The notes beneath the pieces are model-generated. The model was given only the letters and a program-made list of their open reading frames with translations. It made no database searches and was not told the DNA's origin. Positions 1-64,000 of a stretch of 64,000 bases of DNA are shown here, piece after piece (positions within the stretch are counted from its first letter, which is position 1; every line of letters begins with the position of its first letter). The stretch comes from Cladophialophora immunda (taxonomy: Eukaryota; Ascomycota; Eurotiomycetes; Chaetothyriales; Herpotrichiellaceae), in NCBI RefSeq assembly GCF_000835495.1, contig NW_015622542.1, forward strand, positions 6,098,485 through 6,162,484, read 5' to 3'. The translations under genes and the position numbers were made by a program.

Positions 1-7
1 ACAATCC

Positions 8-1777
8 CTATCCAAGGCTCATAGCAACGTCCTCCTGGACACTGAATGCTCGATGTCCAGGAGCATCTCGCCATTTATCCAGCATGTCGTCCTCGGGCCC
101 ATCGCGACTCCGATCACTCCGTGTGCTGAGCTGGCCCGTATTCTTCCCACTAGAGCTCTTGCTATCACTCCGGTCTCTTTTCGAGAACCAGCTGCCCGGC
201 TTCTTCACTCCTGACGACTTGACAGTGCTGTTGGCGTCATTGGACTTTTGATCTGCTTCAGATGGTTTCTCTGTAGGAGGTCTTGAGTCTGCGGTAACTG
301 TGTCTCCCGACCCGCCGACCCCTTTCGCAACCTCTTTTGCTCTCCTCACCTTGACCTCTTCCGTGTCCGACAGAGGTTGTGCTGGGGTGCCGCTTGGAGT
401 GTCCTCAACGCTCGGTGTCGCTTCGACAAGTTCCGCATCACGGAACCACTTGCGTCTCCTTGTATATCTGCCCCATCCGTCCTCCCTTCTTCCATCTTCC
501 CACCTATTGTCATAGTATATCCAGCCTCCACCATCATCGGCAGTCGCCTTACCCGACATGCCACCTGCTCCTATTTTGCTGTCGCTTGTCGCCCTCTTAT
601 GTGACTTGGCGTCTCCATGCTCTATTCGCCAGTCAGAGTCGATCCATCTCCACCGGGACAAACCACCCTCCACATCTGGGAGTTCGAACTCTTCTTTGGA
701 TGGTGCAGGGTTCAGATGTTCGTCCGTCCAAGGCGCGCGTTCGTATGCAAACAAAGAGGTTGTCCACCCCAGACCCAACCACCGCCGCTGGTTCTCGTAT
801 AGTATAAAGGTGAAACGAACGCCTGAAGAGTCCGGTTTCCGCTTGTTTGCGGCTTCCGAGGCGAGGTCGCCTTGAGATTTCGATCTGGTTCCAATTGATG
901 GTCGATTTGACGGTCCAGATTTAGCATTCGGTGAAGTATCAAATTCCAAACCAGTGATGAATGCCGCAGCCTTGCGCATGAAGACAGAACGCCAGAGAAT
1001 AACCCGAGACACCCGAGCGGGCTTGGAATGCCAGGTCAATATTATTGTGCCAACAGCAAGAATGACTCGTCGAGGAGTCAGGATATAGAAAGGCGGAAGA
1101 GTCAGGGTAATCCAAAAGGGGGTAACTAAAAGAACACGGATGAAGAGAGTCGTCAAAGCTGGCCGGGTCGTAGCGGCAGTCGGTGTGGTCTGGGTAGAGA
1201 GAAAATCGGTCAGGTTCAGGAAGGGATCCAACAGGACATTGCATCGGGCAGTCAATTCCTGTAGCGTCTCGACAATCTCATCGAGAGTCTTATGGTGCGA
1301 CTGAGATTCCGAGGGTTCCCTTTTGTGGCCCTTTGCGGTGTGTTTCTCTCCGGTTTTGCTGGTGGACGACAGAGGTGAATAGCGTCTGGAGTACATTCCC
1401 AGTATGAGACCAACTACTACGATGATCGGGCTTGCAAAGCGAATAATCTCACTGCCATAAAGTGTGATTCCCCAGAAGACCGCCACCATCAGATATGATT
1501 CCCACGGATCTCGAGTGCTCCATGACAGAAGACCGGCGAGTTTGTTCAGCGGGAGTAAGAAGGGATGTGAATGGGCTAGGGCTCGAGTGATCTGAGGTGG
1601 TGTCGCTACTAGCAAGGGCGACTTTTTGTGGACAATGATCGTAGACCGCTGCTTCGATGTAGCGGAGTAGCCAGAGGTGGATGTTGGAGAGAAGGCAGCA
1701 TATGTGGGGGGGTTGGGGTCCCAGGCCTGCTGGGACGAGGAATCAGACGGAGGTGCATATGAGGATGGTCTTGACAT
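8..1777 (-). CDS. Pex24/Pex23-family peroxisomal/ER membrane peroxin with dysferlin motifs
   Basis: A 589-residue protein if translation starts at the ATG at 1777. The frame stays open upstream to 1903, but only from a TTG. The N-terminal half has two hydrophobic stretches (near WESYLMVAVFWG and LTTLFIRVLLV), as in the integral peroxisomal membrane peroxin family (yeast Pex28-Pex32, Pex23/24 of other yeasts). These proteins sit at ER-peroxisome contacts and control peroxisome number and size. The middle carries a dysferlin N motif (FILYENQRRWLGLGW, then WRWIDSDWRIE) and then a dysferlin C motif (GGWIYYDNRW ... GRYTRRRKWFRDAEL). The Ser/Thr/Lys-rich tail looks disordered. No intron is needed and the stop codon lies 8 bases inside the window. 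It diverges from PAM16 over 582 bases. Family assignment is firm; which paralogue it is (Pex23- or Pex24-type) is not settled. Confidence 0.85.
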   Translation of the reverse strand: MSRPSSYAPPSDSSSQQAWDPNPPTYAAFSPTSTSGYSATSKQRSTIIVHKKSPLLVATPPQITRALAHSHPFLLPLNKLAGLLSWSTRDPWESYLMVAVFWGITLYGSEIIRFASPIIVVVGLILGMYSRRYSPLSSTSKTGEKHTAKGHKREPSESQSHHKTLDEIVETLQELTARCNVLLDPFLNLTDFLSTQTTPTAATTRPALTTLFIRVLLVTPFWITLTLPPFYILTPRRVILAVGTIILTWHSKPARVSRVILWRSVFMRKAAAFITGLEFDTSPNAKSGPSNRPSIGTRSKSQGDLASEAANKRKPDSSGVRFTFILYENQRRWLGLGWTTSLFAYERAPWTDEHLNPAPSKEEFELPDVEGGLSRWRWIDSDWRIEHGDAKSHKRATSDSKIGAGGMSGKATADDGGGWIYYDNRWEDGRREDGWGRYTRRRKWFRDAELVEATPSVEDTPSGTPAQPLSDTEEVKVRRAKEVAKGVGGSGDTVTADSRPPTEKPSEADQKSNDANSTVKSSGVKKPGSWFSKRDRSDSKSSSGKNTGQLSTRSDRSRDGPEDDMLDKWRDAPGHRAFSVQEDVAMSLG

Positions 1778-2359
1778 TGATGTGATCCAGGGTGTTTCTG
1801 AACAATCATCAGTACAGCTGAAGCAGCAGTTCGGATAGGGGATCGGTGTGTACCAAATGCTGCCATACACCGAGTAATGCAGGGTCATGAGGATGACACC
1901 CAAGGATACCTAAACAGATGACGCCACCAGTGCGGAGACGGAAAGATTCAGGTGAGGATAGCCTGATTGATGTGTAGAGGTCTGTGGTGCAGAATTGCAA
2001 CAACAGATGGTATAGACATGCTTGACAAAGGCAGATATTGGATTGCTCGGCGATTTTGAGAGCTGGTCTTGTGGACAACCTTGACTGCGGCACAGGCATG
2101 TGCACAGCGCAGGCAGAGACGTGATGATCAGTGACTTGTTCGGCGATCCATCCATGCAAGTCATAATGAAGGGGGACCCAGCACGTGACACCGAGAGAAC
2201 CGCGGATGTTTAGGCGAAGTTTCGCCGGTCCGAAATGGCGACAAGCAAAAAGATTTCCTGCAGCTTCTGTCGCTCGAAGACGACGAACAGCACACTCCGC
2301 CATCGCCAACATTGCGGCCATCAGCCAGTTTGATCTTGTTGCTTCGCTGACAGGAATCA
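1778..2359. promoter_or_regulatory. Divergent intergenic region between the peroxin gene and PAM16
   Basis: This stretch of 582 bases lies between two start codons pointing away from each other and so must hold both promoters and 5' leaders. I see no additional conserved reading frame or RNA gene in it. Confidence 0.5.
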
Positions 2360-2852
2360 ATGGTATGTATCTCCTGGTTTCCTGGTCTTGCCAGCCCGTC
2401 ATTCCCTGCAGGACATGGACTGACCGTCGCAGGCGCATCGAATTATCGCCCAGATCGTCCTAACCGGCGGGCGTGTCTTTGGCAGGGCCTTTGCAGAGGC
2501 ATACAAGCAAGCACAAGCATCGACACAATATGCAAGGGCTGCTGCGAAAAGTGACCCGGGTGCCGTCAATACCGCCGCCGCTTCCGGAATGACCCTTGAC
2601 GAAGCCTGCAAGATTCTCAACGTGAAGCCTCCCCAAGGTGGCGCCACCAACATGGAACAGGTCATGGAGAGGTTCAAGAAGTTGTACGATCTCAACGAGC
2701 CGAAGAAAGGTGGTGGTGGATCCTTCTACCTCCAGAGCAAGATTCTTCGTGCAAGAGAACGGATAGAGATGGAGGCCCGCGCCGCCGAGCACAAGGCCAA
2801 GTTGGAAAAAGAAATCAAAGAAGGTTGGAGACCCAAGATATACAAAGATTGA
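2360..2852 (+). CDS. PAM16: Pam16/Tim16, J-like subunit of the mitochondrial presequence translocase motor
   Basis: Two exons: 2360-2362 (only the ATG) and 2433-2852, joined across a 70-base intron that starts GTATGT and ends GCAG. The product is 140 residues, the usual size for Pam16. It reads MAHRIIAQIVLTGGR at the N terminus (membrane-associating segment). The degenerate J domain follows from about residue 55 (MTLDEACKILNVKP ... MERFKKLYDLN ... GSFYLQSKILRARE). As in the family, the HPD motif of true J proteins is absent: Pam16 binds Pam18 and restrains its stimulation of mtHsp70 during matrix protein import. The start codon is chosen because it alone puts the conserved MAHRII N terminus in frame. 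The splitting of the gene directly after the ATG is notable. Confidence 0.95.
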
Positions 2853-4255
2853 TCTCCCTTGTGGCTGACCGTCTCCAAAGGACGGTAACGAGACTGGATG
2901 GCCAACTCGGCCCACACCACTTCGTTTCCTCGAATCCTCTTTTCGACAATTGTTTCTCGAGCATAGCGGACGGCGTTGGATGGGGATCTACTGTAAAAAT
3001 CGATTGTACTATACCATGGGCGAGGGTCTACGCTAGAATCTTTCAGCAAAGAGAATGGGATTTTCACGTCTTGGATGGATGCTCCTTCTACTTTCGAGGG
3101 AAGGGTGGCTATATGCAGGAAGAGATAGCAGACAGGCCGACGCGGTGTCTCTGGTATCAGATCTGCCATATTCGCAGCCTTGGGGGTTGGGGGACCGACG
3201 CCGCTCCATCCCAATGAGCGACTCTCCACTCAAGGAAGGAAATTGGGACCATGTTGAATCGGCCATATATTGGCCCGGGGTGAAGTCGATGCAGACATGT
3301 AGAGAACGAGAGCGAACGAAAGAGATCCAGGAGAGGGTTGGGGAAACTCGATACTCCCTCCTGGCGCTCAAGCAGGTTCCAGAAATGATAACACATTCAA
3401 AGTCACATTTGGCTAGTGGCTATTACATACGGTGATGTGTTGGCAGCCAAAAAAGGAGCACGGATCAGTCAAGCCGACCAGTTTCGATGCTTGCGTAAGG
3501 AGGAAGGGCAGGGAAGACCAGGATCACCACGATCACCGGGTTAGAAGTGGGTATTGACGGAGGCAGAGGTGCGATAAGGTGTGAGATCTGTGCCGCAGGT
3601 TACAAAGACTGCGCCCAGGCCAATATGAAGGCGTCATGGATCTGGGTGGCGTCGTCCGCGATTCTGCTTCGCTGCGTTTGTCTCCATCCCCCATGTTCCA
3701 GGCTTGCATTATCTTGACCTGTGACGAGTCAACGTTGCGTGCTTAAGCGAAGATGCTACTATGCCGCTTGTCGATGCAGGTGTCCATCCCATTGTTGCCC
3801 GCTAGGATCCCATCAGATTGATTGATGCCCTGCCCTTGGCCGTTTTGGAGCGCATCTCGGTCCACACATTGCTTTCCAATCCACACCCTCCGCCTGCGAC
3901 AGCCTGCGACAGCCTGTGACTCGGAGGAGAACAATCTAGGCCACCGGCAACTCACCTCCTTCTTGTTCTCTAGCTCGATATCAGCCGCAGGAACCTATCC
4001 CTTGCATGCCTTGGACTGCCCCACCGCGCTGTCGCCATCTCTCCCAAAACTTCCGAATCGAACCAAACGCAAAAAAAGAGTCTTTGGTGGCTCGTGTCAT
4101 CCATCAGAATTCCCGATTTCGACCGCCGTTGCCCAGAAAGGTATTACATTGGCACCCTGCCCCTAGATACCTCCAACCCGCCTCGACTATTCAACCTACA
4201 TACCCTTCTTTCACCAGACTCATACACTGTGCTTGTCCGTGGGACTGACGAAGAC
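2853..4255. other. Intergenic region between PAM16 and ARA2 (about 1.4 kb)
   Basis: It holds the PAM16 3' end and the ARA2 promoter. Two overlapping open frames of 100-150 codons occur on opposite strands around 2825-3229. Neither resembles a family I recognise and both run into PAM16 coding sequence. The part from 3400 to 4250 shows no gene. Confidence 0.4.
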
Positions 4256-5622
4256 ATGCCCAGGTCGGGGTCGCCACTCTCCAACTCACTCCCCCCTCTT
4301 GTCTTTGGGACCGCCACTTTCAATTATCAGGTAAGTTAGCACCTTATCTTCCCGAGGTTGGATATTTGTTGACATGGACCTCACAGTACAATGTCGACCC
4401 ATACGCATTGGGTCCCACGTCTCTCGTCCAGAAGGCCCTTGCACAAGGAGTCCATGCTTTTGACACCTCTCCTTACTATGGGCCGGCGGAAGAGATCCTC
4501 GGGACTGCTTTGGACACCGACCTAGTCCGACGACACTATCCGCGGGATCAGTACTTCATCCTTACAAAAGTTGGCCGCGTCGCCGCCGATATCTTCGATT
4601 ATTCCCCATCTTGGATCCGACAAAGCGTCCAGAGAAGCTGCAAACGTCTGAGGACTAATTACCTCGACGTCGTCTACTGCCATGATTGCGAGTTCGTCTC
4701 GCCAGAGGAAGTGCTCTGCGCCGTAAGAGAGCTCCGTCGCATCCGGGACGAAGAAGGCACCGTCCATTATGTCGGTATCTCCGGCTACCCTGTGCTGGTT
4801 CTTTGCGAGCTGGCTGAAATGATTCTGCGAGAGACCGGCGAACCACTGGACATTGTTCAATCATATGCGAATTTCACCCTGCAGAACACTCGACTGCTTT
4901 CGGATGGTCTCCAGCGGCTCGTGAACGCCGGGGTAGATGTTGTGACAAATGCTAGTCCCCTTGGAATGGGCCTGTTGAGGTCGACCGGTCCTCCGGTGGG
5001 AGCCATGGGCAATTGGCATCCGGCCCCAGATGGCCTCCGACAAGCCTGCATCAACGCCGCAAAATGGGCAGAGTTCAGAGGAGAAAAGCTAGAGGTTGTT
5101 GCAGTCAGATTCGCCCTTGAAAACTGGCTACGGGAAGGCGCCAAAGTCGGTTCCCTGGGTGACCCCCTAGGAAATACCGACGTATCTTATGGCCACGCTC
5201 TCAGCTTGCCTCGGGAAAGGCTCGGTGTCAGCGTCATGGGGGTCAGTAAGGTGGAAGAGCTCGACGAGACGATGCGAGTGTGGAGAAGCGTTCTCGATGG
5301 TCTAGCCGATGATCTCGATGCCGAACCTGGGACCATTACTCCCTCCGACTCCGTTACTGATCATGAGTGGTCTCTAGCGCGGCGGCAGACCATCCGCGAA
5401 CTCGCCAAAGGCATTCGGGGGGTTATCGGCTCTCAATGGGTTGACTATGCCTGGGAGTCTCCCGATCCAGGCTTTTTCAATCAAAGAGAGAGGAAGGACG
5501 ATGTTGTGGTTAATGAAGTTGAAGTCTCTGCTGCTCCCGACACAACGATGCTCACACCTCCCTCCGAAGCCGACGACAATGGGGTACCAACGGACGTTCC
5601 GCCTCTATGCTCTGAAGCATGA
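4256..5622 (+). CDS. ARA2: NAD-dependent D-arabinose 1-dehydrogenase (Ara2-type aldo-keto reductase)
   Basis: Two exons, 4256-4330 and 4387-5622, with a 56-base GTAAGT...ACAG intron; 436 residues. The protein follows yeast Ara2, which oxidises D-arabinose to the lactone in the erythroascorbate pathway. It has an N-terminal LVFGTATFNYQ, DTSPYYGPAEEILG with the catalytic Asp near 51 and Tyr near 56, LTKVGR (Lys near 86) and VYCHDCE (His near 124). That completes the aldo-keto reductase Asp-Tyr-Lys-His tetrad. At about 100 residues longer than yeast Ara2, it carries a C-terminal extension after the barrel (residues from about 330) containing a WVDYAWESPDPGFF segment. The ATG at 4256 is the last start before the conserved N terminus; the frame is open further upstream, so a longer N terminus is not excluded. 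Cytosolic by inference. Confidence 0.9.
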
Positions 5623-5682
5623 TTGCAAACCAAGTGTTGTTCAGTGTATGAAGTGGATTATCACTATTAAAGTTATCTTTCG

Positions 5683-6006
5683 GTGGATTTTGCCGGCCGC
5701 CAACTTCTGTCACTTCAACCTCAGTTGCCCCCGGTTGAGAGGTTCGCGACGGCAGGGATCGCGGCAATCGCGCATCTCGAGCTGCTGCGGCAATCTACGA
5801 AATATTCTGATCTGATCATAGACCGTCAAGGAGATGAATTTAGACTTCACCGAAATGTCGTTTACTCTCAGTTTGCAATGTTTGACACAAAACACAACGA
5901 AACATTCGAGATGGCCGACCCGGCTTTCCAATCTTGCGCAATTACAACGTTCCTCGAGGAAGCCCTAGACATTTCAGCGGCCGTCCACAGAAGGAATCTG
6001 ACATGA
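5683..6006 (+). pseudogene. BTB/POZ-domain gene relic
   Basis: A frame of about 108 codons contains LLRQSTKYSDLIIDRQGDEF then RLHRNVVYSQFAMF, which matches the start of a fungal BTB/POZ domain (consensus YSDLtI....eFkvHk.vv...S.fF). The rest of the domain (the LPDDDP and LEYLYTGDY-like parts) is missing or scrambled and the frame ends soon after. No ATG precedes the domain in frame: the frame opens with GTG. It lies just behind ARA2 on the same strand. I read it as a decayed or truncated copy; a multi-exon gene with unrecognised exons is possible but less likely. Confidence 0.4.
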
Positions 6007-6825
6007 TGGCGAGTCTTATTCTCTCCTTGTACCTATCGGCATTTTGCCCACGGCTTATCTGGGCCAGGAGAGAAGAATATGCCGAGGCCAAATGCCCCAC
6101 GGCGCTTTTGAAAGAGAGAGACGGCTGGGCCTAAGATGTCCCCCCAAAGTCAAGGTCCTTGGTTCCAAGACACTCGAGATGCTCTCAGCCCAAGGCCCTG
6201 CAGAAGCTTGCGTGCGACCGGTCGACCAGGCATTTCGAGGTCGATTTGGGTGCGTCTTGTCGCGGGGAGCTCACTGAGAATTTATCGGTGTCAGGCAAAT
6301 TGTAGTATGCAGTCTTTCGCCAGTCGATAAACGCAGCCATCGTAGCCAGTATGAGCACCCCATAGATCCTATTCGATTCTCCTCGATAGAATCCCCTACC
6401 AACCTTGCTTCGTGGTGAAGCGCAGGCGAGCGCCTTCCCATAGCATCTCGCGAAGCTACAGTAATTGTTGGACGCGAAAGATCGTGACAGTCCCCACAGG
6501 GGTCGGGTTAGATCCAACTGATAATACCAAACTTGAGCAAGCTCTAAAGCAGTGTCACTTATCCTGTGGTTGCCATCTTTACACAAAGCACTGTACGGTA
6601 CTACGCCTGAGAAGCTAGCGCACCGGGAAACGGAACGAGTCTTGGGGTCAAGTACCTTCAAAAGGGTCAGAAGCATAGTTACGTACCCCTTCCAGACTGC
6701 CCTCCTCTCCAAGTGATTGACTTTACGACTTCTCTGAGTGGGAAGTCGTAGTTTGAAGAATCCATCACCGAAAAATAATATAAAACCGGATACATAATAA
6801 AATTGCTGTTAGGGTACAAGAACGA
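6007..6825. other. Intergenic region before the permease gene
   Basis: About 820 bases between the BTB relic and the stop codon of the permease gene, which reads toward it. Open frames here are short and resemble nothing I recognise. Confidence 0.4.
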
Positions 6826-8593
6826 TCAAGAAGCCATCGGCTCATCCTTCGACTCTAGAGCTTCTCCCATGCTGCCGGCCGTGAGGGTACCTGTGTTTGC
6901 GGCATTCAACATCTCCAGCCCGTCAATCTGAATGGCTGGTCCGGTAAAGGTCTTCCGCTTCCCACCCCACCACAGACACATAGTGATCAGCCATACGCCC
7001 ACCAGGACGACACTGACGTAGTTCATGTTCTGCGCCGTCGCGGGCAAGAAGACGGGGAAACTGAACAGGACCGTGTAGAAGAGGGTCCAGAGGACGGAGA
7101 AGGCGTTGCAGAACGGGCCCAGGATCGGGCCCATGTCGAACGGACGGGCCGGGAGGACGTTGGCGCGGCCGCGGACCAAGACGATGGCTTGCGGAATGGC
7201 GTATGTAATGTTCAACCCGAGGATCGACAACGAGATGAAGCTGTTGAACGCGGTGGTGGATCCGATGTAAATCAGCCCGTAGAGTATGCAGAACACCATG
7301 GTCAGGAGTGAGGCGTTGACCGGCACTTGGAGCGTCGGATGGACTTTGGCAAAGATGGAAGAGAAGGGGAGGCCGTTGTCTCGGGCAAACGCCCATGTCA
7401 GGCGCCCGGCGGTGAGAAAGCAGGATATCGTCGCGCCATAGTACACGACCAGGAGCCAAACCGCCAGAAAGGCGGCGCCTCCCTGATTTCTCAGGGCCTG
7501 GTAAAAGACCGTCAGGATGGGGAGGTATGACAGCGAAACCTCGTCAAGGTCATTGGTCGAGAACATAAAGGCAATCGTCCACAGCAAGCTGGTGGTCGCT
7601 CCAATGATCATAGTCATGCCGATCGCGCGGGGGACATTCCTCGAAGGGTTTGGCATCTCCTCCGCGATGTGAGTCGCCGAGTCGGTCGCTGCTCACACAA
7701 GATCTTTGTCAGTTTAAGGTGTCCATGATACAGACTGTTCCGAGTCCCCATTAGAACCACATACCTAAGAAGACGTACATGCAACTCCCAAGGCCGAGGA
7801 AGAAAGCAATCCCATCATTCCATCCGGTTTGATTGTCCCACGCGGTGAACACGGTCCGACCGGATTGTTTCGTGTCGGAAGCGGCCAGGACCGTGATGAA
7901 GAAGACCACAAAGCCGACGATGCTGGCCAGGAAGAAGGCAATCTCGGTCTTGGGCATAAAGGTCGGGAGGAGGACGAAGATGGCCACCGCGAGACACGTC
8001 AGGAGGACATAGACCAGGTAGACCTGCCACTGAGTCCACACATAGTCCGGGTTCAAAAAGGAGGCCAAGTTGACACAGATCTGGGCGCAAAAGATGCACG
8101 CCGACGCGGCCGTCATCCACCAAGCCACGACGCTGAGCCATCCCGCCGTGAAAGCAATGGCAGCTCGATATTTGGGAGGGGCGACCATGAATGCAAAGCT
8201 GAAATGCCGCGGATTAGTATGCGCGCCCGAAATCTCCAACATCATGAACGGGGAAATTTACTGGTATTGTCCCCCGCTGGATGGGAAAGCTGAGGCAAGC
8301 TCGGCCAGTCCGGCATTGATGAAACTGCAGGCCACTGCGGCCACCACTTGGCCCCAGAAGATCGCCGGGCCACCGCCGGCGAACAACGGAGTCGGGAAGA
8401 CGGCGGAGATGCCAATCCACGAATTGGTGATGGTGAAGGCCAGGGAGATGGTTGCCAGGGTTCCAAACTGGCGAGGCAGCTCGCCCTTGTGGCCTTGGAC
8501 TCGTAGTTGAATCTCGTCCGCCGACAACCCTGTCAGGTCCATGCTGGAGCGGACCCGGGTGTTGTTGACGTTCGCCGCGACCTTGTCTGTCAT
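6826..8593 (-). CDS. APC-superfamily amino acid/GABA/choline-type permease
   Basis: Three exons on the minus strand (8593-8262, 8198-7765, 7688-6826); introns of 63 and 76 bases, the first with a CTAAT branch-like site. The product is 542 residues, the usual length for the fungal GABA/choline permease group (Uga4, Hnm1). It has about 12 hydrophobic spans. The N-terminal LPRQFGTLATISLAFTITNSW and ELASAFPSSGGQYHF segments are hallmarks of this group, as is ATDSATHIAEEMPNPSRNVPRAI after span 6. The second acceptor is a CAG preceded by GAG three bases upstream, so an extra Ala is possible. It opens the accessory block and diverges from the RidA-family gene. By family it imports an amine, amino acid or GABA-like compound at the plasma membrane; the real substrate cannot be read from sequence. 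Confidence 0.92.
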
Positions 8594-9235
8594 TCTGGGG
8601 ACTAGTATTGTCCAATCCCGGAAAGTCTTCTCGTCAAAAGTGATCAGTCAACGGAGCTGAAGTCAGCCAAACGCCTTCGCCGATGTTGAGGAACGAGAAG
8701 GGATGTATCTGGTCAAGGACGGTGGTGGGCTTCGCGGCGCTGAAGTAGAACTCCATAAGGCGACAGAGGACAGATCGAGGTGCCGCATTTGAAGGCATTC
8801 GACCATCCTGCAGGTACCAAATCGAGACCTATCGACTGGCCAGGCCATCTGAACAGATTCCTGTAAGAGGACTAACTCATGACCGAGGCCATGCTGAACG
8901 TTGATAAGAAAGAAACTCTAGCTGAGATTTTGTCTATTCTGGGTTAGCGTTGTCTTTTGAAGCAGGTGTCGGGCCCCACATTGCCTGCCTAGTGCGGTCC
9001 TATTATTTGTTCCGGAGAACTGATACACGCAGTGTATAGAACATTAATGACCGCCGCTGTGAAAATGCTCAATACTATCACATCGTTCCTCTCGAGACTC
9101 CTTCAAAGTAGTGCAATCATCTGTTAACCGATACCCTGAAGCCTGTTGAGACCTTCAGCCAACGTCATCCGCCGCCGGCTTCCACTCACCCTCAGAGCAG
9201 CGTCTGGGCTTGAGCCTCTTGCCGAGCATCTCGCC
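8594..9235. promoter_or_regulatory. Divergent promoter region between the permease and RidA-family genes
   Basis: 642 bases between two outward-facing start codons. I see no gene in it. The arrangement would allow shared control of uptake and imine handling; no operator is identified. Confidence 0.45.
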
Positions 9236-9715
9236 ATGTCTTTTGTCCAAAGTCACTTCTACCCTGGCGCCGAAACCCTCGCAGAAGTCTTCAGCTGCAG
9301 CAGCTCCTCGTCCTTCCAGGTCAAAGGGGCTCGCATTGTCGCCGTCGGCGGTCAAATCGGCGAATCCGACGAATACTCGCCCTTTACGCCCGATGGCGCC
9401 GACGGCTCGCAGTTCGAAGGAGGCCACGCGCAGCAGTTCGAAGTCGCCATGCAAAATGTGGAGCGGGCTCTGGCCGTCGCATCTCCCCATCTCAGTCCCG
9501 AACAATTGTGGGCGGGCGTCTTTAATATGACATCGTTTCACGTCGGTGTCGTGCCACAGGAGGAGCAACTGAAAATAGGGGCAGTGGCCAGGAAGTATTT
9601 TGGCAAGGGCAACAACAAGCCTGCTTGGGCAGCAATCTGTGTAGCGGCATTGTTTCCACCCAAATGTTTGATCGAGATCCAAGTTCAGGCTGCTTATCCG
9701 GAGGAAGCTGCTTGA
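9236..9715 (+). CDS. RidA/YjgF-family protein (enamine/imine deaminase-like)
   Basis: A single exon of 159 codons starting at the ATG at 9236; upstream the frame opens only with TTG. The fold signature is clear: an N-terminal AEVFSCSSSSSFQVKG strand region, VAVGGQIGE, a middle helix with FEVAMQNVERALAVAS, and the closing PPKCLIEIQVQAAYP strand. Classical RidA proteins carry an arginine in the closing segment (Arg105 in E. coli) that binds the carboxylate of the enamine substrate. Here the matching position reads Lys (PPKCLIEI), so this may belong to one of the Rid subfamilies without proven deaminase activity. No mitochondrial presequence is obvious. It sits between the permease and the PhyH-type gene, which fits a role in clearing reactive imines from amine oxidation, but that is inference. 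Confidence 0.85.
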   Translation: MSFVQSHFYPGAETLAEVFSCSSSSSFQVKGARIVAVGGQIGESDEYSPFTPDGADGSQFEGGHAQQFEVAMQNVERALAVASPHLSPEQLWAGVFNMTSFHVGVVPQEEQLKIGAVARKYFGKGNNKPAWAAICVAALFPPKCLIEIQVQAAYPEEAA

Positions 9716-10366
9716 TGCGTAAATATTATCGAGGACGAAAGGGCTCAAGCCGCTTATGTCTCTGGATTATCAGGTGTGTCTTGACATATATAGCGGAGGG
9801 CCTGTAGCTAAACTGCCTTGTGCAGGATGAAGCAAGGAAAGGAGTCTCCTGCGCTGCAACTCAGCTTATAACGAACGACATTTCAAAATTCATTACTTCA
9901 TAGTAAAGTTGCCATGGATAGTATGGTAGAACATGTTCTTTGGTAGGCGCTCTTAGTACCATTGTCTTGGTCAGAGAGATCCTAACGCCCTTCAAGGTTG
10001 GACTCAGATAGGGTTTGTGTGGCATATGTCGAGGCATAAAACTCCAACTTCGACTCATGTTTTCAAGGTCAAGTTTGAAGTCGTTCTTACGACACGTTCC
10101 GCCATCAGAGGTCGAGTTGGAGACTTTTACCAAGAATGCCACAGTCTTGCTGATTCGAAGTAGAAAACTTGGTGGCACCCAAAAATCTAGAAAGCCATTC
10201 CAAACTACGACACCGCAGGGAGCATCAATTCTCTTTTGGGCAAAAACGCGGCCTGGACTACCCCCGAAAAAGACCAATGATGATAGTAGGATGCAGATTA
10301 AAATTCTCCTTTTTTGATTATAAGATGTTGCCTTCGGACACGCCGGGCTACAGGACGAGTACATAT
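9716..10366. other. Convergent intergenic region (RidA-family gene and PhyH-type gene)
   Basis: 651 bases between two stop codons. The minus-strand open frame over it resembles no known family. I see only 3' ends here. Confidence 0.4.
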
Positions 10367-11257
10367 TCAGAACAGGTCGCGTTGCACCGTCGCCTCTTTC
10401 CTGACCAAGTCGTAGGGATTGCGGAAGTCCGTCCAGCCACAAAACGGAGCGCTGGCTTTCCAGCCCAGCAGGTCCTGGACGTCGTGGTCGTAAGCCGCCA
10501 CCTGTTCCTTGGACACGGCAAGGAACTGATTTTCCTCGGCGCGGTAGACCCCCTTGCAGAACAAGGTGACAATGACGCTGCGGAACTCATTCTCGGTGGT
10601 GTTGCTGCCGGCGGCGTGGTAGCAGTTGCCCAGCACAAACAGGCAGTCGCCCGCGTCCATCTCGCCGTAGGTGCATTCCTCCGGCCGGGGCTTGCGCTCG
10701 TCATCCCAGACGTGCGAGCCCGGGACGACCTCGGTGGCGCCGTTGGCGCGCGTCGTTTTGGACGTGGCGACGATGCAGCCCAGCTTGGTGGTCTCGCGCG
10801 GGTCGGCGTGCGTGTGTGTGGCGTGGTGGTCTTGGTCGTCGCGGTGCAGGCCTTGCCGAGCGCTCCCGGGCCCGACACGCACGGTGAAGAAGCTCGACAA
10901 TAGTGGCGGGCTGGTGCAGGAATTGCGCGAGTCTCCCCACCAGGAATCGGTCCGCACGGTGAGCACGTCGTCGACGGCGGCTTTGACTGTCGGGTGCTGG
11001 AGGATGGCTCGCACTGCCGCTGGAGACTTCCCCGCCAGACCACAGACGGTCTTGGTTTGTTTGGCGAAGACGTCGAGGCCCGAGTTGAAGTCGTCGTCGA
11101 AGTACGGCTTGAGCTCGCGATTGATCTCGTCGATGGTGGCTTGTGAGAGGAGGCCCTTGATGCGCACCGCACCATCTCGGTATAGGGCTTCGAATACCTG
11201 CTCCATGGGCGTGCCATTGGGGAAGGCTTCGACGGGTGGGACGGCTGTGAGACCCAT
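10367..11257 (-). CDS. PhyH-type Fe(II)/2-oxoglutarate dioxygenase
   Basis: A single-exon, 296-residue protein starting at the ATG at 11257. It has the phytanoyl-CoA dioxygenase-like layout: an early GAVRIKGLLSQATIDEIN segment, the iron-binding HxD of the facial triad in LHRDDQDHH (His138, Asp140), then NGATEVVPGSHVWDDE, the distal His in GNCYHAAGS (His214), and an Arg in the EFRSVIV strand suited to 2-oxoglutarate binding. Length and motifs match the fungal members found in secondary-metabolite and catabolic clusters (verruculogen synthase-like and related), rather than peroxisomal phytanoyl-CoA hydroxylase; there is no PTS1. It diverges from the GMC oxidoreductase gene over 617 bases. The substrate is unknown. 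Confidence 0.88.
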   Translation of the reverse strand: MGLTAVPPVEAFPNGTPMEQVFEALYRDGAVRIKGLLSQATIDEINRELKPYFDDDFNSGLDVFAKQTKTVCGLAGKSPAAVRAILQHPTVKAAVDDVLTVRTDSWWGDSRNSCTSPPLLSSFFTVRVGPGSARQGLHRDDQDHHATHTHADPRETTKLGCIVATSKTTRANGATEVVPGSHVWDDERKPRPEECTYGEMDAGDCLFVLGNCYHAAGSNTTENEFRSVIVTLFCKGVYRAEENQFLAVSKEQVAAYDHDVQDLLGWKASAPFCGWTDFRNPYDLVRKEATVQRDLF

Positions 11258-11874
11258 TGTCGATAATGCCGTTGGGGTTAGTAGATAGAAGCGTGGCTGA
11301 TGCTGCGCTCGCGATGTGATAAGACACAGCTCTTGCTATGACTATCTACCTACATATATCACTCTCTGGTGGAGGCGCTAAAGAAGGTGTCACGAGCACC
11401 AGATTCTCCTGTCCATCTCTCTGGAGGCCGTGTTCAAATCAGAGTCTACATAGGTCCTAGCGTGCTACATAGATAGCCAAGGATAGCTAGACTGCAGCTG
11501 CTTATCCGCGCACCCTAAATGGAATGGTTGCAGCTTCGACAATCTCCACATGGTCAATCCCTAATCTCGACGCGCATCTGCTGCCCAGACTCGGCGAAAG
11601 GCAAAACGAGGTTCTCGGGTAGGAAAGATACTCAGTTGTCTCTTTCTCGGCTCAGACTGCAGATGCGAATGTTATGATCCATGTAAACCAAATATGTCAA
11701 GAAGGATAGAAAGAAATGGGGAAAAAAGGCAGACCAGATACTCTGTACCCAACATCAGGCCCGCAATTGGGCGATAGTTGATAACCGATAAAGGCGTCCG
11801 AATAACACATCAAAATCCTCAAAGTGTGTTCTCAAGTTTTGGGGACAAGACCGGCATTTGTGCTAATCGCAATC
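11258..11874. promoter_or_regulatory. Divergent promoter region between PhyH-type and GMC genes
   Basis: 617 bases flanked by outward-facing starts of two oxidative enzymes, so they probably share regulation. No RNA gene or additional frame is supported. Confidence 0.5.
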
Positions 11875-13635
11875 ATGTACTCAAGCACGAAGACTGCTTC
11901 AGATGAAGATGGATTGGAAGGGTCTTTGTTCGACTACATTATTTGCGGAGGCGGAACGGCCGGTTGTCTCATTGCCGCGAGACTGGCGTCTCAGACAAAG
12001 TCGAAAATTCTGGTCATCGAAGCTGGTAGAGATTCGAGCGAGTCGCCAGATGCTCTCATCCCCGGGAAGTTCGTCTACCAGCTGTTCGGCCGAGACACCG
12101 ACGGGATTTGGCAAATACCCAGCGTACCGCAAAAAGAATTGAATAACCGAGAGATAGTGTTTCTCTCAGGAAAACAACTCGGTGGTACTTCTGCGGTGAA
12201 TTACCAAGCTCTTGCAAGAGGGCCAGCTGCTGATTATGAGGCGTGGGCCTGCCGAACTGGAGACAAATCTTGGAAATGGAACAACGTTCTGCCATTGATG
12301 AAAGAGCTGGAGGACTTCAGACCACAGCGTCCCCCGGGATTCGAACAATATGCAAATCCGGATCCCGCCAACCATGGGGTTGGAGGGCCTCTCAAGGTTG
12401 GATTCGGGGACGTCATGACGCCCGGAGTCGAGATGTTTTTCCAAGCTTGCCATGAGACGGGGATCGATTTCTGTCCCGACAACAACTCTGGGAACCCCGT
12501 AGGCGTGGGTCTTGCACAATTCAACAACGCAGGAGGCGTCAGATCGTACGCCGCGAATCGCTTCCTTGACGAAGAGACACAGCAGCGACTTCCAAATCTC
12601 CAGATTTTCACTCGTACCTCGGTCGACAAAATCCTTTTCGACGATACAACGCCGAGAGCAGTGGGCGTTGAAATAACCGACCAAGCGAGTGACAAACCCC
12701 GCCATCTATTTTGCTGCCGAGAAATCATTCTGTGTCAGGGAACATTTGGAAGTCCGAAAACACTTATGCTGTCTGGCATTGGACCACGAGAACACCTCGA
12801 AAGCCTGAACATACATTGCGTTGTGGACAACCCCAATGTTGGCCAAAACATGTTCGATCACAGCATTCTGACGCTGGAGTACTTGGTTGATGACGACAAC
12901 CTGGCTCATAACCAGATCTTTGAAAGCCCGGAATTGCTTGCTGAAGCCGATGCCATGTATGCGAGGGACAAGACTGGCCCGCACAATGTGTTTGGAACGA
13001 GTGGATCTGTGGCATTCCCCAAGCTCAAGGGACTGTTTGACAGCTCCGAGTTTCATGATTTGGATCAAGATACCCAGTCGTTCATGATGGAGCCAACTCG
13101 ACCCAATGCTGAGATATGGCTCGGATCGGGTCCAGTGGCGTTCCAAGGAGATGCTCGAAATGTTTATATGCACCACGAACTCCTTCTCCAAAACAACCTC
13201 TCCCTTGGCACGGTGCGTCTGCAATCAGCCGATCCGCGGGACCTCCCAGAAGTCAATCCTCATTTTTTTGAGCACCCATACGACCAGCGGATCGCCATCG
13301 AAACCATCAAGCAGGCCATGAAAATCGCCAAGGCAGATGCTTATAAGTCGTACATTCGCGAAGTGGTGCATGCCCCGGCCGGAGACGATGATGAGACTAT
13401 CCGGGAGTTCATTCGCCAAAATCTCGGTCAAGGCTATCACAGCATGGGAACCTGTAGAATGGGAGCCCGCGGCGGGGCACAGGCCGTCGTAGACACAGAA
13501 TTCAGGGTGATTGGGGTGCAAGGGCTTCGCGTGGCCGACCTGTCCGTGTGTCCGGTTTTGACTTGCAACCACACCCAAATCAACGCGTATCTGATTGGCG
13601 AACGCTGTGCTCGAACACTGCTGAGTTCTCTGTAG
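11875..13635 (+). CDS. GMC-family FAD-dependent oxidoreductase
   Basis: Single exon, 586 residues from the ATG at 11875. The frame continues upstream only to a GTG. The FAD-binding start is FDYIICGGGTAGCLIAARLA (residues 19-38). The first GMC signature is present (FLSGKQLGGTSAVNYQALARG), and the second near GTFGSPKTLMLSGIGP. The active-site region reads YHSMGTCRMG, followed by CNHTQINAYLIGERCA, with His in place of the Pro of the usual N-P-[TS] motif. No signal peptide is seen, so an intracellular alcohol or choline-type oxidase/dehydrogenase is likelier than a secreted aryl-alcohol oxidase. It is flanked by the divergent dioxygenase and, 141 bases downstream and convergent, the Zn2Cys6 regulator. 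The substrate cannot be deduced. Confidence 0.92.
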   Translation: MYSSTKTASDEDGLEGSLFDYIICGGGTAGCLIAARLASQTKSKILVIEAGRDSSESPDALIPGKFVYQLFGRDTDGIWQIPSVPQKELNNREIVFLSGKQLGGTSAVNYQALARGPAADYEAWACRTGDKSWKWNNVLPLMKELEDFRPQRPPGFEQYANPDPANHGVGGPLKVGFGDVMTPGVEMFFQACHETGIDFCPDNNSGNPVGVGLAQFNNAGGVRSYAANRFLDEETQQRLPNLQIFTRTSVDKILFDDTTPRAVGVEITDQASDKPRHLFCCREIILCQGTFGSPKTLMLSGIGPREHLESLNIHCVVDNPNVGQNMFDHSILTLEYLVDDDNLAHNQIFESPELLAEADAMYARDKTGPHNVFGTSGSVAFPKLKGLFDSSEFHDLDQDTQSFMMEPTRPNAEIWLGSGPVAFQGDARNVYMHHELLLQNNLSLGTVRLQSADPRDLPEVNPHFFEHPYDQRIAIETIKQAMKIAKADAYKSYIREVVHAPAGDDDETIREFIRQNLGQGYHSMGTCRMGARGGAQAVVDTEFRVIGVQGLRVADLSVCPVLTCNHTQINAYLIGERCARTLLSSL

Positions 13636-13776
13636 ACAAAAGATATAGCCGCCGTGAGGTGACATTCAACATCCTGACCTCTCCTGCTTGGTGAGTAGAA
13701 TAAGATTATGGATGGGCTCAACTTCAAGCCTCAGACGTCAGGGCCTAGTCATAGAATTGGGGACTTCAAAGTATGC

Positions 13777-15366
13777 TCACACGAAAACCATGGTGTTGAA
13801 GGAGTCTGGGGACAGGAAATCCGTGTGGTCTGGCCGACAGCCACTGCTCCAAACCTGTTCGAGAATCTTCATAGATGTGTCGACATTGCGAAAGCCTCCG
13901 CTTCGTTGCATGACCTCCGATCTTTCTCGCAGCCACTGCTTCTGGCGTTCATCCCGAAGTTCTAGTCCTGCATGGAACAGAGGCCACAGTAGATGATTAG
14001 TCCATCCAGTAAAGGGCGGCGTAAGCTTCGAGTGATAGAACACGCTTTGCGTCAGCCACACCATCTCGTCCGGGTCGGCTTCGATGTGAAAAAGGCGAAT
14101 CATATAAAGAGCAATCGCGTGGCGAAAAGCTTCGGTGAGATGAAACCACCCGATACCCCTTTCAGTGTGCATGGGAAGGCATAACAATTGTCTCTTTCGC
14201 TCTTCAATCTTTGCTATAACTTCGGGTGCTGGATTTCGAGGGTCGGGTTGCGATTTGTAAAGTCGAACAACTTCTGAGACGATGGTGAATTGGTCTGGAG
14301 GGCATGGAAAGACATCGTGGCTCCATTCTCCCGATGGTCCGGTGAAATGGGCAATATCTTCGGAGGTGAACAGTGCCTCCCGCTTGTTATTAGCAGCGCA
14401 CATTATGTCGAGCCATGCAATGTATTGTTCAACAAATGCATCACGAGTGAGCTTGGCGCCCCGGAGATTGATGAGTCTTTTGGAGGCATTGAAATGTGCG
14501 TCGAAATTTGAAGGATCACCACGACTCATGTCAGTCAGGGTCAGCATCAGGATGGTGGTGAGAATTCCATCGTCCTTTGCACACTGTTCCGACCACAGCT
14601 GTTCTTGTAACCGGCGCATCGCCTTGCCTCGGAATCTCAAGCAGTCAACCTTGCAACTCTCATTCGAGAGTCGGACATGCCGATGACTCGCAGCAAGAGC
14701 CGCGCACGCGTAGAGAAGTGGTGGCTTCTCCACCGCAAGTTGAAGGATGAATTGCGAATAAGGGTTGCGAGCTGCGGCGTCGTCAACAACCAGTTTCGGA
14801 GCGACTTCAAGCAGGTGGTAGTTGAGAATAGATTTGAGTTCCTGGGGAATGTTGTACGGGTCCAATGGGTTCAATGGCACAGCGTAATTATTTCCCAGTG
14901 GCAGGTTGTCAAACTGCTGGTCGGTAATCTCATCTAAGCCGTCCGAATCCAGCTCCGTCGGTTCGGATTCCAGGTCGAAGACCACGAGAGCTGCCTGCTC
15001 GAACTGAGTCGGGCTCCAATTTGGGGTAGATGGAGAGTCGTTGATGATATCGGCAACAGGATGTGATGGAGCAGCTGAGATAGGTGGCACTCTTGAAGAT
15101 AAATTCCTCTCGTCTGATGCGGTACTAGTTCTTTGCACCTGTGATTCTGGCTGGACTCCTCTCGCCGTTCTCATTGTCTTTTGCTCCACCATGGCAGTCT
15201 TTCCAGCCAGCTTGCCATGCATGGAAATGCTTGCCCAGCGTAATGCATAGCCTTCGCACTCGAGCCCTTTGTCCAGACATGATTTACACTTTGGCAGCTC
15301 CCGGGAGCATTTTCGTCCACGTCGTCGGCAGGTCCTACAGGCAGCGCCATGGTATTTGGTACTCAT
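13777..15366 (-). CDS. Zn2Cys6 fungal transcription factor, probable cluster regulator
   Basis: A 529-residue single-exon protein starting at the ATG at 15366. The binuclear zinc cluster is at the N terminus with cysteines at 10, 13, 20, 27, 30 and 37 (C-x2-C-x6-C-x6-C-x2-C-x6-C, sequence CRTCRRRGRKC then CKSCLDKGLEC), and a basic stretch between. The remainder shows the helical fungal-specific transcription factor layout (NPYSQFILQLAVEKPPLLYACAALAASHRHV; TILMLTLTDMSRGDPSNFDAHFNASKRLINLRG), typical of Acr-2/UGA3-like regulators. It lies in the middle of the metabolic block between GMC and C45 hydrolase genes, so it is the natural candidate for pathway-specific control. Nuclear by family. Confidence 0.93.
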   Translation of the reverse strand: MSTKYHGAACRTCRRRGRKCSRELPKCKSCLDKGLECEGYALRWASISMHGKLAGKTAMVEQKTMRTARGVQPESQVQRTSTASDERNLSSRVPPISAAPSHPVADIINDSPSTPNWSPTQFEQAALVVFDLESEPTELDSDGLDEITDQQFDNLPLGNNYAVPLNPLDPYNIPQELKSILNYHLLEVAPKLVVDDAAARNPYSQFILQLAVEKPPLLYACAALAASHRHVRLSNESCKVDCLRFRGKAMRRLQEQLWSEQCAKDDGILTTILMLTLTDMSRGDPSNFDAHFNASKRLINLRGAKLTRDAFVEQYIAWLDIMCAANNKREALFTSEDIAHFTGPSGEWSHDVFPCPPDQFTIVSEVVRLYKSQPDPRNPAPEVIAKIEERKRQLLCLPMHTERGIGWFHLTEAFRHAIALYMIRLFHIEADPDEMVWLTQSVFYHSKLTPPFTGWTNHLLWPLFHAGLELRDERQKQWLRERSEVMQRSGGFRNVDTSMKILEQVWSSGCRPDHTDFLSPDSFNTMVFV

Positions 15367-15721
15367 CCTGCTCTCTCCAAATCTTCTGCATGGAGATAGG
15401 TGAAGACAAGGCTGTATACAGCTGGAATTGGCAAACCCAGCGTTCTGGACTTGAGTCAGTAGACTCGCGGACAGGTTGTTGCTGCATCGACGATAGGTCC
15501 AGTAGATAATGAGGTATTGATAAGAGACTACTCGTAACTAGATAGTGGATTAGCATTGCACGTGCCCTCAGTGTGGGGCATCTGACTTGGCACATTTGAA
15601 GAGTTTGACAACAGAGACTGGGGGTTTGTCCCATCCCGTGAAGCTTGAATTACTACGGAGTTCATACATGTATTATTCTGCACATGCGAGAAATGGTGCA
15701 GAGAAGTGATTCACTATTTCC
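15367..15721. other. Intergenic region upstream of the Zn2Cys6 gene
   Basis: 355 bases holding the regulator promoter and the 3' end of the C45 hydrolase gene, both on the minus strand. No other gene is seen. Confidence 0.4.
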
Positions 15722-16855
15722 TTATCCTTGTGCATCAAATGCTATACGATACACACGCTCTGGCTTGCAGAGCCTGCCCCACGTGACCGTGGCCTCGGTC
15801 TTTCGCAGGTCCATGACAATGTTGAACAACGTTGCGTCTTCACTGGCCCCTTCTTGAAACCTGCATATCGAGACTGGAAACCCTTGATGGTCGTCGAACA
15901 GACTCTGAAAGGCGCCCAGACTCTTCACGCCGCTTGTTAGCAACCTTTCATCGGCTGTCTGTCTCATCCGCTGCAGCCTTGGGAACGAGTCGGCTTCGGG
16001 GTCTTCCCAGATTCCAGGGTGCTTTTCGATCATATGATTGCTGTGGACGATCCGGCCCTCGTCATCGAGATGAAGGCGAAGACAGCTCCGTGGCGTAAAC
16101 TCGAAGCTGAAGGCAGTGGCGACGTCGGCAACCAAGAGATGCACGGATCCTGCCACTCCCACGGCTTGAAGCTGTTCTGCTGCTTGCGACGCCGTCTCGC
16201 ACTCCAACACCATGCGCATAGCGAGGTGGACTGGGATCCGCGTGCTGTCGTAGCCTGTGGATCTGATGGCGTTCATGCAAATGCCCACGCCGCTTGAGTT
16301 CAATCCGATTTTGCCGATTATTCCTGCTTCGGTCACCATCTTGATGGTCGGAAAACCTGGGGATTTGATGGTCATCAGTCCGGCATTCTGTTTCTGCTCC
16401 TCCATCCAGTCCCAGTTCTGTCCGAGGAAGACATTGTCCCCGGTGTCCCAAAACAGCGTGGTGCATCCATCGGTGGGGACATTCGTGTAAGCCGCAAGAA
16501 GCCCATACGCAATCTCCGTCCTGGTATTCAACGCAATGATGTCCAGGGTGCCCTGGCCGGAGCCTGTCGCGATGCCCCTGATTTCTTCATAATATCTCGG
16601 CCATGTCGTCTGGATCCGCGCCTCAAATTCTTCCGCGATGACCAGAATTTGTTCCCAATCCTTTCCGGTATACTTCTTGAACATCCACGTGTAAAAGTCG
16701 ATGCTGCCCTGAATCTGAGGTGCAAGTTCCTTGCCGTGCTGGACGCCAATCTGGTAAGGCGAGCCCTCGCAACAAACGTCGAACATCTCGCTGACGTGTT
16801 GAACTAGTTGCTCGTTGTGCGGATGACGGACTTTGGGCATGCAACCAGGCTTCAT
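15722..16855 (-). CDS. C45 (penicillin acyltransferase-like) Ntn hydrolase
   Basis: Single exon, 377 residues from the ATG at 16855; an internal ATG five codons later is also possible. The sequence follows acyl-CoA:6-aminopenicillanic acid acyltransferase (peptidase family C45) over its length: CEGSPYQIGVQHGKELA near the N terminus, RYYEEIRGIATGSG, NTRTEIAYGLLAAY, then TDGCTT, where Gly130-Cys131 is the expected self-cleavage site that frees Cys131 as the N-terminal nucleophile. GQNWDWMEEQ, FPTIKMVTEAGIIGKIGLNSSG and the C-terminal ATLFNIVMDL segment are also conserved. It ends FDAQG, without the peroxisomal PTS1 of the penicillin enzyme, so it is probably cytosolic. No isopenicillin N synthase or NRPS gene is nearby, so an amide hydrolase or acyltransferase for another substrate is likelier. 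It diverges from the CE4 deacetylase gene. Confidence 0.92.
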   Translation of the reverse strand: MKPGCMPKVRHPHNEQLVQHVSEMFDVCCEGSPYQIGVQHGKELAPQIQGSIDFYTWMFKKYTGKDWEQILVIAEEFEARIQTTWPRYYEEIRGIATGSGQGTLDIIALNTRTEIAYGLLAAYTNVPTDGCTTLFWDTGDNVFLGQNWDWMEEQKQNAGLMTIKSPGFPTIKMVTEAGIIGKIGLNSSGVGICMNAIRSTGYDSTRIPVHLAMRMVLECETASQAAEQLQAVGVAGSVHLLVADVATAFSFEFTPRSCLRLHLDDEGRIVHSNHMIEKHPGIWEDPEADSFPRLQRMRQTADERLLTSGVKSLGAFQSLFDDHQGFPVSICRFQEGASEDATLFNIVMDLRKTEATVTWGRLCKPERVYRIAFDAQG

Positions 16856-17196
16856 ACCAAATACAACCGGAGCGATAGCTTTCCCTGACCTGACTCGAGT
16901 CCTCTGTAACCCCTACCAAAGGTAACCTCAAGATTCTCTTTCACCCTCATTTATTCCAGCCTCGTAGAATTGGAGAGCTAGGGGGCGGGCGGGACTCAGC
17001 CAATCAGCGGGATTGACTTCCTAATGCGGTATGTCGATAAGCCGGTAAAGCGTGTTTGCACGGAATACACCAGTCTCGACACCGCGCAAGCCCCATGTCC
17101 TGACCTAAATTGGACTCAGAGTCCTGCACACAGGAGAATGACGGACAGACAAGGCGTAGACAGATGTCTGTGCCATGAACGTGGTTTCCGGGAAGA
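16856..17196. promoter_or_regulatory. Divergent promoter between C45 hydrolase and CE4 deacetylase genes
   Basis: Only 341 bases separate the two outward start codons, short enough for one shared bidirectional promoter. No motif is assigned. Confidence 0.5.
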
Positions 17197-18333
17197 ATGG
17201 GTAAAAAGATCCTCGTCGGTTACGGCGTGGACGTCGACGCCGTGTCTGGATGGTAAGTGACTTCCAAAGAAGCCCACGCAACACTCCTGATATCAATCAC
17301 TTGCTGCGGCTGACGAGAAAACCAAAAAATGAAGGATCGATACGAAGGACGGGTCGGCCGCAGATCCGGTCGACATCTCCAGGGGCATCTTTGGCGCCGT
17401 CGTCGGCATCGATCGACTGCTGAAACTCTGGGACAAATACAACATCAAGACTTCTTGGTATGTCCCTGCGCACAGCGTGGAATCGTTCCCGACACAGATC
17501 GCCAAGATTCGAGACGCTGGCCATGAGATGTACGTTTCAGCCTTGTCCCTTTTCCAGATCGCGTGGAGCTGCACCATTGACCATCGTTCTCTAGAGGGCT
17601 CCACGGGTACACGCATGAGTATGTGTCAGGACTCTCCGAGCACCAGGAACGAGCTGTTCTCCAGAAATCCATTCAAGTCCTCACAGAATTCACCGGGAAG
17701 AAACCTCGAGGGTGGACAGCCCCGGCGTGGACCATGTCTCGCCACTCCATTCATCTCCTCGAGGAGATGGGGATCGAATACGACCACAGCTCCATGCACC
17801 ACGACTGTTTGATATCGCGGACACCATACAGCAACTACGGCGTCAAGGAGACAACGTATAAAGCGACGCCACTGCAGGCCCCCACCGCCTCAACCTCGCC
17901 GTCAGCTGCGACCTGGATGACTCCCATGCCTGTCCCACGACTCTCAACCATCGTCACGGTCCCGGCGAACTGGCACCTAGACGACTGGCCACCGTTCCAA
18001 CCCGGCGACGGCGGGAGCGACGGTTTCATCGACCCGGCGGTGCTCGAGAATATATGGAAGGAGCATTTCCTGTACTACTACGAAGAGTACGACGAGTTCG
18101 TCTTCCCACTGAGCATCCATCCTCAGGTCAGCGGGAAGCCACACGTGATCAGGATGCACCAACGGATGATTGAATGGATCAATACATTCCAAGGGGTTGA
18201 GTGGTGCACCTTTGCCGAGATGGTCGATCGGTACAAGCAGGGCGAGATCGAGGGCTTCGACATTGAAAATGCCCTTGGGACTGGGTCTCATCACCAATAC
18301 AGAGCACGGGAAATGACGCCAGAATGCGAATAG
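17197..18333 (+). CDS. CE4 (NodB-fold) deacetylase/amidohydrolase, HpPgdA-like group
   Basis: Three exons, 17197-17252, 17335-17529 and 17595-18333, with introns of 82 and 65 bases; 329 residues. Translation begins MGKKILVGYGVDVDAVSGW, where the VDVD aspartates correspond to the metal-binding/catalytic Asp pair of carbohydrate esterase 4. IKTSWYVPAHSVESFP follows, and the H-x3-H pair in IGLHGYTHEY (His87, His91) supplies the metal ligands. Later VPANWHLDDWPPF, YEEYDEFVFPLSIHPQVSG and LIEWIN-like segments are those of the H. pylori PgdA-like subgroup, which includes intracellular enzymes acting on small amides as well as glycan deacetylases. There is no signal peptide, so a cell-wall chitin deacetylase role is unlikely. 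Its pairing with the C45 hydrolase suggests that both open C-N bonds in one pathway (inference). Confidence 0.9.
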
Positions 18334-18732
18334 GCTGTTTTGGATGAACCATAGGACGCCAGGGCCGGGCAGCAGCTGTCTCTGCCGCGCACTAAATCGG
18401 TTTCCTTCCACGTGCTCGGTATGTACTTTTGGGAGGACCATCTGCCTGCCACCCCTTCTGTTATGTGATCTCGAGGGGGTTGGGAGCAGCCTCAGTTTAA
18501 GTGTTTTGTTGCATTCTGAGTCTCAGGATGATTTGCAGATGAAGAAGAGATATGAAAGGGCACAAGTGATAATGTGTGTCTGATGTAGTTTCGAGGACAC
18601 CACGATTCTCGGAAAGCAATTTTCTTTCGCCCATATATTGTATCATGCAAACCTCTATCCGAGAGGCTTGTCCAGTAGGGGTTCACAGTCTGGAGGATTA
18701 ATCTGTGGCTGCCCGCAATTCCATACCCACCG
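18334..18732. other. Convergent 3' region between CE4 deacetylase and the NACHT-ankyrin gene
   Basis: 399 bases between two stop codons. Nothing else is recognised. Confidence 0.4.
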
Positions 18733-21700
18733 TCAACATGTAGATCCGACCCAGCCAATACAACTCCTTTCCATCCATCTTCCGACCAGCAGCCAACGCT
18801 GGATTTCCGGGAAGTCTCGTGCTTGGTCGAAGACGTTGACCACTTCACCCAGAGCGGGACAGAAGCACGAGAACCCGGCGCCAGCGCTGATGAGCTCCTT
18901 CACGATGTGCAGTCTGCCATAAGATGCGGCGGCAATAAGCGGCGTGCCCATTTGCCCGCCGATCAAGTCCAGATCCGCCCCAGAGACGAGAAGCAGCCGG
19001 AGGATCTTTAGTTGTCCCATTGCACTCGCGGCGTAGAGGGGTGTGTCGCGATGTTCTGGCTTGACATTCAGCATGTCAAGGCTCTGTTCACGTCCCAGTC
19101 TTCTCAGCAGTCGCCGGAGCAGTCCATGGTTGAAGTCGTACCAGTGATAGTTCAAGGCGCTACCGAAACATCTTGTACGTCCGCTCAAGTCCAAGCCAGA
19201 GTTTAGAATGTAGGCCTTCATGACAGCTGGGCCGCGGTTCCAGCAAGAGTGTAATGCTGTCCATCCGAGACCATCCGGTTCTATCATTTCATGTGGATGA
19301 CCAACCGCCTCGTAGAGCTCTAGTACCCTAGATGACGCCGCGAGCTCAGAGATAAGAGTCCGACGATCCAAGCAGCATGGCAGGCGGAACAAATTAGACT
19401 GAATTAGCTTCTCCCCAGATACTTGGGAATGGGCAAGACGGATTGAACATGCGCAGCTTTCGCTGTCCGATGGAAAGTGATGGATTGACGCGCCATAATC
19501 AAGTAGAGCGCAGACAGCTTTTGAATCAGGTCGCCTGGCAGCTATAGAGAGTGCTGTATCGAGGTAAATGGACGATTCCTGGTTCACCCGGGCGCCGTGT
19601 TCCAGGAGCAGACGAATTGCTTCGACATTGGCATTGTAGGCAGCACACTGCAATGCTGTGTGAGCTCCTACACCGAGAAGCATTGACACGTTCACACCCT
19701 TCGTTAGTTCCAGATCATTCGGAAGCTCAGGAGAGATTTCCACACCCAGGAGATCCTCAATCGAGATCAGGTGGTGGCCTTGAGGTCCACGTCTCTTCCA
19801 CATGTCGAGACTGCCTTGTGCATGGGCAACTCTCGAATCCGGACAGTCGCGGTTAACGGAAAGAGTGAGAGATTTGTGCAACCTGCTCCAACAGTCGGTC
19901 CTCTTCTCTAGCATGATTTTCAGACATTCGTTCCGTTGCGCCAGAACAGCCAGGTGGAGCGGGTGAACATTCGTTCGCAGGAAGAGCAGCTCCGGACACA
20001 TGTCCAAAATCCGGTTCAGAGCTCGTGGGAGATTGCTCATGACGCATAGGTGTACAGCACTGTATTCTTGATGCATCATTTCCCCATAGTTCAGTCCTGC
20101 CTCTAGGAGGTATAGAAAAATCTCTTCCTTATTTGCCCATAAAGAATACAATATTGCATTCGTGCTCCCGCAGCATGCACATCTCTCGACTTGAAAATGG
20201 GTTTCGGAAACCAGCCGCTGACACAACTGTAGATTGTTGGAGTCGATGGCGTACTTGAGCTCTCTTCGGGGGGAATTTGAGACATTCGTTGGCGTCGTTT
20301 TCTTCTCTGCACGAACAGACCCACACTGGCCCTGCGAAACTGTAGATGGTCAGCAAACAGGTCGGTGAAGGACCAAAGCGAGGGAAAATATACTTGAAAA
20401 TATACTTTTGTCTGCAATGAAAGCCTCAATAACCGAGACGACTTCGGTCCAGTTCAAAGTCTTCGCAATTGATAAGGGCGTGCGGCCATAAGATCCAGGT
20501 TCGAGCGGATCGAATCCATGTTTTAACAGCGCGTTGACAATTTCGAGGTCTCCGAACTCAGCAGCCGTGTGCAGAGCAGTGTTGCCATTCCTAGCACGAT
20601 GGGGTGTGGCGCCACTTTGCAGTAGATATGTTACAATCGGCTGACAACGCCTTTGAACTGCGATTTCCAGTAACGTGCATCCATCGTCCGTTTGCTCCTC
20701 AAGCTTGAAGTACTGGGAGAGACCGAGGAGGAATTTGAGGCACTCGAGCTGACTGTAGACAGCTGCGGCGTGGTGAAGCTTGATAGCCCGCAGGCCGTGC
20801 GGCAATTGCAGAGGACAAGATTCTCTCCATCTGCCTCCCTCAACAGGAATCGACTGGAGAAAGCCAAGCCAGCCGTGTTGAATCGCTAGTTGAACCGATG
20901 AGACGCCATTCGAGTTCAACAGCCACGGGTCTGCGCCAGCTGTGAGCAGCAATGTTGCGCTTTCCACACGTTGAGCATAACAAGCGTAATGGAGAGCAAT
21001 ACTACCACCATGATCCCTCTCATTTGGGTCCAGCCCCTTTGACAGGAGCAGTTCAACCCTGTCAAGGTAGAATGCCGATGCTGCAAGATGGAGCAAGGAA
21101 GCTCCCAGCAACGTCTTAGAATCGAAAGACCCGGCGCTTTCCAGGATTATCTCGAATAGTGCATTGCCACAAGGAGACCAAAACACGCACTCCAGCGCAT
21201 TGACACAATGCTTGTCGTCGGCCATTTCCAAGTCTCTTGTCTCGAGATCCACATACCTTTTGAGAATGGCTTTCGCGATAGCGTCTGACCGGAGAAGGCC
21301 AAAGGTGAGTATTTGACGGCCTTTTACCCGAATTTTTCTAAGACATTCTTCAGGCAGATGATCGATCAGAACTATACTCAATCCTACCAATTCATCTTGC
21401 TCGGAATGGCCCCCTGCCAAGAAAGAGGACGCCAATGTGTCTAACGCCTGAAAAAGACATCTTGACATTTTTTCCAGCAAGTTTTTATCGTCGAAGAGAC
21501 CAGTCAGGCACCTTCTATCTTCGGCGAAGATTGTCCTCAGCATCCTGCAGGGCGTACGGAGATGGACAAAACCCGAGGCCATGAGAAATATCGTGATCCC
21601 CAGCAAGATCTTTTCGGCACTCTTTGTTATCATCGATTCAAGCGCCTCGTCCGTTGCGGAAGAACCGGAATTCCACATATCGGACATCAACAAGCGCTCC

Positions 21701-24700
21701 AGAGCGGACTCTGCCCCTGGCGATTTGGAGAGGAGAAGATCGGGACTGTGGTGGTAAAGAAGCTTGAAGCAAGAATCGTGTTGCCAAATAGTTGGCACAG
21801 AATATGACAACGGATTCTGGCCTTTGGAGTCTAGTGATGCAGGATCATGTCCTCGAGAAAGGAGGCGCTTCACCCATTCGCAATTACCGTTGACTGCTGC
21901 TATGTGCAGGGCTGTCCGACCAGACACATCTGTGCTCCACAGGTTTGCGCCAGCTTCCTCGAAGAACGAGAAATGCTCCGGAATTCCCTCTTGGGCAGCG
22001 ACCAACCACGGCGTGCGCCCTTTTTTATCAACCGTGTCTACTCCTGCTGGAGCATTCTCCAGAAGGAGATCCAAGATGTGCCGACTATCGGCATCCGTTC
22101 TGGATGCACAGAAATGCCAGGCATTCCAACCTCGGTGGTCACACAGTAGCGGGTTTGCCCCAGTCATAAGCAGGAACTCCACAGCTTCCGGCATTCCACT
22201 CTTGACGGCATGGTGTAGTGGTGTCCTGCCCTTTTCGTCTGCAATCTCCAGCTCAGCCCCATGCTCAAGGAGCATTCTTAAAATGGGCACATTGCAATGC
22301 CTGGCTGCTAACATGAGTGCTGATTCACCGGCATGGTTCTTCGAATTACAGTCTATTGAAAGACCCTCAAGCAAGGAGGTCATACTCTTCTCATTGTTGA
22401 ACCTGGCCGAGTCAAGCACCAATTCAAGTTGAGCTTCCACATCTGCAGATTGAGAAAGGATTTGGAGGGCTCCGGATGGCATGTCGACGCTAGGCGAGAG
22501 TGTGCAGAATTTTGCTTTCATCCTCGAAAATGCTTCTTTGGCTCCATGAGCAATCTCTTGCTCTGATATGCTGTCAACAATGCTCATAAGGCCAGTGTCG
22601 TCGCATTCGAACTCGCTGGAATCCAGATACTCTATCAACTTCTCAATGACAACAATCCCACATTTGGCTCCCGCACGAAGCAGGAGTCGAAAGGAATACC
22701 ACTCTTGAGTCAAAAGTGTCATTACCAGGGGAGTCATGGACAAGACTCCATCTTGGTGGACCCAATTTCCATCGACGTCTGCTCCGTGATCAATCAAGAC
22801 CTGCACGGTTTCCAGTAGGAAGATGTCTTCAATCTCTGCATCAAAACCGTAACTCAAGCTGGCTTCACGTGAGCCTTGTTGTGCCACACAGTAGCATTGG
22901 CACCCTACCAAAGCCATCTGAAGCGGCGTTCCGAACGAAGAACCTGCTTGGGTCTGACCTGGCACGCAAGTCAGGCTTCGGCAAACGTCAGGAAGTCTCA
23001 TCATTGCGGCCCAGTGCAGTGGAGTGAAAGATTTCCAACGGATTCGTGATCCAAAAAAACCGCTCGGGTTTATGCTACGGAAGCCAAATAACTCGAAGAG
23101 ATATTCTTGTGCCCATGAAGTAACAAGACGTGTGCTCTGAGGACCAAACAGTCTCATCAAGGGCTGTCGGACACTCGGGCTCTCCGTACAATCTCTGGCG
23201 AGATTCACCCATTTCACTACGGCCTGCGGTCGGAAGGGGTGTTCATGATGGCGGGAAGCCAACTCTTCCTCCCTCAAGCAAATGTCAAAGTCACCGCAGC
23301 AGAGGAAGGTCAAGCAGGTTGCTGCTAGGTATTGGCGGTCACTTTCGAAGTTCAATTTGTAGCTGGACAGGTCCGGTCTTGCAGTGGTATCGACCGATGT
23401 AAGAAATTCCTTCACGGTGAAGTGAGCAAGTTCAACCTTGTATTCATCTGAGCTCAGTCGCACCAAGCTCTCGCAATGAAGAAGAATATCTTGCACCTCG
23501 TATTTGCGCAGGTTTTTAAGCTGGCGCGTGTCTTCAGTTACCGCAAGGGCCTCAAGAAGAGCCGGCACCTCCATGTTGCAATAGGTAATCCACTTCAAGG
23601 CACACTGGACCAGGCGCTGTGTAAGAGGATGCTTCCGACTGATGCGATCTAGAACACGCTCGTATGAGGGGAATAGTCCACGAGGAAGAGTGTTGAGGGC
23701 TTCCCGGATGTCGAAGTCAGATGGCATTTCGCAGAAAGAGTCCAACTGCACCGCCACCCATCTGAACATGCCATCAGCACCGTTGATGAGCTTGTCCATA
23801 ATTTCGCCTTTAAGGCTTGGATCCTTGATCCTCAGACGTCTCACATTACTTGGCTTCATGCGGTTTTCCATCTCGGCTGCGACGTAGAGACGTAAATCAC
23901 TGCTTCTTGCAGCTATAGATATCCTCTTGTAGTCTGACATGAAGTCTTCGACATCGACAATCTTCCGGCTTGAAAGAAAAGTTTTTATACGTGCCGAGCC
24001 CTCGCTTAGCAATGTGAGGCACCTTGTTGTCCTGCGGACGTCTTCACATTCGTCCAAGCCATCGACAATGATCATAGTGGTTTCAAAGTTCTCAGCCATA
24101 GCGATGACAAGGTTGTAGAGCTCTTCTTCATTGGTGATAAAAGTTTGCAGGTCTTTATCGTGAGTATGCGCGTGAACGAATGCCTTTAGTTTGTCGAAGC
24201 TTCGAGAGTCCTGTCGCGCTATTTGCTCGGCCAAAGAACCCAGGATTTTGACTGGGTCTTGCGTTTCAGGATCTTTGTAGTCACAATAGAAATAGGCGAC
24301 TGCATTGTCCGAATTTGCATATGCAAGTGCTTTTTCAATCGCCGTGGCGGCCAGTACGCTTTTACCAGCGCCCGGAATGCCAAAGACCCATAGCTTGGAG
24401 TTCTGAGTTTCGAGCCACCATCTGAACTCGTCGCTTTCAATGAACCAGATGCTTGTTCCGGGATGGTGAAGTTGTGCATTAGTCTTTTGATACGCAACAG
24501 GTCTTGTTGGGCCAACAACAGATAAAAGTTCCCGTGTGGTCTTGTTGAGTTCGATCTGGGCGGATGCTTCCAGCAATTTACTGACTTTTTCGAGTGTGCT
24601 AGCGGATGACTCTGCATTACTGAGCATCGCCACCATCATCGAGAGGCCATTAGCGCTGAGCGAGGTCGTGAAGCTGATATTGTGATCATGGACTTTGCGT

Positions 24701-25068
24701 TTGAGGTCGAGAGCTTTTGATTTGTCAATCGGCCACATCCATCGAGCTTTGACAGTTCTGATAGATAAATCAGCCTCCGCCTCGGCCTCAGGTTGATATT
24801 TGGAAAGTAACTGGCGCAACTCATCCAAGGTAGTAACACAATCCGAGATATGCTTGGGATCGACGAGAGGTGCATGACCGTTCAGATCCTTGAGGTCCTC
24901 GGCCGCCGTCCTCACGCTTTGCAGTGTCCAATACAGACGCTTCACCTCGGCGGCGAGGTCCAGAATTTCTTTCTCGGCCCTTTTGACCCCCTTAATGTAT
25001 TTAAAGAGCCGCGTGAAGACAACATCAGCCGTGGAAATGACTCCAACAATACTAAAGGGGTCAGCCAT
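18733..25068 (-). CDS. NACHT-ankyrin STAND protein (fungal NLR-like), 2093 residues
   Basis: Two exons, 25068-20394 and 20339-18733, joined over a 54-base intron (donor GTATAT, acceptor ACAG) that restores one frame, so this is one gene rather than two. The N terminus (MADPFSIVGVISTADVVF...) looks like the helical N-terminal domain of fungal STAND proteins. The NACHT ATPase follows: Walker A GIPGAGKS at 230-237, Walker B TTMIIVDGLDECED near 331-344. After a helical linker the protein is a long run of ankyrin repeats, from about residue 700 to the C terminus, e.g. NHAGESALMLAARHCNVPILRMLLEHGAELE, DEKGRTPLHHAVKSG and GNTALHTAAEFGDLEIVNALLKHG. By family it would be an intracellular receptor in non-self recognition or programmed cell death. 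The acceptor choice is fixed by phase: the nearer CAG would shift the frame. Confidence 0.9.
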
Positions 25069-25793
25069 CGTCGCCCGTAGCTGTCGGTCGACGGAGACGT
25101 TTGCGTGATGCGTAGAAAGGCGGAATCAATGCTGGCAGCAGATCGTAACAACTCGTAACCGCCGTGACCCGCGGCATCATGAGGGATGGGCCGCAAAACT
25201 GGTCGTGCCGTCAGGCTGATCGTGCCGTCAGGCTGATCGTGCCGTCAGGCTGAATTGGCATTCAGCAGAAGGCAGAATCGGCTCAAGGCTAACACAGGTA
25301 TTCGGATCAACCAGCACGGAATGGGATGGGCGGCCATGGAGAGGGCAGGAAGCCTAGCATGGCATGCAACCAGCAATGGCTGCAGTAGAATAGGCAGTCT
25401 TGGTGGTTGCATAGTGGGATGGCTGCATAGCAGAGGCGCAGCGATGCAGAAGCGAGCTTCGACTCGGGATGCCGGGCATCTTAGTGGCGAAGCGCCGGCT
25501 ACCTCAACGGCCACTGAAGGGCAAATCGGAACGACGCCCAACGAAGCTCTCTGCCCAAGGGCTCCATCATTCAGCCACCTGTTGTTGGCACTGTAACGCT
25601 CAGGGGAGCAAGCGTTGGGATTGTCTGATCAAGGGACGTGCGCCTCAGTATCACCCGCCTCACTAGCCCTAATCGAGGCAGGGCGAACTGTGCTGATACC
25701 GACGGAGATGCAGGCTTGATCTCGACTCCTTGCCCTGAGGGCTGGAGGCAACAACATGACTTTCTATCATGAATATGTATCCTATGAGGCAAT
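25069..25793. other. Intergenic region between NLR-like gene and RBR ligase gene
   Basis: 725 bases holding the promoter of the NACHT-ankyrin gene and the 3' end of the RBR gene. It contains the tandem repeat listed at 25204-25254. No reading frame here is convincing. Confidence 0.4.
25204..25254. repeat. Three tandem copies of a 17-base unit
   Basis: The unit cgtgccgtcaggctgat occurs three times in direct succession, with the last base of the third copy changed. It lies 136-186 bases upstream of the NACHT-ankyrin start codon. Confidence 0.9.
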
Positions 25794-27782
25794 TCATTCA
25801 ACCGCGACGACGACTGCCCTCTCTACAACCCAATCTAATACCCCTTGCACCGTCCACCTGCCTTCGTTGAACCTCTTCCAAACAGTATCCTCCCCGGCGA
25901 CGTTACCCACGGCATCCTCCAGGCCTTTAACCCCGACCATGCCTTCCTTCTCTCTCCAGACTCTCTCGGCCTCCTCACCCGCCCTCCGGACCATAAGGTC
26001 TTCGTCTTCTGCGCGGTACAGATCGCACTTGTCACACTCTTGGCATTTCTGGCCTGGAATAGGGCGGAAGTGTTCGCAAAAGTGCCGGTAACCTTCCCCG
26101 CCTTCATTGTTCGCGCCGGCCTTGCCGATGTTTTTGCGGCAGAGGTAGCACATGCTGTACCCGCACACGCAGGTGAGTTTGTTGCAACCTGAGGTTTTGA
26201 CAAAGGACGTTCCGCAGCGTGGACATGTCCTCTTGATGGCTGCGGTGCGGGCTGCTTCGACGGTCGTGCGGAGTGAAAGTATCAAAGGCTCGTGGCAGAC
26301 GTGCGGGTCGTGCCATGCCTTTTGACATTTCAGACAGGACTTCCGCAGGCACGAGGGATTCCGACATTGAAAGCGCGTGGTACTAGTTTTCACGGCTAGG
26401 TGTGCGAGCGACGTGTAGAAGAGTGTGATGAAGTAGTGAGGGAAGATGAGGAAGAAAGGTAAGAGAAGGACAATGGTGGCCGGGAGGAGCTCGAGAAGGA
26501 GGATGCATAAGATGGTGTGGACGCTCGTGGTGGGTTTGCGAACATGCCATGTGATAGTAGACGTCACCGTGTCCGGATCGTAGATCTGTTCGACTTCGGC
26601 ATAAGAGCAGTAGGGGCAGCGGACGAGTGGTAAAGCAGAGTGCTGGAGGTTATGTTCGGCCAGGCGGTCTTCAAACTTTTTCCATGTCTCGGCGCTGGAC
26701 TTGTCGGAGCGGCGGAGGGCTCGTATGAGAAGGTCCTGATGGATATGGCCGTCACAATCATCTGCGGCCAAGCATCTCAAGGTACCGCGCTCGACGTCAA
26801 TGGATTTGGCCCACCCTTGCCCGAAAAGGGCCTCATGGAGGGTATGCCGAACGCAGTCCAGACAAATGATATGGTTGGACTGTGTGCAGAATGAGGCGTC
26901 CTCAAACGTGACATCGTTGTAACAGACCTGACATTCAAAGAGGGCCCCTGCCTCTTCGGCCTCTTTTTGATTGAGGGCTTGAGCGAGTTCCAAGTCTGAG
27001 GCTTCCTGGTCTCTCGGTCTTCGAGACGACTGCGCGGGCAAGGAGAACAGACTTGATAACTCCCTGTCAAGGTCCCGAGAACCTGTTGTGATCAATCGGG
27101 GCCCTCCGGGATCCGCCTTTGTTCTATCCAGAAGCATAGAGGGGGGTTCAGCCTGAGATCGCTTCTTCTTGAGGAGATTCGCAAGCGTGGCTTTCCATGA
27201 CCTGCTCGTCAATTCTTGGAGAGTCGGCCTCGCGCTCGTGTACGAGAAGTTGACTTCGGCGAGGACAGCGTCGACGGCACTCTTGCCCAGCGCGCTGAAT
27301 TCGCGTCCAACCGTCCGTCTAACCGCATCCTTGTATTCCTTCGTCCTGAAAAGTTCGTCCGGCGGGAGCGGCTCGTCCAAACTCCTCGGCGGCACATTCA
27401 ATCGGCCCTTAGCCCATTCTGCCTTGTATTTGTAGAGCTGCTCCGTGGCTATCGGGAGTCTGCTGTCGCCGTCGAACCGGAGGAGCAGTTCGCGGAGGAC
27501 TTCGACCTTGACGTCCGGGAAGAAGTCGGCGAGCACCCGCAGGTCCTTGTTCAAGGGCACCGAGGGATCCTCATCTCCGGGGCTGTCGGCGGGCAGGGAC
27601 TCCTTGGAGCCTGATCGGAAGGGATTCTTTCTTAGGACCTCGGCGAGCGCGGAGCTGGGGGACGTCTGTCGCGGGGGAGGAGTATTCGACGACGACGACG
27701 ACGAGGACGGCGTACGATGATGACGGGATGACGAGGATTTGGGGTTAGCGGAGCGTTTTGATGCGCCCGAGTAAAGCCACAT
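25794..27782 (-). CDS. RBR-type (RING-IBR-RING) E3 ubiquitin ligase with a membrane hairpin
   Basis: A single-exon protein of 662 residues from the ATG at 27782 (the preceding codon is a GTG). After a Ser-rich N terminus comes a CUE-like segment (LRVLADFFPDVKVEVLRELLL, 81-101). RING1 starts at FECQVCYND (about 283) and runs to CLAADDCDGH. The IBR begins RCPYCSYAEVEQIY (about 389) and closes with FQCRNPSCLRKSCLKCQKAWHDPHVC (about 471-496). RING2 is RTCPRCGTSFVKTSGCNKLTCVCGYSMCYLC (519-548); the Cys in NKLTC is the expected thioester-forming residue. Ordering and the C-terminal YRHFCEHFR resemble the RNF216/TRIAD3 group. Between the first and second IBR cysteine pairs lie about 45 hydrophobic residues (420-465) that read as one or two membrane spans, unusual inside a zinc domain. 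Predicted to transfer ubiquitin at a membrane surface. Confidence 0.9.
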   Translation of the reverse strand: MWLYSGASKRSANPKSSSSRHHRTPSSSSSSSNTPPPRQTSPSSALAEVLRKNPFRSGSKESLPADSPGDEDPSVPLNKDLRVLADFFPDVKVEVLRELLLRFDGDSRLPIATEQLYKYKAEWAKGRLNVPPRSLDEPLPPDELFRTKEYKDAVRRTVGREFSALGKSAVDAVLAEVNFSYTSARPTLQELTSRSWKATLANLLKKKRSQAEPPSMLLDRTKADPGGPRLITTGSRDLDRELSSLFSLPAQSSRRPRDQEASDLELAQALNQKEAEEAGALFECQVCYNDVTFEDASFCTQSNHIICLDCVRHTLHEALFGQGWAKSIDVERGTLRCLAADDCDGHIHQDLLIRALRRSDKSSAETWKKFEDRLAEHNLQHSALPLVRCPYCSYAEVEQIYDPDTVTSTITWHVRKPTTSVHTILCILLLELLPATIVLLLPFFLIFPHYFITLFYTSLAHLAVKTSTTRFQCRNPSCLRKSCLKCQKAWHDPHVCHEPLILSLRTTVEAARTAAIKRTCPRCGTSFVKTSGCNKLTCVCGYSMCYLCRKNIGKAGANNEGGEGYRHFCEHFRPIPGQKCQECDKCDLYRAEDEDLMVRRAGEEAERVWREKEGMVGVKGLEDAVGNVAGEDTVWKRFNEGRWTVQGVLDWVVERAVVVAVE

Positions 27783-28654
27783 CACACCGACTGCTGCTGC
27801 TGCTGCTGCTGCGGGTCGATTTGAACATGGTGCTCAAGCAGACATCGGCGGAGGGACGAGCGAGGACAAAGCATTATTCTTTTCGACCTTTCTTGGAGGA
27901 TCTCCTAGGTGCAGTGCCACTTCCCTGCGCGCTGCATAGACATGAGTAAGTAGTAGTCACTGAGAGAAATAACTGATAAGTGACATGGGTGGGTGCTCTA
28001 GAGGCGGCTCGGAGCCTCCCACAGTTGACCTTATGCCAGTTTCGGGCTGGTCCTGGTGGGCGAATAATAATTAACGAGTGCCTACAGGTCACTTTTCGCC
28101 ACGCCTACGTACTTTAGGCACTCGACCATGCGTATTGCGTATCTCTTCGTAAATATCCTGAGCTTCATCTGTGCACATCATAGTTCAACAACGGGCCGTC
28201 ACGAAGAGAAGTGATCGCAACAACAGGCAACAACAGTCAACCCAGACATCTGATATGGAGAGGAATGCTTCACGCGTTCGATTCTTCATGAAGCAAGCGA
28301 TCTCTTCCAGAGCCAGTCGTTGAGGACTATAGTATAGCGTATATCGTATCAGACGGACCGTGAGCATTGACGTCTTTCGCCCGCGATCTATTTTCAACTT
28401 CCCTACGGCCCCGGACATGGTAGACAAGGCATCACAGATCAGGAAAATCCATTTATTCCCGTGCTACCTAGGTTCCTTTTTCTGAGGCCGGTATCAGGGA
28501 CTGTTAGTGGCTCTCCTCCCACACACCCGCACCGGAGTTTATCACAGGGACCAAAAAGATCAAAACAAGACAACAGAGTACCAAAACAGAGTCCGTCTTA
28601 CCCTTTCCTTCTTATCCCACTATCATTATCACTATAGTATTTCCCCAAAACAGC
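27783..28654. other. Upstream region of the RBR gene
   Basis: It carries a (CTG)7 run at about 27791-27813 in the probable 5' leader of the RBR gene. The rest, to the tRNA terminator, contains no recognised gene. Confidence 0.4.
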
Positions 28655-28661
28655 AAAAAAA
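28655..28661 (-). terminator. Pol III terminator of tRNA-Pro
   Basis: Seven T on the minus strand begin one base after the discriminator base of the tRNA, the expected RNA polymerase III stop signal. Confidence 0.85.
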
Positions 28662-28697
28662 GGGCTCAATCGGGATTCGAACCCGAGGCCTGTCACA

Positions 28698-28729
28698 TTT
28701 CATGGCTTTTTCAACCAGAGGCCAACCCG
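28698..28729 (-). other. Canonical anticodon-loop intron of tRNA-Pro (32 bases)
   Basis: Located one base 3' of the anticodon, between G37 and T38, as in eukaryotic nuclear tRNA introns. The flanking stem GTCGC/GTGAC closes with one G-T pair. Confidence 0.8.
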
Positions 28730-28757
28730 CCCGAAGCGACAATCATACCACTAGACC

Positions 28758-28814
28758 CTACATAACACATTGTTAGAACACCTGTAGATAATAAACCAAC
28801 GGGTAGCAACATAC
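28758..28814 (-). other. 57-base GT-AG intron-like insertion between tRNA bases 8 and 9
   Basis: On the minus strand it starts GTATGT, carries TTCTAAC with the presumed branch A 15 bases before the end, and ends ATGTAG. These match the splice signals and size of mRNA introns in neighbouring genes of this window. Its position within the tRNA is outside the site used by tRNA splicing endonuclease. Confidence 0.75.
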
Positions 28815-28822
28815 ATTGAGCC

Positions 28823-29159
28823 GTTGAGAGAGAATCTGTGTCTGATTTGGAGCACACAAACCACTCATTTTTATGCTAGTGCAATATATGATCTTAATCA
28901 CACCGGCCGAGGTAACAGGGGCTAACTCCACCGTCAAGTCTCCCTCTTTCACGCCCTCCACACGCCCCAGCAGCCGAATCAGCCGTCTATTTAGGGGTGG
29001 TGGTCCACCGACGGACCCCTCGCTATCCGACGCATAAACAGTGCTCGATCCATGGATAATGAATTAAAATTCTCTATGCGAAGAGCTTCCGACCCCATGT
29101 TGTCAAATTCCGCAGATTATGCTACCTGAACCCAGCCAGACATGTTTTCGCTACATAAT
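28823..29159. other. Intergenic region between tRNA-Pro and FOX2
   Basis: 337 bases between the tRNA 5' end and the FOX2 stop codon; no gene seen. No obvious TATA-like element precedes the tRNA. Confidence 0.4.
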
Positions 29160-32016
29160 CTACAACTTGGGCTTAGGAGCACCCAAGAGCTCGGCTCCAG
29201 CACCGGCAATACATAGCTTGCCGGTCTCCTTGACCTTGGTCTGGAAGATGATCTTGTTACCCTCCTTCCACATCTCCGTCACCAAAGTCTGGCCTGGAAT
29301 CACGGTGCCAGCAAAGCGGACTTTGATGTTCTTGAAAAGACCGTATGTCTGGACAATGTGTTTGCCGCTGAAACCCATAAAGCAGAGACCGTGTAGGATA
29401 GGGTCCTTGAAGCCACCAACTTTGCTGAATTCAGGGTCAATGTGCAAAGGGTTCCGGTCGCCGTTCAGCCTGTACAGGGCAGCCTGGTCTTCTGAGGTCT
29501 TCTCCTCCACCACGGCGTCAGGAGCTCGCTTGGGAGGCTGGTAGACTATTGTTGCGTTGCCGCGGTTGGCTCCCTTCTTGGGTCCTCCGAAACCACCGGA
29601 CCCTCGGACGAAGACGGTGGACTCATTGTAGAAGACATCCTCCCCAGTCTTTGCGTCCTTGGTGATGGTACCAGTCACGACAATACCAGCATTGCCCTTG
29701 TCAACCACTTCTACTAGTCGAGGGTACGATATCAGTTTGGCGGCAGTCGGGATAGGGAACTTTCGAATCTCAAGATATTGTTCGCCATGGAGTAACATCA
29801 TAGGTGAGAAGTTCGGAAGAACCTCGTCCATCGAGAAAGGTGCAACGGCTCCGAAGAAAGGAATAACTCCAAACGTCGGCAGAACCTGGAAGTTGTCGTC
29901 GTTTTCGTAAACCAAGGGCAGTTGTGTTCTCCTTGCATTGAGGGACAGGTTGTAAAGGATGACATCCTTGTCGTCATAGACGAATTCAGTGCCGCTGGCT
30001 TGGGCTTTTTTAGCCTTTTCGATTGCCGCCAAGTAGTCTGTACCGGACTCTGATTTGTTGCTCTTGTTCTCCATGTTGGCCATAATAGATTTGAGACCAT
30101 CCTGGCCGCTCTCAGGGTAATCGGCTCGGCCATCATCGAAGTTGGTGATCCGGTCCCATTGCTCGACAACTTGCTCGGGTGTCAGCTTAACGTCGACAGG
30201 GAACCCGTGGCCCCCAGTTCTTTGCCATCGAGTGCGTGCTTGCCAGCCACTACCGACTTCAAAGAGAAGGCCTGTTGGCGGTTCCGGCACCTTGTCTGAG
30301 CATAACGCGAGCACAAGAGGAGCGACATATTCGGGCTTGAAAAGTTGCACTAATTCCTCGGGCAAGATACTGCGGGTCATTTGAGTCCCCGCGTTAGGTG
30401 CAATGGTGTTGACAAAGATGTTGTTCTTCCGGCCTTCTAGTGCTAGAGATCGAGAGAAGCCGAGTATACCGAGTTTCTGTCCAGATCAGCAGGCGCCCAA
30501 TTTGCAATCTGAGAAACTTACCGCAGCAGCGTAGTTAGCTTGACCAAAGTTCCCATAGATACCACTCGTGCTCGTGGTGTTCACAATCCGGCCATATTTC
30601 TGCTTGAGCATATATGGATATGCTGCCTTGGTCACTTTGTAGGTGCCACGGAGATGGATATTGATGATATCGTCCCATTGCTTGTCGTCCATATTGGCAA
30701 AAGCCTTGTCCCTGAGGATGCCTGCGTTGTTGATCAAGATATCGATTCTACCGAACGTATCGATGGCTGTTTTGACCACGGCGTCACCGTCTTCAACCGA
30801 GGCCTTGTTGCCGACAGCCTTGCCGCCGAGTTTTTGAATCTCTTGTACGACAGTGTCTGGATTCATCAGGTCATTTACGACAACAGAAGCGCCACGCTTG
30901 GCGAAAGCGAGACAGTAACCCCGGCCGAGACTGCAGGTGTTGTTAGTCAAGGTCAGTTGTGGAGAGCATCGGCAAAAACGTACCCAGCACCGCCGCCAGT
31001 TACCAGGACGACCTTCCCATCAAAGCGGATGTCCTCGCCTTGTTCATTGGGTGGCAGTTTCATTGATTCCTCAGCCTTGGTCACGAAATCGGCAACACCG
31101 TTGGGGTGTTCCGGCTCGGAGAAATCGCTGACCTGATCCCACTTCTTCAGGATGGCGCCGGGGGTGTAGGTGTCGTCAGCTTTGAGCAACAGGCCCTTGG
31201 CACGCTCCCATCTCAACTTGGCAATATGGCCTCCGCCAACTTCGAAGATCGAGCCGCTGGTATGTGTGTTGGACGGGTGGACCAAGACAGCCACGAGAGG
31301 CACCACCCAATCGGGCTTGAGGTTGTCAAGCACATCGGGAGGCATGACAGTCGCCGTCATTCGGCTGGCGGCAATGGGAGCAATGACATTGCAGATGATG
31401 TTATATTTGGCTCCTTCTTTGGCCAAGGTCTCAGTAAAACCAACTTGAGCCAGTTTCGCAGCGGAGTAGTTGCACTGGCCGAAGCTGCCGAACAGACCGG
31501 CGGCAGAAGCAGTGTTGATGACTCGGCCGTACTTCTGTTTCCTAAAATATGGCCATGCAGCTCTTGCACATTTGTATGCACCCTTGACGTGGACGGTGTT
31601 GATCAGATCCCAGTCGGAGTCCTTCATGTTCTTGAAGCTGACATCGCGGAGGATACCGGCATTGTTCAGGAGGACGTCAACGCGGCCAAAGTTGTCGATG
31701 GCGGTTTTGATAATCTTGTCGCCATTCTCGACACTGTCGTAGTTGGCGACTGCTTTGCCGCCAGCAGCTTTGATCTCATCGACCACGACGTCTGCGGCCT
31801 GGGACAAGGTCAGTGGATGCGGAGATGGTGCAGAGCATGTGACAATTTCAGACAGACCTTTGTGCCAGCACCCTCGCCCTTGAAGGAACCGCCCAAGTCG
31901 TTGACGACGACATTGGCACCTCTCGAGGCGAAGAAGAGGGCATATGCTTTCCCGAGACCACCACCAGCACCAGTGACCACCACGGTCTGGTTGTCGAAAC
32001 GTAATTCTTGCACCAT
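29160..32016 (-). CDS. FOX2: Peroxisomal multifunctional beta-oxidation enzyme (Fox2/MFE-2)
   Basis: Four exons: 32016-31858, 31798-30984, 30930-30522 and 30476-29160, with introns of 59, 53 and 45 bases; 899 residues. Two short-chain dehydrogenase domains come in tandem, each with a Gly-rich NAD site ([14 protein letters not shown] and VTGGGAGLGRGYCL) and an N-x-A-G motif. Each also has a Ser-Tyr-Lys active site ([21 protein letters not shown] and [21 protein letters not shown]). The C-terminal third is a MaoC-type 2-enoyl-CoA hydratase 2 ([14 protein letters not shown] ... [11 protein letters not shown]). The protein ends PKL, a variant PTS1 that sends it to peroxisomes. It converts trans-2-enoyl-CoA to 3-ketoacyl-CoA via the D-3-hydroxy intermediate in fatty acid beta-oxidation. 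It diverges from TDA10. The Pex24-family peroxin at the left edge is a functional relative, though not adjacent. Confidence 0.97.
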
Positions 32017-32861
32017 TGTCACCTGTTCAACTGTCTCTCATGCGTATTACGGAGAGTATTCTCTGCTCGACGACACACAGGAGAGGGAAGGGGAGAGGGA
32101 GGAGAGACGTCTTTGAGGGACCCAGCGCCGATATATGAACTGCGGCCGTAACACGGGGATGGGAGAGGGAGAAGCCGAAGAATGATGCCGGCAGGACTGG
32201 GAAGGGAGTAGTATCATCAAACAAAACACACTTGAGCTTCCCTCCTGCGAGAATGCCATGAACTGTGTGGCTATTGGGCGGGCCTCGGTGTCGTCAGTCC
32301 AAAAAGCTGCCGAGGCATCTGGTCACATGACGATTACGGATGGCAGCCCCACGACGCACCATCGCGCTGAGGTTGCTTCGACCCCTTCCGACAGCCTCCC
32401 ATCGGTGAGCGAAACATGATCCGAATCCCGCCCAGTTCTCGCCTCCACATCTGGTCCATCGGCATGTGAAATTCACCGCGCGGATGCTGACCAGCTGCTC
32501 CGTCAAAAGTGTGACCAGGCCAACAATAGGTCAACAGCTTGCACGAGCCAAAAGAATAATTCAACACCACACCTCCATTGATCTTGAGCAGTACATTGGA
32601 AACACTTTTCTACGAAGAAGTCGCGCGCCCAAACATACGACCTTTGCCGACACGGACAATTTCTCTCGACGGTCATTCAGATCGGAGTCGTCTCCGTCGT
32701 TGGAGCGGGTAATCTTCTAGCCGCAGCCATCTCTCAAATGTTGGGGGCATTAGCTGACAATTTCAATGAGAACACGAATGATATATTCCTTCCCTCTTCA
32801 GTGTCCTGAGACTTCCAAACATCTGCGTGACGGCCCTCGTTCTTGACAATAAGCGGACAAG
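32017..32861. promoter_or_regulatory. Divergent intergenic region between FOX2 and TDA10
   Basis: 845 bases between outward-facing start codons, with a GA-rich tract on the plus strand just upstream of FOX2 (about 32080-32112). No other gene is supported. Confidence 0.4.
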
Positions 32862-33806
32862 ATGCCCGAAATTCGCGATGACAAGGCCCAATACGTTGTG
32901 CCCTTTATTCTCTCCCTGCTTGCGGAACATCAGAAGGCATATTCGACGTCTTCGAATCCACCACCCTTCTTCATCGGCCTGAATGGCGTCCAAGGGGCCG
33001 GGAAGACGGTCCTCGTGGACATTTTGAAGACCACCTTGTCGTCACCGCCCCATAATCTTCCCGTAGTGGTCTTCTCCCTCGACGACCTCTACCTGACGCA
33101 CGCCGACCAAGTGGCCCTGGCGCAGTCGCATCCAGATAACCCGCTGTTGCAACACAGGGGACAGCCTTCGACGCATGATATTCCCCTTGCTCTTTCGGTG
33201 TTTGCGAGCCTCAAGCAAAACAGGCCAACTAAGATCCCGCAGTACAATAAAGCTGCCTTCTCAGGGCAAGGGGATCGGGTGCCCGAGAGCGAGTGGGAAG
33301 AGGTCAACACTGACCCGTCTAGCCCGGTGCGTGTGGTTTTATTTGAGGGATGGTGCGTTGGATTCCGCCCACTGGCTCAAGAAGCGTTGGGATCAAAGCA
33401 CGCGGCCGCCGTTGCTGCCCTGGAGAGCTCCACAGCCAACAGCCCGTACACCGGCCGCTTGGGACACAACACACTGAAATCGATCACGACCATCAATGAA
33501 GCCCTTAAGAAGTATGACGAGATAACCACTCAGCTCGACGCATTCATCCACATCGACGCCCTTGACTCTCAGTATGTGTACAAGTGGCGCTTGGAGCAGG
33601 AAGCCGGCCTCCGCGCAGCGAGGGGGAGCGGGATGACGGACGAACAGGTCAAGCATTTTGTAGACGGCTATTATCCTGCGTACGAGCTGTACACGGACAC
33701 ACTGCGGCAAGGGGTGTTCAAGGGCATCAAGGACGATTGGCAGGGCAAGCAGTTGCGCTTGGTGGTTGGGGAGGATCGCAAGGTGAGGGAAGTGGTGAAG
33801 ATCTGA
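32862..33806 (+). CDS. TDA10: Tda10/glycerate kinase-like P-loop ATP-binding protein
   Basis: A single-exon, 314-residue protein. The Walker A loop is GLNGVQGAGKT (residues 39-49); VVVFSLDDLYLTHADQVAL is the conserved substrate-side segment, and VRVVLFEGWCVGFRPL is the second phosphate/metal site. LDAFIHIDALDSQYVYKWRLEQE and the C-terminal FVDGYYPAYELYTD complete the pattern of yeast Tda10 and plant/fungal D-glycerate 3-kinases, the P-loop kinases related to phosphoribulokinase/uridine kinase. Length matches the family (about 290-320). The physiological substrate of Tda10 is not established, although plant relatives phosphorylate D-glycerate. Confidence 0.92.
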   Translation: MPEIRDDKAQYVVPFILSLLAEHQKAYSTSSNPPPFFIGLNGVQGAGKTVLVDILKTTLSSPPHNLPVVVFSLDDLYLTHADQVALAQSHPDNPLLQHRGQPSTHDIPLALSVFASLKQNRPTKIPQYNKAAFSGQGDRVPESEWEEVNTDPSSPVRVVLFEGWCVGFRPLAQEALGSKHAAAVAALESSTANSPYTGRLGHNTLKSITTINEALKKYDEITTQLDAFIHIDALDSQYVYKWRLEQEAGLRAARGSGMTDEQVKHFVDGYYPAYELYTDTLRQGVFKGIKDDWQGKQLRLVVGEDRKVREVVKI

Positions 33807-34840
33807 AATCGTCGCTTGGCCGGTTCCGGTTTGAAGAGGTGGCCCGCCAAAGGAAGGAGATCAACCTATCGCCTCGGTGATCAACTACAAATTAAGATAA
33901 GCTGGGCTTTCGAGGACAGTGTCAATCAATAGACGATGACGCCTCTGGAGAGGTACCGATGACGATCTAGCACAGAGCTCTCGCAGACTGGAAATTTCCC
34001 ACCCACCTGCTTGTCGTTTGGTTGCGCTTGGCCAGATGGAGGCAAATAGTAGGTGGAAGTGACGAGCTATCAAGTGAAAGATGTGCAGAGCGGTCCAGGG
34101 CGAGTCGCCAAACACAACTTGCCAGGTCTCTCGGTCCCCTTGCTCTCCAGAGTCTTGTTGTCCTCAGTCCACGACCCTCCTCGCACATCGGGTTTTGTGG
34201 GCAAATCGAGGATATCCTTGCATTCCGAGGCAAAAATACTATACCACATAGGCTGAAGTCCTCGTTCGGCTGTTTCAAGCTGGAACTCGTTGTGTGGAAC
34301 AAGACACTAGAGAAAGCCCTTTGATACTAAAAATCATCAATTCTGCGCAAGAATGTACTCCTGCAAGCGATTGTAGATGCGTGATAAAGAGTAGAACAGT
34401 CTACCTGCTGCTAGCTAAACGTGAGAAATCGACATGGGCCGATAAAAGAACAAAGTCGGGATCTGAGAAGTAAAGCACAACCTGTTTCGTTGGTGGCTGG
34501 TTGGCTTGAAGAGCTGGATTCGCCGGCAACTTGCTTCCGGGTTCAGTGAGAACAACGGATCGAGAAAAAGCATGACCGAAATCAAACATCCTGCCCCTGA
34601 AAGTGGCTACCTAGCAGCCTTGCCATCTGCTGCCAGTCGCGGGTGATTCCACCAATACTTGTGCCCTTCCCGCATTTACATACAAAGCCATACACTTGAA
34701 CATATTGACTGGCCATAATCGATTAATTTTCAATGCAACCACCCCCCACCCACGGATGTCCTATGCCCGAGAGGATGCTTTATGTTGCCGGAGCCGCATT
34801 CGCCTCGAGTATGAAGTCGTTGGGTTCTTCGGAAAACAAC
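33807..34840. other. Intergenic region between TDA10 and the FKBP gene (about 1 kb)
   Basis: The two flanking genes converge here. No frame resembles a known family and I find no tRNA-like element. Confidence 0.4.
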
Positions 34841-35889
34841 TTATGCCTTCTTGCCATTGATTCCTTGGAGATGGACGTCACTGATGCACCGTGTCAGCAT
34901 GTTGTTCTTGAGAATGGACTCATTCCGCAATCCGCGAGAGGACATCGCCATAGCGGCCTGAGGGTGGAACAAAGCAAACACGGACTCACAAGATGAGGGT
35001 GGCATTCTTAGGGATGAGGCCCGGGAAACCACTATATATCAGACCACTGGTCAGCACACGGGAGTCGAGAAGAAACGAACATTTTCGTCGAGTTTGGCGA
35101 GGAAATGAAACAAGGTCGGGTCGTATCTCGAGTAGATGGTGCTCTTCCTCCCAGTCTGAAGATGACACGACGCGAGGAATTCACCGAGTCTTCTCCGATC
35201 GACGACTCGACACGAGCAGGACGGTCTGCTATGCAAGTAAAGAGGGGGGTTTTGGTCGGTTACTGACCGATCGCCGTACGCCATATGCCTGAATCAATGT
35301 CAGCGTGTCAAGTTCATCTGTGGCCCCGACCATCGCCCCGGCCGGCCTGGCGGCCGAGGCTGTCACGTCTAAATGAGAAGTGACAAGAGGCAGCCTCGTC
35401 CGAGTTCTTCCCCGGAGCAGGATATCTCTGGAGGGTTTCCGCGATCACAGAAGCGACGGAATGAAACAAGAAGCCAAGACCTTGATAGAGACTCACCCTG
35501 GAATCGTCAATCTGCTCTTCTCACCCAACGACATCTGTGGCACGCCGTGATCCCAACCTGCAGGAACCCGCGTCAGAAGTGGCGGTTGGAAGTTTAATTG
35601 GGGTTGTAATCCGCACCTTCAATGACTCTGCCAACGCCAATCTGGGTCTTGAAAGCGCCCCGGCCGACAGAACTATCGAACCTGATGGAAAGGTCAGAGC
35701 AAGCCCTTGGGGGAAACCCGACGGTTGGTTGGGAGCGGGGGGGCCTTACTTGTCGCCCTTGTAATCTTGGTCGGGTTTTGAAGCATCGTACAACCAACCC
35801 GTATACTCGATACTGACCTCATCACCTTTTCTTGGATAGTCGGTCCCATTACCCTCGAAGAGGAGCTGCTTGTGGAACTGTGACGCCAT
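34841..35889 (-). CDS. FKBP-type peptidyl-prolyl cis-trans isomerase, six exons
   Basis: No long open frame covers this gene; it is rebuilt from exons 35889-35750, 35681-35617, 35557-35497, 35288-35268, 35031-34990 and 34880-34841. Introns are 68, 59, 208, 236 and 109 bases, all GT-AG. The 122-residue product has the whole FKBP12 fold in order: GNGTDYPRKGDEVSIEYTGWLYD, KFDSSVGRGAFKTQIGVGRVIEGWD, GVPQMSLGEKSRLTIPGHMAYGDRG, then FPGLIPKNATLIFDVHLQGI. The FK506-pocket residues Tyr, Phe, Asp, Val, Ile and Trp are recognisable in these segments. Exon 4 is only 21 bases (HMAYGD). A 15-20 residue insertion after YTGWLYD (ASKPDQDYKGDK) is typical of the fungal FKBP1B-like branch. It would act as a cytosolic prolyl isomerase and a likely FK506/rapamycin target. 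Confidence 0.88.
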
Positions 35890-37199
35890 GACTCTGCTGT
35901 CGAACTGGAGAGGTTGTTCTCTGAGGGCACTAGCAGTTGGGCGCGCTAGAAAGGGATCCGCGAAGAGGTTGCGAGAGACAAGTGCTCGGAAAGTTTGGGA
36001 GAAAGTGAAGAGAGGTCAGGCCTCAATATATCGGCAGCGGAAAGCGGTTGAGTTCCTAGGTCGGTACTACTATTGACAATCAGGAAACTAGTGGGGAAGC
36101 AGGGGCAACGGGGGTGGGCCAGTGGATGAAGTCACTCTTGTGATAGCAGGAATTCGAATTACGAGTCTGATGAAGACTGAGGGGACTTGGCAGGAACGCA
36201 GCCAGGGCTCTGAGGGACGAGCAAGAGCGAGTGAAAACAGCCGACTCCGACTAGTTCGCTGACGAGGGCGGTGGAGGAGGCGACGGTGTCACGGTACGCA
36301 GTGACGGTGGTGACGGGGACCAGTTAGCACCGTCAGAGGTCACATAAGCGGGCAGGATCAAGGGGGAGATATGCCTTTGCACAGCACCAACTATCGGTGA
36401 AATTCTGCGCGAATGAAACTCCGACCGAAGCAGGCCATGATTTTTGCAAAGCCACAACACCAGAAAACCCAGACAGAGGTATCCTTGTATTCTTGGTTGA
36501 GTTCGCACGTGTGAGTGGCAGACGCCGGCAAGGAATTGACTTCCCGAATAGACTCACACGCTGGCTCAGTCAGATGGACACACCCGGATTCGAGGGGGCT
36601 GAGCAGGATGGACGGCGAGGCGGGACAAGCACCCACAAGGCCAGCACAGCTGTGCTCAGAGATCCGAAGTTTGAACAAGTTGTCGGGGGACAGGGATGAG
36701 GGGCGCTAAACAAGCAGGGGTATAGGACACATGAAGACCAATCCATGCGAGGACGGGATCCGCGGGGGCTTGAGGAGGGGGATCTGTTGCATGGAAAAAC
36801 TTGAAAGGGGCAGGTACAGAAGAAAGTCTTCGGCTGAGATCGGATCAGCGAGCATTGAGTCAACACATGCATCGGACCTGCAGGATCAATTAGCGATGAA
36901 CTCTGTGCCGACTGGCAAAAGAAACGAAAGAGAAAAAAAAAAGGGAAAAGGAAGGTCCCAGATTCCGATCTTCTGAGGGAAAAAAAAATAGAGTAGCGAA
37001 CAACAGGCGAAGAGGCGCACCCAGAGGGTTTGGGGGCGCAGGCACTGCAAGGATGGGTGGGCCGACATATTCCCACCTCGGGGCCACACAGCGACGGGCG
37101 TGACACGGTGCCAGTACAATGGTTGTCGAGCGCGGGGCAGCCGCTCCAACTCCGTACCCGGGCTGCGCAGAGAAACCTTCATTCTCGAGCGTGAAGGAG

Positions 37200-37320
37200 G
37201 GGGGTGAGGGGGGTACGTAGGTACCTACGTAGGGTACCTCGTAGGTGGAGTGTAGAGTAGCGAGAAGGTTAGGTAGGTACATTCTGGGCAAGTACCTAGG
37301 TACCTGGGTACCCGTACTGG
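37200..37320. repeat. Cluster of TACCTAGGTA-like palindromic motifs
   Basis: Short elements built on taggtacctacgta, ggtacct and acctaggtacctgggtacc recur several times in 120 bases. Similar clusters occur at 49199-49515 and 62040-62106. Confidence 0.7.
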
Positions 37321-37515
37321 AGGACTGTGGGCTGATTTTCACTTTCATCTCACTTTTTGCCTCGTTTCCCCATCTCACCCTTCGATGCCCTCACTTGGCC
37401 AGAGTCACGCCCACTCCCATCCCCCCCTCTTTGATTTGGCCAAAGGGCAAGTCACCTTCCGTCATCGCTCAGCTGTTGTGTTCTGGTGTCATGACGTGAT
37501 CGGAGATGTCCCCTC

Positions 37516-37573
37516 CTGGTGCTGGTGCTGGTGCTGGTGCTGGTGTTGGTGTTGGTGCTGGCGCTGGTGCTGC
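37516..37573. repeat. (CTGGTG)n microsatellite
   Basis: About nine near-perfect copies of a ctggtg hexamer with occasional T or C substitutions. Confidence 0.9.
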
Positions 37574-39065
37574 GGAACCCTCGTGTTTGCCATCCCTCTC
37601 TGCCTCGACTTTTCCCACAAGTGTGTTCGCCTGATCAGGAAATGACTTGGAGTCTCCTCCTGTGCATCCTCCTCACTCGGTGCTTTGCCGCGACGCTGAT
37701 CAGGCGGGGGTGCCGTCGAGGCCGTGACCTCTCTCTCGATGGCTTCTGGTTCATCCTGCGTCGCTAGCGGGAGATACTGGCCCGCTAACTGCCTGTCTGC
37801 AGCATCTCGCGCTGGTGTTTGCTGATCCTCTCCCCGAACTTTGAGAAATGCTGATCGGGACAAGTACCCATCTCGAAGACGGCTCATAGTCTTCCAATCG
37901 TTGCTGGAATAATGCTTTGACTCACCGCTTGATAGGAATTCTCCAATCGCAGATTGCTGCCCGAACTTCCAAACCACCCCCCGTGTGCCTCCCTCACCAG
38001 CCGTCCTGACCAAACGAGTTTGCCGGCTGGCGATCACTACCTCCTCCATCATACATGAGCATCAGCCTTACCGAGATCTTGGTTTCCCAGGGAGCGGCCA
38101 TCCAATCCGAGCCTGACACATCGGTCCCGATGCATTTCGAGATTTTGTCCGAGTTGAGAATCAAAATCTAGCTATCCTCCTTCAACCTCGTATATGCGCA
38201 GCGGAAGACACATCCCTGCCATCTGCAGCGGTAATAGTCAGACATTAGAAATCGCAATTAGGTGGGGGTCATCCCAGTCCGTTGGGCTCACTGCCACCTT
38301 TTCATTCGACGCTTCCCGCACTCGATGCCGCTCCTACCAGCCTGGTCTTCTCGACCATGCTTTTGCCGGCGAATGGCGGTGCACGGGCACACCGATGTAC
38401 CTGGTGACTTGATTCACATGACCAGATACCCTCAGATGGGGGAGACGGCAGGCACAGCGCTCTCTCGGGGACCATGCTTCGGTCCACCCTCAAGCATCCG
38501 CTTATCCCCGTGGGCAGCACTGCGTCTCTTCCTTCGCTGGAAATACAAATCACTGTGCGCCTACATCTCACTTGTTGCATAGGCGCTGCCTCCTGAACCG
38601 CTGCTGGAACTTCGGATATCGTGCGACCTGCGGGCGTGTCGGTAGATAGTACGCACACGTCGACGTGCATCGGCCACATCGGGCCAAATCTGTCCTTTCC
38701 CAGATAATAGTTCAGCCAGGATACAACCTCATGAACCGACTACCACCATTGGAAGCCCGTAGTGGTGGTGCCTCAGATGACCTATCATCCCACGGCCCAG
38801 AACATTGGATCGAGTTCGCACGATTCCCAGTATGCAGTCTGGCTGATCTGGACCGCAGGAGTTCGCTATCGACACTTCCTTTTTGGGCATGACCATTTTG
38901 CTCTCGTGAGTTCCCAGAATACCTCGTGGCCAGACCGGGAACCACGGAGGACTAAAAACCTCCCACTTCCGCACACCCGACCACTGATTGGGATGTCAAA
39001 TATTCCAGGCCCTGTAAATGTGGTCTAGACACTATATCTCGTGCAGCTGTGGTCTAGTAGCCTGC

Positions 39066-39998
39066 TCATTGACTCCAAAACCTGTGTTCTCTAAGCTTTT
39101 TCAGCCCCATCTGCTCCTGGCGCAGTGTCTGAAAGCGAAGGTCGTGTATCGGGCTGTGGCCATCGCTGGGTTCACGGTGGCTCAGAAAAGTTACAGAGCT
39201 GATGCCGACCTTTTGCAAAAAGTCCAAGACGTGGGAGTAGCTATGGGCGATCTGATCCACGCCGTGACTGTCATCAGACAAGCAAAAGCGGATGTCTCTC
39301 TCCAGCGCAGCCTGGCAAATTTCTCCCTGGGGATATGGCTCGGCCATGCCCTTCCTCACTGCCGAAGAGTTGATCTCCAGTATCCCTCCGTACCTGGCAA
39401 TGCAGTCCAGATTCCTTGATATCCGTGCCCATACCCCCTTCATCCGCTTGAAACTCTGGTTCGGATCGTCGCTCTTCAGCCGGATGAGATCAAAGTGGCC
39501 GACCACGGGCGGCCTCAGGGCCTGCAGCATGGCAAATTGCGCGTCAAAGTAATCTTCAAAGATCCTCTCGTCCGTGCCGCCGGCCTTTGCCCGGGCGTCG
39601 TGGTACATGGCGTGGTCGTAGTCGATGGGGATCGTGTGGACATGGTGCACGGAGCCGACGAAGAAGTCGTACGGGTGCCTGTCCAGACTCTGCTTGATCA
39701 GGTCCTCGGACTCGGGTCGGATCCATTCGCCCTCGAACCCCAGGGGCAGCTCTATCCTGTCCTTGTACTTCTGGCGCAGGCGGAGGGCCTCGGCGACATA
39801 GGCGGCCTCGTTGGCGAAGTGCATCTCGAGCGTGTTGAGCTCCCCCGGGTACCGGTCTTGCTCATGCCGGGGCATGTGCTCGGTCAGCGCAAAGACGGAC
39901 ATGTTCTTGGAAATGGCCGTCTGGACCACATCTTCGAGCGAGTCGCGCGCGTGATCGGCACAAAATTGGCCGGAGTGCGAGTGATGGGAGAAGGGCAT
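39066..39998 (-). CDS. HIS2: Histidinol-phosphatase (PHP family)
   Basis: A single-exon, 310-residue protein of the PHP phosphoesterase class used by fungi for the eighth step of histidine synthesis, L-histidinol phosphate to L-histidinol. Metal-binding motifs: MPFSHHSHSGQFC (His5, His6, His8), FALTEHMPRHE, the Glu in LPLGFEGEWI, SVHHVHTIPIDYD, VVGHFDLIRL and CLSDDSHGVDQIAHSY. Length and order match yeast His2 (335). Cytosolic. Confidence 0.95.
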   Translation of the reverse strand: MPFSHHSHSGQFCADHARDSLEDVVQTAISKNMSVFALTEHMPRHEQDRYPGELNTLEMHFANEAAYVAEALRLRQKYKDRIELPLGFEGEWIRPESEDLIKQSLDRHPYDFFVGSVHHVHTIPIDYDHAMYHDARAKAGGTDERIFEDYFDAQFAMLQALRPPVVGHFDLIRLKSDDPNQSFKRMKGVWARISRNLDCIARYGGILEINSSAVRKGMAEPYPQGEICQAALERDIRFCLSDDSHGVDQIAHSYSHVLDFLQKVGISSVTFLSHREPSDGHSPIHDLRFQTLRQEQMGLKKLREHRFWSQ

Positions 39999-40444
39999 CT
40001 CTTTGGGGAGGCTTTTGCCCTCTTGAGTTGGAAATCCTGCTCAACAGCACAGCACCAAGGTCTCAGAGAATATTGTCGTAGCTTGAGCCGATGGGACAGG
40101 TGCTGTCAGCTTTCTCTTCAGGAATATACCGACTTTTGTTCGCCCTCAATGGTCCTGGGTCGAGGTCAGGCCTGATATGCGACTTCTCTTTGATTTCTTT
40201 CCAATTGCTCCTAGATAGCAAACACGGAGAGACGCACCAGTCTCGCCGTCCAGTCGTCGCCCTCAACCCCGAAGTTCTTCCGAACACCCTCAAACACCCG
40301 CGCCCCTACTACCCCTATTACCCCTCCCTCATCCACCCCCCAAAAAGGAAACCCACACACACACACACACACAGGGTGTGCTCTTTTCTCTCTCCTCCGG
40401 GAGCACATATCCCTCGTAGAACACACCAAAAAGATAAAAAAGAT
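39999..40444. other. HIS2 upstream region
   Basis: About 450 bases with a CA dinucleotide run at 40354-40372; no gene recognised. Confidence 0.4.
40354..40372. repeat. (CA)n microsatellite
   Basis: About nine CA units in a row. Confidence 0.85.
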
Positions 40445-40450
40445 AAAAAA
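40445..40450 (-). terminator. Pol III terminator of tRNA-Arg
   Basis: Six T on the minus strand directly follow the discriminator base. Confidence 0.75.
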
Positions 40451-40571
40451 CGAGGAACATGGGACTCGAACCCACAACCTTGGCTTGGCACCTGCCCTTC
40501 CAACCAACGACATGACGGTGAATGGGACACAAGTGTAGGAGAGCCACGCGCTACCATTGCGCCAATCCCCC
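40451..40571 (-). tRNA. tRNA-Arg(CCT) with a 49-base intron
   Basis: The cloverleaf is complete. The acceptor GGGGGAT/GTTCCTC has three G-T pairs; the D stem is GCGC/GCGC around AATGGTA; the anticodon stem TGGCT/AGCCA surrounds CTCCTA; the T arm is GTGGG-TTCGAGT-CCCAT. The anticodon CCT is at 40539-40537. The intron 40535-40487 sits at the canonical site after base 37. Mature length is 72 bases before CCA. The intron does not begin GT or end AG. A and B boxes are intact. Confidence 0.88.
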
Positions 40572-41534
40572 TTTTTCTGGCTTGGGAGAAAAACGTCCCG
40601 CGACATTTTTTTCCTGCTTGAAATCTGTGTTCGGATTTGGCAAAATTCCGAGTACCTTTTGCGGGTGTTTCATATATAAAGACAAAGCATTTTGCACGTG
40701 ATGAGCCTAGTTGGTTGAGCCTGAGAGAGGGGCCAAAAAGGGGGTGTCCCTCCCTTTGAACTTACTGTACTCGTTATTATAGCCCACCTTTACTCCGTAT
40801 AGGTCTACCTATACTACTGCTATTAGCGGACTGGTGAGGCCGACGAGACAGGTAGGTATATAAATGTTCATAGCTTCTCGTGCTTATCCAAATAGGTAAC
40901 GAAGTTGATCAGCGCGAACAGACACAAACAGACGACTCGGTATCCCCTTTTCCGATCTGAGCGACGAGGTGGCCCTGGTGAATGTGCAGTGTTTCGAACC
41001 GGTAGTGGGAAAACAGGTGTTTGTATCTACATCTACGGAGCTGCGGGTCCATAGTCGACGCCCTTCAACAGTTTGCCGAAACATGATATTGGGGATACGC
41101 ACTTCAGTGTGGAAGCCAGCATCGATCAAAGGCAAACGAAGCAGTGTCCAAAAAGCAAATTGAGAGGCTGGGAAAGAGAGAGAAAGCGACAACGCGTAGA
41201 GAATAGACTCGTCAACTTTTTCCTGAAATGTCATTTCGTTCAAGAGCTTATATACACCGAGTCTACCTGTCCCTCCTTTTGGTCATGGCACTTTTCGAAT
41301 CCAAAACCCACAAGTATAACGTGAAATGGCCGTGTAGGTTGAAAATCCGCCTTTTTTTTTCTTTGGGTTGCCTCGCGAGAGGCCCTTCTCTCTCACTTCT
41401 CTTTACGAAATTCCTCGGCCCACAGGACCAGTCAGCCCGAGTCATTCACGGCTCGAGGTTCGAGACGATGGTTGCTTTCCAAGACAGTCGTCCCTGTTGC
41501 GACCTCAAAGATCTAACCTGACAACCGGTCCTCG
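40572..41534. other. Intergenic region between tRNA-Arg and STR3
   Basis: About 960 bases, including a TATATAAA element near 40672 and a T9 run near 41352. No gene is supported. Confidence 0.4.
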
Positions 41535-42980
41535 TCAGGGTTCGTTGACCGCCGCAGCTTCTGCAGCCAAATGTTCGCCTTCTTCGGGGTGTTCGTCCCC
41601 GACCGTTGCATTCTTTGCATAGATTCCGTCCAGCGTGACGTTCATGGCACCAGACTGCACCAGTGCACTCCGCAAATCATCCAAAAGATCCTCTCCGTCC
41701 TCGATCCCTACACATAGTCGGATCAGATCTTCAGGCACGCCGCGCTCCTTGCGGGTCTTGGCGTCGATGCTGGCGTGGCTCATGCGGCACGGCATGCTGA
41801 TGAGAGAGTTGACGCAGCCGAAACTCACACTGATGGCCCATAGTTTGGCAGACTCGACAATCCGCTCGGACAACTGGACGTCCCCGGTCTCGAAGGACAG
41901 GACCGCGCCGGGCCCCCGGGCCATCGAGTTGAAGAGATCATACTGAGGGTGGCTCTTGAGACCGGGGTAGCGAACTTTAAAGCCCGCGGACTCGAGGAAC
42001 CGGGCAATCATCATGGCATTTGCTTGCTGTGCGTCCATGCGGACTTTCAGTGTCTTGATCCCACGCATCAGGAGCCAGCAGTCAAAGGGAGCAAGGCCAC
42101 AACCCGAGGCATTGATGGTGAAGTAAAATTTCTCGCCCAGAGCTTCGTCGTTGACAGCAAGCACACCAGCCATCAAGTCGTGGTGGCCGGACAGATACTT
42201 GGTGCCGGATTCATAGACAACATCCGCGCCGAGTTCCAGAGGATTTTGGAGCAAGGGCGACAACATGGTATTATCCACAATCACCAGACAGGACGGATTG
42301 GCGGTGTGGGCGTAGTTTGCAATGGTGGGGATATCCACAATCTTGATCAGGGGATTGGTAGGTGTCTCAAGCAGAACCATGGCCGTCTTCTCGCTCAGCA
42401 CCTCCTTTACCTTTTCAGGCGTGGTTGTATCGACGTGATGGACGATGATCCCGCCATGGGTGGATAGATATTTGAGCAATCTGTTTGTTCCTCCGTATAG
42501 GTCGTCGCCTGTTACGACTTCATCCCCAGGCTTCAGCTGCCGGGTTATCACATCAAGTGCACCCATGCCCGAAGAGACAACAAGAGCTCGTTTGGCACGC
42601 ATGATCTTTGCTAGGTGTTTTTCCAAGTGGGTGCGGGTTGGGTTGCCGCTGCGCGTATAGTCGTAGTCGGCGACGCCCCCCGTGGCGGAGGTCTGTTTGA
42701 AGGTGGCAGACTGTAGAACGTTAGCGAGCCTTGGTCTTCGGCTTCATGTATCACTACTGACCTGGTAGATGGGCACGCTGCTTGCATTGTACTGGTCGTT
42801 CCCCTCCGAGTAGACCAGCTGTGTCGCGATAGCGTATTGCCGACCGCCTCTCGGACTGGACGGAGCAGGTGAAGGCGGTAGATCATGGCCGTCCAGATCT
42901 ACTTGGGAGAAAGCTTTGCTCATTGCGCTGAGCTTGGGATTCTTCAGGGGCGGTGTAGAAGAAGGCCCTGACTCAGACAT
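41535..42980 (-). CDS. STR3: Cystathionine beta-lyase (PLP-dependent, Cys/Met metabolism family)
   Basis: Two exons, 42980-42762 and 42710-41535, with a 51-base intron; 464 residues from the ATG at 42980. It belongs to the Cys/Met metabolism PLP enzymes: the cofactor Lys lies in ESGTKYLSGHHD (about Lys244), with YDYTRSGNPTR, SSGMGALDVITRQLKPGDEVV, ETPTNPLIKIVDI, and VIVDNTMLSP carrying the PLP-pairing Asp. The SGHHDLMAGV segment and overall length favour cystathionine beta-lyase (yeast Str3, Aspergillus metG) over gamma-lyase. It turns cystathionine into homocysteine for methionine synthesis. The first 45 residues are Ser/Pro-rich and may be disordered. No PTS1 at the C terminus. Confidence 0.92.
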
Positions 42981-45900
42981 GTTGGCGGCGGTCGAAGGGT
43001 GGCGGAGGTACAAGCTCGACGACTTGTAGGGTACTGATCAGTATGCTCAAGGACATAAGAGAGTCCAGCAGGGTGTTTGCTTGTGGCAGCAGCTGATGGC
43101 GACCGAATCGAGCTGTCACATTGAATAGCAAGACAACGGGCGAGAAAGGCGCAGAGAGGTTGATCGAGTAGTGCCTTTGCATGTACCGAAGGTGGAGCAA
43201 TTTTCGCAGTTCGGGGGCACAAAGGCGAGGAGGGCAAATGACGTGCTCGGGAGAATCTGGGGGGGGTTTTTCCTCCCACACGACTCACTTCCCGTTCCTT
43301 CGGCCACGCCTCGCCTGAGACTTTAGGCTTTGGTAAGGTCGAATATCCAATGTCCTCTGCTGAGATGTCGCTGGACGGGCGCAGTTGGACCAAATGAGAT
43401 GTGTCGACTAATGAGATGTTGATTCAAGTATGTGCGATCAAAGACCATACACTGGGTGCTGCCCCGCGCAGTGCGTTCAAAGCCCTGGGCTGAATATTTT
43501 GCCGAGGCCATCTCACCACGGCGAAACTGTCCACGAGATTTTCCGAGCAGTAACACAGGAGGATTCAAGGATGTACGCAAGGTATTTCAGGAGACATCGT
43601 ATTATCTTTTGGACCGTAGACCAGTGTCTGACAATCTAGGAATATCACCACGACAGAGTTATAGGCAAAACAATTCGGATATGTCCCAGACTCGACCGGA
43701 ACCCCTCTGGTGGCGTTGCTATCAAGCTCAAAGGACCACAGACCAGACCAAACCATCGTCAGTCCTGATGCAACACCACATCAGTCATGCTCTGCAATGC
43801 TTATAGAACAGGAATCTCGTCGCCCATTGACCACATATCGGAGAACTCTGTCCCGAAATACTAGCACCTTGTAGTGCAATAGTCGATGAGTATATTAACG
43901 GCCAGATTGTAGTCCAAGACTGAGCATTCGTTTGGATTGAGTCAGCACACAGGTGTCCCTGTTGGATGTTCATTTCGATCTGGCCGTTAGCAAGATGACT
44001 ACCCGTCATAAATTTCGGGCGTGTTCTGCTTTCAAATTTGTCCCAGCATGTTGATCAACAGACTGCATGCCATGTGGTTCGACAACGATCATCGGGCCAA
44101 TGCGATGGAATGTTCCAGGGCGTAAAACGCTGATAGCCAACGGGTTATGGAGTCCGCTCCTTGAGCATGAAACCCAGTAGGTCAGCAGAAGATAGATCAA
44201 GGATGAAAGAATGCGCGCGCCCCAAACATTGCAGAGATTTCACCAAAAGCTTACCCAGGGTGGCTTTCTCCCTGTGGCTTCTCGGTTGGACCCCTAATGA
44301 AACAACACCGGCTGCTCGGCCAGCGGGGACCGATGGAGGAACCAATTGCTTTGGTGTCAAACATGTTTGTGTACTCGGATGGAATGTTGGTGGGTGTCCT
44401 TTGCATAGCACAACGTGTCGACAGGACATGCCGCATCTGTTGTGCCCAAACAAACGGTGACGGTGGTGGTATGCTCCCAAGCCAACAGCCACCCTCCATC
44501 CCCTGGTCTCCTCGAGCATGACCGTCGATTCCCAACGGGGCGGCAGATGGGGGAAAATGATGGAGGAGAATTTGGACCAATCCTCCGGTCCGCTGGAGCC
44601 AAGGGCTTGCGACCGGCGTCTGGCTGACACGCGATTGGGCTCCAGCCAGCTCCTGGTTCCTGATGCTAAAATTGCTTGCTTGCGTGCAATGTTGCATGCT
44701 TGGTCTCTCACTGGCAGCCGAGTGTCACGGAGCCACGCAGCTCGACAAGGACTCACCTTGAAGCATCCTCGTCCCTGTGGTTCTGGTCAGAATTTTTTAC
44801 GCCGAGAGTCTCAGCGCGGCGAGGATGCCGGAAGCACAGACTGTTTCGAGGAGTGTTTCGTCCACAGATAGGGCGGTCAAAATGCCAGACTCTCCCTCGA
44901 TACACTCGATGGACTTACGAGTGTTCGTACTCAGTGCTCGTGCGTGAAGACTGCAGATCCTACCACAGAAGAGGATCAGGTTATGACAAGCCACGCTGAA
45001 GCCAAAGACGAGCCACGGCGCGGGAACGAGATTGAGGTGCGAAATTGGCTGCAGCAGAAGCGAGAGAAGCCCAGGCCCAGCAACGGCTAAGGTGATCAAT
45101 AATGGCCCAAGGGGAGGAGGAGGCTGAGCCAGCCCCGGCGTGAAGCACCGTCAAGTACGAGTCTCAGTGGTATTGAGCCCTGCAGGTACCGGGTTAGCGC
45201 CACCATCCTTTTAACTGTAGTGGCCCAACAAGGAGTGCCTGTGGGCGCCACGAGGCCCGCTGGAGTGGGACGGTGGCTGTAAGTTACAGGGACTCGTACT
45301 CGGAAAATAACCACCTAACCAGAGGGCGTAAATGTGCCTGAGAGATATCTCCGCCGGGACCACCTCTCGCTGGGCCCGAGTCCACAAAACCCCCAAGATC
45401 TGTCTGTTTGAGTTTGCCCCCCCGGGAGCCGCTTGGGTGCCTTGTCTCGACCAACAGCCACCGCTCGGGCCTAGCAGCTGCGCTTGTAGGGCTTGCCTCG
45501 TCACTCCTTTCCCATCACGTACTCGGCCTCCATTCAGCCTCTCCCTTTCGACACGTCTTCGACAATGCCTTCCCTTCCAATTGTCCTTTGCACTCACCGT
45601 CCACGCCTGCACGCCCTCACCATCGAGCCTCGATGATCCGTCAACGTCGCCGTGGTCGCCGTCTCTCGTTCTGCGACCGATAACCTTCCCTTTCGACTTG
45701 TCAATTCCGCCTCGACGGCTGCGGTTCTTCATCCCTTTCGTGTCTAAGCAATTTTGCCAGCACCGACCCCGACGTGCTCGCGTTCATTCCTTTAGACCGT
45801 CGACGTCCAGCCTATTTGACACGATCGATCACGCTCCTTAGTTCTTGTACCTTCGTGCACGCATTTCTACAATTCGCCGCGCAAGCCTTTGCAGGATATC

Positions 45901-46438
45901 TCCTCGTCGCCGCCTCATTTCAAGGAACGAGTCTTCAAGTCGCCAAGAGCAGCTCTTTGGATACTGTCTTTGTCTTCGCGAGCAATTGGCTGGCCCAACA
46001 ATTCGAGGAAGAGGATAGTCTGCAGCGGTCCTTTGTTGGAGAGACACGGGTAATCCAAGGGTCAAAGAAATCGCCAAAAATATATGATTCAAAGCCTTTG
46101 ACCATTCGACGTTGTCAATTTGCATACCCACGGGACAAAGGAATCCCCCTCGATCACAGGTTTCGACAACCGCTGAACCTGCTCTTGGGATTATAACTCC
46201 ATCAAACCAAACTGGCTTGACCGACCCTTCGAAGACGACGGAAGCCGAGGAAATCGTCTGGGACGGTTCTTTCGAGTTACAGATCAGGATCATTTGATCC
46301 TAGCCGCTCTTTTTCAACAACTCTCCCACCATATACACTCGTTTCATAAGATCTGAAGTAAGGAAGGCGGGACGTAACTGGCAAGGGGTTTTGCTAACCG
46401 GCCCTCCAGGAACTTTCCAGACGAGAACCTCCCACGAC
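42981..46438. other. Long upstream region between STR3 and MSB2 (about 3.5 kb)
   Basis: The STR3 and MSB2 start codons face away from each other across this region. The last 1 kb (about 45400-46350) is pyrimidine-rich on the plus strand, as expected of a long MSB2 5' leader, and ends with a probable leader intron at 46358-46409. Between 43300 and 45300 I see no supported gene. Confidence 0.4.
46358..46409 (+). other. Probable 5' leader intron of MSB2
   Basis: A 52-base segment starts GTAAGG, holds GCTAAC 14 bases before the end and closes CCAG, 30 bases ahead of the MSB2 start codon. Confidence 0.5.
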
Positions 46439-48766
46439 ATGAAGATCTCATCAATTACTTTGTTTGCTGCGGTAGTGGCAGGATCCTTTGCCGAAGCCGT
46501 CCCTGCCCATCGCCGTGGAGCGGATCTGAAGCCCAGGTACTATTTTCCGAGGGTCGTGAAGAGGCAGGTCACATTCGACAACTCGACCACGTCTAGCTCT
46601 ACGGACTCGGGATTGGGTAGCTTGATATCGTCGGTATCTGATGCGTTGTCCGGAGTCGCATCACAAATCTCGGACGATTCGCCGACGTCAACACCAGCGA
46701 GCACCGACGCACAGACGACTGACACCGCCTCAACTGATACCTCAACCGATACCGCGACAGATTCTGCAACCACTTCTACAGACACCGCTACGGCCTCAGC
46801 TACAGATACAAGCGCTGCCACGATTACGGACCCCTTCAGTAGTCCATCTGCGACCGATGTCCCGACCAGTATCAACACGGATACTACTTCTACTGGGACA
46901 GACACGGCCAGCATCACAGATACTGCCACTACAAGCTCAACGTCCGACGAGAGTGGAATTACTCTCGGCCTTGGGTCCATCTTTACGAGCGATTCATCCA
47001 CAGACACTGCCACCATTACTAGCACAACCGATACGGCAGCTCTAGCATCAAGCACTGCTGCAGCCGAGTCTGTTCTCTCGTCGGCGAGCGATGCTGCAAC
47101 TTCGATCTTGTCCGTCGCGAGCTCGCTGCAGTCGGTTGCGGCCACAGCTTCGGGTACAGACATCGCCTCGATTTCCTCAGCCTTGTCCTCAGCTGCCTCC
47201 GCTGCATCCTCAATTGCATCGGATGTGAGCTCTGCAAATTCCGTTATCACTTCCGCGGCTGGCACTACAAGTTCGAGTCCAGCTGATGTGACTTCGGATC
47301 TCAGCTCTTTTATCTCTGATGTGACGTCGACGCCCCCAATCACCTCGCCAACCACCACCGAGAGCAATACAGATACGGTGACGCCACCGCCTACCAGCCC
47401 GACGACGACGCCTACGGATCCGCCAACGGACGGTCCCACTGGCAGCCCTACGACCACTCCTCCCACTGGACCAACCGACCCCCCTACAACAACACCGACT
47501 ACGACACCGACTACTACTCCAACTGATCTTCCTCCGACAACCACTCCTCCTACCAGCCCAACAGATACGCCGACGGGTCCCACGATTACTGGAGGCAACG
47601 GCAACAATACCGTGATCACTACTCCAACCACTACACCAACCGATACAACCAGCGACACGAGGACGACGCCTACTGAGACGGCCACCGAACCTCCGACAAC
47701 ATTCCCTACAGTGACTCCGACCGTGACACCGTTCGTTGCGAATCTGACGACCCCAGTTATAACTCCTACGACTGACAAGTCCACGACCTCAGGGCCTCCT
47801 GTGAACACCGTCAAGCCAACTGGTACGGACTCGGCGACAGCCCTTGTTCCAGATTCGAGCATTATCTCTGCCACGACCACTGCCCCCACCGAAACGTCCA
47901 AGTCAGCTTCAACGAGCGCTGCGGTCATCCCCACAACACTCCCTCGAGTGATTCAACCACAAGGTGGTGTGCCCGACGCGCCAGAAAACTCTACTTTGAT
48001 CCAGCTCGGGTTTGATTACGGCCTCAACTATGCCTTTGTGGTATCGTCTCCCACGGCTGTGTCTCAGATATTCTCTTATCTGCCCGTTGGTGTTTCCCAT
48101 GGATTGGGCATTGACCTTGATCAAGTGGTAATGCAGTATCTCCAGCCTTACAACACTTTGAATACCTTGAACTACATTACCACTTTGGCCATGGCGTACA
48201 TTCCCGCAGACAAAGTCGACACCCTCTCCTTGCAACTCCTGAACCCTAACTCCGATCTCTACAACAATCCAAACCCGTCTGTGGTGACTCTGATGGGCAT
48301 GATTGACCCCTCGATTCCTGTTATACCCGGGTCTCAAATTGCCGGTGGAGGTACGCCCATTAACTCGGCAAATTCTGCCGCCACGACTTCCGACCAAAGC
48401 GGAACTCCCGATGATGGTACACCAGGTGGCTCCGATTCTGGAAGCTCTCCCGTCCGGCCATCTTCAGTGGGTATCGCAGTTGGGGCCGTGGCTGGTGCCG
48501 CAGTCTATGGAGCTGCCATGTTCCTTGTTGCACGAAGGTACAAGAGAAGAAAGGCTGGCCACCAACGGTCAAGCAGCATGCAATCAGGCAATCGTGGCAA
48601 CCGTCCCGGTGAACAATCGAACCTCATGGTCGGCGCACGAGGTAGTTATGGTACTCGATTCGGTGGGAGGAATTCCCGAACAAGTGACCGCAGCAATTCT
48701 CAGCGCAGCGGGCGGACGTATATTAGTCCACCTGTGATGGCTGAGAATAGTTTGGGATGGAACTAA
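46439..48766 (+). CDS. MSB2: Msb2-type signalling mucin (transmembrane sensor)
   Basis: A single-exon protein of 775 residues from the ATG at 46439. A signal peptide (MKISSITLFAAVVAGSFAEA) is followed by a dibasic KR site, about 450 residues rich in Thr, Ser and Asp, and Pro-Thr repeats of the TPTTTPTD kind, expected to be heavily O-glycosylated. The conserved membrane-proximal domain is IQLGFDYGLNYAFVVSS ... IFSYLPVGVSHGLGID ... LQPYNTLNTLNYITTLAMAYIPADKVDTL ... VTLMGMIDPSIPVIPG, the signature of Msb2. One membrane span (about 676-698) leads to a basic cytoplasmic tail of about 77 residues. In fungi Msb2 works upstream of Cdc42/Ste20 and the filamentation or pathogenicity MAP kinase pathway; the polarity scaffold gene BEM1 is at 59.6-61.5 kb here. 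Confidence 0.93.
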   Translation: MKISSITLFAAVVAGSFAEAVPAHRRGADLKPRYYFPRVVKRQVTFDNSTTSSSTDSGLGSLISSVSDALSGVASQISDDSPTSTPASTDAQTTDTASTDTSTDTATDSATTSTDTATASATDTSAATITDPFSSPSATDVPTSINTDTTSTGTDTASITDTATTSSTSDESGITLGLGSIFTSDSSTDTATITSTTDTAALASSTAAAESVLSSASDAATSILSVASSLQSVAATASGTDIASISSALSSAASAASSIASDVSSANSVITSAAGTTSSSPADVTSDLSSFISDVTSTPPITSPTTTESNTDTVTPPPTSPTTTPTDPPTDGPTGSPTTTPPTGPTDPPTTTPTTTPTTTPTDLPPTTTPPTSPTDTPTGPTITGGNGNNTVITTPTTTPTDTTSDTRTTPTETATEPPTTFPTVTPTVTPFVANLTTPVITPTTDKSTTSGPPVNTVKPTGTDSATALVPDSSIISATTTAPTETSKSASTSAAVIPTTLPRVIQPQGGVPDAPENSTLIQLGFDYGLNYAFVVSSPTAVSQIFSYLPVGVSHGLGIDLDQVVMQYLQPYNTLNTLNYITTLAMAYIPADKVDTLSLQLLNPNSDLYNNPNPSVVTLMGMIDPSIPVIPGSQIAGGGTPINSANSAATTSDQSGTPDDGTPGGSDSGSSPVRPSSVGIAVGAVAGAAVYGAAMFLVARRYKRRKAGHQRSSSMQSGNRGNRPGEQSNLMVGARGSYGTRFGGRNSRTSDRSNSQRSGRTYISPPVMAENSLGWN

Positions 48767-49663
48767 TTGACAAGATCTACCTTGTACAGCTGGAGATGTG
48801 CGACCAACTGATTGGAACTCAATGCCCGCTCACGAAAGACACACCACACTCTGATTTTCTACATAGTCATTCTCCTTTATTTATTGCCGGTTTGGCTTTT
48901 TTTGGATACCTTGCAAAGACGTGGAGAGGAAAAAGGTGGATTGGAGAAATGCCATTTTGATTGAAGGTGCCCCATGATGTCAAAGAACATGAAGACCCAA
49001 GGGAGAGGGAGAAGGTGGGAGCAGCAAAGATCTTGTGAATATAGAGAAGTGAACCTGTCATGCTGCCAGGCCGTCATTTGAGAGTGCCGAGAATCGACGC
49101 TGAGGACGTAGCAGTCGAGTCTGACAATCCAGGCCTGATTGGGGAGAGTGAGATGGGAAATATAGGAGAGAGACAATGGCAATCTATTTTATTATAACTA
49201 CTTGGTACCTAGGTGTGGACTGCTCTGTGCCGTGTCCTCCGTATCCAGTATGGCCCCTTACGACGCAGGGCCAGAAGCGCCGGATGGTCTTGATCGCCCA
49301 ATAGTTCACGACAGCTCACACGCCAACGACAAGGCACGAGGTCCGAGGTCTCGAGTACGAGGTGCTGTGCTCGGTGCGTGGGTGATTACATACCTGGGTA
49401 CCATCCCGTCGACGCACAAACGGACGGTCATTTGGACGGACGGTTAGTCTTGACGAGTTACACGGGGCTGGATATGCATGCATGCATGTTATTGGCAGGT
49501 ACCTAGGTATATGCCTAATAGCATCGGCACGCACCCGTACGTGTATGTCCCCATATCCATATCCATATCCACATCCATAGCGATTTGTTGCGAGACCCGT
49601 CCAAAGATAGCCAAAAGAAAAACCATATCCGTGTTGTGCGTGTGCCCTTGACAAGTGCGTCCA
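48767..49663. other. Convergent region between MSB2 and the LysM-protein gene
   Basis: About 900 bases of 3' sequence. It includes TACCTAGGTA-type motifs (49199-49215, 49394-49404, 49497-49510) and a run of CATATC hexamers (49553-49570). No gene is supported. Confidence 0.4.
49199..49515. repeat. Second cluster of TACCTAGGTA-like motifs
   Basis: ggtacctaggt, acctgggtacc and aggtacctaggta occur within 320 bases, like those at 37.2 kb and 62.05 kb. Confidence 0.6.
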
Positions 49664-51565
49664 TCAATCGTCCTTATCTTTCCCCGACGAGCTCTGAGAG
49701 ACGTATGCGTTCCTCACCCGGCCCCGCATGGGAAACCTCTCGTTCAGAAGCGCCTCGTCCGTTGCAGACTCGGTCGTGCTGGCTCTCGGCGTGGTGATGT
49801 CCTCGCCGTCTTCGCCCTCTACTTCCTCCCTCTGAACGTGCCTGTCCTCGTGGACTTCCGAGTTCGTCTCCAACTCGATCAGATCGCCCATTCGGTCCAC
49901 GGCGGCATTCCGGTCCCTTTTCCCCGCGGCGCCCGCCATTTTCCGCATCCACCCTTCGATCGTGCCGCCCACGTCCCCTGTCAAACCTGAACTATTCGAG
50001 TTGGAGCGTAGGCTCCTTACCGACTCGGAGCTCGCGCGTGGCGTCGATCGCGATGTGGGTGTTCTCGCGCTGAACCCCGTTCGGGGCGTCTCTCCGGGCG
50101 GTGGTAGGAAGTCTGGGAAGTATTGGTTGAATTTGCGATTCAGCGGGTCGTCGGCCGGGCCTGGACGCGAGGTTTCTGTGCGCAGGCCGCGAAGCGTGCC
50201 GACACCACCGGGCCCGCGGAGGGCATCGGCGAAGGGGTTGCCTCCTGTGGCGCTGGAAGATCGTTGGCGGCCGGACGAGCTGAGCCGGGACGAGGGGAAA
50301 TTGGGCCGGCGGACGGGGGAGGCATTCAACGAAGCCGAAAGCTGCGCGGCATGAGTGGGCGGATGGCGGAGCAGGTCGAAGGAGGTTTTGGGTGTAGAGG
50401 AAGGTGAGGTGGTGATGGTGGCGTTTGATTTCCGACGGGCACGGGGGAAATAGCCTAGCGCACGACGAGGGACGCGTAGGACTTCGGTCGCTTCTTTGAA
50501 GTTGGGCAGCATGACCCAGCAGTCATGTTTGAACTCGATTTCTTCGGAGAGAGAGGTGATGAGCGACAGGGGTTCCGAGGTTAGAGCAGAAGATGAGATG
50601 GTCGGATTTGTCCTAGGGTCGTGAACACCATTGAATGAGGAGATGTTGATGTCTTTCGATCTTGCGTTCGAGAGCTCTTGGGTAGGGAAGCGGTCGGATT
50701 CTGGATCGAAGAGATCTCTGGAGAGATATGGACTGTCGACTTTCCTACCCTTAACAGTGGAGCCCTCCAGGGGTATCAAGACATGAGTTCGGGTCTGAAT
50801 GTTGTCATTCGGCCAGAATCGGTTTACCTTTCGGAAGAGCTCAGGCTGGCAGTTGTACTTGATGATGACTCCGGCCAGCGTGTCCCCTTTCTCGACTTTG
50901 TGCATGTAAACAAGGGCGTCTTCACTCTGGTCTGAGGGAGCCGCCGTGGCAGCGTCCGCGTCCGAGTCCCGCCTCTTAAACTTGCCCAGACGATCGCGGT
51001 TCTCTGATACGCTTGCAAGGAGCAGTGCTTCCCTCTTCTTGGCCTGGACCATTGCCTGTCGTTCTTCGACACTGCCCTGGAGGAGAGTTGTGGTGGATTG
51101 GATCGAGGGACCCCATTGCGGCGCGGCGCTCTTCGAGCCATAGTGGTTGTCTTGTTTCATCCAGAGAGGCTTCTTGAACGAGCCTGCAGCCTTATCCTTC
51201 GAGGGACCCGGCACCTCGCTCCCTAGCAACGTGGACGCGAAGCCCTGGAGCGAGGTCCATGGTTCCCACAACCCCTGGTTTCCTGCGGTCGGGGTTGAGT
51301 TGCCCGAGGATGACCTTGCACGCGTTTTACTCCCCCGACCATTTCGGGGTCTGTCCGTCGACTTGGATCTCGATACCGCGGCGTCGTTGGGGGAGACGCC
51401 TCTGCTGGGGAATAGTGGCGGGGTAGAAGATGTGGATGTAGAGATGGCAGTGGACTCGGTGCCCTCATCGTCAAGGTAGGAGATGAGGCGGCCGGTCCGA
51501 GGGCGGAGGGTAGAGGTGCTACTATTTGCAGACTGGTAGAGGCCGGTAAGGGAACTGTTGCTCAT
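49664..51565 (-). CDS. Intracellular LysM-domain protein
   Basis: I start this at the ATG at 51565 (633 residues, MSNSSLTGLYQS), which has a purine at -3. The frame is open to another ATG at 51844, which would add 93 low-conservation residues. There is no signal peptide. One LysM motif lies at about 220-267 (YMHKVEKGDTLAGVIIKYNCQPELFRKVNRFWPND ... VLIPLE), preceded by a conserved LWEPWTSLQGFASTLLGSE segment. Long Ser/Pro-rich and charged regions surround it, and a conserved HDCWVMLPN segment follows. This is the cytoplasmic LysM architecture (LYSMD-like) found across Pezizomycotina, not the secreted chitin-binding effector type. Function is not established; some animal relatives are tied to membrane or oxidative-stress roles. 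Confidence 0.85.
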   Translation of the reverse strand: MSNSSLTGLYQSANSSTSTLRPRTGRLISYLDDEGTESTAISTSTSSTPPLFPSRGVSPNDAAVSRSKSTDRPRNGRGSKTRARSSSGNSTPTAGNQGLWEPWTSLQGFASTLLGSEVPGPSKDKAAGSFKKPLWMKQDNHYGSKSAAPQWGPSIQSTTTLLQGSVEERQAMVQAKKREALLLASVSENRDRLGKFKRRDSDADAATAAPSDQSEDALVYMHKVEKGDTLAGVIIKYNCQPELFRKVNRFWPNDNIQTRTHVLIPLEGSTVKGRKVDSPYLSRDLFDPESDRFPTQELSNARSKDINISSFNGVHDPRTNPTISSSALTSEPLSLITSLSEEIEFKHDCWVMLPNFKEATEVLRVPRRALGYFPRARRKSNATITTSPSSTPKTSFDLLRHPPTHAAQLSASLNASPVRRPNFPSSRLSSSGRQRSSSATGGNPFADALRGPGGVGTLRGLRTETSRPGPADDPLNRKFNQYFPDFLPPPGETPRTGFSARTPTSRSTPRASSESVRSLRSNSNSSGLTGDVGGTIEGWMRKMAGAAGKRDRNAAVDRMGDLIELETNSEVHEDRHVQREEVEGEDGEDITTPRASTTESATDEALLNERFPMRGRVRNAYVSQSSSGKDKDD

Positions 51566-52444
51566 GGCTGGCCTGGCTGCCAACGCGAGGCATCGGAGAC
51601 TGGCGACATGGAGGCTCCGACGGCCCCAGGGAGACGGATCCAAGGGGTGACTGGATTCCCCTGGCTGTTTGTTTCTTGCACAGAAGACGGACCGGGTGGA
51701 CGAGGAGGAGTAATAGAACCAAATCGGGGGCTGGAGCAGGGGAGGTGGAAGTGTGCACAGGGGCGGACTGGAGATGCCAGTTTGACTTCGGAGTCCTTGG
51801 AGTCCAGCAGCAGATGATGCGATATCAATGGGTGCAATGGCCATGGGCGGCTGCAGCCGCCTACGTCGATCCTCGTCTCACGTGAACAGGCACACAGGCT
51901 AGCCTCGCGCCCTTCCTATCTAAGGAGTATACCGAGTAATAATATATTATGTAGTCCGCAACACTAGAGCTTTCTCCTGCAGTCGCTATTGTTCCTCTTG
52001 AAAGAATAAGCATGTACGAAAAGGTAGAGATATTTTCAGGCGATGTGTATAGTAGGTTAGAAATGCTAAGAAGTTTCACAATAGTAAATACTAATGAGAT
52101 ATACGATACTAGGTGGTACTGCTGTTGTATCTGACACCTTTTGATACCCGAGGTCTTAGAAACCACTCTGATTTTCTACGTATGCTAGATTTCCTTCTTC
52201 GGCCCTTATATGATTTAGGCTGTAGCAGTATCTCTTCAGCACGCCTCATTTGAGTCTAACATTGGAGTCCTGAATACCTATTCCGGATCTCGAAACCCTC
52301 TCTCATGTCCACGATTCCCTCGAACGTCAATTCCATCAAGTGTTTCCACAAGATATCCTCTAGACGCATGTCAAATCCGGTTTTCACACATATCTTCAAT
52401 CTTCAACGAGGTGGGCACAATTGGCTCGACCCCGACCCGGCGCC
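51566..52444. other. Upstream region of the LysM gene and 3' side of the MFS gene
   Basis: It holds a possible in-frame N-terminal extension of the LysM protein (to 51844) and then 600 AT-richer bases without a supported gene. Confidence 0.4.
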
Positions 52445-54307
52445 TTAAGTTGTACCTCGCAGGCCGTGAGAGATGACTGGCTTCTGACTTCCCTCGAGGA
52501 GGACCGGTGCAGGTTGGTCATCACTGGATGGAGACGTAACATCATTCTTCTCACTCTCGTGGATCTCTAGCGAGTGATGTCTGATGCTATCGCGCCGTGC
52601 AGAGAATCTTCGGCGTGTGCGACGGCGGCGGATGACATCGTCAATGTGTCTTCCAATTGCTAGGATCAGACCAAACGCCAGCACAGCGCAGTTGACACTG
52701 AATGCGCGGCGGTATCGCGGGCGGTCGTCTTGCCGGAAAATTTGAGCGCCGTAGATCCCAGCAATGTTCGCGCCCATGATAACCCTGCAACAAGGTCAGA
52801 CAACTTTCTTCATTCACACCTAGGGAGAGAACTACATGGCCATCGCAAGAGCTCTTTCTTCCGAGTCGTCGCAAGTAAGCGACATCCAGGTGATGTTCAG
52901 GGGGTGCGAGAAAGTGCCAAAAGTTTGCGTCCAGACGACACCGAAGTATCTCAATCCTCGATTGTTGATTTCGGTAAAGATGCGATTGAAGATGTACCCA
53001 AGGAGATGCATGCTGAGTCCAACAATGACTGTTTCTCCGCGCCTCGAGCTGCTCCAGGTCAGCACACCAAGAACCAAAGCGAGTCCGGACGGCTTACAAA
53101 TGATCCGACACATAGCTGAATGCGAATGACACCGGGATCTGCAAAAACAGACCAACTGAGGCAAGGGCATTGGCCGACAGCGCAGCAAAGCCGAAGCTGC
53201 TGACAATGGTCGGAGCGTAGGTGTCAAAGGCACGTTGTGGTCCATTGTTTGCCAGGGTGATGAGAACGTGCACCCACAATCTCCAAGCAGAGAACTGCAC
53301 ACCGCATCAGATCGAGTCAAATGGGGGATGATCATGGGTCGACGTACAGCTTTTTTGAAGGCGATTCGGCCGATGCGTTTCTTCTTCTTGCCCTTCATCG
53401 GGTCGTCCAGCATGACTCGAGTGTTAAGAATATGGATCTCTCTGTCTGTGAAGATCTTGACATTGGGGAGGAAAGTGCTACGAGGTCGCTTGAAAGAGTC
53501 GGGGAGGAACAATCCTAGAACGAGGCCGCAGAGAACTGTAAAGCTTCCCATGATGGTGAACAACCAGAACCAGCCTGCTTTACCCGCAACGCCGCGCATG
53601 TGGAGAATACCATATGCCAGTAGCTTTGCAGATGCTTGACCGAACTGGTTCCCAAAGTAGAAGATCATAACACGCTTCGCAGTCTCCCTTCGGGTGTACC
53701 AGGTTGAGAGAGTCCACAGACCACCAGGGATGAAGCCAGACTCTGTCATTCCAAGGAGAAAACGGGTAGCGATAAACGAGCCGTAGCTTCTTTGGAAGGC
53801 CTGGAAGGTGCTCACGGTGCCGAAAAGGAATAATTGAAGTGTTAACCATTTGCCAGGACCAACCCGATACAAAATCATGTTGGAGGGGATCTCGAAGAGC
53901 ACGATGCCCAAGGATAGCATCTGTTGACCCACGTTGAATTGGTTTTGCGTGATGCCCACGTCCTCCATGAAATCGTCCGTGATGGCATTGGCCATGTTCC
54001 CGCGGTCCAGTTCTGTGAAGGGTTGGATCAGAGGGGAGATTGGGCGCATGGTCAGGATTCAGACGTACGAAGGCAAAAGAAGCCCAGGGTGAGGAGTGGC
54101 ATGATAATGAAGTCCATCCTGCAAAGGTGGTTTCTGTCAGTAGCGTTCTCATTGTACATAAGCTGGCGATGAAAACACCGACTTCCTTTTCGCTTTGACT
54201 TCTTCTTCTATTGTCCAGTCGCGCTCCAGGAGAAGAGCTTCGCCATTTTCGCCGATCTGAGGAATTTCACTGACAACTTTCGCTGACTTGGGATCAAAAT
54301 CCGACAT
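52445..54307 (-). CDS. MFS anion:cation symporter (Dal5/Tna1-type permease)
   Basis: Six exons rebuilt on the minus strand: 54307-54183, 54118-54069, 54012-53348, 53294-53098, 53048-52836 and 52784-52445; introns of 64, 56, 53, 49 and 51 bases. The 529-residue product starts MSDFDPKSAKVV and has about 12 spans. Hallmarks of the Dal5 (allantoate/nicotinate/vitamin) group are present: MPLLTLGFFCLQLDRGNMANAITD in span 1, FEIPSNMILYRVGPGKWL, TRFLLGMTESGFIPGGLWTLSTWY, then RREtAKRVMIFYFGNQFG. DDSEERALAMAMVIMGANIAGIYGAQIFR follows in the second half, with a basic C-terminal tail. Substrate is open: organic acid, vitamin or ureide. Confidence 0.92.
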
Positions 54308-55326
54308 CTTTGCAAAGGTAAGACTGAACAATGATCCAAAATGGTCTTTGTCCCTGCCACAGACTTCGAAAAGGAACAGTCCAACATTCTTGTAGCAATT
54401 CAACCACTAACGGATCCCCATCACGCCATTTCGGGCCACGTCTTGGTCATCAGAATCTTTAGATGCTTCTCCATCATAGACAGGAAGCCAAGCACGTAAA
54501 TGCATCGTGGCCATGGATGTGCAGGGCAGATTTCCAAACATTTCTCCGTTTCTCCAGCAAGAGTTGTCAAGCCAAGAGAGCGACTGCGTCGCCAGTGTCC
54601 AAGTGACGCCCACCCAAGGATGTTCGCGTCAAGATTTCTCGCGGCGCCGAGTACGCGGGCTGAACATGGTGGTACATGTGGCATGTAGACATTAAATACA
54701 GAGCTCTGGGAATGGTCGAGATAGCTTGGCAAGCCTTGTCAGTATGGCGACATCCTTGAGCCTGATAGCGCAATTTGGCCTCCTCTCGACGTTAGACCAA
54801 TGCCTGTTGAATTTCCACTCCAATTTCCATTGGCATAGTGTTCATGGTATCGGGAACCCTGCTGAGAGCTTGCTCTCCGCTCCATCCACCTTGCCGAGTC
54901 GAGGTTGTGATAGTGAAGAGACAGCTGCGGCCAGAGAACTTGGCGACGACGACGAGCGATAGCATCTTGATCCCCAAGCATTAGAATGCCTCAGAGCCGA
55001 CCACAAGAAAGGCTCCAAGGAATGGGAAGACAACCAAGGCCACTGCCGTACTTGGCGTGAGAGCTTGGAAATTGACGGCTGCCACTGATGCAGAATATCT
55101 CCTGATGGAATGTGCGATGTTCATGTTTAGTAAGGACACCATCACTTTGAGATATTGCCGTGGCCGACTACGGCCAATGTAGTATATCTAGAGAGCCAGC
55201 ACTGTGTTGGAGCCTTTTGTTCGATTTCCTAGCCTTTGTTAGTTGACCATATATATTTGATCCTTTTCAGAAGGGCACACCTCGCAGATCTGCACCCACA
55301 ATGATTAGTCTCGGTCGGATCTGGTC
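54308..55326. promoter_or_regulatory. Divergent region between the MFS and RING-H2 genes
   Basis: About 1 kb between outward-facing starts. An additional upstream exon of the RING gene could lie here (a CTTTTCAG acceptor-like site at about 55270), but I could not identify it. Confidence 0.35.
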
Positions 55327-55956
55327 ATGCTAGAAAAGACAATGGCTTTGCTGAGTGGTCGAAGCAATGAGGATGATCACAACCGGGGCGCCAATGTGGT
55401 GAAGATCGTCCTCTTCACCATAACGGGCGCCATCGTTGCCTTCTTTGGAACCATCGCTCTCATCAGGGGAATTCAAGTATATCGTCACCCAGAACGATAC
55501 ATGCCACAAAATACAGCCGACCAGTCAATGCGAAATCGAGCGAAAGGAATCACCCACGCCATCCTGGGCACGATCCCTATCATTCGATTTGCCGAAAAGA
55601 CGGAGGTTGAACTTGACTCAGTCGAGCAGGGGAATTCGAACATCGATAAGAAAAACCAAGAGGATGCTGCGGGCCGGATGACAAAACGTGGCGGCGGCGA
55701 CCCGAGCAGTGCTGCCGTGACAGAAATGGATGTTGCTGGCGCCCTGGGTGGAGAGCGACACCTCAAGTGTTCGATATGCACAGAGGATTTCAGCATCGGA
55801 GAGCAGGTCCGAGTGTTGCCATGTCTTCACCAATACCATCCTGGATGCGTCGATCCCTGGCTGCTCAACTTGAGCAGCACCTGTCCCCTTTGCCGTATCG
55901 ATCTTGGCCGTAAGGAGCAACGGCAGAGCAATTGCCAGGTCCGAAGCGAAGCCTGA
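55327..55956 (+). CDS. Membrane-anchored RING-H2 finger protein
   Basis: A single-exon frame of 209 residues from the ATG at 55327. One membrane span (VLFTITGAIVAFFGTIALIRG, about 28-48) is followed by a basic juxtamembrane helix (SMRNRAKGITHAILGTIPIIRF) and a C-terminal RING-H2: CSICTEDF, VLPCLHQYHPGCVDPWLL, CPLCR (about 148-190), with the C-x2-C, C-x-H-x2-H-x2-C and C-x2-C ligands intact. The span-helix-RING order matches the C-terminal half of PA-TM-RING (RNF13/Goliath-like) ubiquitin ligases, whose luminal PA domain is absent here. Either an upstream exon is missed or this is a shortened copy. Predicted E3 activity at an endomembrane. Confidence 0.8.
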   Translation: MLEKTMALLSGRSNEDDHNRGANVVKIVLFTITGAIVAFFGTIALIRGIQVYRHPERYMPQNTADQSMRNRAKGITHAILGTIPIIRFAEKTEVELDSVEQGNSNIDKKNQEDAAGRMTKRGGGDPSSAAVTEMDVAGALGGERHLKCSICTEDFSIGEQVRVLPCLHQYHPGCVDPWLLNLSSTCPLCRIDLGRKEQRQSNCQVRSEA

Positions 55957-56959
55957 ATTGATTCACGTTGAGAGTCTAGCAATGTATGCAGGGTGCAAGA
56001 GGCCATTTGTGGGGATAAGAAGCAGCTTCTTGATCGTCGCAGCAATCGTTGAAGCCGAGAACCCGATTCCAGAACCCGAGAACAGACCAGGTGCTGGACA
56101 TTGTCACAATCTAACATTCAAGCCTCGCCCTACCAAAACAACTCCCCCGTGACCAATATGCATCAGGCTGAGCGGACACCCACGCCAAGCCTAATACAGA
56201 GGCGGAGCACTTGCTAACAACTCCAGATGCTCAGCCTTGACAGCTGGGGCACCTCCAGTCTATTCCTTCTTCAAATTCAACTACACCAAAAGGATGTACG
56301 GGGGTTCAAGCATAAATGTCAACGGCATCCCCTAGTTGTCTCGACATCCCGCAAGTTGACGTGGGAGGAGGAACGCCTGAGAAGGAAAGGTCAATACGCC
56401 GCTCCAGTGGCAGCCCCAACCACTATCACAATCCATTCGCGAGCTGCCTTGGTCGTGGGAGATGGCATGACGACCGTTACGAGCACTTTATATCGCAAGG
56501 CCTAGAAGATTCCCCCGAAGGCCATGGGATGATTGGCGTCCGTGCACCAAGGTGTTTTCATGGACGTCTGAGAAGGGATGCCCAATATTCGGCAGAGCAA
56601 GGCGCAATGTTCGATGCGTGACGAACAAACCTCCTGCAGGTGAATGAGCTGTCACATTTCACCCCGGCGAACCAAAGGTAGTGACGCCCACCACAACGAA
56701 AACGCCTGAAAAGACTCCCTATGTGAGCAACACTTGTCTCCACCCAATACCCAACTCGACTTGCTATAATACCGGATCTAGGCTGGCTTACCTAATTCGT
56801 GATGTCTTGGAAAAGTCATCGATTTGAACTTACTCGTCTTCAACCAAATCTGTACCGTGGTGTATGTACCAAACACTTTCAACCCAGGCGCCCTGCAAGC
56901 TCGTATCGCTTCTCTCGCGTGCTGTCTATAATATAAGAATAGCCCTGGCTTGAAAACAA
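55957..56959. other. Convergent region between RING-H2 and AFG1 genes
   Basis: About 1 kb between two stop codons; no frame here resembles a known family. Confidence 0.4.
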
Positions 56960-58770
56960 TCAGAGGCTGTCCTCCCTCCATCTGCTTCGCACTCTTTGCC
57001 ATCCCTCCTTCTCCTCCAAACCTCCCCTCTTCTCCAGACCCAGCCCGCGTTCCACCCACTCTTGACTCCCCATTTCGCTCAAGCGACTGAGCGCCCGTGC
57101 AAAGGCGAACCGTTCTTCGTCGCCGCTGAAGAGGGAGCTCTGCTTCAACATGCTCATGTTCATCCCCAGGTCGTCCATGAGGTTGCGCATCACGTCGTCG
57201 ACGTCCGCGCCTTCCTCCTCGCGTCCCCCTCGGCCCTCCGAGGCCTTTTTGACTTCCTCCACAACCGCATGCTCTTCTTTGGAGGCGCCGGATTTTTCCG
57301 TCTGGACCTTGTGCGCGACTTTGTTCAACGACTCGTCGAGCTCGGTCTTGGACACGAAAAGCTGAGAGAGGGGCACCGCGGTCGTGAGGACCAGCTTCGC
57401 GTGCGACTCGTACACCGCGTCGATGAAAGTGATAAACCGCCTGGCCCAGTCGCGTTCTCGATGGGTCATTCCCGGCACGTCGGTGACGATGAACGCATCA
57501 AAACTACGCATCATCTCAATGTAGTCCGCCGCACCGGTCGCGCGACCGATCAGATCGTGGAAAGTGAACTTGGCGCAACGACCCGAGGCGAGCGGGATTG
57601 GTACTTCGCGGCCCCAAACGGTGATGGTCGTGGGATGAGGCGGATCGTTTTCTGGATCGCCCAGGAACCGGAACCATTTGTTGGCGTGAGAGACGGCCGC
57701 TCGGTCGAGCGGATGGTGGTATACTCCTGAAGGTGGCCGTGGGAGCTTGCGATAGTCGGTCTGTGAATCAAGATTGATGACTTTGAGTTGTTTCTTCAGG
57801 AGATTTATGCAGGGGATGAAGGACTGGCGCTGGATTCCGTTCTTGTAGAGATCGTCGGGATGCCGATTCGAGGTCGTGACCAGGACGACGCCATGCGACA
57901 TGAGTGCCTCGATCAGACGACGGAGGATCATCGCATCGGCCACGTCAACCACCTGGAACTCATCAAAGCAGAGGACTTGGCCAGTTTCGGCGATATCTGC
58001 GGCGATAAAAGGCACGGCGTCAAAATCGTTGCCATATTGCATGCGGACCTTGTGTAGTCGCTTATGGACGTCTTGCATAAAGTTGTGGAAATGGATGCGA
58101 GTCTTGGATGTGATGTTCGGAGGTAGCGTGTCGAAGAAGAGGTCCATCAGCATGGTTTTCCCGGAGCCAACGTCGCCGTACATGTACAGTCCTTTGGGCA
58201 GATTCTCGGGTATTTCGCCAATGGCCTTCTTCTTGTTCCCGCTGCCGAACAAAGAGCCAAACAGGGATTTCTTGGGTGGCTGAAGATCATTGACGTCCGG
58301 GTGGATGATCTTGGGAGGGTTGTACTCTTTCAGAGTCTCGTGGAGATCTTGCAGGTGTTCCACCAAGGCTGTAGCCAGTTAGCCTGTCGTCCGTGCCAAA
58401 AAGAGAATCGCGTCTGCGCACTTCTCTGATGTTCATCCTCCCTCAGCCGCCTCGTTTGCACTCTCTCATCGTACTCCTCCAAAGGCCCGCGAGCAGGTAC
58501 GTCGGCCACGGTGGCGAGCTCGCGCCTCTGTTGCCGCTGGGCCGATCTCGCCGCTCGGACGGTCTCGCGAAGACTCCTGGAAGTTCTTGCATTGCTGGCG
58601 ACGTGGATCTGGCGGGACGAGGTTCTCAACGCTCTTCTTTGCTGTCGCAGAGTGTTCAGACAGTCGGTGCAGATCGACCGCCGCCTCAGCGGCCGGGCTG
58701 CGGTATCGGAGAGCAAAGCTCTTACGTAGGTCTGAAAGGTGGTGCGAAAGAGCCGCACAGGCGCCTTCAT
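56960..58770 (-). CDS. AFG1: AFG1/ZapE-family mitochondrial ATPase
   Basis: Two exons, 58770-58422 and 58368-56960, with a 53-base intron (branch GCTAAC); 585 residues. The N terminus is Arg/Ser-rich and fits a mitochondrial presequence. The ATPase core has [22 protein letters not shown] (Walker A near 181-188), [33 protein letters not shown] (Walker B near 248-255), [27 protein letters not shown] and the later [26 protein letters not shown]. In yeast Afg1 aids turnover of mitochondrially encoded cytochrome oxidase subunits and inner-membrane protein quality control. A charged insert ([27 protein letters not shown]) precedes the C terminus. Confidence 0.95.
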
Positions 58771-59593
58771 TTTGCCCAATGGAGAAGAGACTGAATCACT
58801 GGACAGACCTCACTTGGCGCAAAGACACCAGCCGAGTCATGGCGACGGGGAGGAGTAACAATAATAATAACAAAAGATATGGGCTGCAGAGCAGAAACGT
58901 CAGAGCCAACTACTTCCAAGCGCCTCCGGAATAAACACCGCATTTTTGTGATCTCGGCTATCTCGGACGACCGTCGGCCAGAAAACAATTGCCGCCCATC
59001 AACATGGCGTCAACCAGTGTCAAATCTTTCAGCCGACTTCTTTCATTTCTCTGACCTTGGGCGGATGCGGGTGGGAAGCGGCGGATTGTCTGGACGACTA
59101 AGCCCAGTTGTAGAGATTGTGGCACAAATTCATTATAAAGGGCAGGTTCTATAGACCTCTGAGGACTATCGCAATTGACCCGAAAATGGCCTGGATACCC
59201 GCATGATCGAAGGGAATATAATCTGTGCATAAGGCTTTCCATCATCCATGTCTCATCGCGCCGTGTACCTGTGAAAGATCCGTCCAAACATGACTTCGAG
59301 AGATTTCAACTCCACGTAGCACTTCATATTCCTCCTTGCAAGTCAAGGTCGAGAGTTTCGAAACTTTTTGCGAGAATTGGAAAAGTCTCCCTTCAAGATC
59401 AACCCTAGGACGCCCTATAAAAGCGCCGAACATCGTCACATTAACCATTCGTCTCATCAGGTCGCCCTGTCGCTCGCCCTGTAAGCCGCGCATAAGAAAA
59501 GGCTGGGGTAATACTGCAAAACAGTGCTGAGACTCGGGATGCTGCTCGCTGGCAATATTCAGAATGTATCATCGGAAGAACGACCCCTTGCCT
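58771..59593. other. Intergenic region between AFG1 and BEM1
   Basis: About 820 bases holding the AFG1 promoter and the BEM1 3' end; no gene recognised. Confidence 0.4.
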
Positions 59594-61516
59594 CTAACCC
59601 GTCGCATAATTGACGTACAGTGTGAGTTTTGGATTTCGTTGTAGCGCAACATCGAGGTTGTCATCGTTCTCGAGATCAATGAGGGTGTTCGTCGGCTCGT
59701 CCTTGTACTGTATGACAATGTCCTCATTGACCTTCAGCCGGTCCATCAACTTCTCTCTCAATGCTGCAAATATAATATCCTGGGGTACTCGGAGCACAAT
59801 AATATCGTCCTGAAAAAATACCTTCACCTTCATAGCAGCGCCGGCATTGCTCGTCTTCATGCTCGAAGAGTTGGAATTTTGAGTCAAATTGCTGGCCTGG
59901 GAGTGTAAGAAAGGTGGCCCTCCCATGGCCACACTGGTTCCGGCGGGCATGGGGACGGGACCCCGGTGTTGCTGGGACATTCGTGCGCTGGGAGGGGGCA
60001 TACCACCGTATGCCATTCCCGGCGCTTGCTGGTTAGAGGACGTCCGAGAGACAGGTTGCATCGATTGCTGTGATCCCGCGGATAGTCGGTAATCCTCTCC
60101 CAGCGCGTTGGGGTCAATTTCAAAATCTTGACCCGGTTTTGGCTTGAATAAATTCCTCACAAGCATGCTTTTGGAGATGTGAGGCGGCATTGCCACGATC
60201 TTTTTGATATACTCATCCAGGTTCTGGCGTCGACCATTGGAGATTGCATCTGTGACGTGTGCCACTGGCCCAGGCATAAATGGCAGAGTACGAGGCTTGC
60301 CCTTGTTGCCGGCCTCTTCGGGAAACATCTCCAGTAAGGCGATCTGAAAGTCGTAGAAATCAGCGTAGTACCGCGACAGCTCCCACCATCGGCCGTCTTC
60401 CATTTGGCATTCGATAATATACCAGTACATATCGTTGTCGAAACAATACCGGGGTACTGAAGCGCTCATGGGCGCAAGAGGGATATTCGACTGCTGCGAT
60501 ATTCTCGCACCATTCTATTTGAAACTTGGTCAACTTCACCTCCCCAGACTGACGAAGAATACCTTCCACTTACATAGTTCGTATTGGGGAGCGATTGCTG
60601 CGAAGGCGCATTCTGAAGGCTCATTCGAGCCATCTCGGCTGACATTTGAGCTTGGGGATTGTCAAATTTGCCCAGGCTGATACTGCTGTTCTTGTATTCT
60701 GCAGCAAACTTTTTCCACTCTTCAACCCGAGGAACGCCTGCTTTCCGGACTGCTTCCAGGGGATCGGACACGGATTGCATAGTCGCGGTATCCTTAATAT
60801 CGACAAATGAAACCGGAATCAATCCTGGTCCTCCTAACCGTCCTATCGGCTTCGCAACGAACCATTCAGGATTGGACTGCGCCACGACGATGATCGCCTC
60901 TCCGGCTTTGGCATCCAGTTCATCTGCCCGTTCAGCGTGGAAATCGTACTGCACTACACCATACACCATGGCGCCTGCGTTTCTTCCGGTCATGCTTGGT
61001 CCTCTCTGGTGTGTTCCTGCACTGGGTCTTGTGGTTGCCGTCGATTCGGATCTGGTGTGGCCCGAGTTGGTCGAACCTTTCTCTGAAAATCCCGAGTCGT
61101 GACCATCCATCTTCTCCCCTGGGGAGGATAGAGAGTTTTCACTTTGTCGCTGTTTTTTACCGACCACTTCAAAGAAAGCCACGGGCACCAGCCCCCTAGC
61201 GGATGGGATGAGCGGGTTGCAGGCCTCGTACCACTCTGTGTCGTCTTCGCGACTCAGGACGTGGAAGAAGTCGCCCTTGTGGAATGACAACTCTTGCGCA
61301 TTGCCATTTTGGGGCTCGTGGTCGTATAAGGCTTTTATAACTTTCTTCGGGGGGAGGGCTTGGATCGTCTTGGGGGTAATGGTCAGACTTGGTGGCGGCT
61401 GCCTCCCGTCCTTGTCACTCTTGAGAGATCGGCGGATAGCCTAGAAGAGCAAGATGGATGAGCGGATGCGATATGTGAGGGGTGCAGAAGAGCAGCTGGT
61501 GGTGACATACCTTCAT
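59594..61516 (-). CDS. BEM1: Bem1-type polarity scaffold (SH3-SH3-PX-PB1)
   Basis: Three exons: 61516-61511 (only ATGAAG), 61440-60574 and 60493-59594, with introns of 70 and 80 bases; 590 residues. The second acceptor is a CAGCAG pair, so Gln292 may be optional. Domains in order: SH3-1 at about 36-96 (KVIKALYDHEPQ ... ELSFHKGDFFHVLSR), SH3-2 at about 160-217 (VYGVVQYDFHAERADELDAKAGE ... GLIPVSFVDI), PX at about 300-415 (VPRYCFDNDMYWYIIECQMEDGRWWELSRYYADFYDFQIALLE ... LPFMPGP) and PB1 at about 510-590 (MKVKVFFQDDIIVLRVP). A Gln/Pro-rich linker separates PX and PB1. By family it binds Cdc24 through PB1 and active Cdc42/PAK through SH3-2, and organises NADPH oxidase and tip growth in filamentous fungi. 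Confidence 0.96.
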
Positions 61517-63182
61517 TGTCGCATTTGACGTGTGCCCCGCAGTCGCCCTTGGCCGGAGAGAAAATCCTACGAAAACGGGCTTTTGTCGGTTCTAGATTGA
61601 CTGCATGTGAAGTCGCAGGGTGGAACGAGGCTTTCAATGGCTTGCGCTGGCTTGGACGGTGCTGGGCTGTTCCGAGCGAAGCTGAGGCAGGAGGTGTTTC
61701 AACTGGGGGAGTTGACAGGCTGGGATGACAAGGTCGTTGATGTCGGACAGGCGCAGCGCTCACGAGGTTCAGGCAAGGGAGAAAGATCTGGTGCGTGCTT
61801 CTAGCGTGTCTGGCAGGGATACCTCCTGGTGCTCCGGTTCAAGTCCGCTGCGGCCCCCACGGACCCAAGATTGCAAAGGGAGTCAAATTTTCCACATCAG
61901 ATGCCGGAAATGGATTCCCAGAGATTGGGAATGTCGAGATGACGATGACGTGAAATGTGCAGGATTCACTTTGCAGGCCTTTCCTGCCAGCGGACGTTGT
62001 CGATGGCTCCGGACAATACGTGTGCAATGTTGTCAAGAAGCACGTACCTCCCAAGTACCTGGTAGCCAAGTGTAGGGCATACGTACCTAGGTAGGTACCT
62101 GGGTATACGCTACTGCTCGTAAAGAACTGGGTTCCAAGGGCTCGCTGCAGCCGCAACGTGGGACATGGGGCTGCGCATGGCAGCCATTCCCAAAGCATCC
62201 ACAACTTCTGAAAGATCCGAGAACAAAGGAGGCCCAATGCTTAGGTGCCGTTGGACCGGGCGTCCTCGACAAAGGCAACGGGCCTGGGTCTCGCTAGACG
62301 GCTGTGCAGCGAGGGCTAGTGGTGTTACTCGTATGTTGAGAGCCATATGGGACATTCACTGGATCCCCTTGCTTGAAGTCCATAGCCACAGCTCTATCCA
62401 GGAGGCGCCGCCAGACTCGATTCCCCAGCTGCTCGTACATAACTACATACCAATCCTAGAACCCAGAGCCCTGCTGTGGATCGGTGAATGGGCGGTTCAT
62501 GCCCACAGTACCTAGCGAACCGCAGGCCCCCAAGCCTCCCGTGTTCAGCTCGCTCGGGCCTATCTACACTTCAAGCGCTTCAAGAGAAAATGCCCTTTTC
62601 AGCTGCATTCCTAGGACTCTTCTGACTGCAGGTCTTGAAACAAAAGGGTCAACAATGACTGCATGGCAGATCCTCCAAGACAGCCAGCGTCGAATGATCA
62701 GAGGAGTTTCATCTTTTGATGATAGCCCAAGATATCTAGCCCTCGTAAATGGCTCGTTGTCCCTTATGAGCCTCTGCGCAGGTCTTCTCCATGCGCACTG
62801 TTGGCCTCAAAGCATCTCCTCCTAAGACGTGCATAGATGAAACGTAAGGCCAGGTACAAGAAACAATGACCGGGAAGCATCATTATAGTTGCCACAATCT
62901 CAGCCTCTTTTGTCTTTTCCCGACGCCCGAAAAATGCAATGCTAAAGTCGTTGCATCCCTTGATTAAAGGGATTGAATCGCCACATATGAGGGCAGTCTT
63001 CATAGCTGCAGAGGCGGCATGCGAGCGTGCCCAACGCAATCAATCAATCGAATCCGAAGAACTGGAAATATGCGTATGTCAAAGGCAATGGTTGCATCAC
63101 CGACGGCTGGGAGAAACCAGACTTGTCAACGCCTCAAAGGCTTTGTCGATCGTGGGCAGTATTGAAAACAAAACTGGGTATC
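61517..63182. other. Intergenic region between BEM1 and the THP3-family gene (about 1.7 kb)
   Basis: The BEM1 promoter and the THP3 3' side. It contains a TACCTAGGTA-type cluster at 62040-62106. The motif GGTTCAAGTCC near 61838 resembles a tRNA B box but has no T stem around it. No gene is supported. Confidence 0.4.
62040..62106. repeat. Third cluster of TACCTAGGTA-like motifs
   Basis: gtacctccc, agtacctggta, acgtacctaggtaggtacctgggtata in 67 bases, closely like the 37.2 kb cluster. Confidence 0.7.
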
Positions 63183-64000
63183 TCATATTTGGCCCTTGAT
63201 ATCGACTTGCCCAAAGGCTCGGGTCTTCGCAATGTGAAAGATGTTCCCCGCCTTTCCGGTTAAGAAGCGAACATCACCGTCGCGTTCTTCAAGCAGATTC
63301 GACGATTCCTCCGGGGCATGGTCGAGGATGAATTGGCAGGCTTCTTCGTCTGACTCAAAACCAAGTTCTTCGGTGACGAAGCGCAATCGCACATCCGGTT
63401 TGTACCTGGACACAATTTAGCGGCTGCATTCATGCTGGGGATTGGAAAGAGAAACTTACGCTTTGCACAAGCACGCCAATGCAGCTAGTCTCTCACGTTC
63501 TACGAACATATCCATCAAATAGGCCCCCATATCGGGCACGGCGAGATACAATTTGAAGAATTTGTGGTAATTTCCAAGAGCGAGAGCAGAGCGCACTTCC
63601 AGCGCATGCTTGATTGCAGGTTCCTTCTTGTCTGCTGGTGTTAGATCAGAGAGTACGTCATTCATGTCAGTCTGGTTGCACGTGTGAATGAAATAAAGGA
63701 TACGGTATGCCTTGAACTCCACAGGGTGACCACCGAGGTTTTGTTTATACAGCGCCCGTAGCTGTGTTTGGCACTGATTATACTCACCCAGGTCACCCTT
63801 CTCCAAAGCAATGCGAGCATGATACTCGTACACACTGGTGGTGAACTCGTTCTTGATATGTTGGACGGTCAAATCTTGCCGCAGTGACTTGAACTGGTCA
63901 CAAATGTAAACGTAGTTCCCCCCGGTGCGCCACTTCTTCTTAAGCAGTTCCAGTGTTTTGCGGAGGACATCCAGAGGCCGTACGTCATCAGGGTTGGGGG
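63183..64000 (-). CDS. THP3: THP3/SAC3-GANP-family protein (3' part; 5' end beyond the window)
   Basis: The last exon is 63405-63183; the preceding exon runs from 63460 past the right edge, with a 54-base intron (GTAAGT, branch GCTAA, CCAG). The visible 254 or so residues begin near PDDVRPLDVLRKTLELLKKKWR. They show the SAC3/GANP core: YICDQFKSLRQDLTVQHIKNEFTTSVYEYHARIALEKGDLGEYNQCQTQLRALY, then HPVEFKAYRILYFI, KHALEVRSALALGNYHKFFKLY and the winged-helix end RLRFVTEELGFESDEEACQFI. The QTQLRALY and EFKAYRIL segments favour the Thp3 (LENG8-like) branch, which with Csn12 couples transcription elongation and splicing, over Sac3 itself. Confidence 0.88.

Follow-up and report, generated by a model that had tools for sequence, protein, structure and literature searches.

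Can a nuclear tRNA gene that is interrupted by an intron of the mRNA type be a working gene? The question is raised by a tRNA-Pro(CGG) gene in the window (the whole stretch of DNA analyzed here, 64,000 nucleotides long), in which a first, sequence-only reading had noticed a 57-nt insert between bases 8 and 9 and had interpreted it as a spliceosomal intron, making the gene a case either of a new kind of tRNA intron or of a fresh pseudogenization. The features of the gene, as obtained by reading of the sequence and scripted mapping, are listed here together with two other features of the window that are referred to below; exon coordinates follow from the intron borders by arithmetic.

28662 to 28822, minus strand: tRNA-Pro(CGG) gene, three exons
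28815 to 28822, minus strand: exon 1, the acceptor 5' strand and T8 (GGCTCAAT)
28758 to 28814, minus strand: spliceosomal-type intron, 57 nt, between bases 8 and 9 (GTATGT..TTCTAAC..ATGTAG)
28772 to 28778, minus strand: branch-site-like TTCTAAC, with the branch A 15 nt from the 3' splice site
28730 to 28757, minus strand: exon 2, the D arm through base 37, anticodon CGG
28698 to 28729, minus strand: 37/38 intron, 32 nt, at the canonical site and by its position of the tRNA endonuclease type
28662 to 28697, minus strand: exon 3, bases 38 to 73, including the T arm
28673 to 28683, minus strand: B box (GGTTCGAATCC), unbroken
28655 to 28661, minus strand: run of seven T adjoining the gene end, resembling an RNA polymerase III (Pol III) terminator
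40451 to 40571, minus strand: tRNA-Arg(CCT) gene found by Rfam, with a 49-nt 37/38 intron and without a spliceosomal-type intron
30931 to 30983, minus strand: mRNA intron of 53 nt in an MFE-2-type beta-oxidation gene, placed by alignment across the junction

Direct reading and script mapping bear out the position and sequence that had been claimed for the mRNA-type insert. Once this insert and the 32-nt anticodon intron are removed, the exons (8, 28, and 36 nt) yield a well-paired mature tRNA of the normal 72 nt, as had been proposed, in which every tested stem pair and invariant base is kept. With the 37/38 intron removed beforehand, the GT-AG product is the sole best tRNA among 2,673 distinct excisions of blocks of 35 to 85 nt, and the combination of GT..AG ends with CTAAC near the 3' end arises at a rate of 7e-5 in random sequence with the same proportions of bases as the introns. 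Rfam, searched across the window at the gathering score, has no match at the unspliced gene. A model built from mature tRNAs, this same tRNA-Pro(CGG) among them, gives the unspliced stretch 28662-28758 a score of 37.2 bits. ARAGORN calls zero tRNAs in the window and misses even the tRNA-Arg(CCT) gene that Rfam finds, so that its silence on tRNA-Pro(CGG) is uninformative either way.

The architecture of this gene recurs across the genome. An incomplete survey of 42.2 Mb in 39 contigs produced a catalogue of 43 tRNA genes. In 24 of them there is no insert outside the 37/38 site; the other 19, the interrupted genes, hold 28 inserts of this kind, between one and three in each, with all arms of the tRNA hit. 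The positions below follow standard numbering and were assigned by hand from the mature sequences; none of the 28 inserts lies at 37/38.

Pro(CGG): 8/9
Pro(AGG): 3/4 and 32/33
Pro(TGG): 53/54
Glu(TTC): 43/44
Glu(CTC): 15/16
Arg(TCT): 46/47
Ile(TAT): 3/4
Ile(AAT), second gene: 15/16
Asp(GTC): 24/25
Asn(GTT): 23/24 and 42/43
Leu(CAG): 9/10 and 29/30
Ala(AGC): 7/8
Leu(TAG): 15/16
Val(AAC): 16/17 and 26/27
Ser(GCT): 24/25 and the variable arm
Leu(TAA): 52/53
Lys(CTT): 7/8, 13/14, and 68/69
Phe(GAA): 15/16 and 29/30
His(GTG): 52/53 and 61/62, leaving a 9-nt exon

All 28 inserts begin with GT and end with AG, and all contain a YTRAY motif whose A lies 10 to 15 nt from the 3' end; exact CTAAC occurs within the last 20 nt in 24 of them, G stands at donor position +5 in 27, and G is the last exon base in 15. 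Lengths run from 49 to 69 nt (median 53.5). Canonical 37/38 introns also interrupt tRNA genes, being present in 37 of the 43 catalogued genes (up to 57 nt long) and co-occurring in all 19 interrupted ones, but they differ in position and enzyme and lack the combination of GT, branch, and AG signals (none of 23): in the 23-gene set in which they were compared, none starts with GT, none has YTRAY at 10 to 15 nt, and four end with AG. The layout of the tRNA inserts is like that of the MFE-2-type mRNA intron of the window (donor GTACGT, then CTAAC, with 12 nt to CAG), which was verified by a gap-free alignment of 236 amino acids to P0024 over the junction at 72% identity. This comparison consists of one homology-verified intron of 53 nt; a window-wide scan for mRNA introns (20 candidates against 10 in the reversed control) was too noisy for statistics. 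The insert in tRNA-Pro(CGG) is very probably a spliceosomal intron of the GT-AG class, lodged in a functional nuclear gene, and one of at least 28 in at least 19 tRNA genes, which supports what the sequence-only reading had inferred for one locus. Among the protein-coding genes of the window are one for a protein with fungal-specific transcription factor and Zn2Cys6 domains and one (20350-25068, minus strand) for a 1572-aa, NLR-like protein with an NPHP3_N domain and ankyrin repeats. The genome is taken to be that of a fungus on the strength of the first of these proteins; a search for 5.8S rRNA gave no match.

Beyond the splice signals the introns have no sequence in common: the best pair of intron cores scores 12, a value equalled in 15 of 60 shuffles. 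A burst of near-identical, introner-like copies was rejected on this ground, and the same lack of common sequence leaves the idea of a fresh event without support. Group I and group II introns were also rejected; these have a catalytic core of hundreds of bases, for which all 28 inserts are too short.

Several properties of the survey bear on how its counts are to be read. The Rfam tRNA search scored 63 of 935 candidates and gave 26 matches, 24 of them above the cut-off; the two under it (L026, and L027, also listed as L027/L089) were removed before counting. The former (L026/L079, G000:C3:5795289-5795341) is a 53-nt Asp(GTC)-like fragment that ends in the T loop with GTAAGT next to it, and it was not counted; no clear branch motif or 3' exon was seen in the 250 bases inspected. 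Genes beyond the Rfam set, including four uninterrupted ones that Rfam missed (L065, L068, L069, and L073), were mostly found through an intact GTTCRANYC core with a nearby T run, and because the pattern required both, neither can be read as a sign of selection in these genes. Patterns of B box plus terminator matched 80, 62, and 39 places against 53, 57, and 19 in reversed controls, and B box plus donor matched 30 against 38; with control counts this high the matches are mostly chance, and the real tRNA genes among them were chosen by structure. An exact search of the genome for the Pro D arm found two places. The stretches fetched (n = 100) are a subset of the matches, the first 60 giving 21 tRNA genes and the last 40 none; three of these last 40 passed the filter, and none was judged a tRNA. 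Duplicates among the catalogued genes, which are few for 42 Mb, are confined to Asp(GTC), Ile(AAT), and Gly(GCC), with two genes each. For Gln, Trp, Tyr, Lys(TTT), and Val(CAC), no gene was recognized among the places examined in the genome, which suggests that these five are likewise hidden by introns; their absence may also be due to the limits of the search patterns. One tRNA-Gly gene (L015, G000:C5:1266434-1266520) has the anticodon TCC or CCC according to where its 37/38 border is set.

The model from mature tRNAs gives seven uninterrupted genes 39 to 74 bits and 18 of the 19 interrupted genes 12 to 51 bits, with no match for the remaining one, so that the groups overlap. Before the 37/38 borders were corrected, ARAGORN with default options called none of 16 raw interrupted genes and 15 of the 16 in mature form, the anticodon being in many cases wrong or undefined. 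Run with the intron option, it also called nine of the 16 raw genes, mostly with other anticodons. It further called 486 of 3,200 random excisions, and its calls were not used as support.

The intron borders were compared with structure by a cloverleaf score that is ignorant of splice sites, self-made, and calibrated on no other data. Every single block of 35 to 85 nt was excised in turn and the product scored, with the 37/38 intron and any other inserts removed beforehand. The GT-AG product came top in 24 of 28 cases when ties are allowed and uniquely top in 15 (2,347 to 3,592 products each), many scores being tied as a consequence of an intron that lies in a loop. In the exceptions, other products scored better: five for the second Asn intron, four for the second Ser intron, and one each for the Ala(AGC) intron, whose GT-AG product retains one acceptor mismatch, and the first Lys intron. 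In Ser(GCT), the donor GTATTC of the first intron ranked 48th, and GTCAGT, preferred by the scan, was adopted in its place, so border and structure are not independent for this intron. The 37/38 borders were moved to yield a 7-base loop in ten genes and then in three more; as these borders were set for pairing of the anticodon stem, good pairing is favored in the border, covariation, and decay tests alike.

An interrupted gene of this kind could be a dead copy, the introns having landed in tRNA genes that became pseudogenes while intact copies elsewhere do the work. Uninterrupted copies do exist for Asp and Ile(AAT): the two Asp(GTC) genes, L060 (with a 53-nt insert after base 24) and L069 (with none), encode identical 72-nt mature tRNAs and differ in their 37/38 introns, and the interrupted Ile(AAT) gene L081 has a diverged, plain paralogue, L007, that differs at several mature positions. 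Both comparisons count for the spliceosomal reading as well, the Asp pair showing the same tRNA with and without an insert. The incompleteness of the survey, which drew on 12 queries of the genome and in which Rfam scored 63 of 935 candidates and passed over four uninterrupted genes, also leaves room for further copies. Against this, no second gene of the same anticodon was found in this survey for 17 of the 19 interrupted genes, and every gene found for Pro (three), Glu (two), Asn, Lys, Phe, and His (one each) is interrupted. At up to three mismatches, the 28-base Pro core occurs at three places genome-wide, namely Pro(CGG) itself, the interrupted Pro(AGG), and Ala(CGC); the further intact Pro(CGG) copies that the sequence-only reading had associated with a dead gene were thus not found at this threshold. 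The interrupted genes are also without pseudogene-type decay of pairs or invariant bases: 376 of their 380 stem pairs and all 209 invariants are kept, where the remaining 24 genes keep 477 of 480 and 262 of 264, counts that take in three D-stem pairs only and a parse favoring pairing, alike in both groups. Across 32 mature class-I tRNAs of both groups, 94.6% of cells pair and covariation is 1.037 against 0.261 when shuffled. We therefore regard dead copies as very unlikely, and the pseudogenization that had been offered as an alternative finds no support at this locus. A different account keeps the genes alive and assigns the extra introns to the tRNA splicing endonuclease, cutting at non-canonical sites as in some archaea, nucleomorphs, and Cyanidioschyzon. 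Introns in those systems likewise occur at many positions and several per gene, with archaeal examples at 3/4, 25/26, 29/30, and 53/54 and nucleomorph examples in the D and T arms, but they are ascribed to BHB motifs and the endonuclease in a paper (PMC4090602) that nowhere uses the word spliceosome; the same source gives the Guillardia theta nucleomorph insertions as 3 to 24 nt, against 49 to 69 nt here. That all 28 inserts, and none of the 23 introns at 37/38, have a donor, a branch motif, and an acceptor in a fixed arrangement argues against removal by the tRNA endonuclease alone, an explanation that we consider extremely improbable.

A reading that shares the core claim, with the same introns and the same spliceosome, differs in the polymerase: the tRNAs would be cut later from longer Pol II transcripts. 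Splicing by the spliceosome normally goes together with Pol II transcription, the A-box region is split by introns in several genes, and a TATA-like motif at -60 to -20 is present in only 18 of the 43 genes (10 of the 19 interrupted genes and 8 of the 24 others), all of which would suit such transcripts. Pointing the other way are a run of at least four T within 45 nt downstream of all 43 genes, although most of the non-Rfam genes came from patterns demanding such a run, and the precedent of an intron-containing U6 as a Pol III gene (cited in the accessible part of PMC5832005). The 28 spliceosomal-type introns contain no run of five or more T, but with 1.5 expected (P = 0.21) this absence is no evidence, and in Leu(TAA) and Ser(TGA) the 37/38 introns contain T6 and T5, an observation that does not speak for Pol III. 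On balance we hold Pol II transcripts to be unlikely, and transcription of the interrupted genes by Pol III would be the natural reading of their sequence. By eye, a CTTCAACAATCAC-like motif recurs shortly before the start of several tRNA genes and is perhaps an initiator.

The presence of spliceosomal-type introns in tRNA genes throughout this genome is real, and the interrupted genes are, judging from their preserved structure, most likely functional. Probably, then, spliceosomal introns have made their way into the tRNA genes at large as a further class of tRNA intron, and the decoding of Pro, Glu, Asn, Phe, His, and other amino acids would depend obligatorily on spliceosomal processing of Pol III transcripts, with two splicing machines acting in series on one pre-tRNA. 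In the mechanism that we propose, Pol III would transcribe the whole interrupted gene, as its B box and T run suggest; the spliceosome would excise one or more GT-AG introns in the manner of mRNA splicing, and by joining the exons would enable the tRNA arms to pair; afterwards, in this presumed order, the transcript would pass to RNase P, to 3' processing, and to the tRNA splicing endonuclease. In recognizing its substrate, the endonuclease relies on the folded body of the tRNA, from which it cuts the 37/38 intron. If this is true, translation would be linked directly to the spliceosome through tRNA genes that need both machines, large-scale splicing of Pol III transcripts would appear to be possible, and the undercount by tRNA finders in such genomes would be explained. 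The insertions, some with an uninterrupted paralogue, also offer a test set for mechanisms of intron gain.

No earlier report of spliceosomal introns in tRNA genes was found in a search of open-access titles and abstract openings, with preprints and most subscription journals outside its range. The accessible part of one paper describes tRNA splicing, as late as 2026, as independent of the spliceosome (PMC13149111). Mass gain of spliceosomal introns is likewise described for fungal introner-like elements, which, according to the part of the source available, are multiplying, invasive introns (PMC4457414), whereas the tRNA introns described here share only their splice signals. A 2017 paper, in the portion accessible, states that among small structured RNAs frequent interruption is known for U3 and U6 and no others (PMC5832005). 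There, the introns of fungal U3 snoRNA are likewise of the normal spliceosomal kind and interrupt a structured non-coding RNA, but they lie almost exclusively in one 5' stem-loop, whereas here every tRNA arm and many isoacceptors are affected.

U6 snRNA is transcribed by Pol III, and its gene in fission yeast and other fungi likewise carries an mRNA-type intron in a small structured RNA, although in that case one snRNA gene is interrupted, as compared with a set of tRNA genes here. The U6 gene of the present genome (G000:C3:4237854-4237954, minus strand) matches its family end to end over 101 nt and is free of inserts. Just downstream of it (G000:C3:4237791-4237819, minus strand) lies a B-box-like AGTTCGATTCC accompanied by a run of T, which may be an extragenic B box of the U6 gene.
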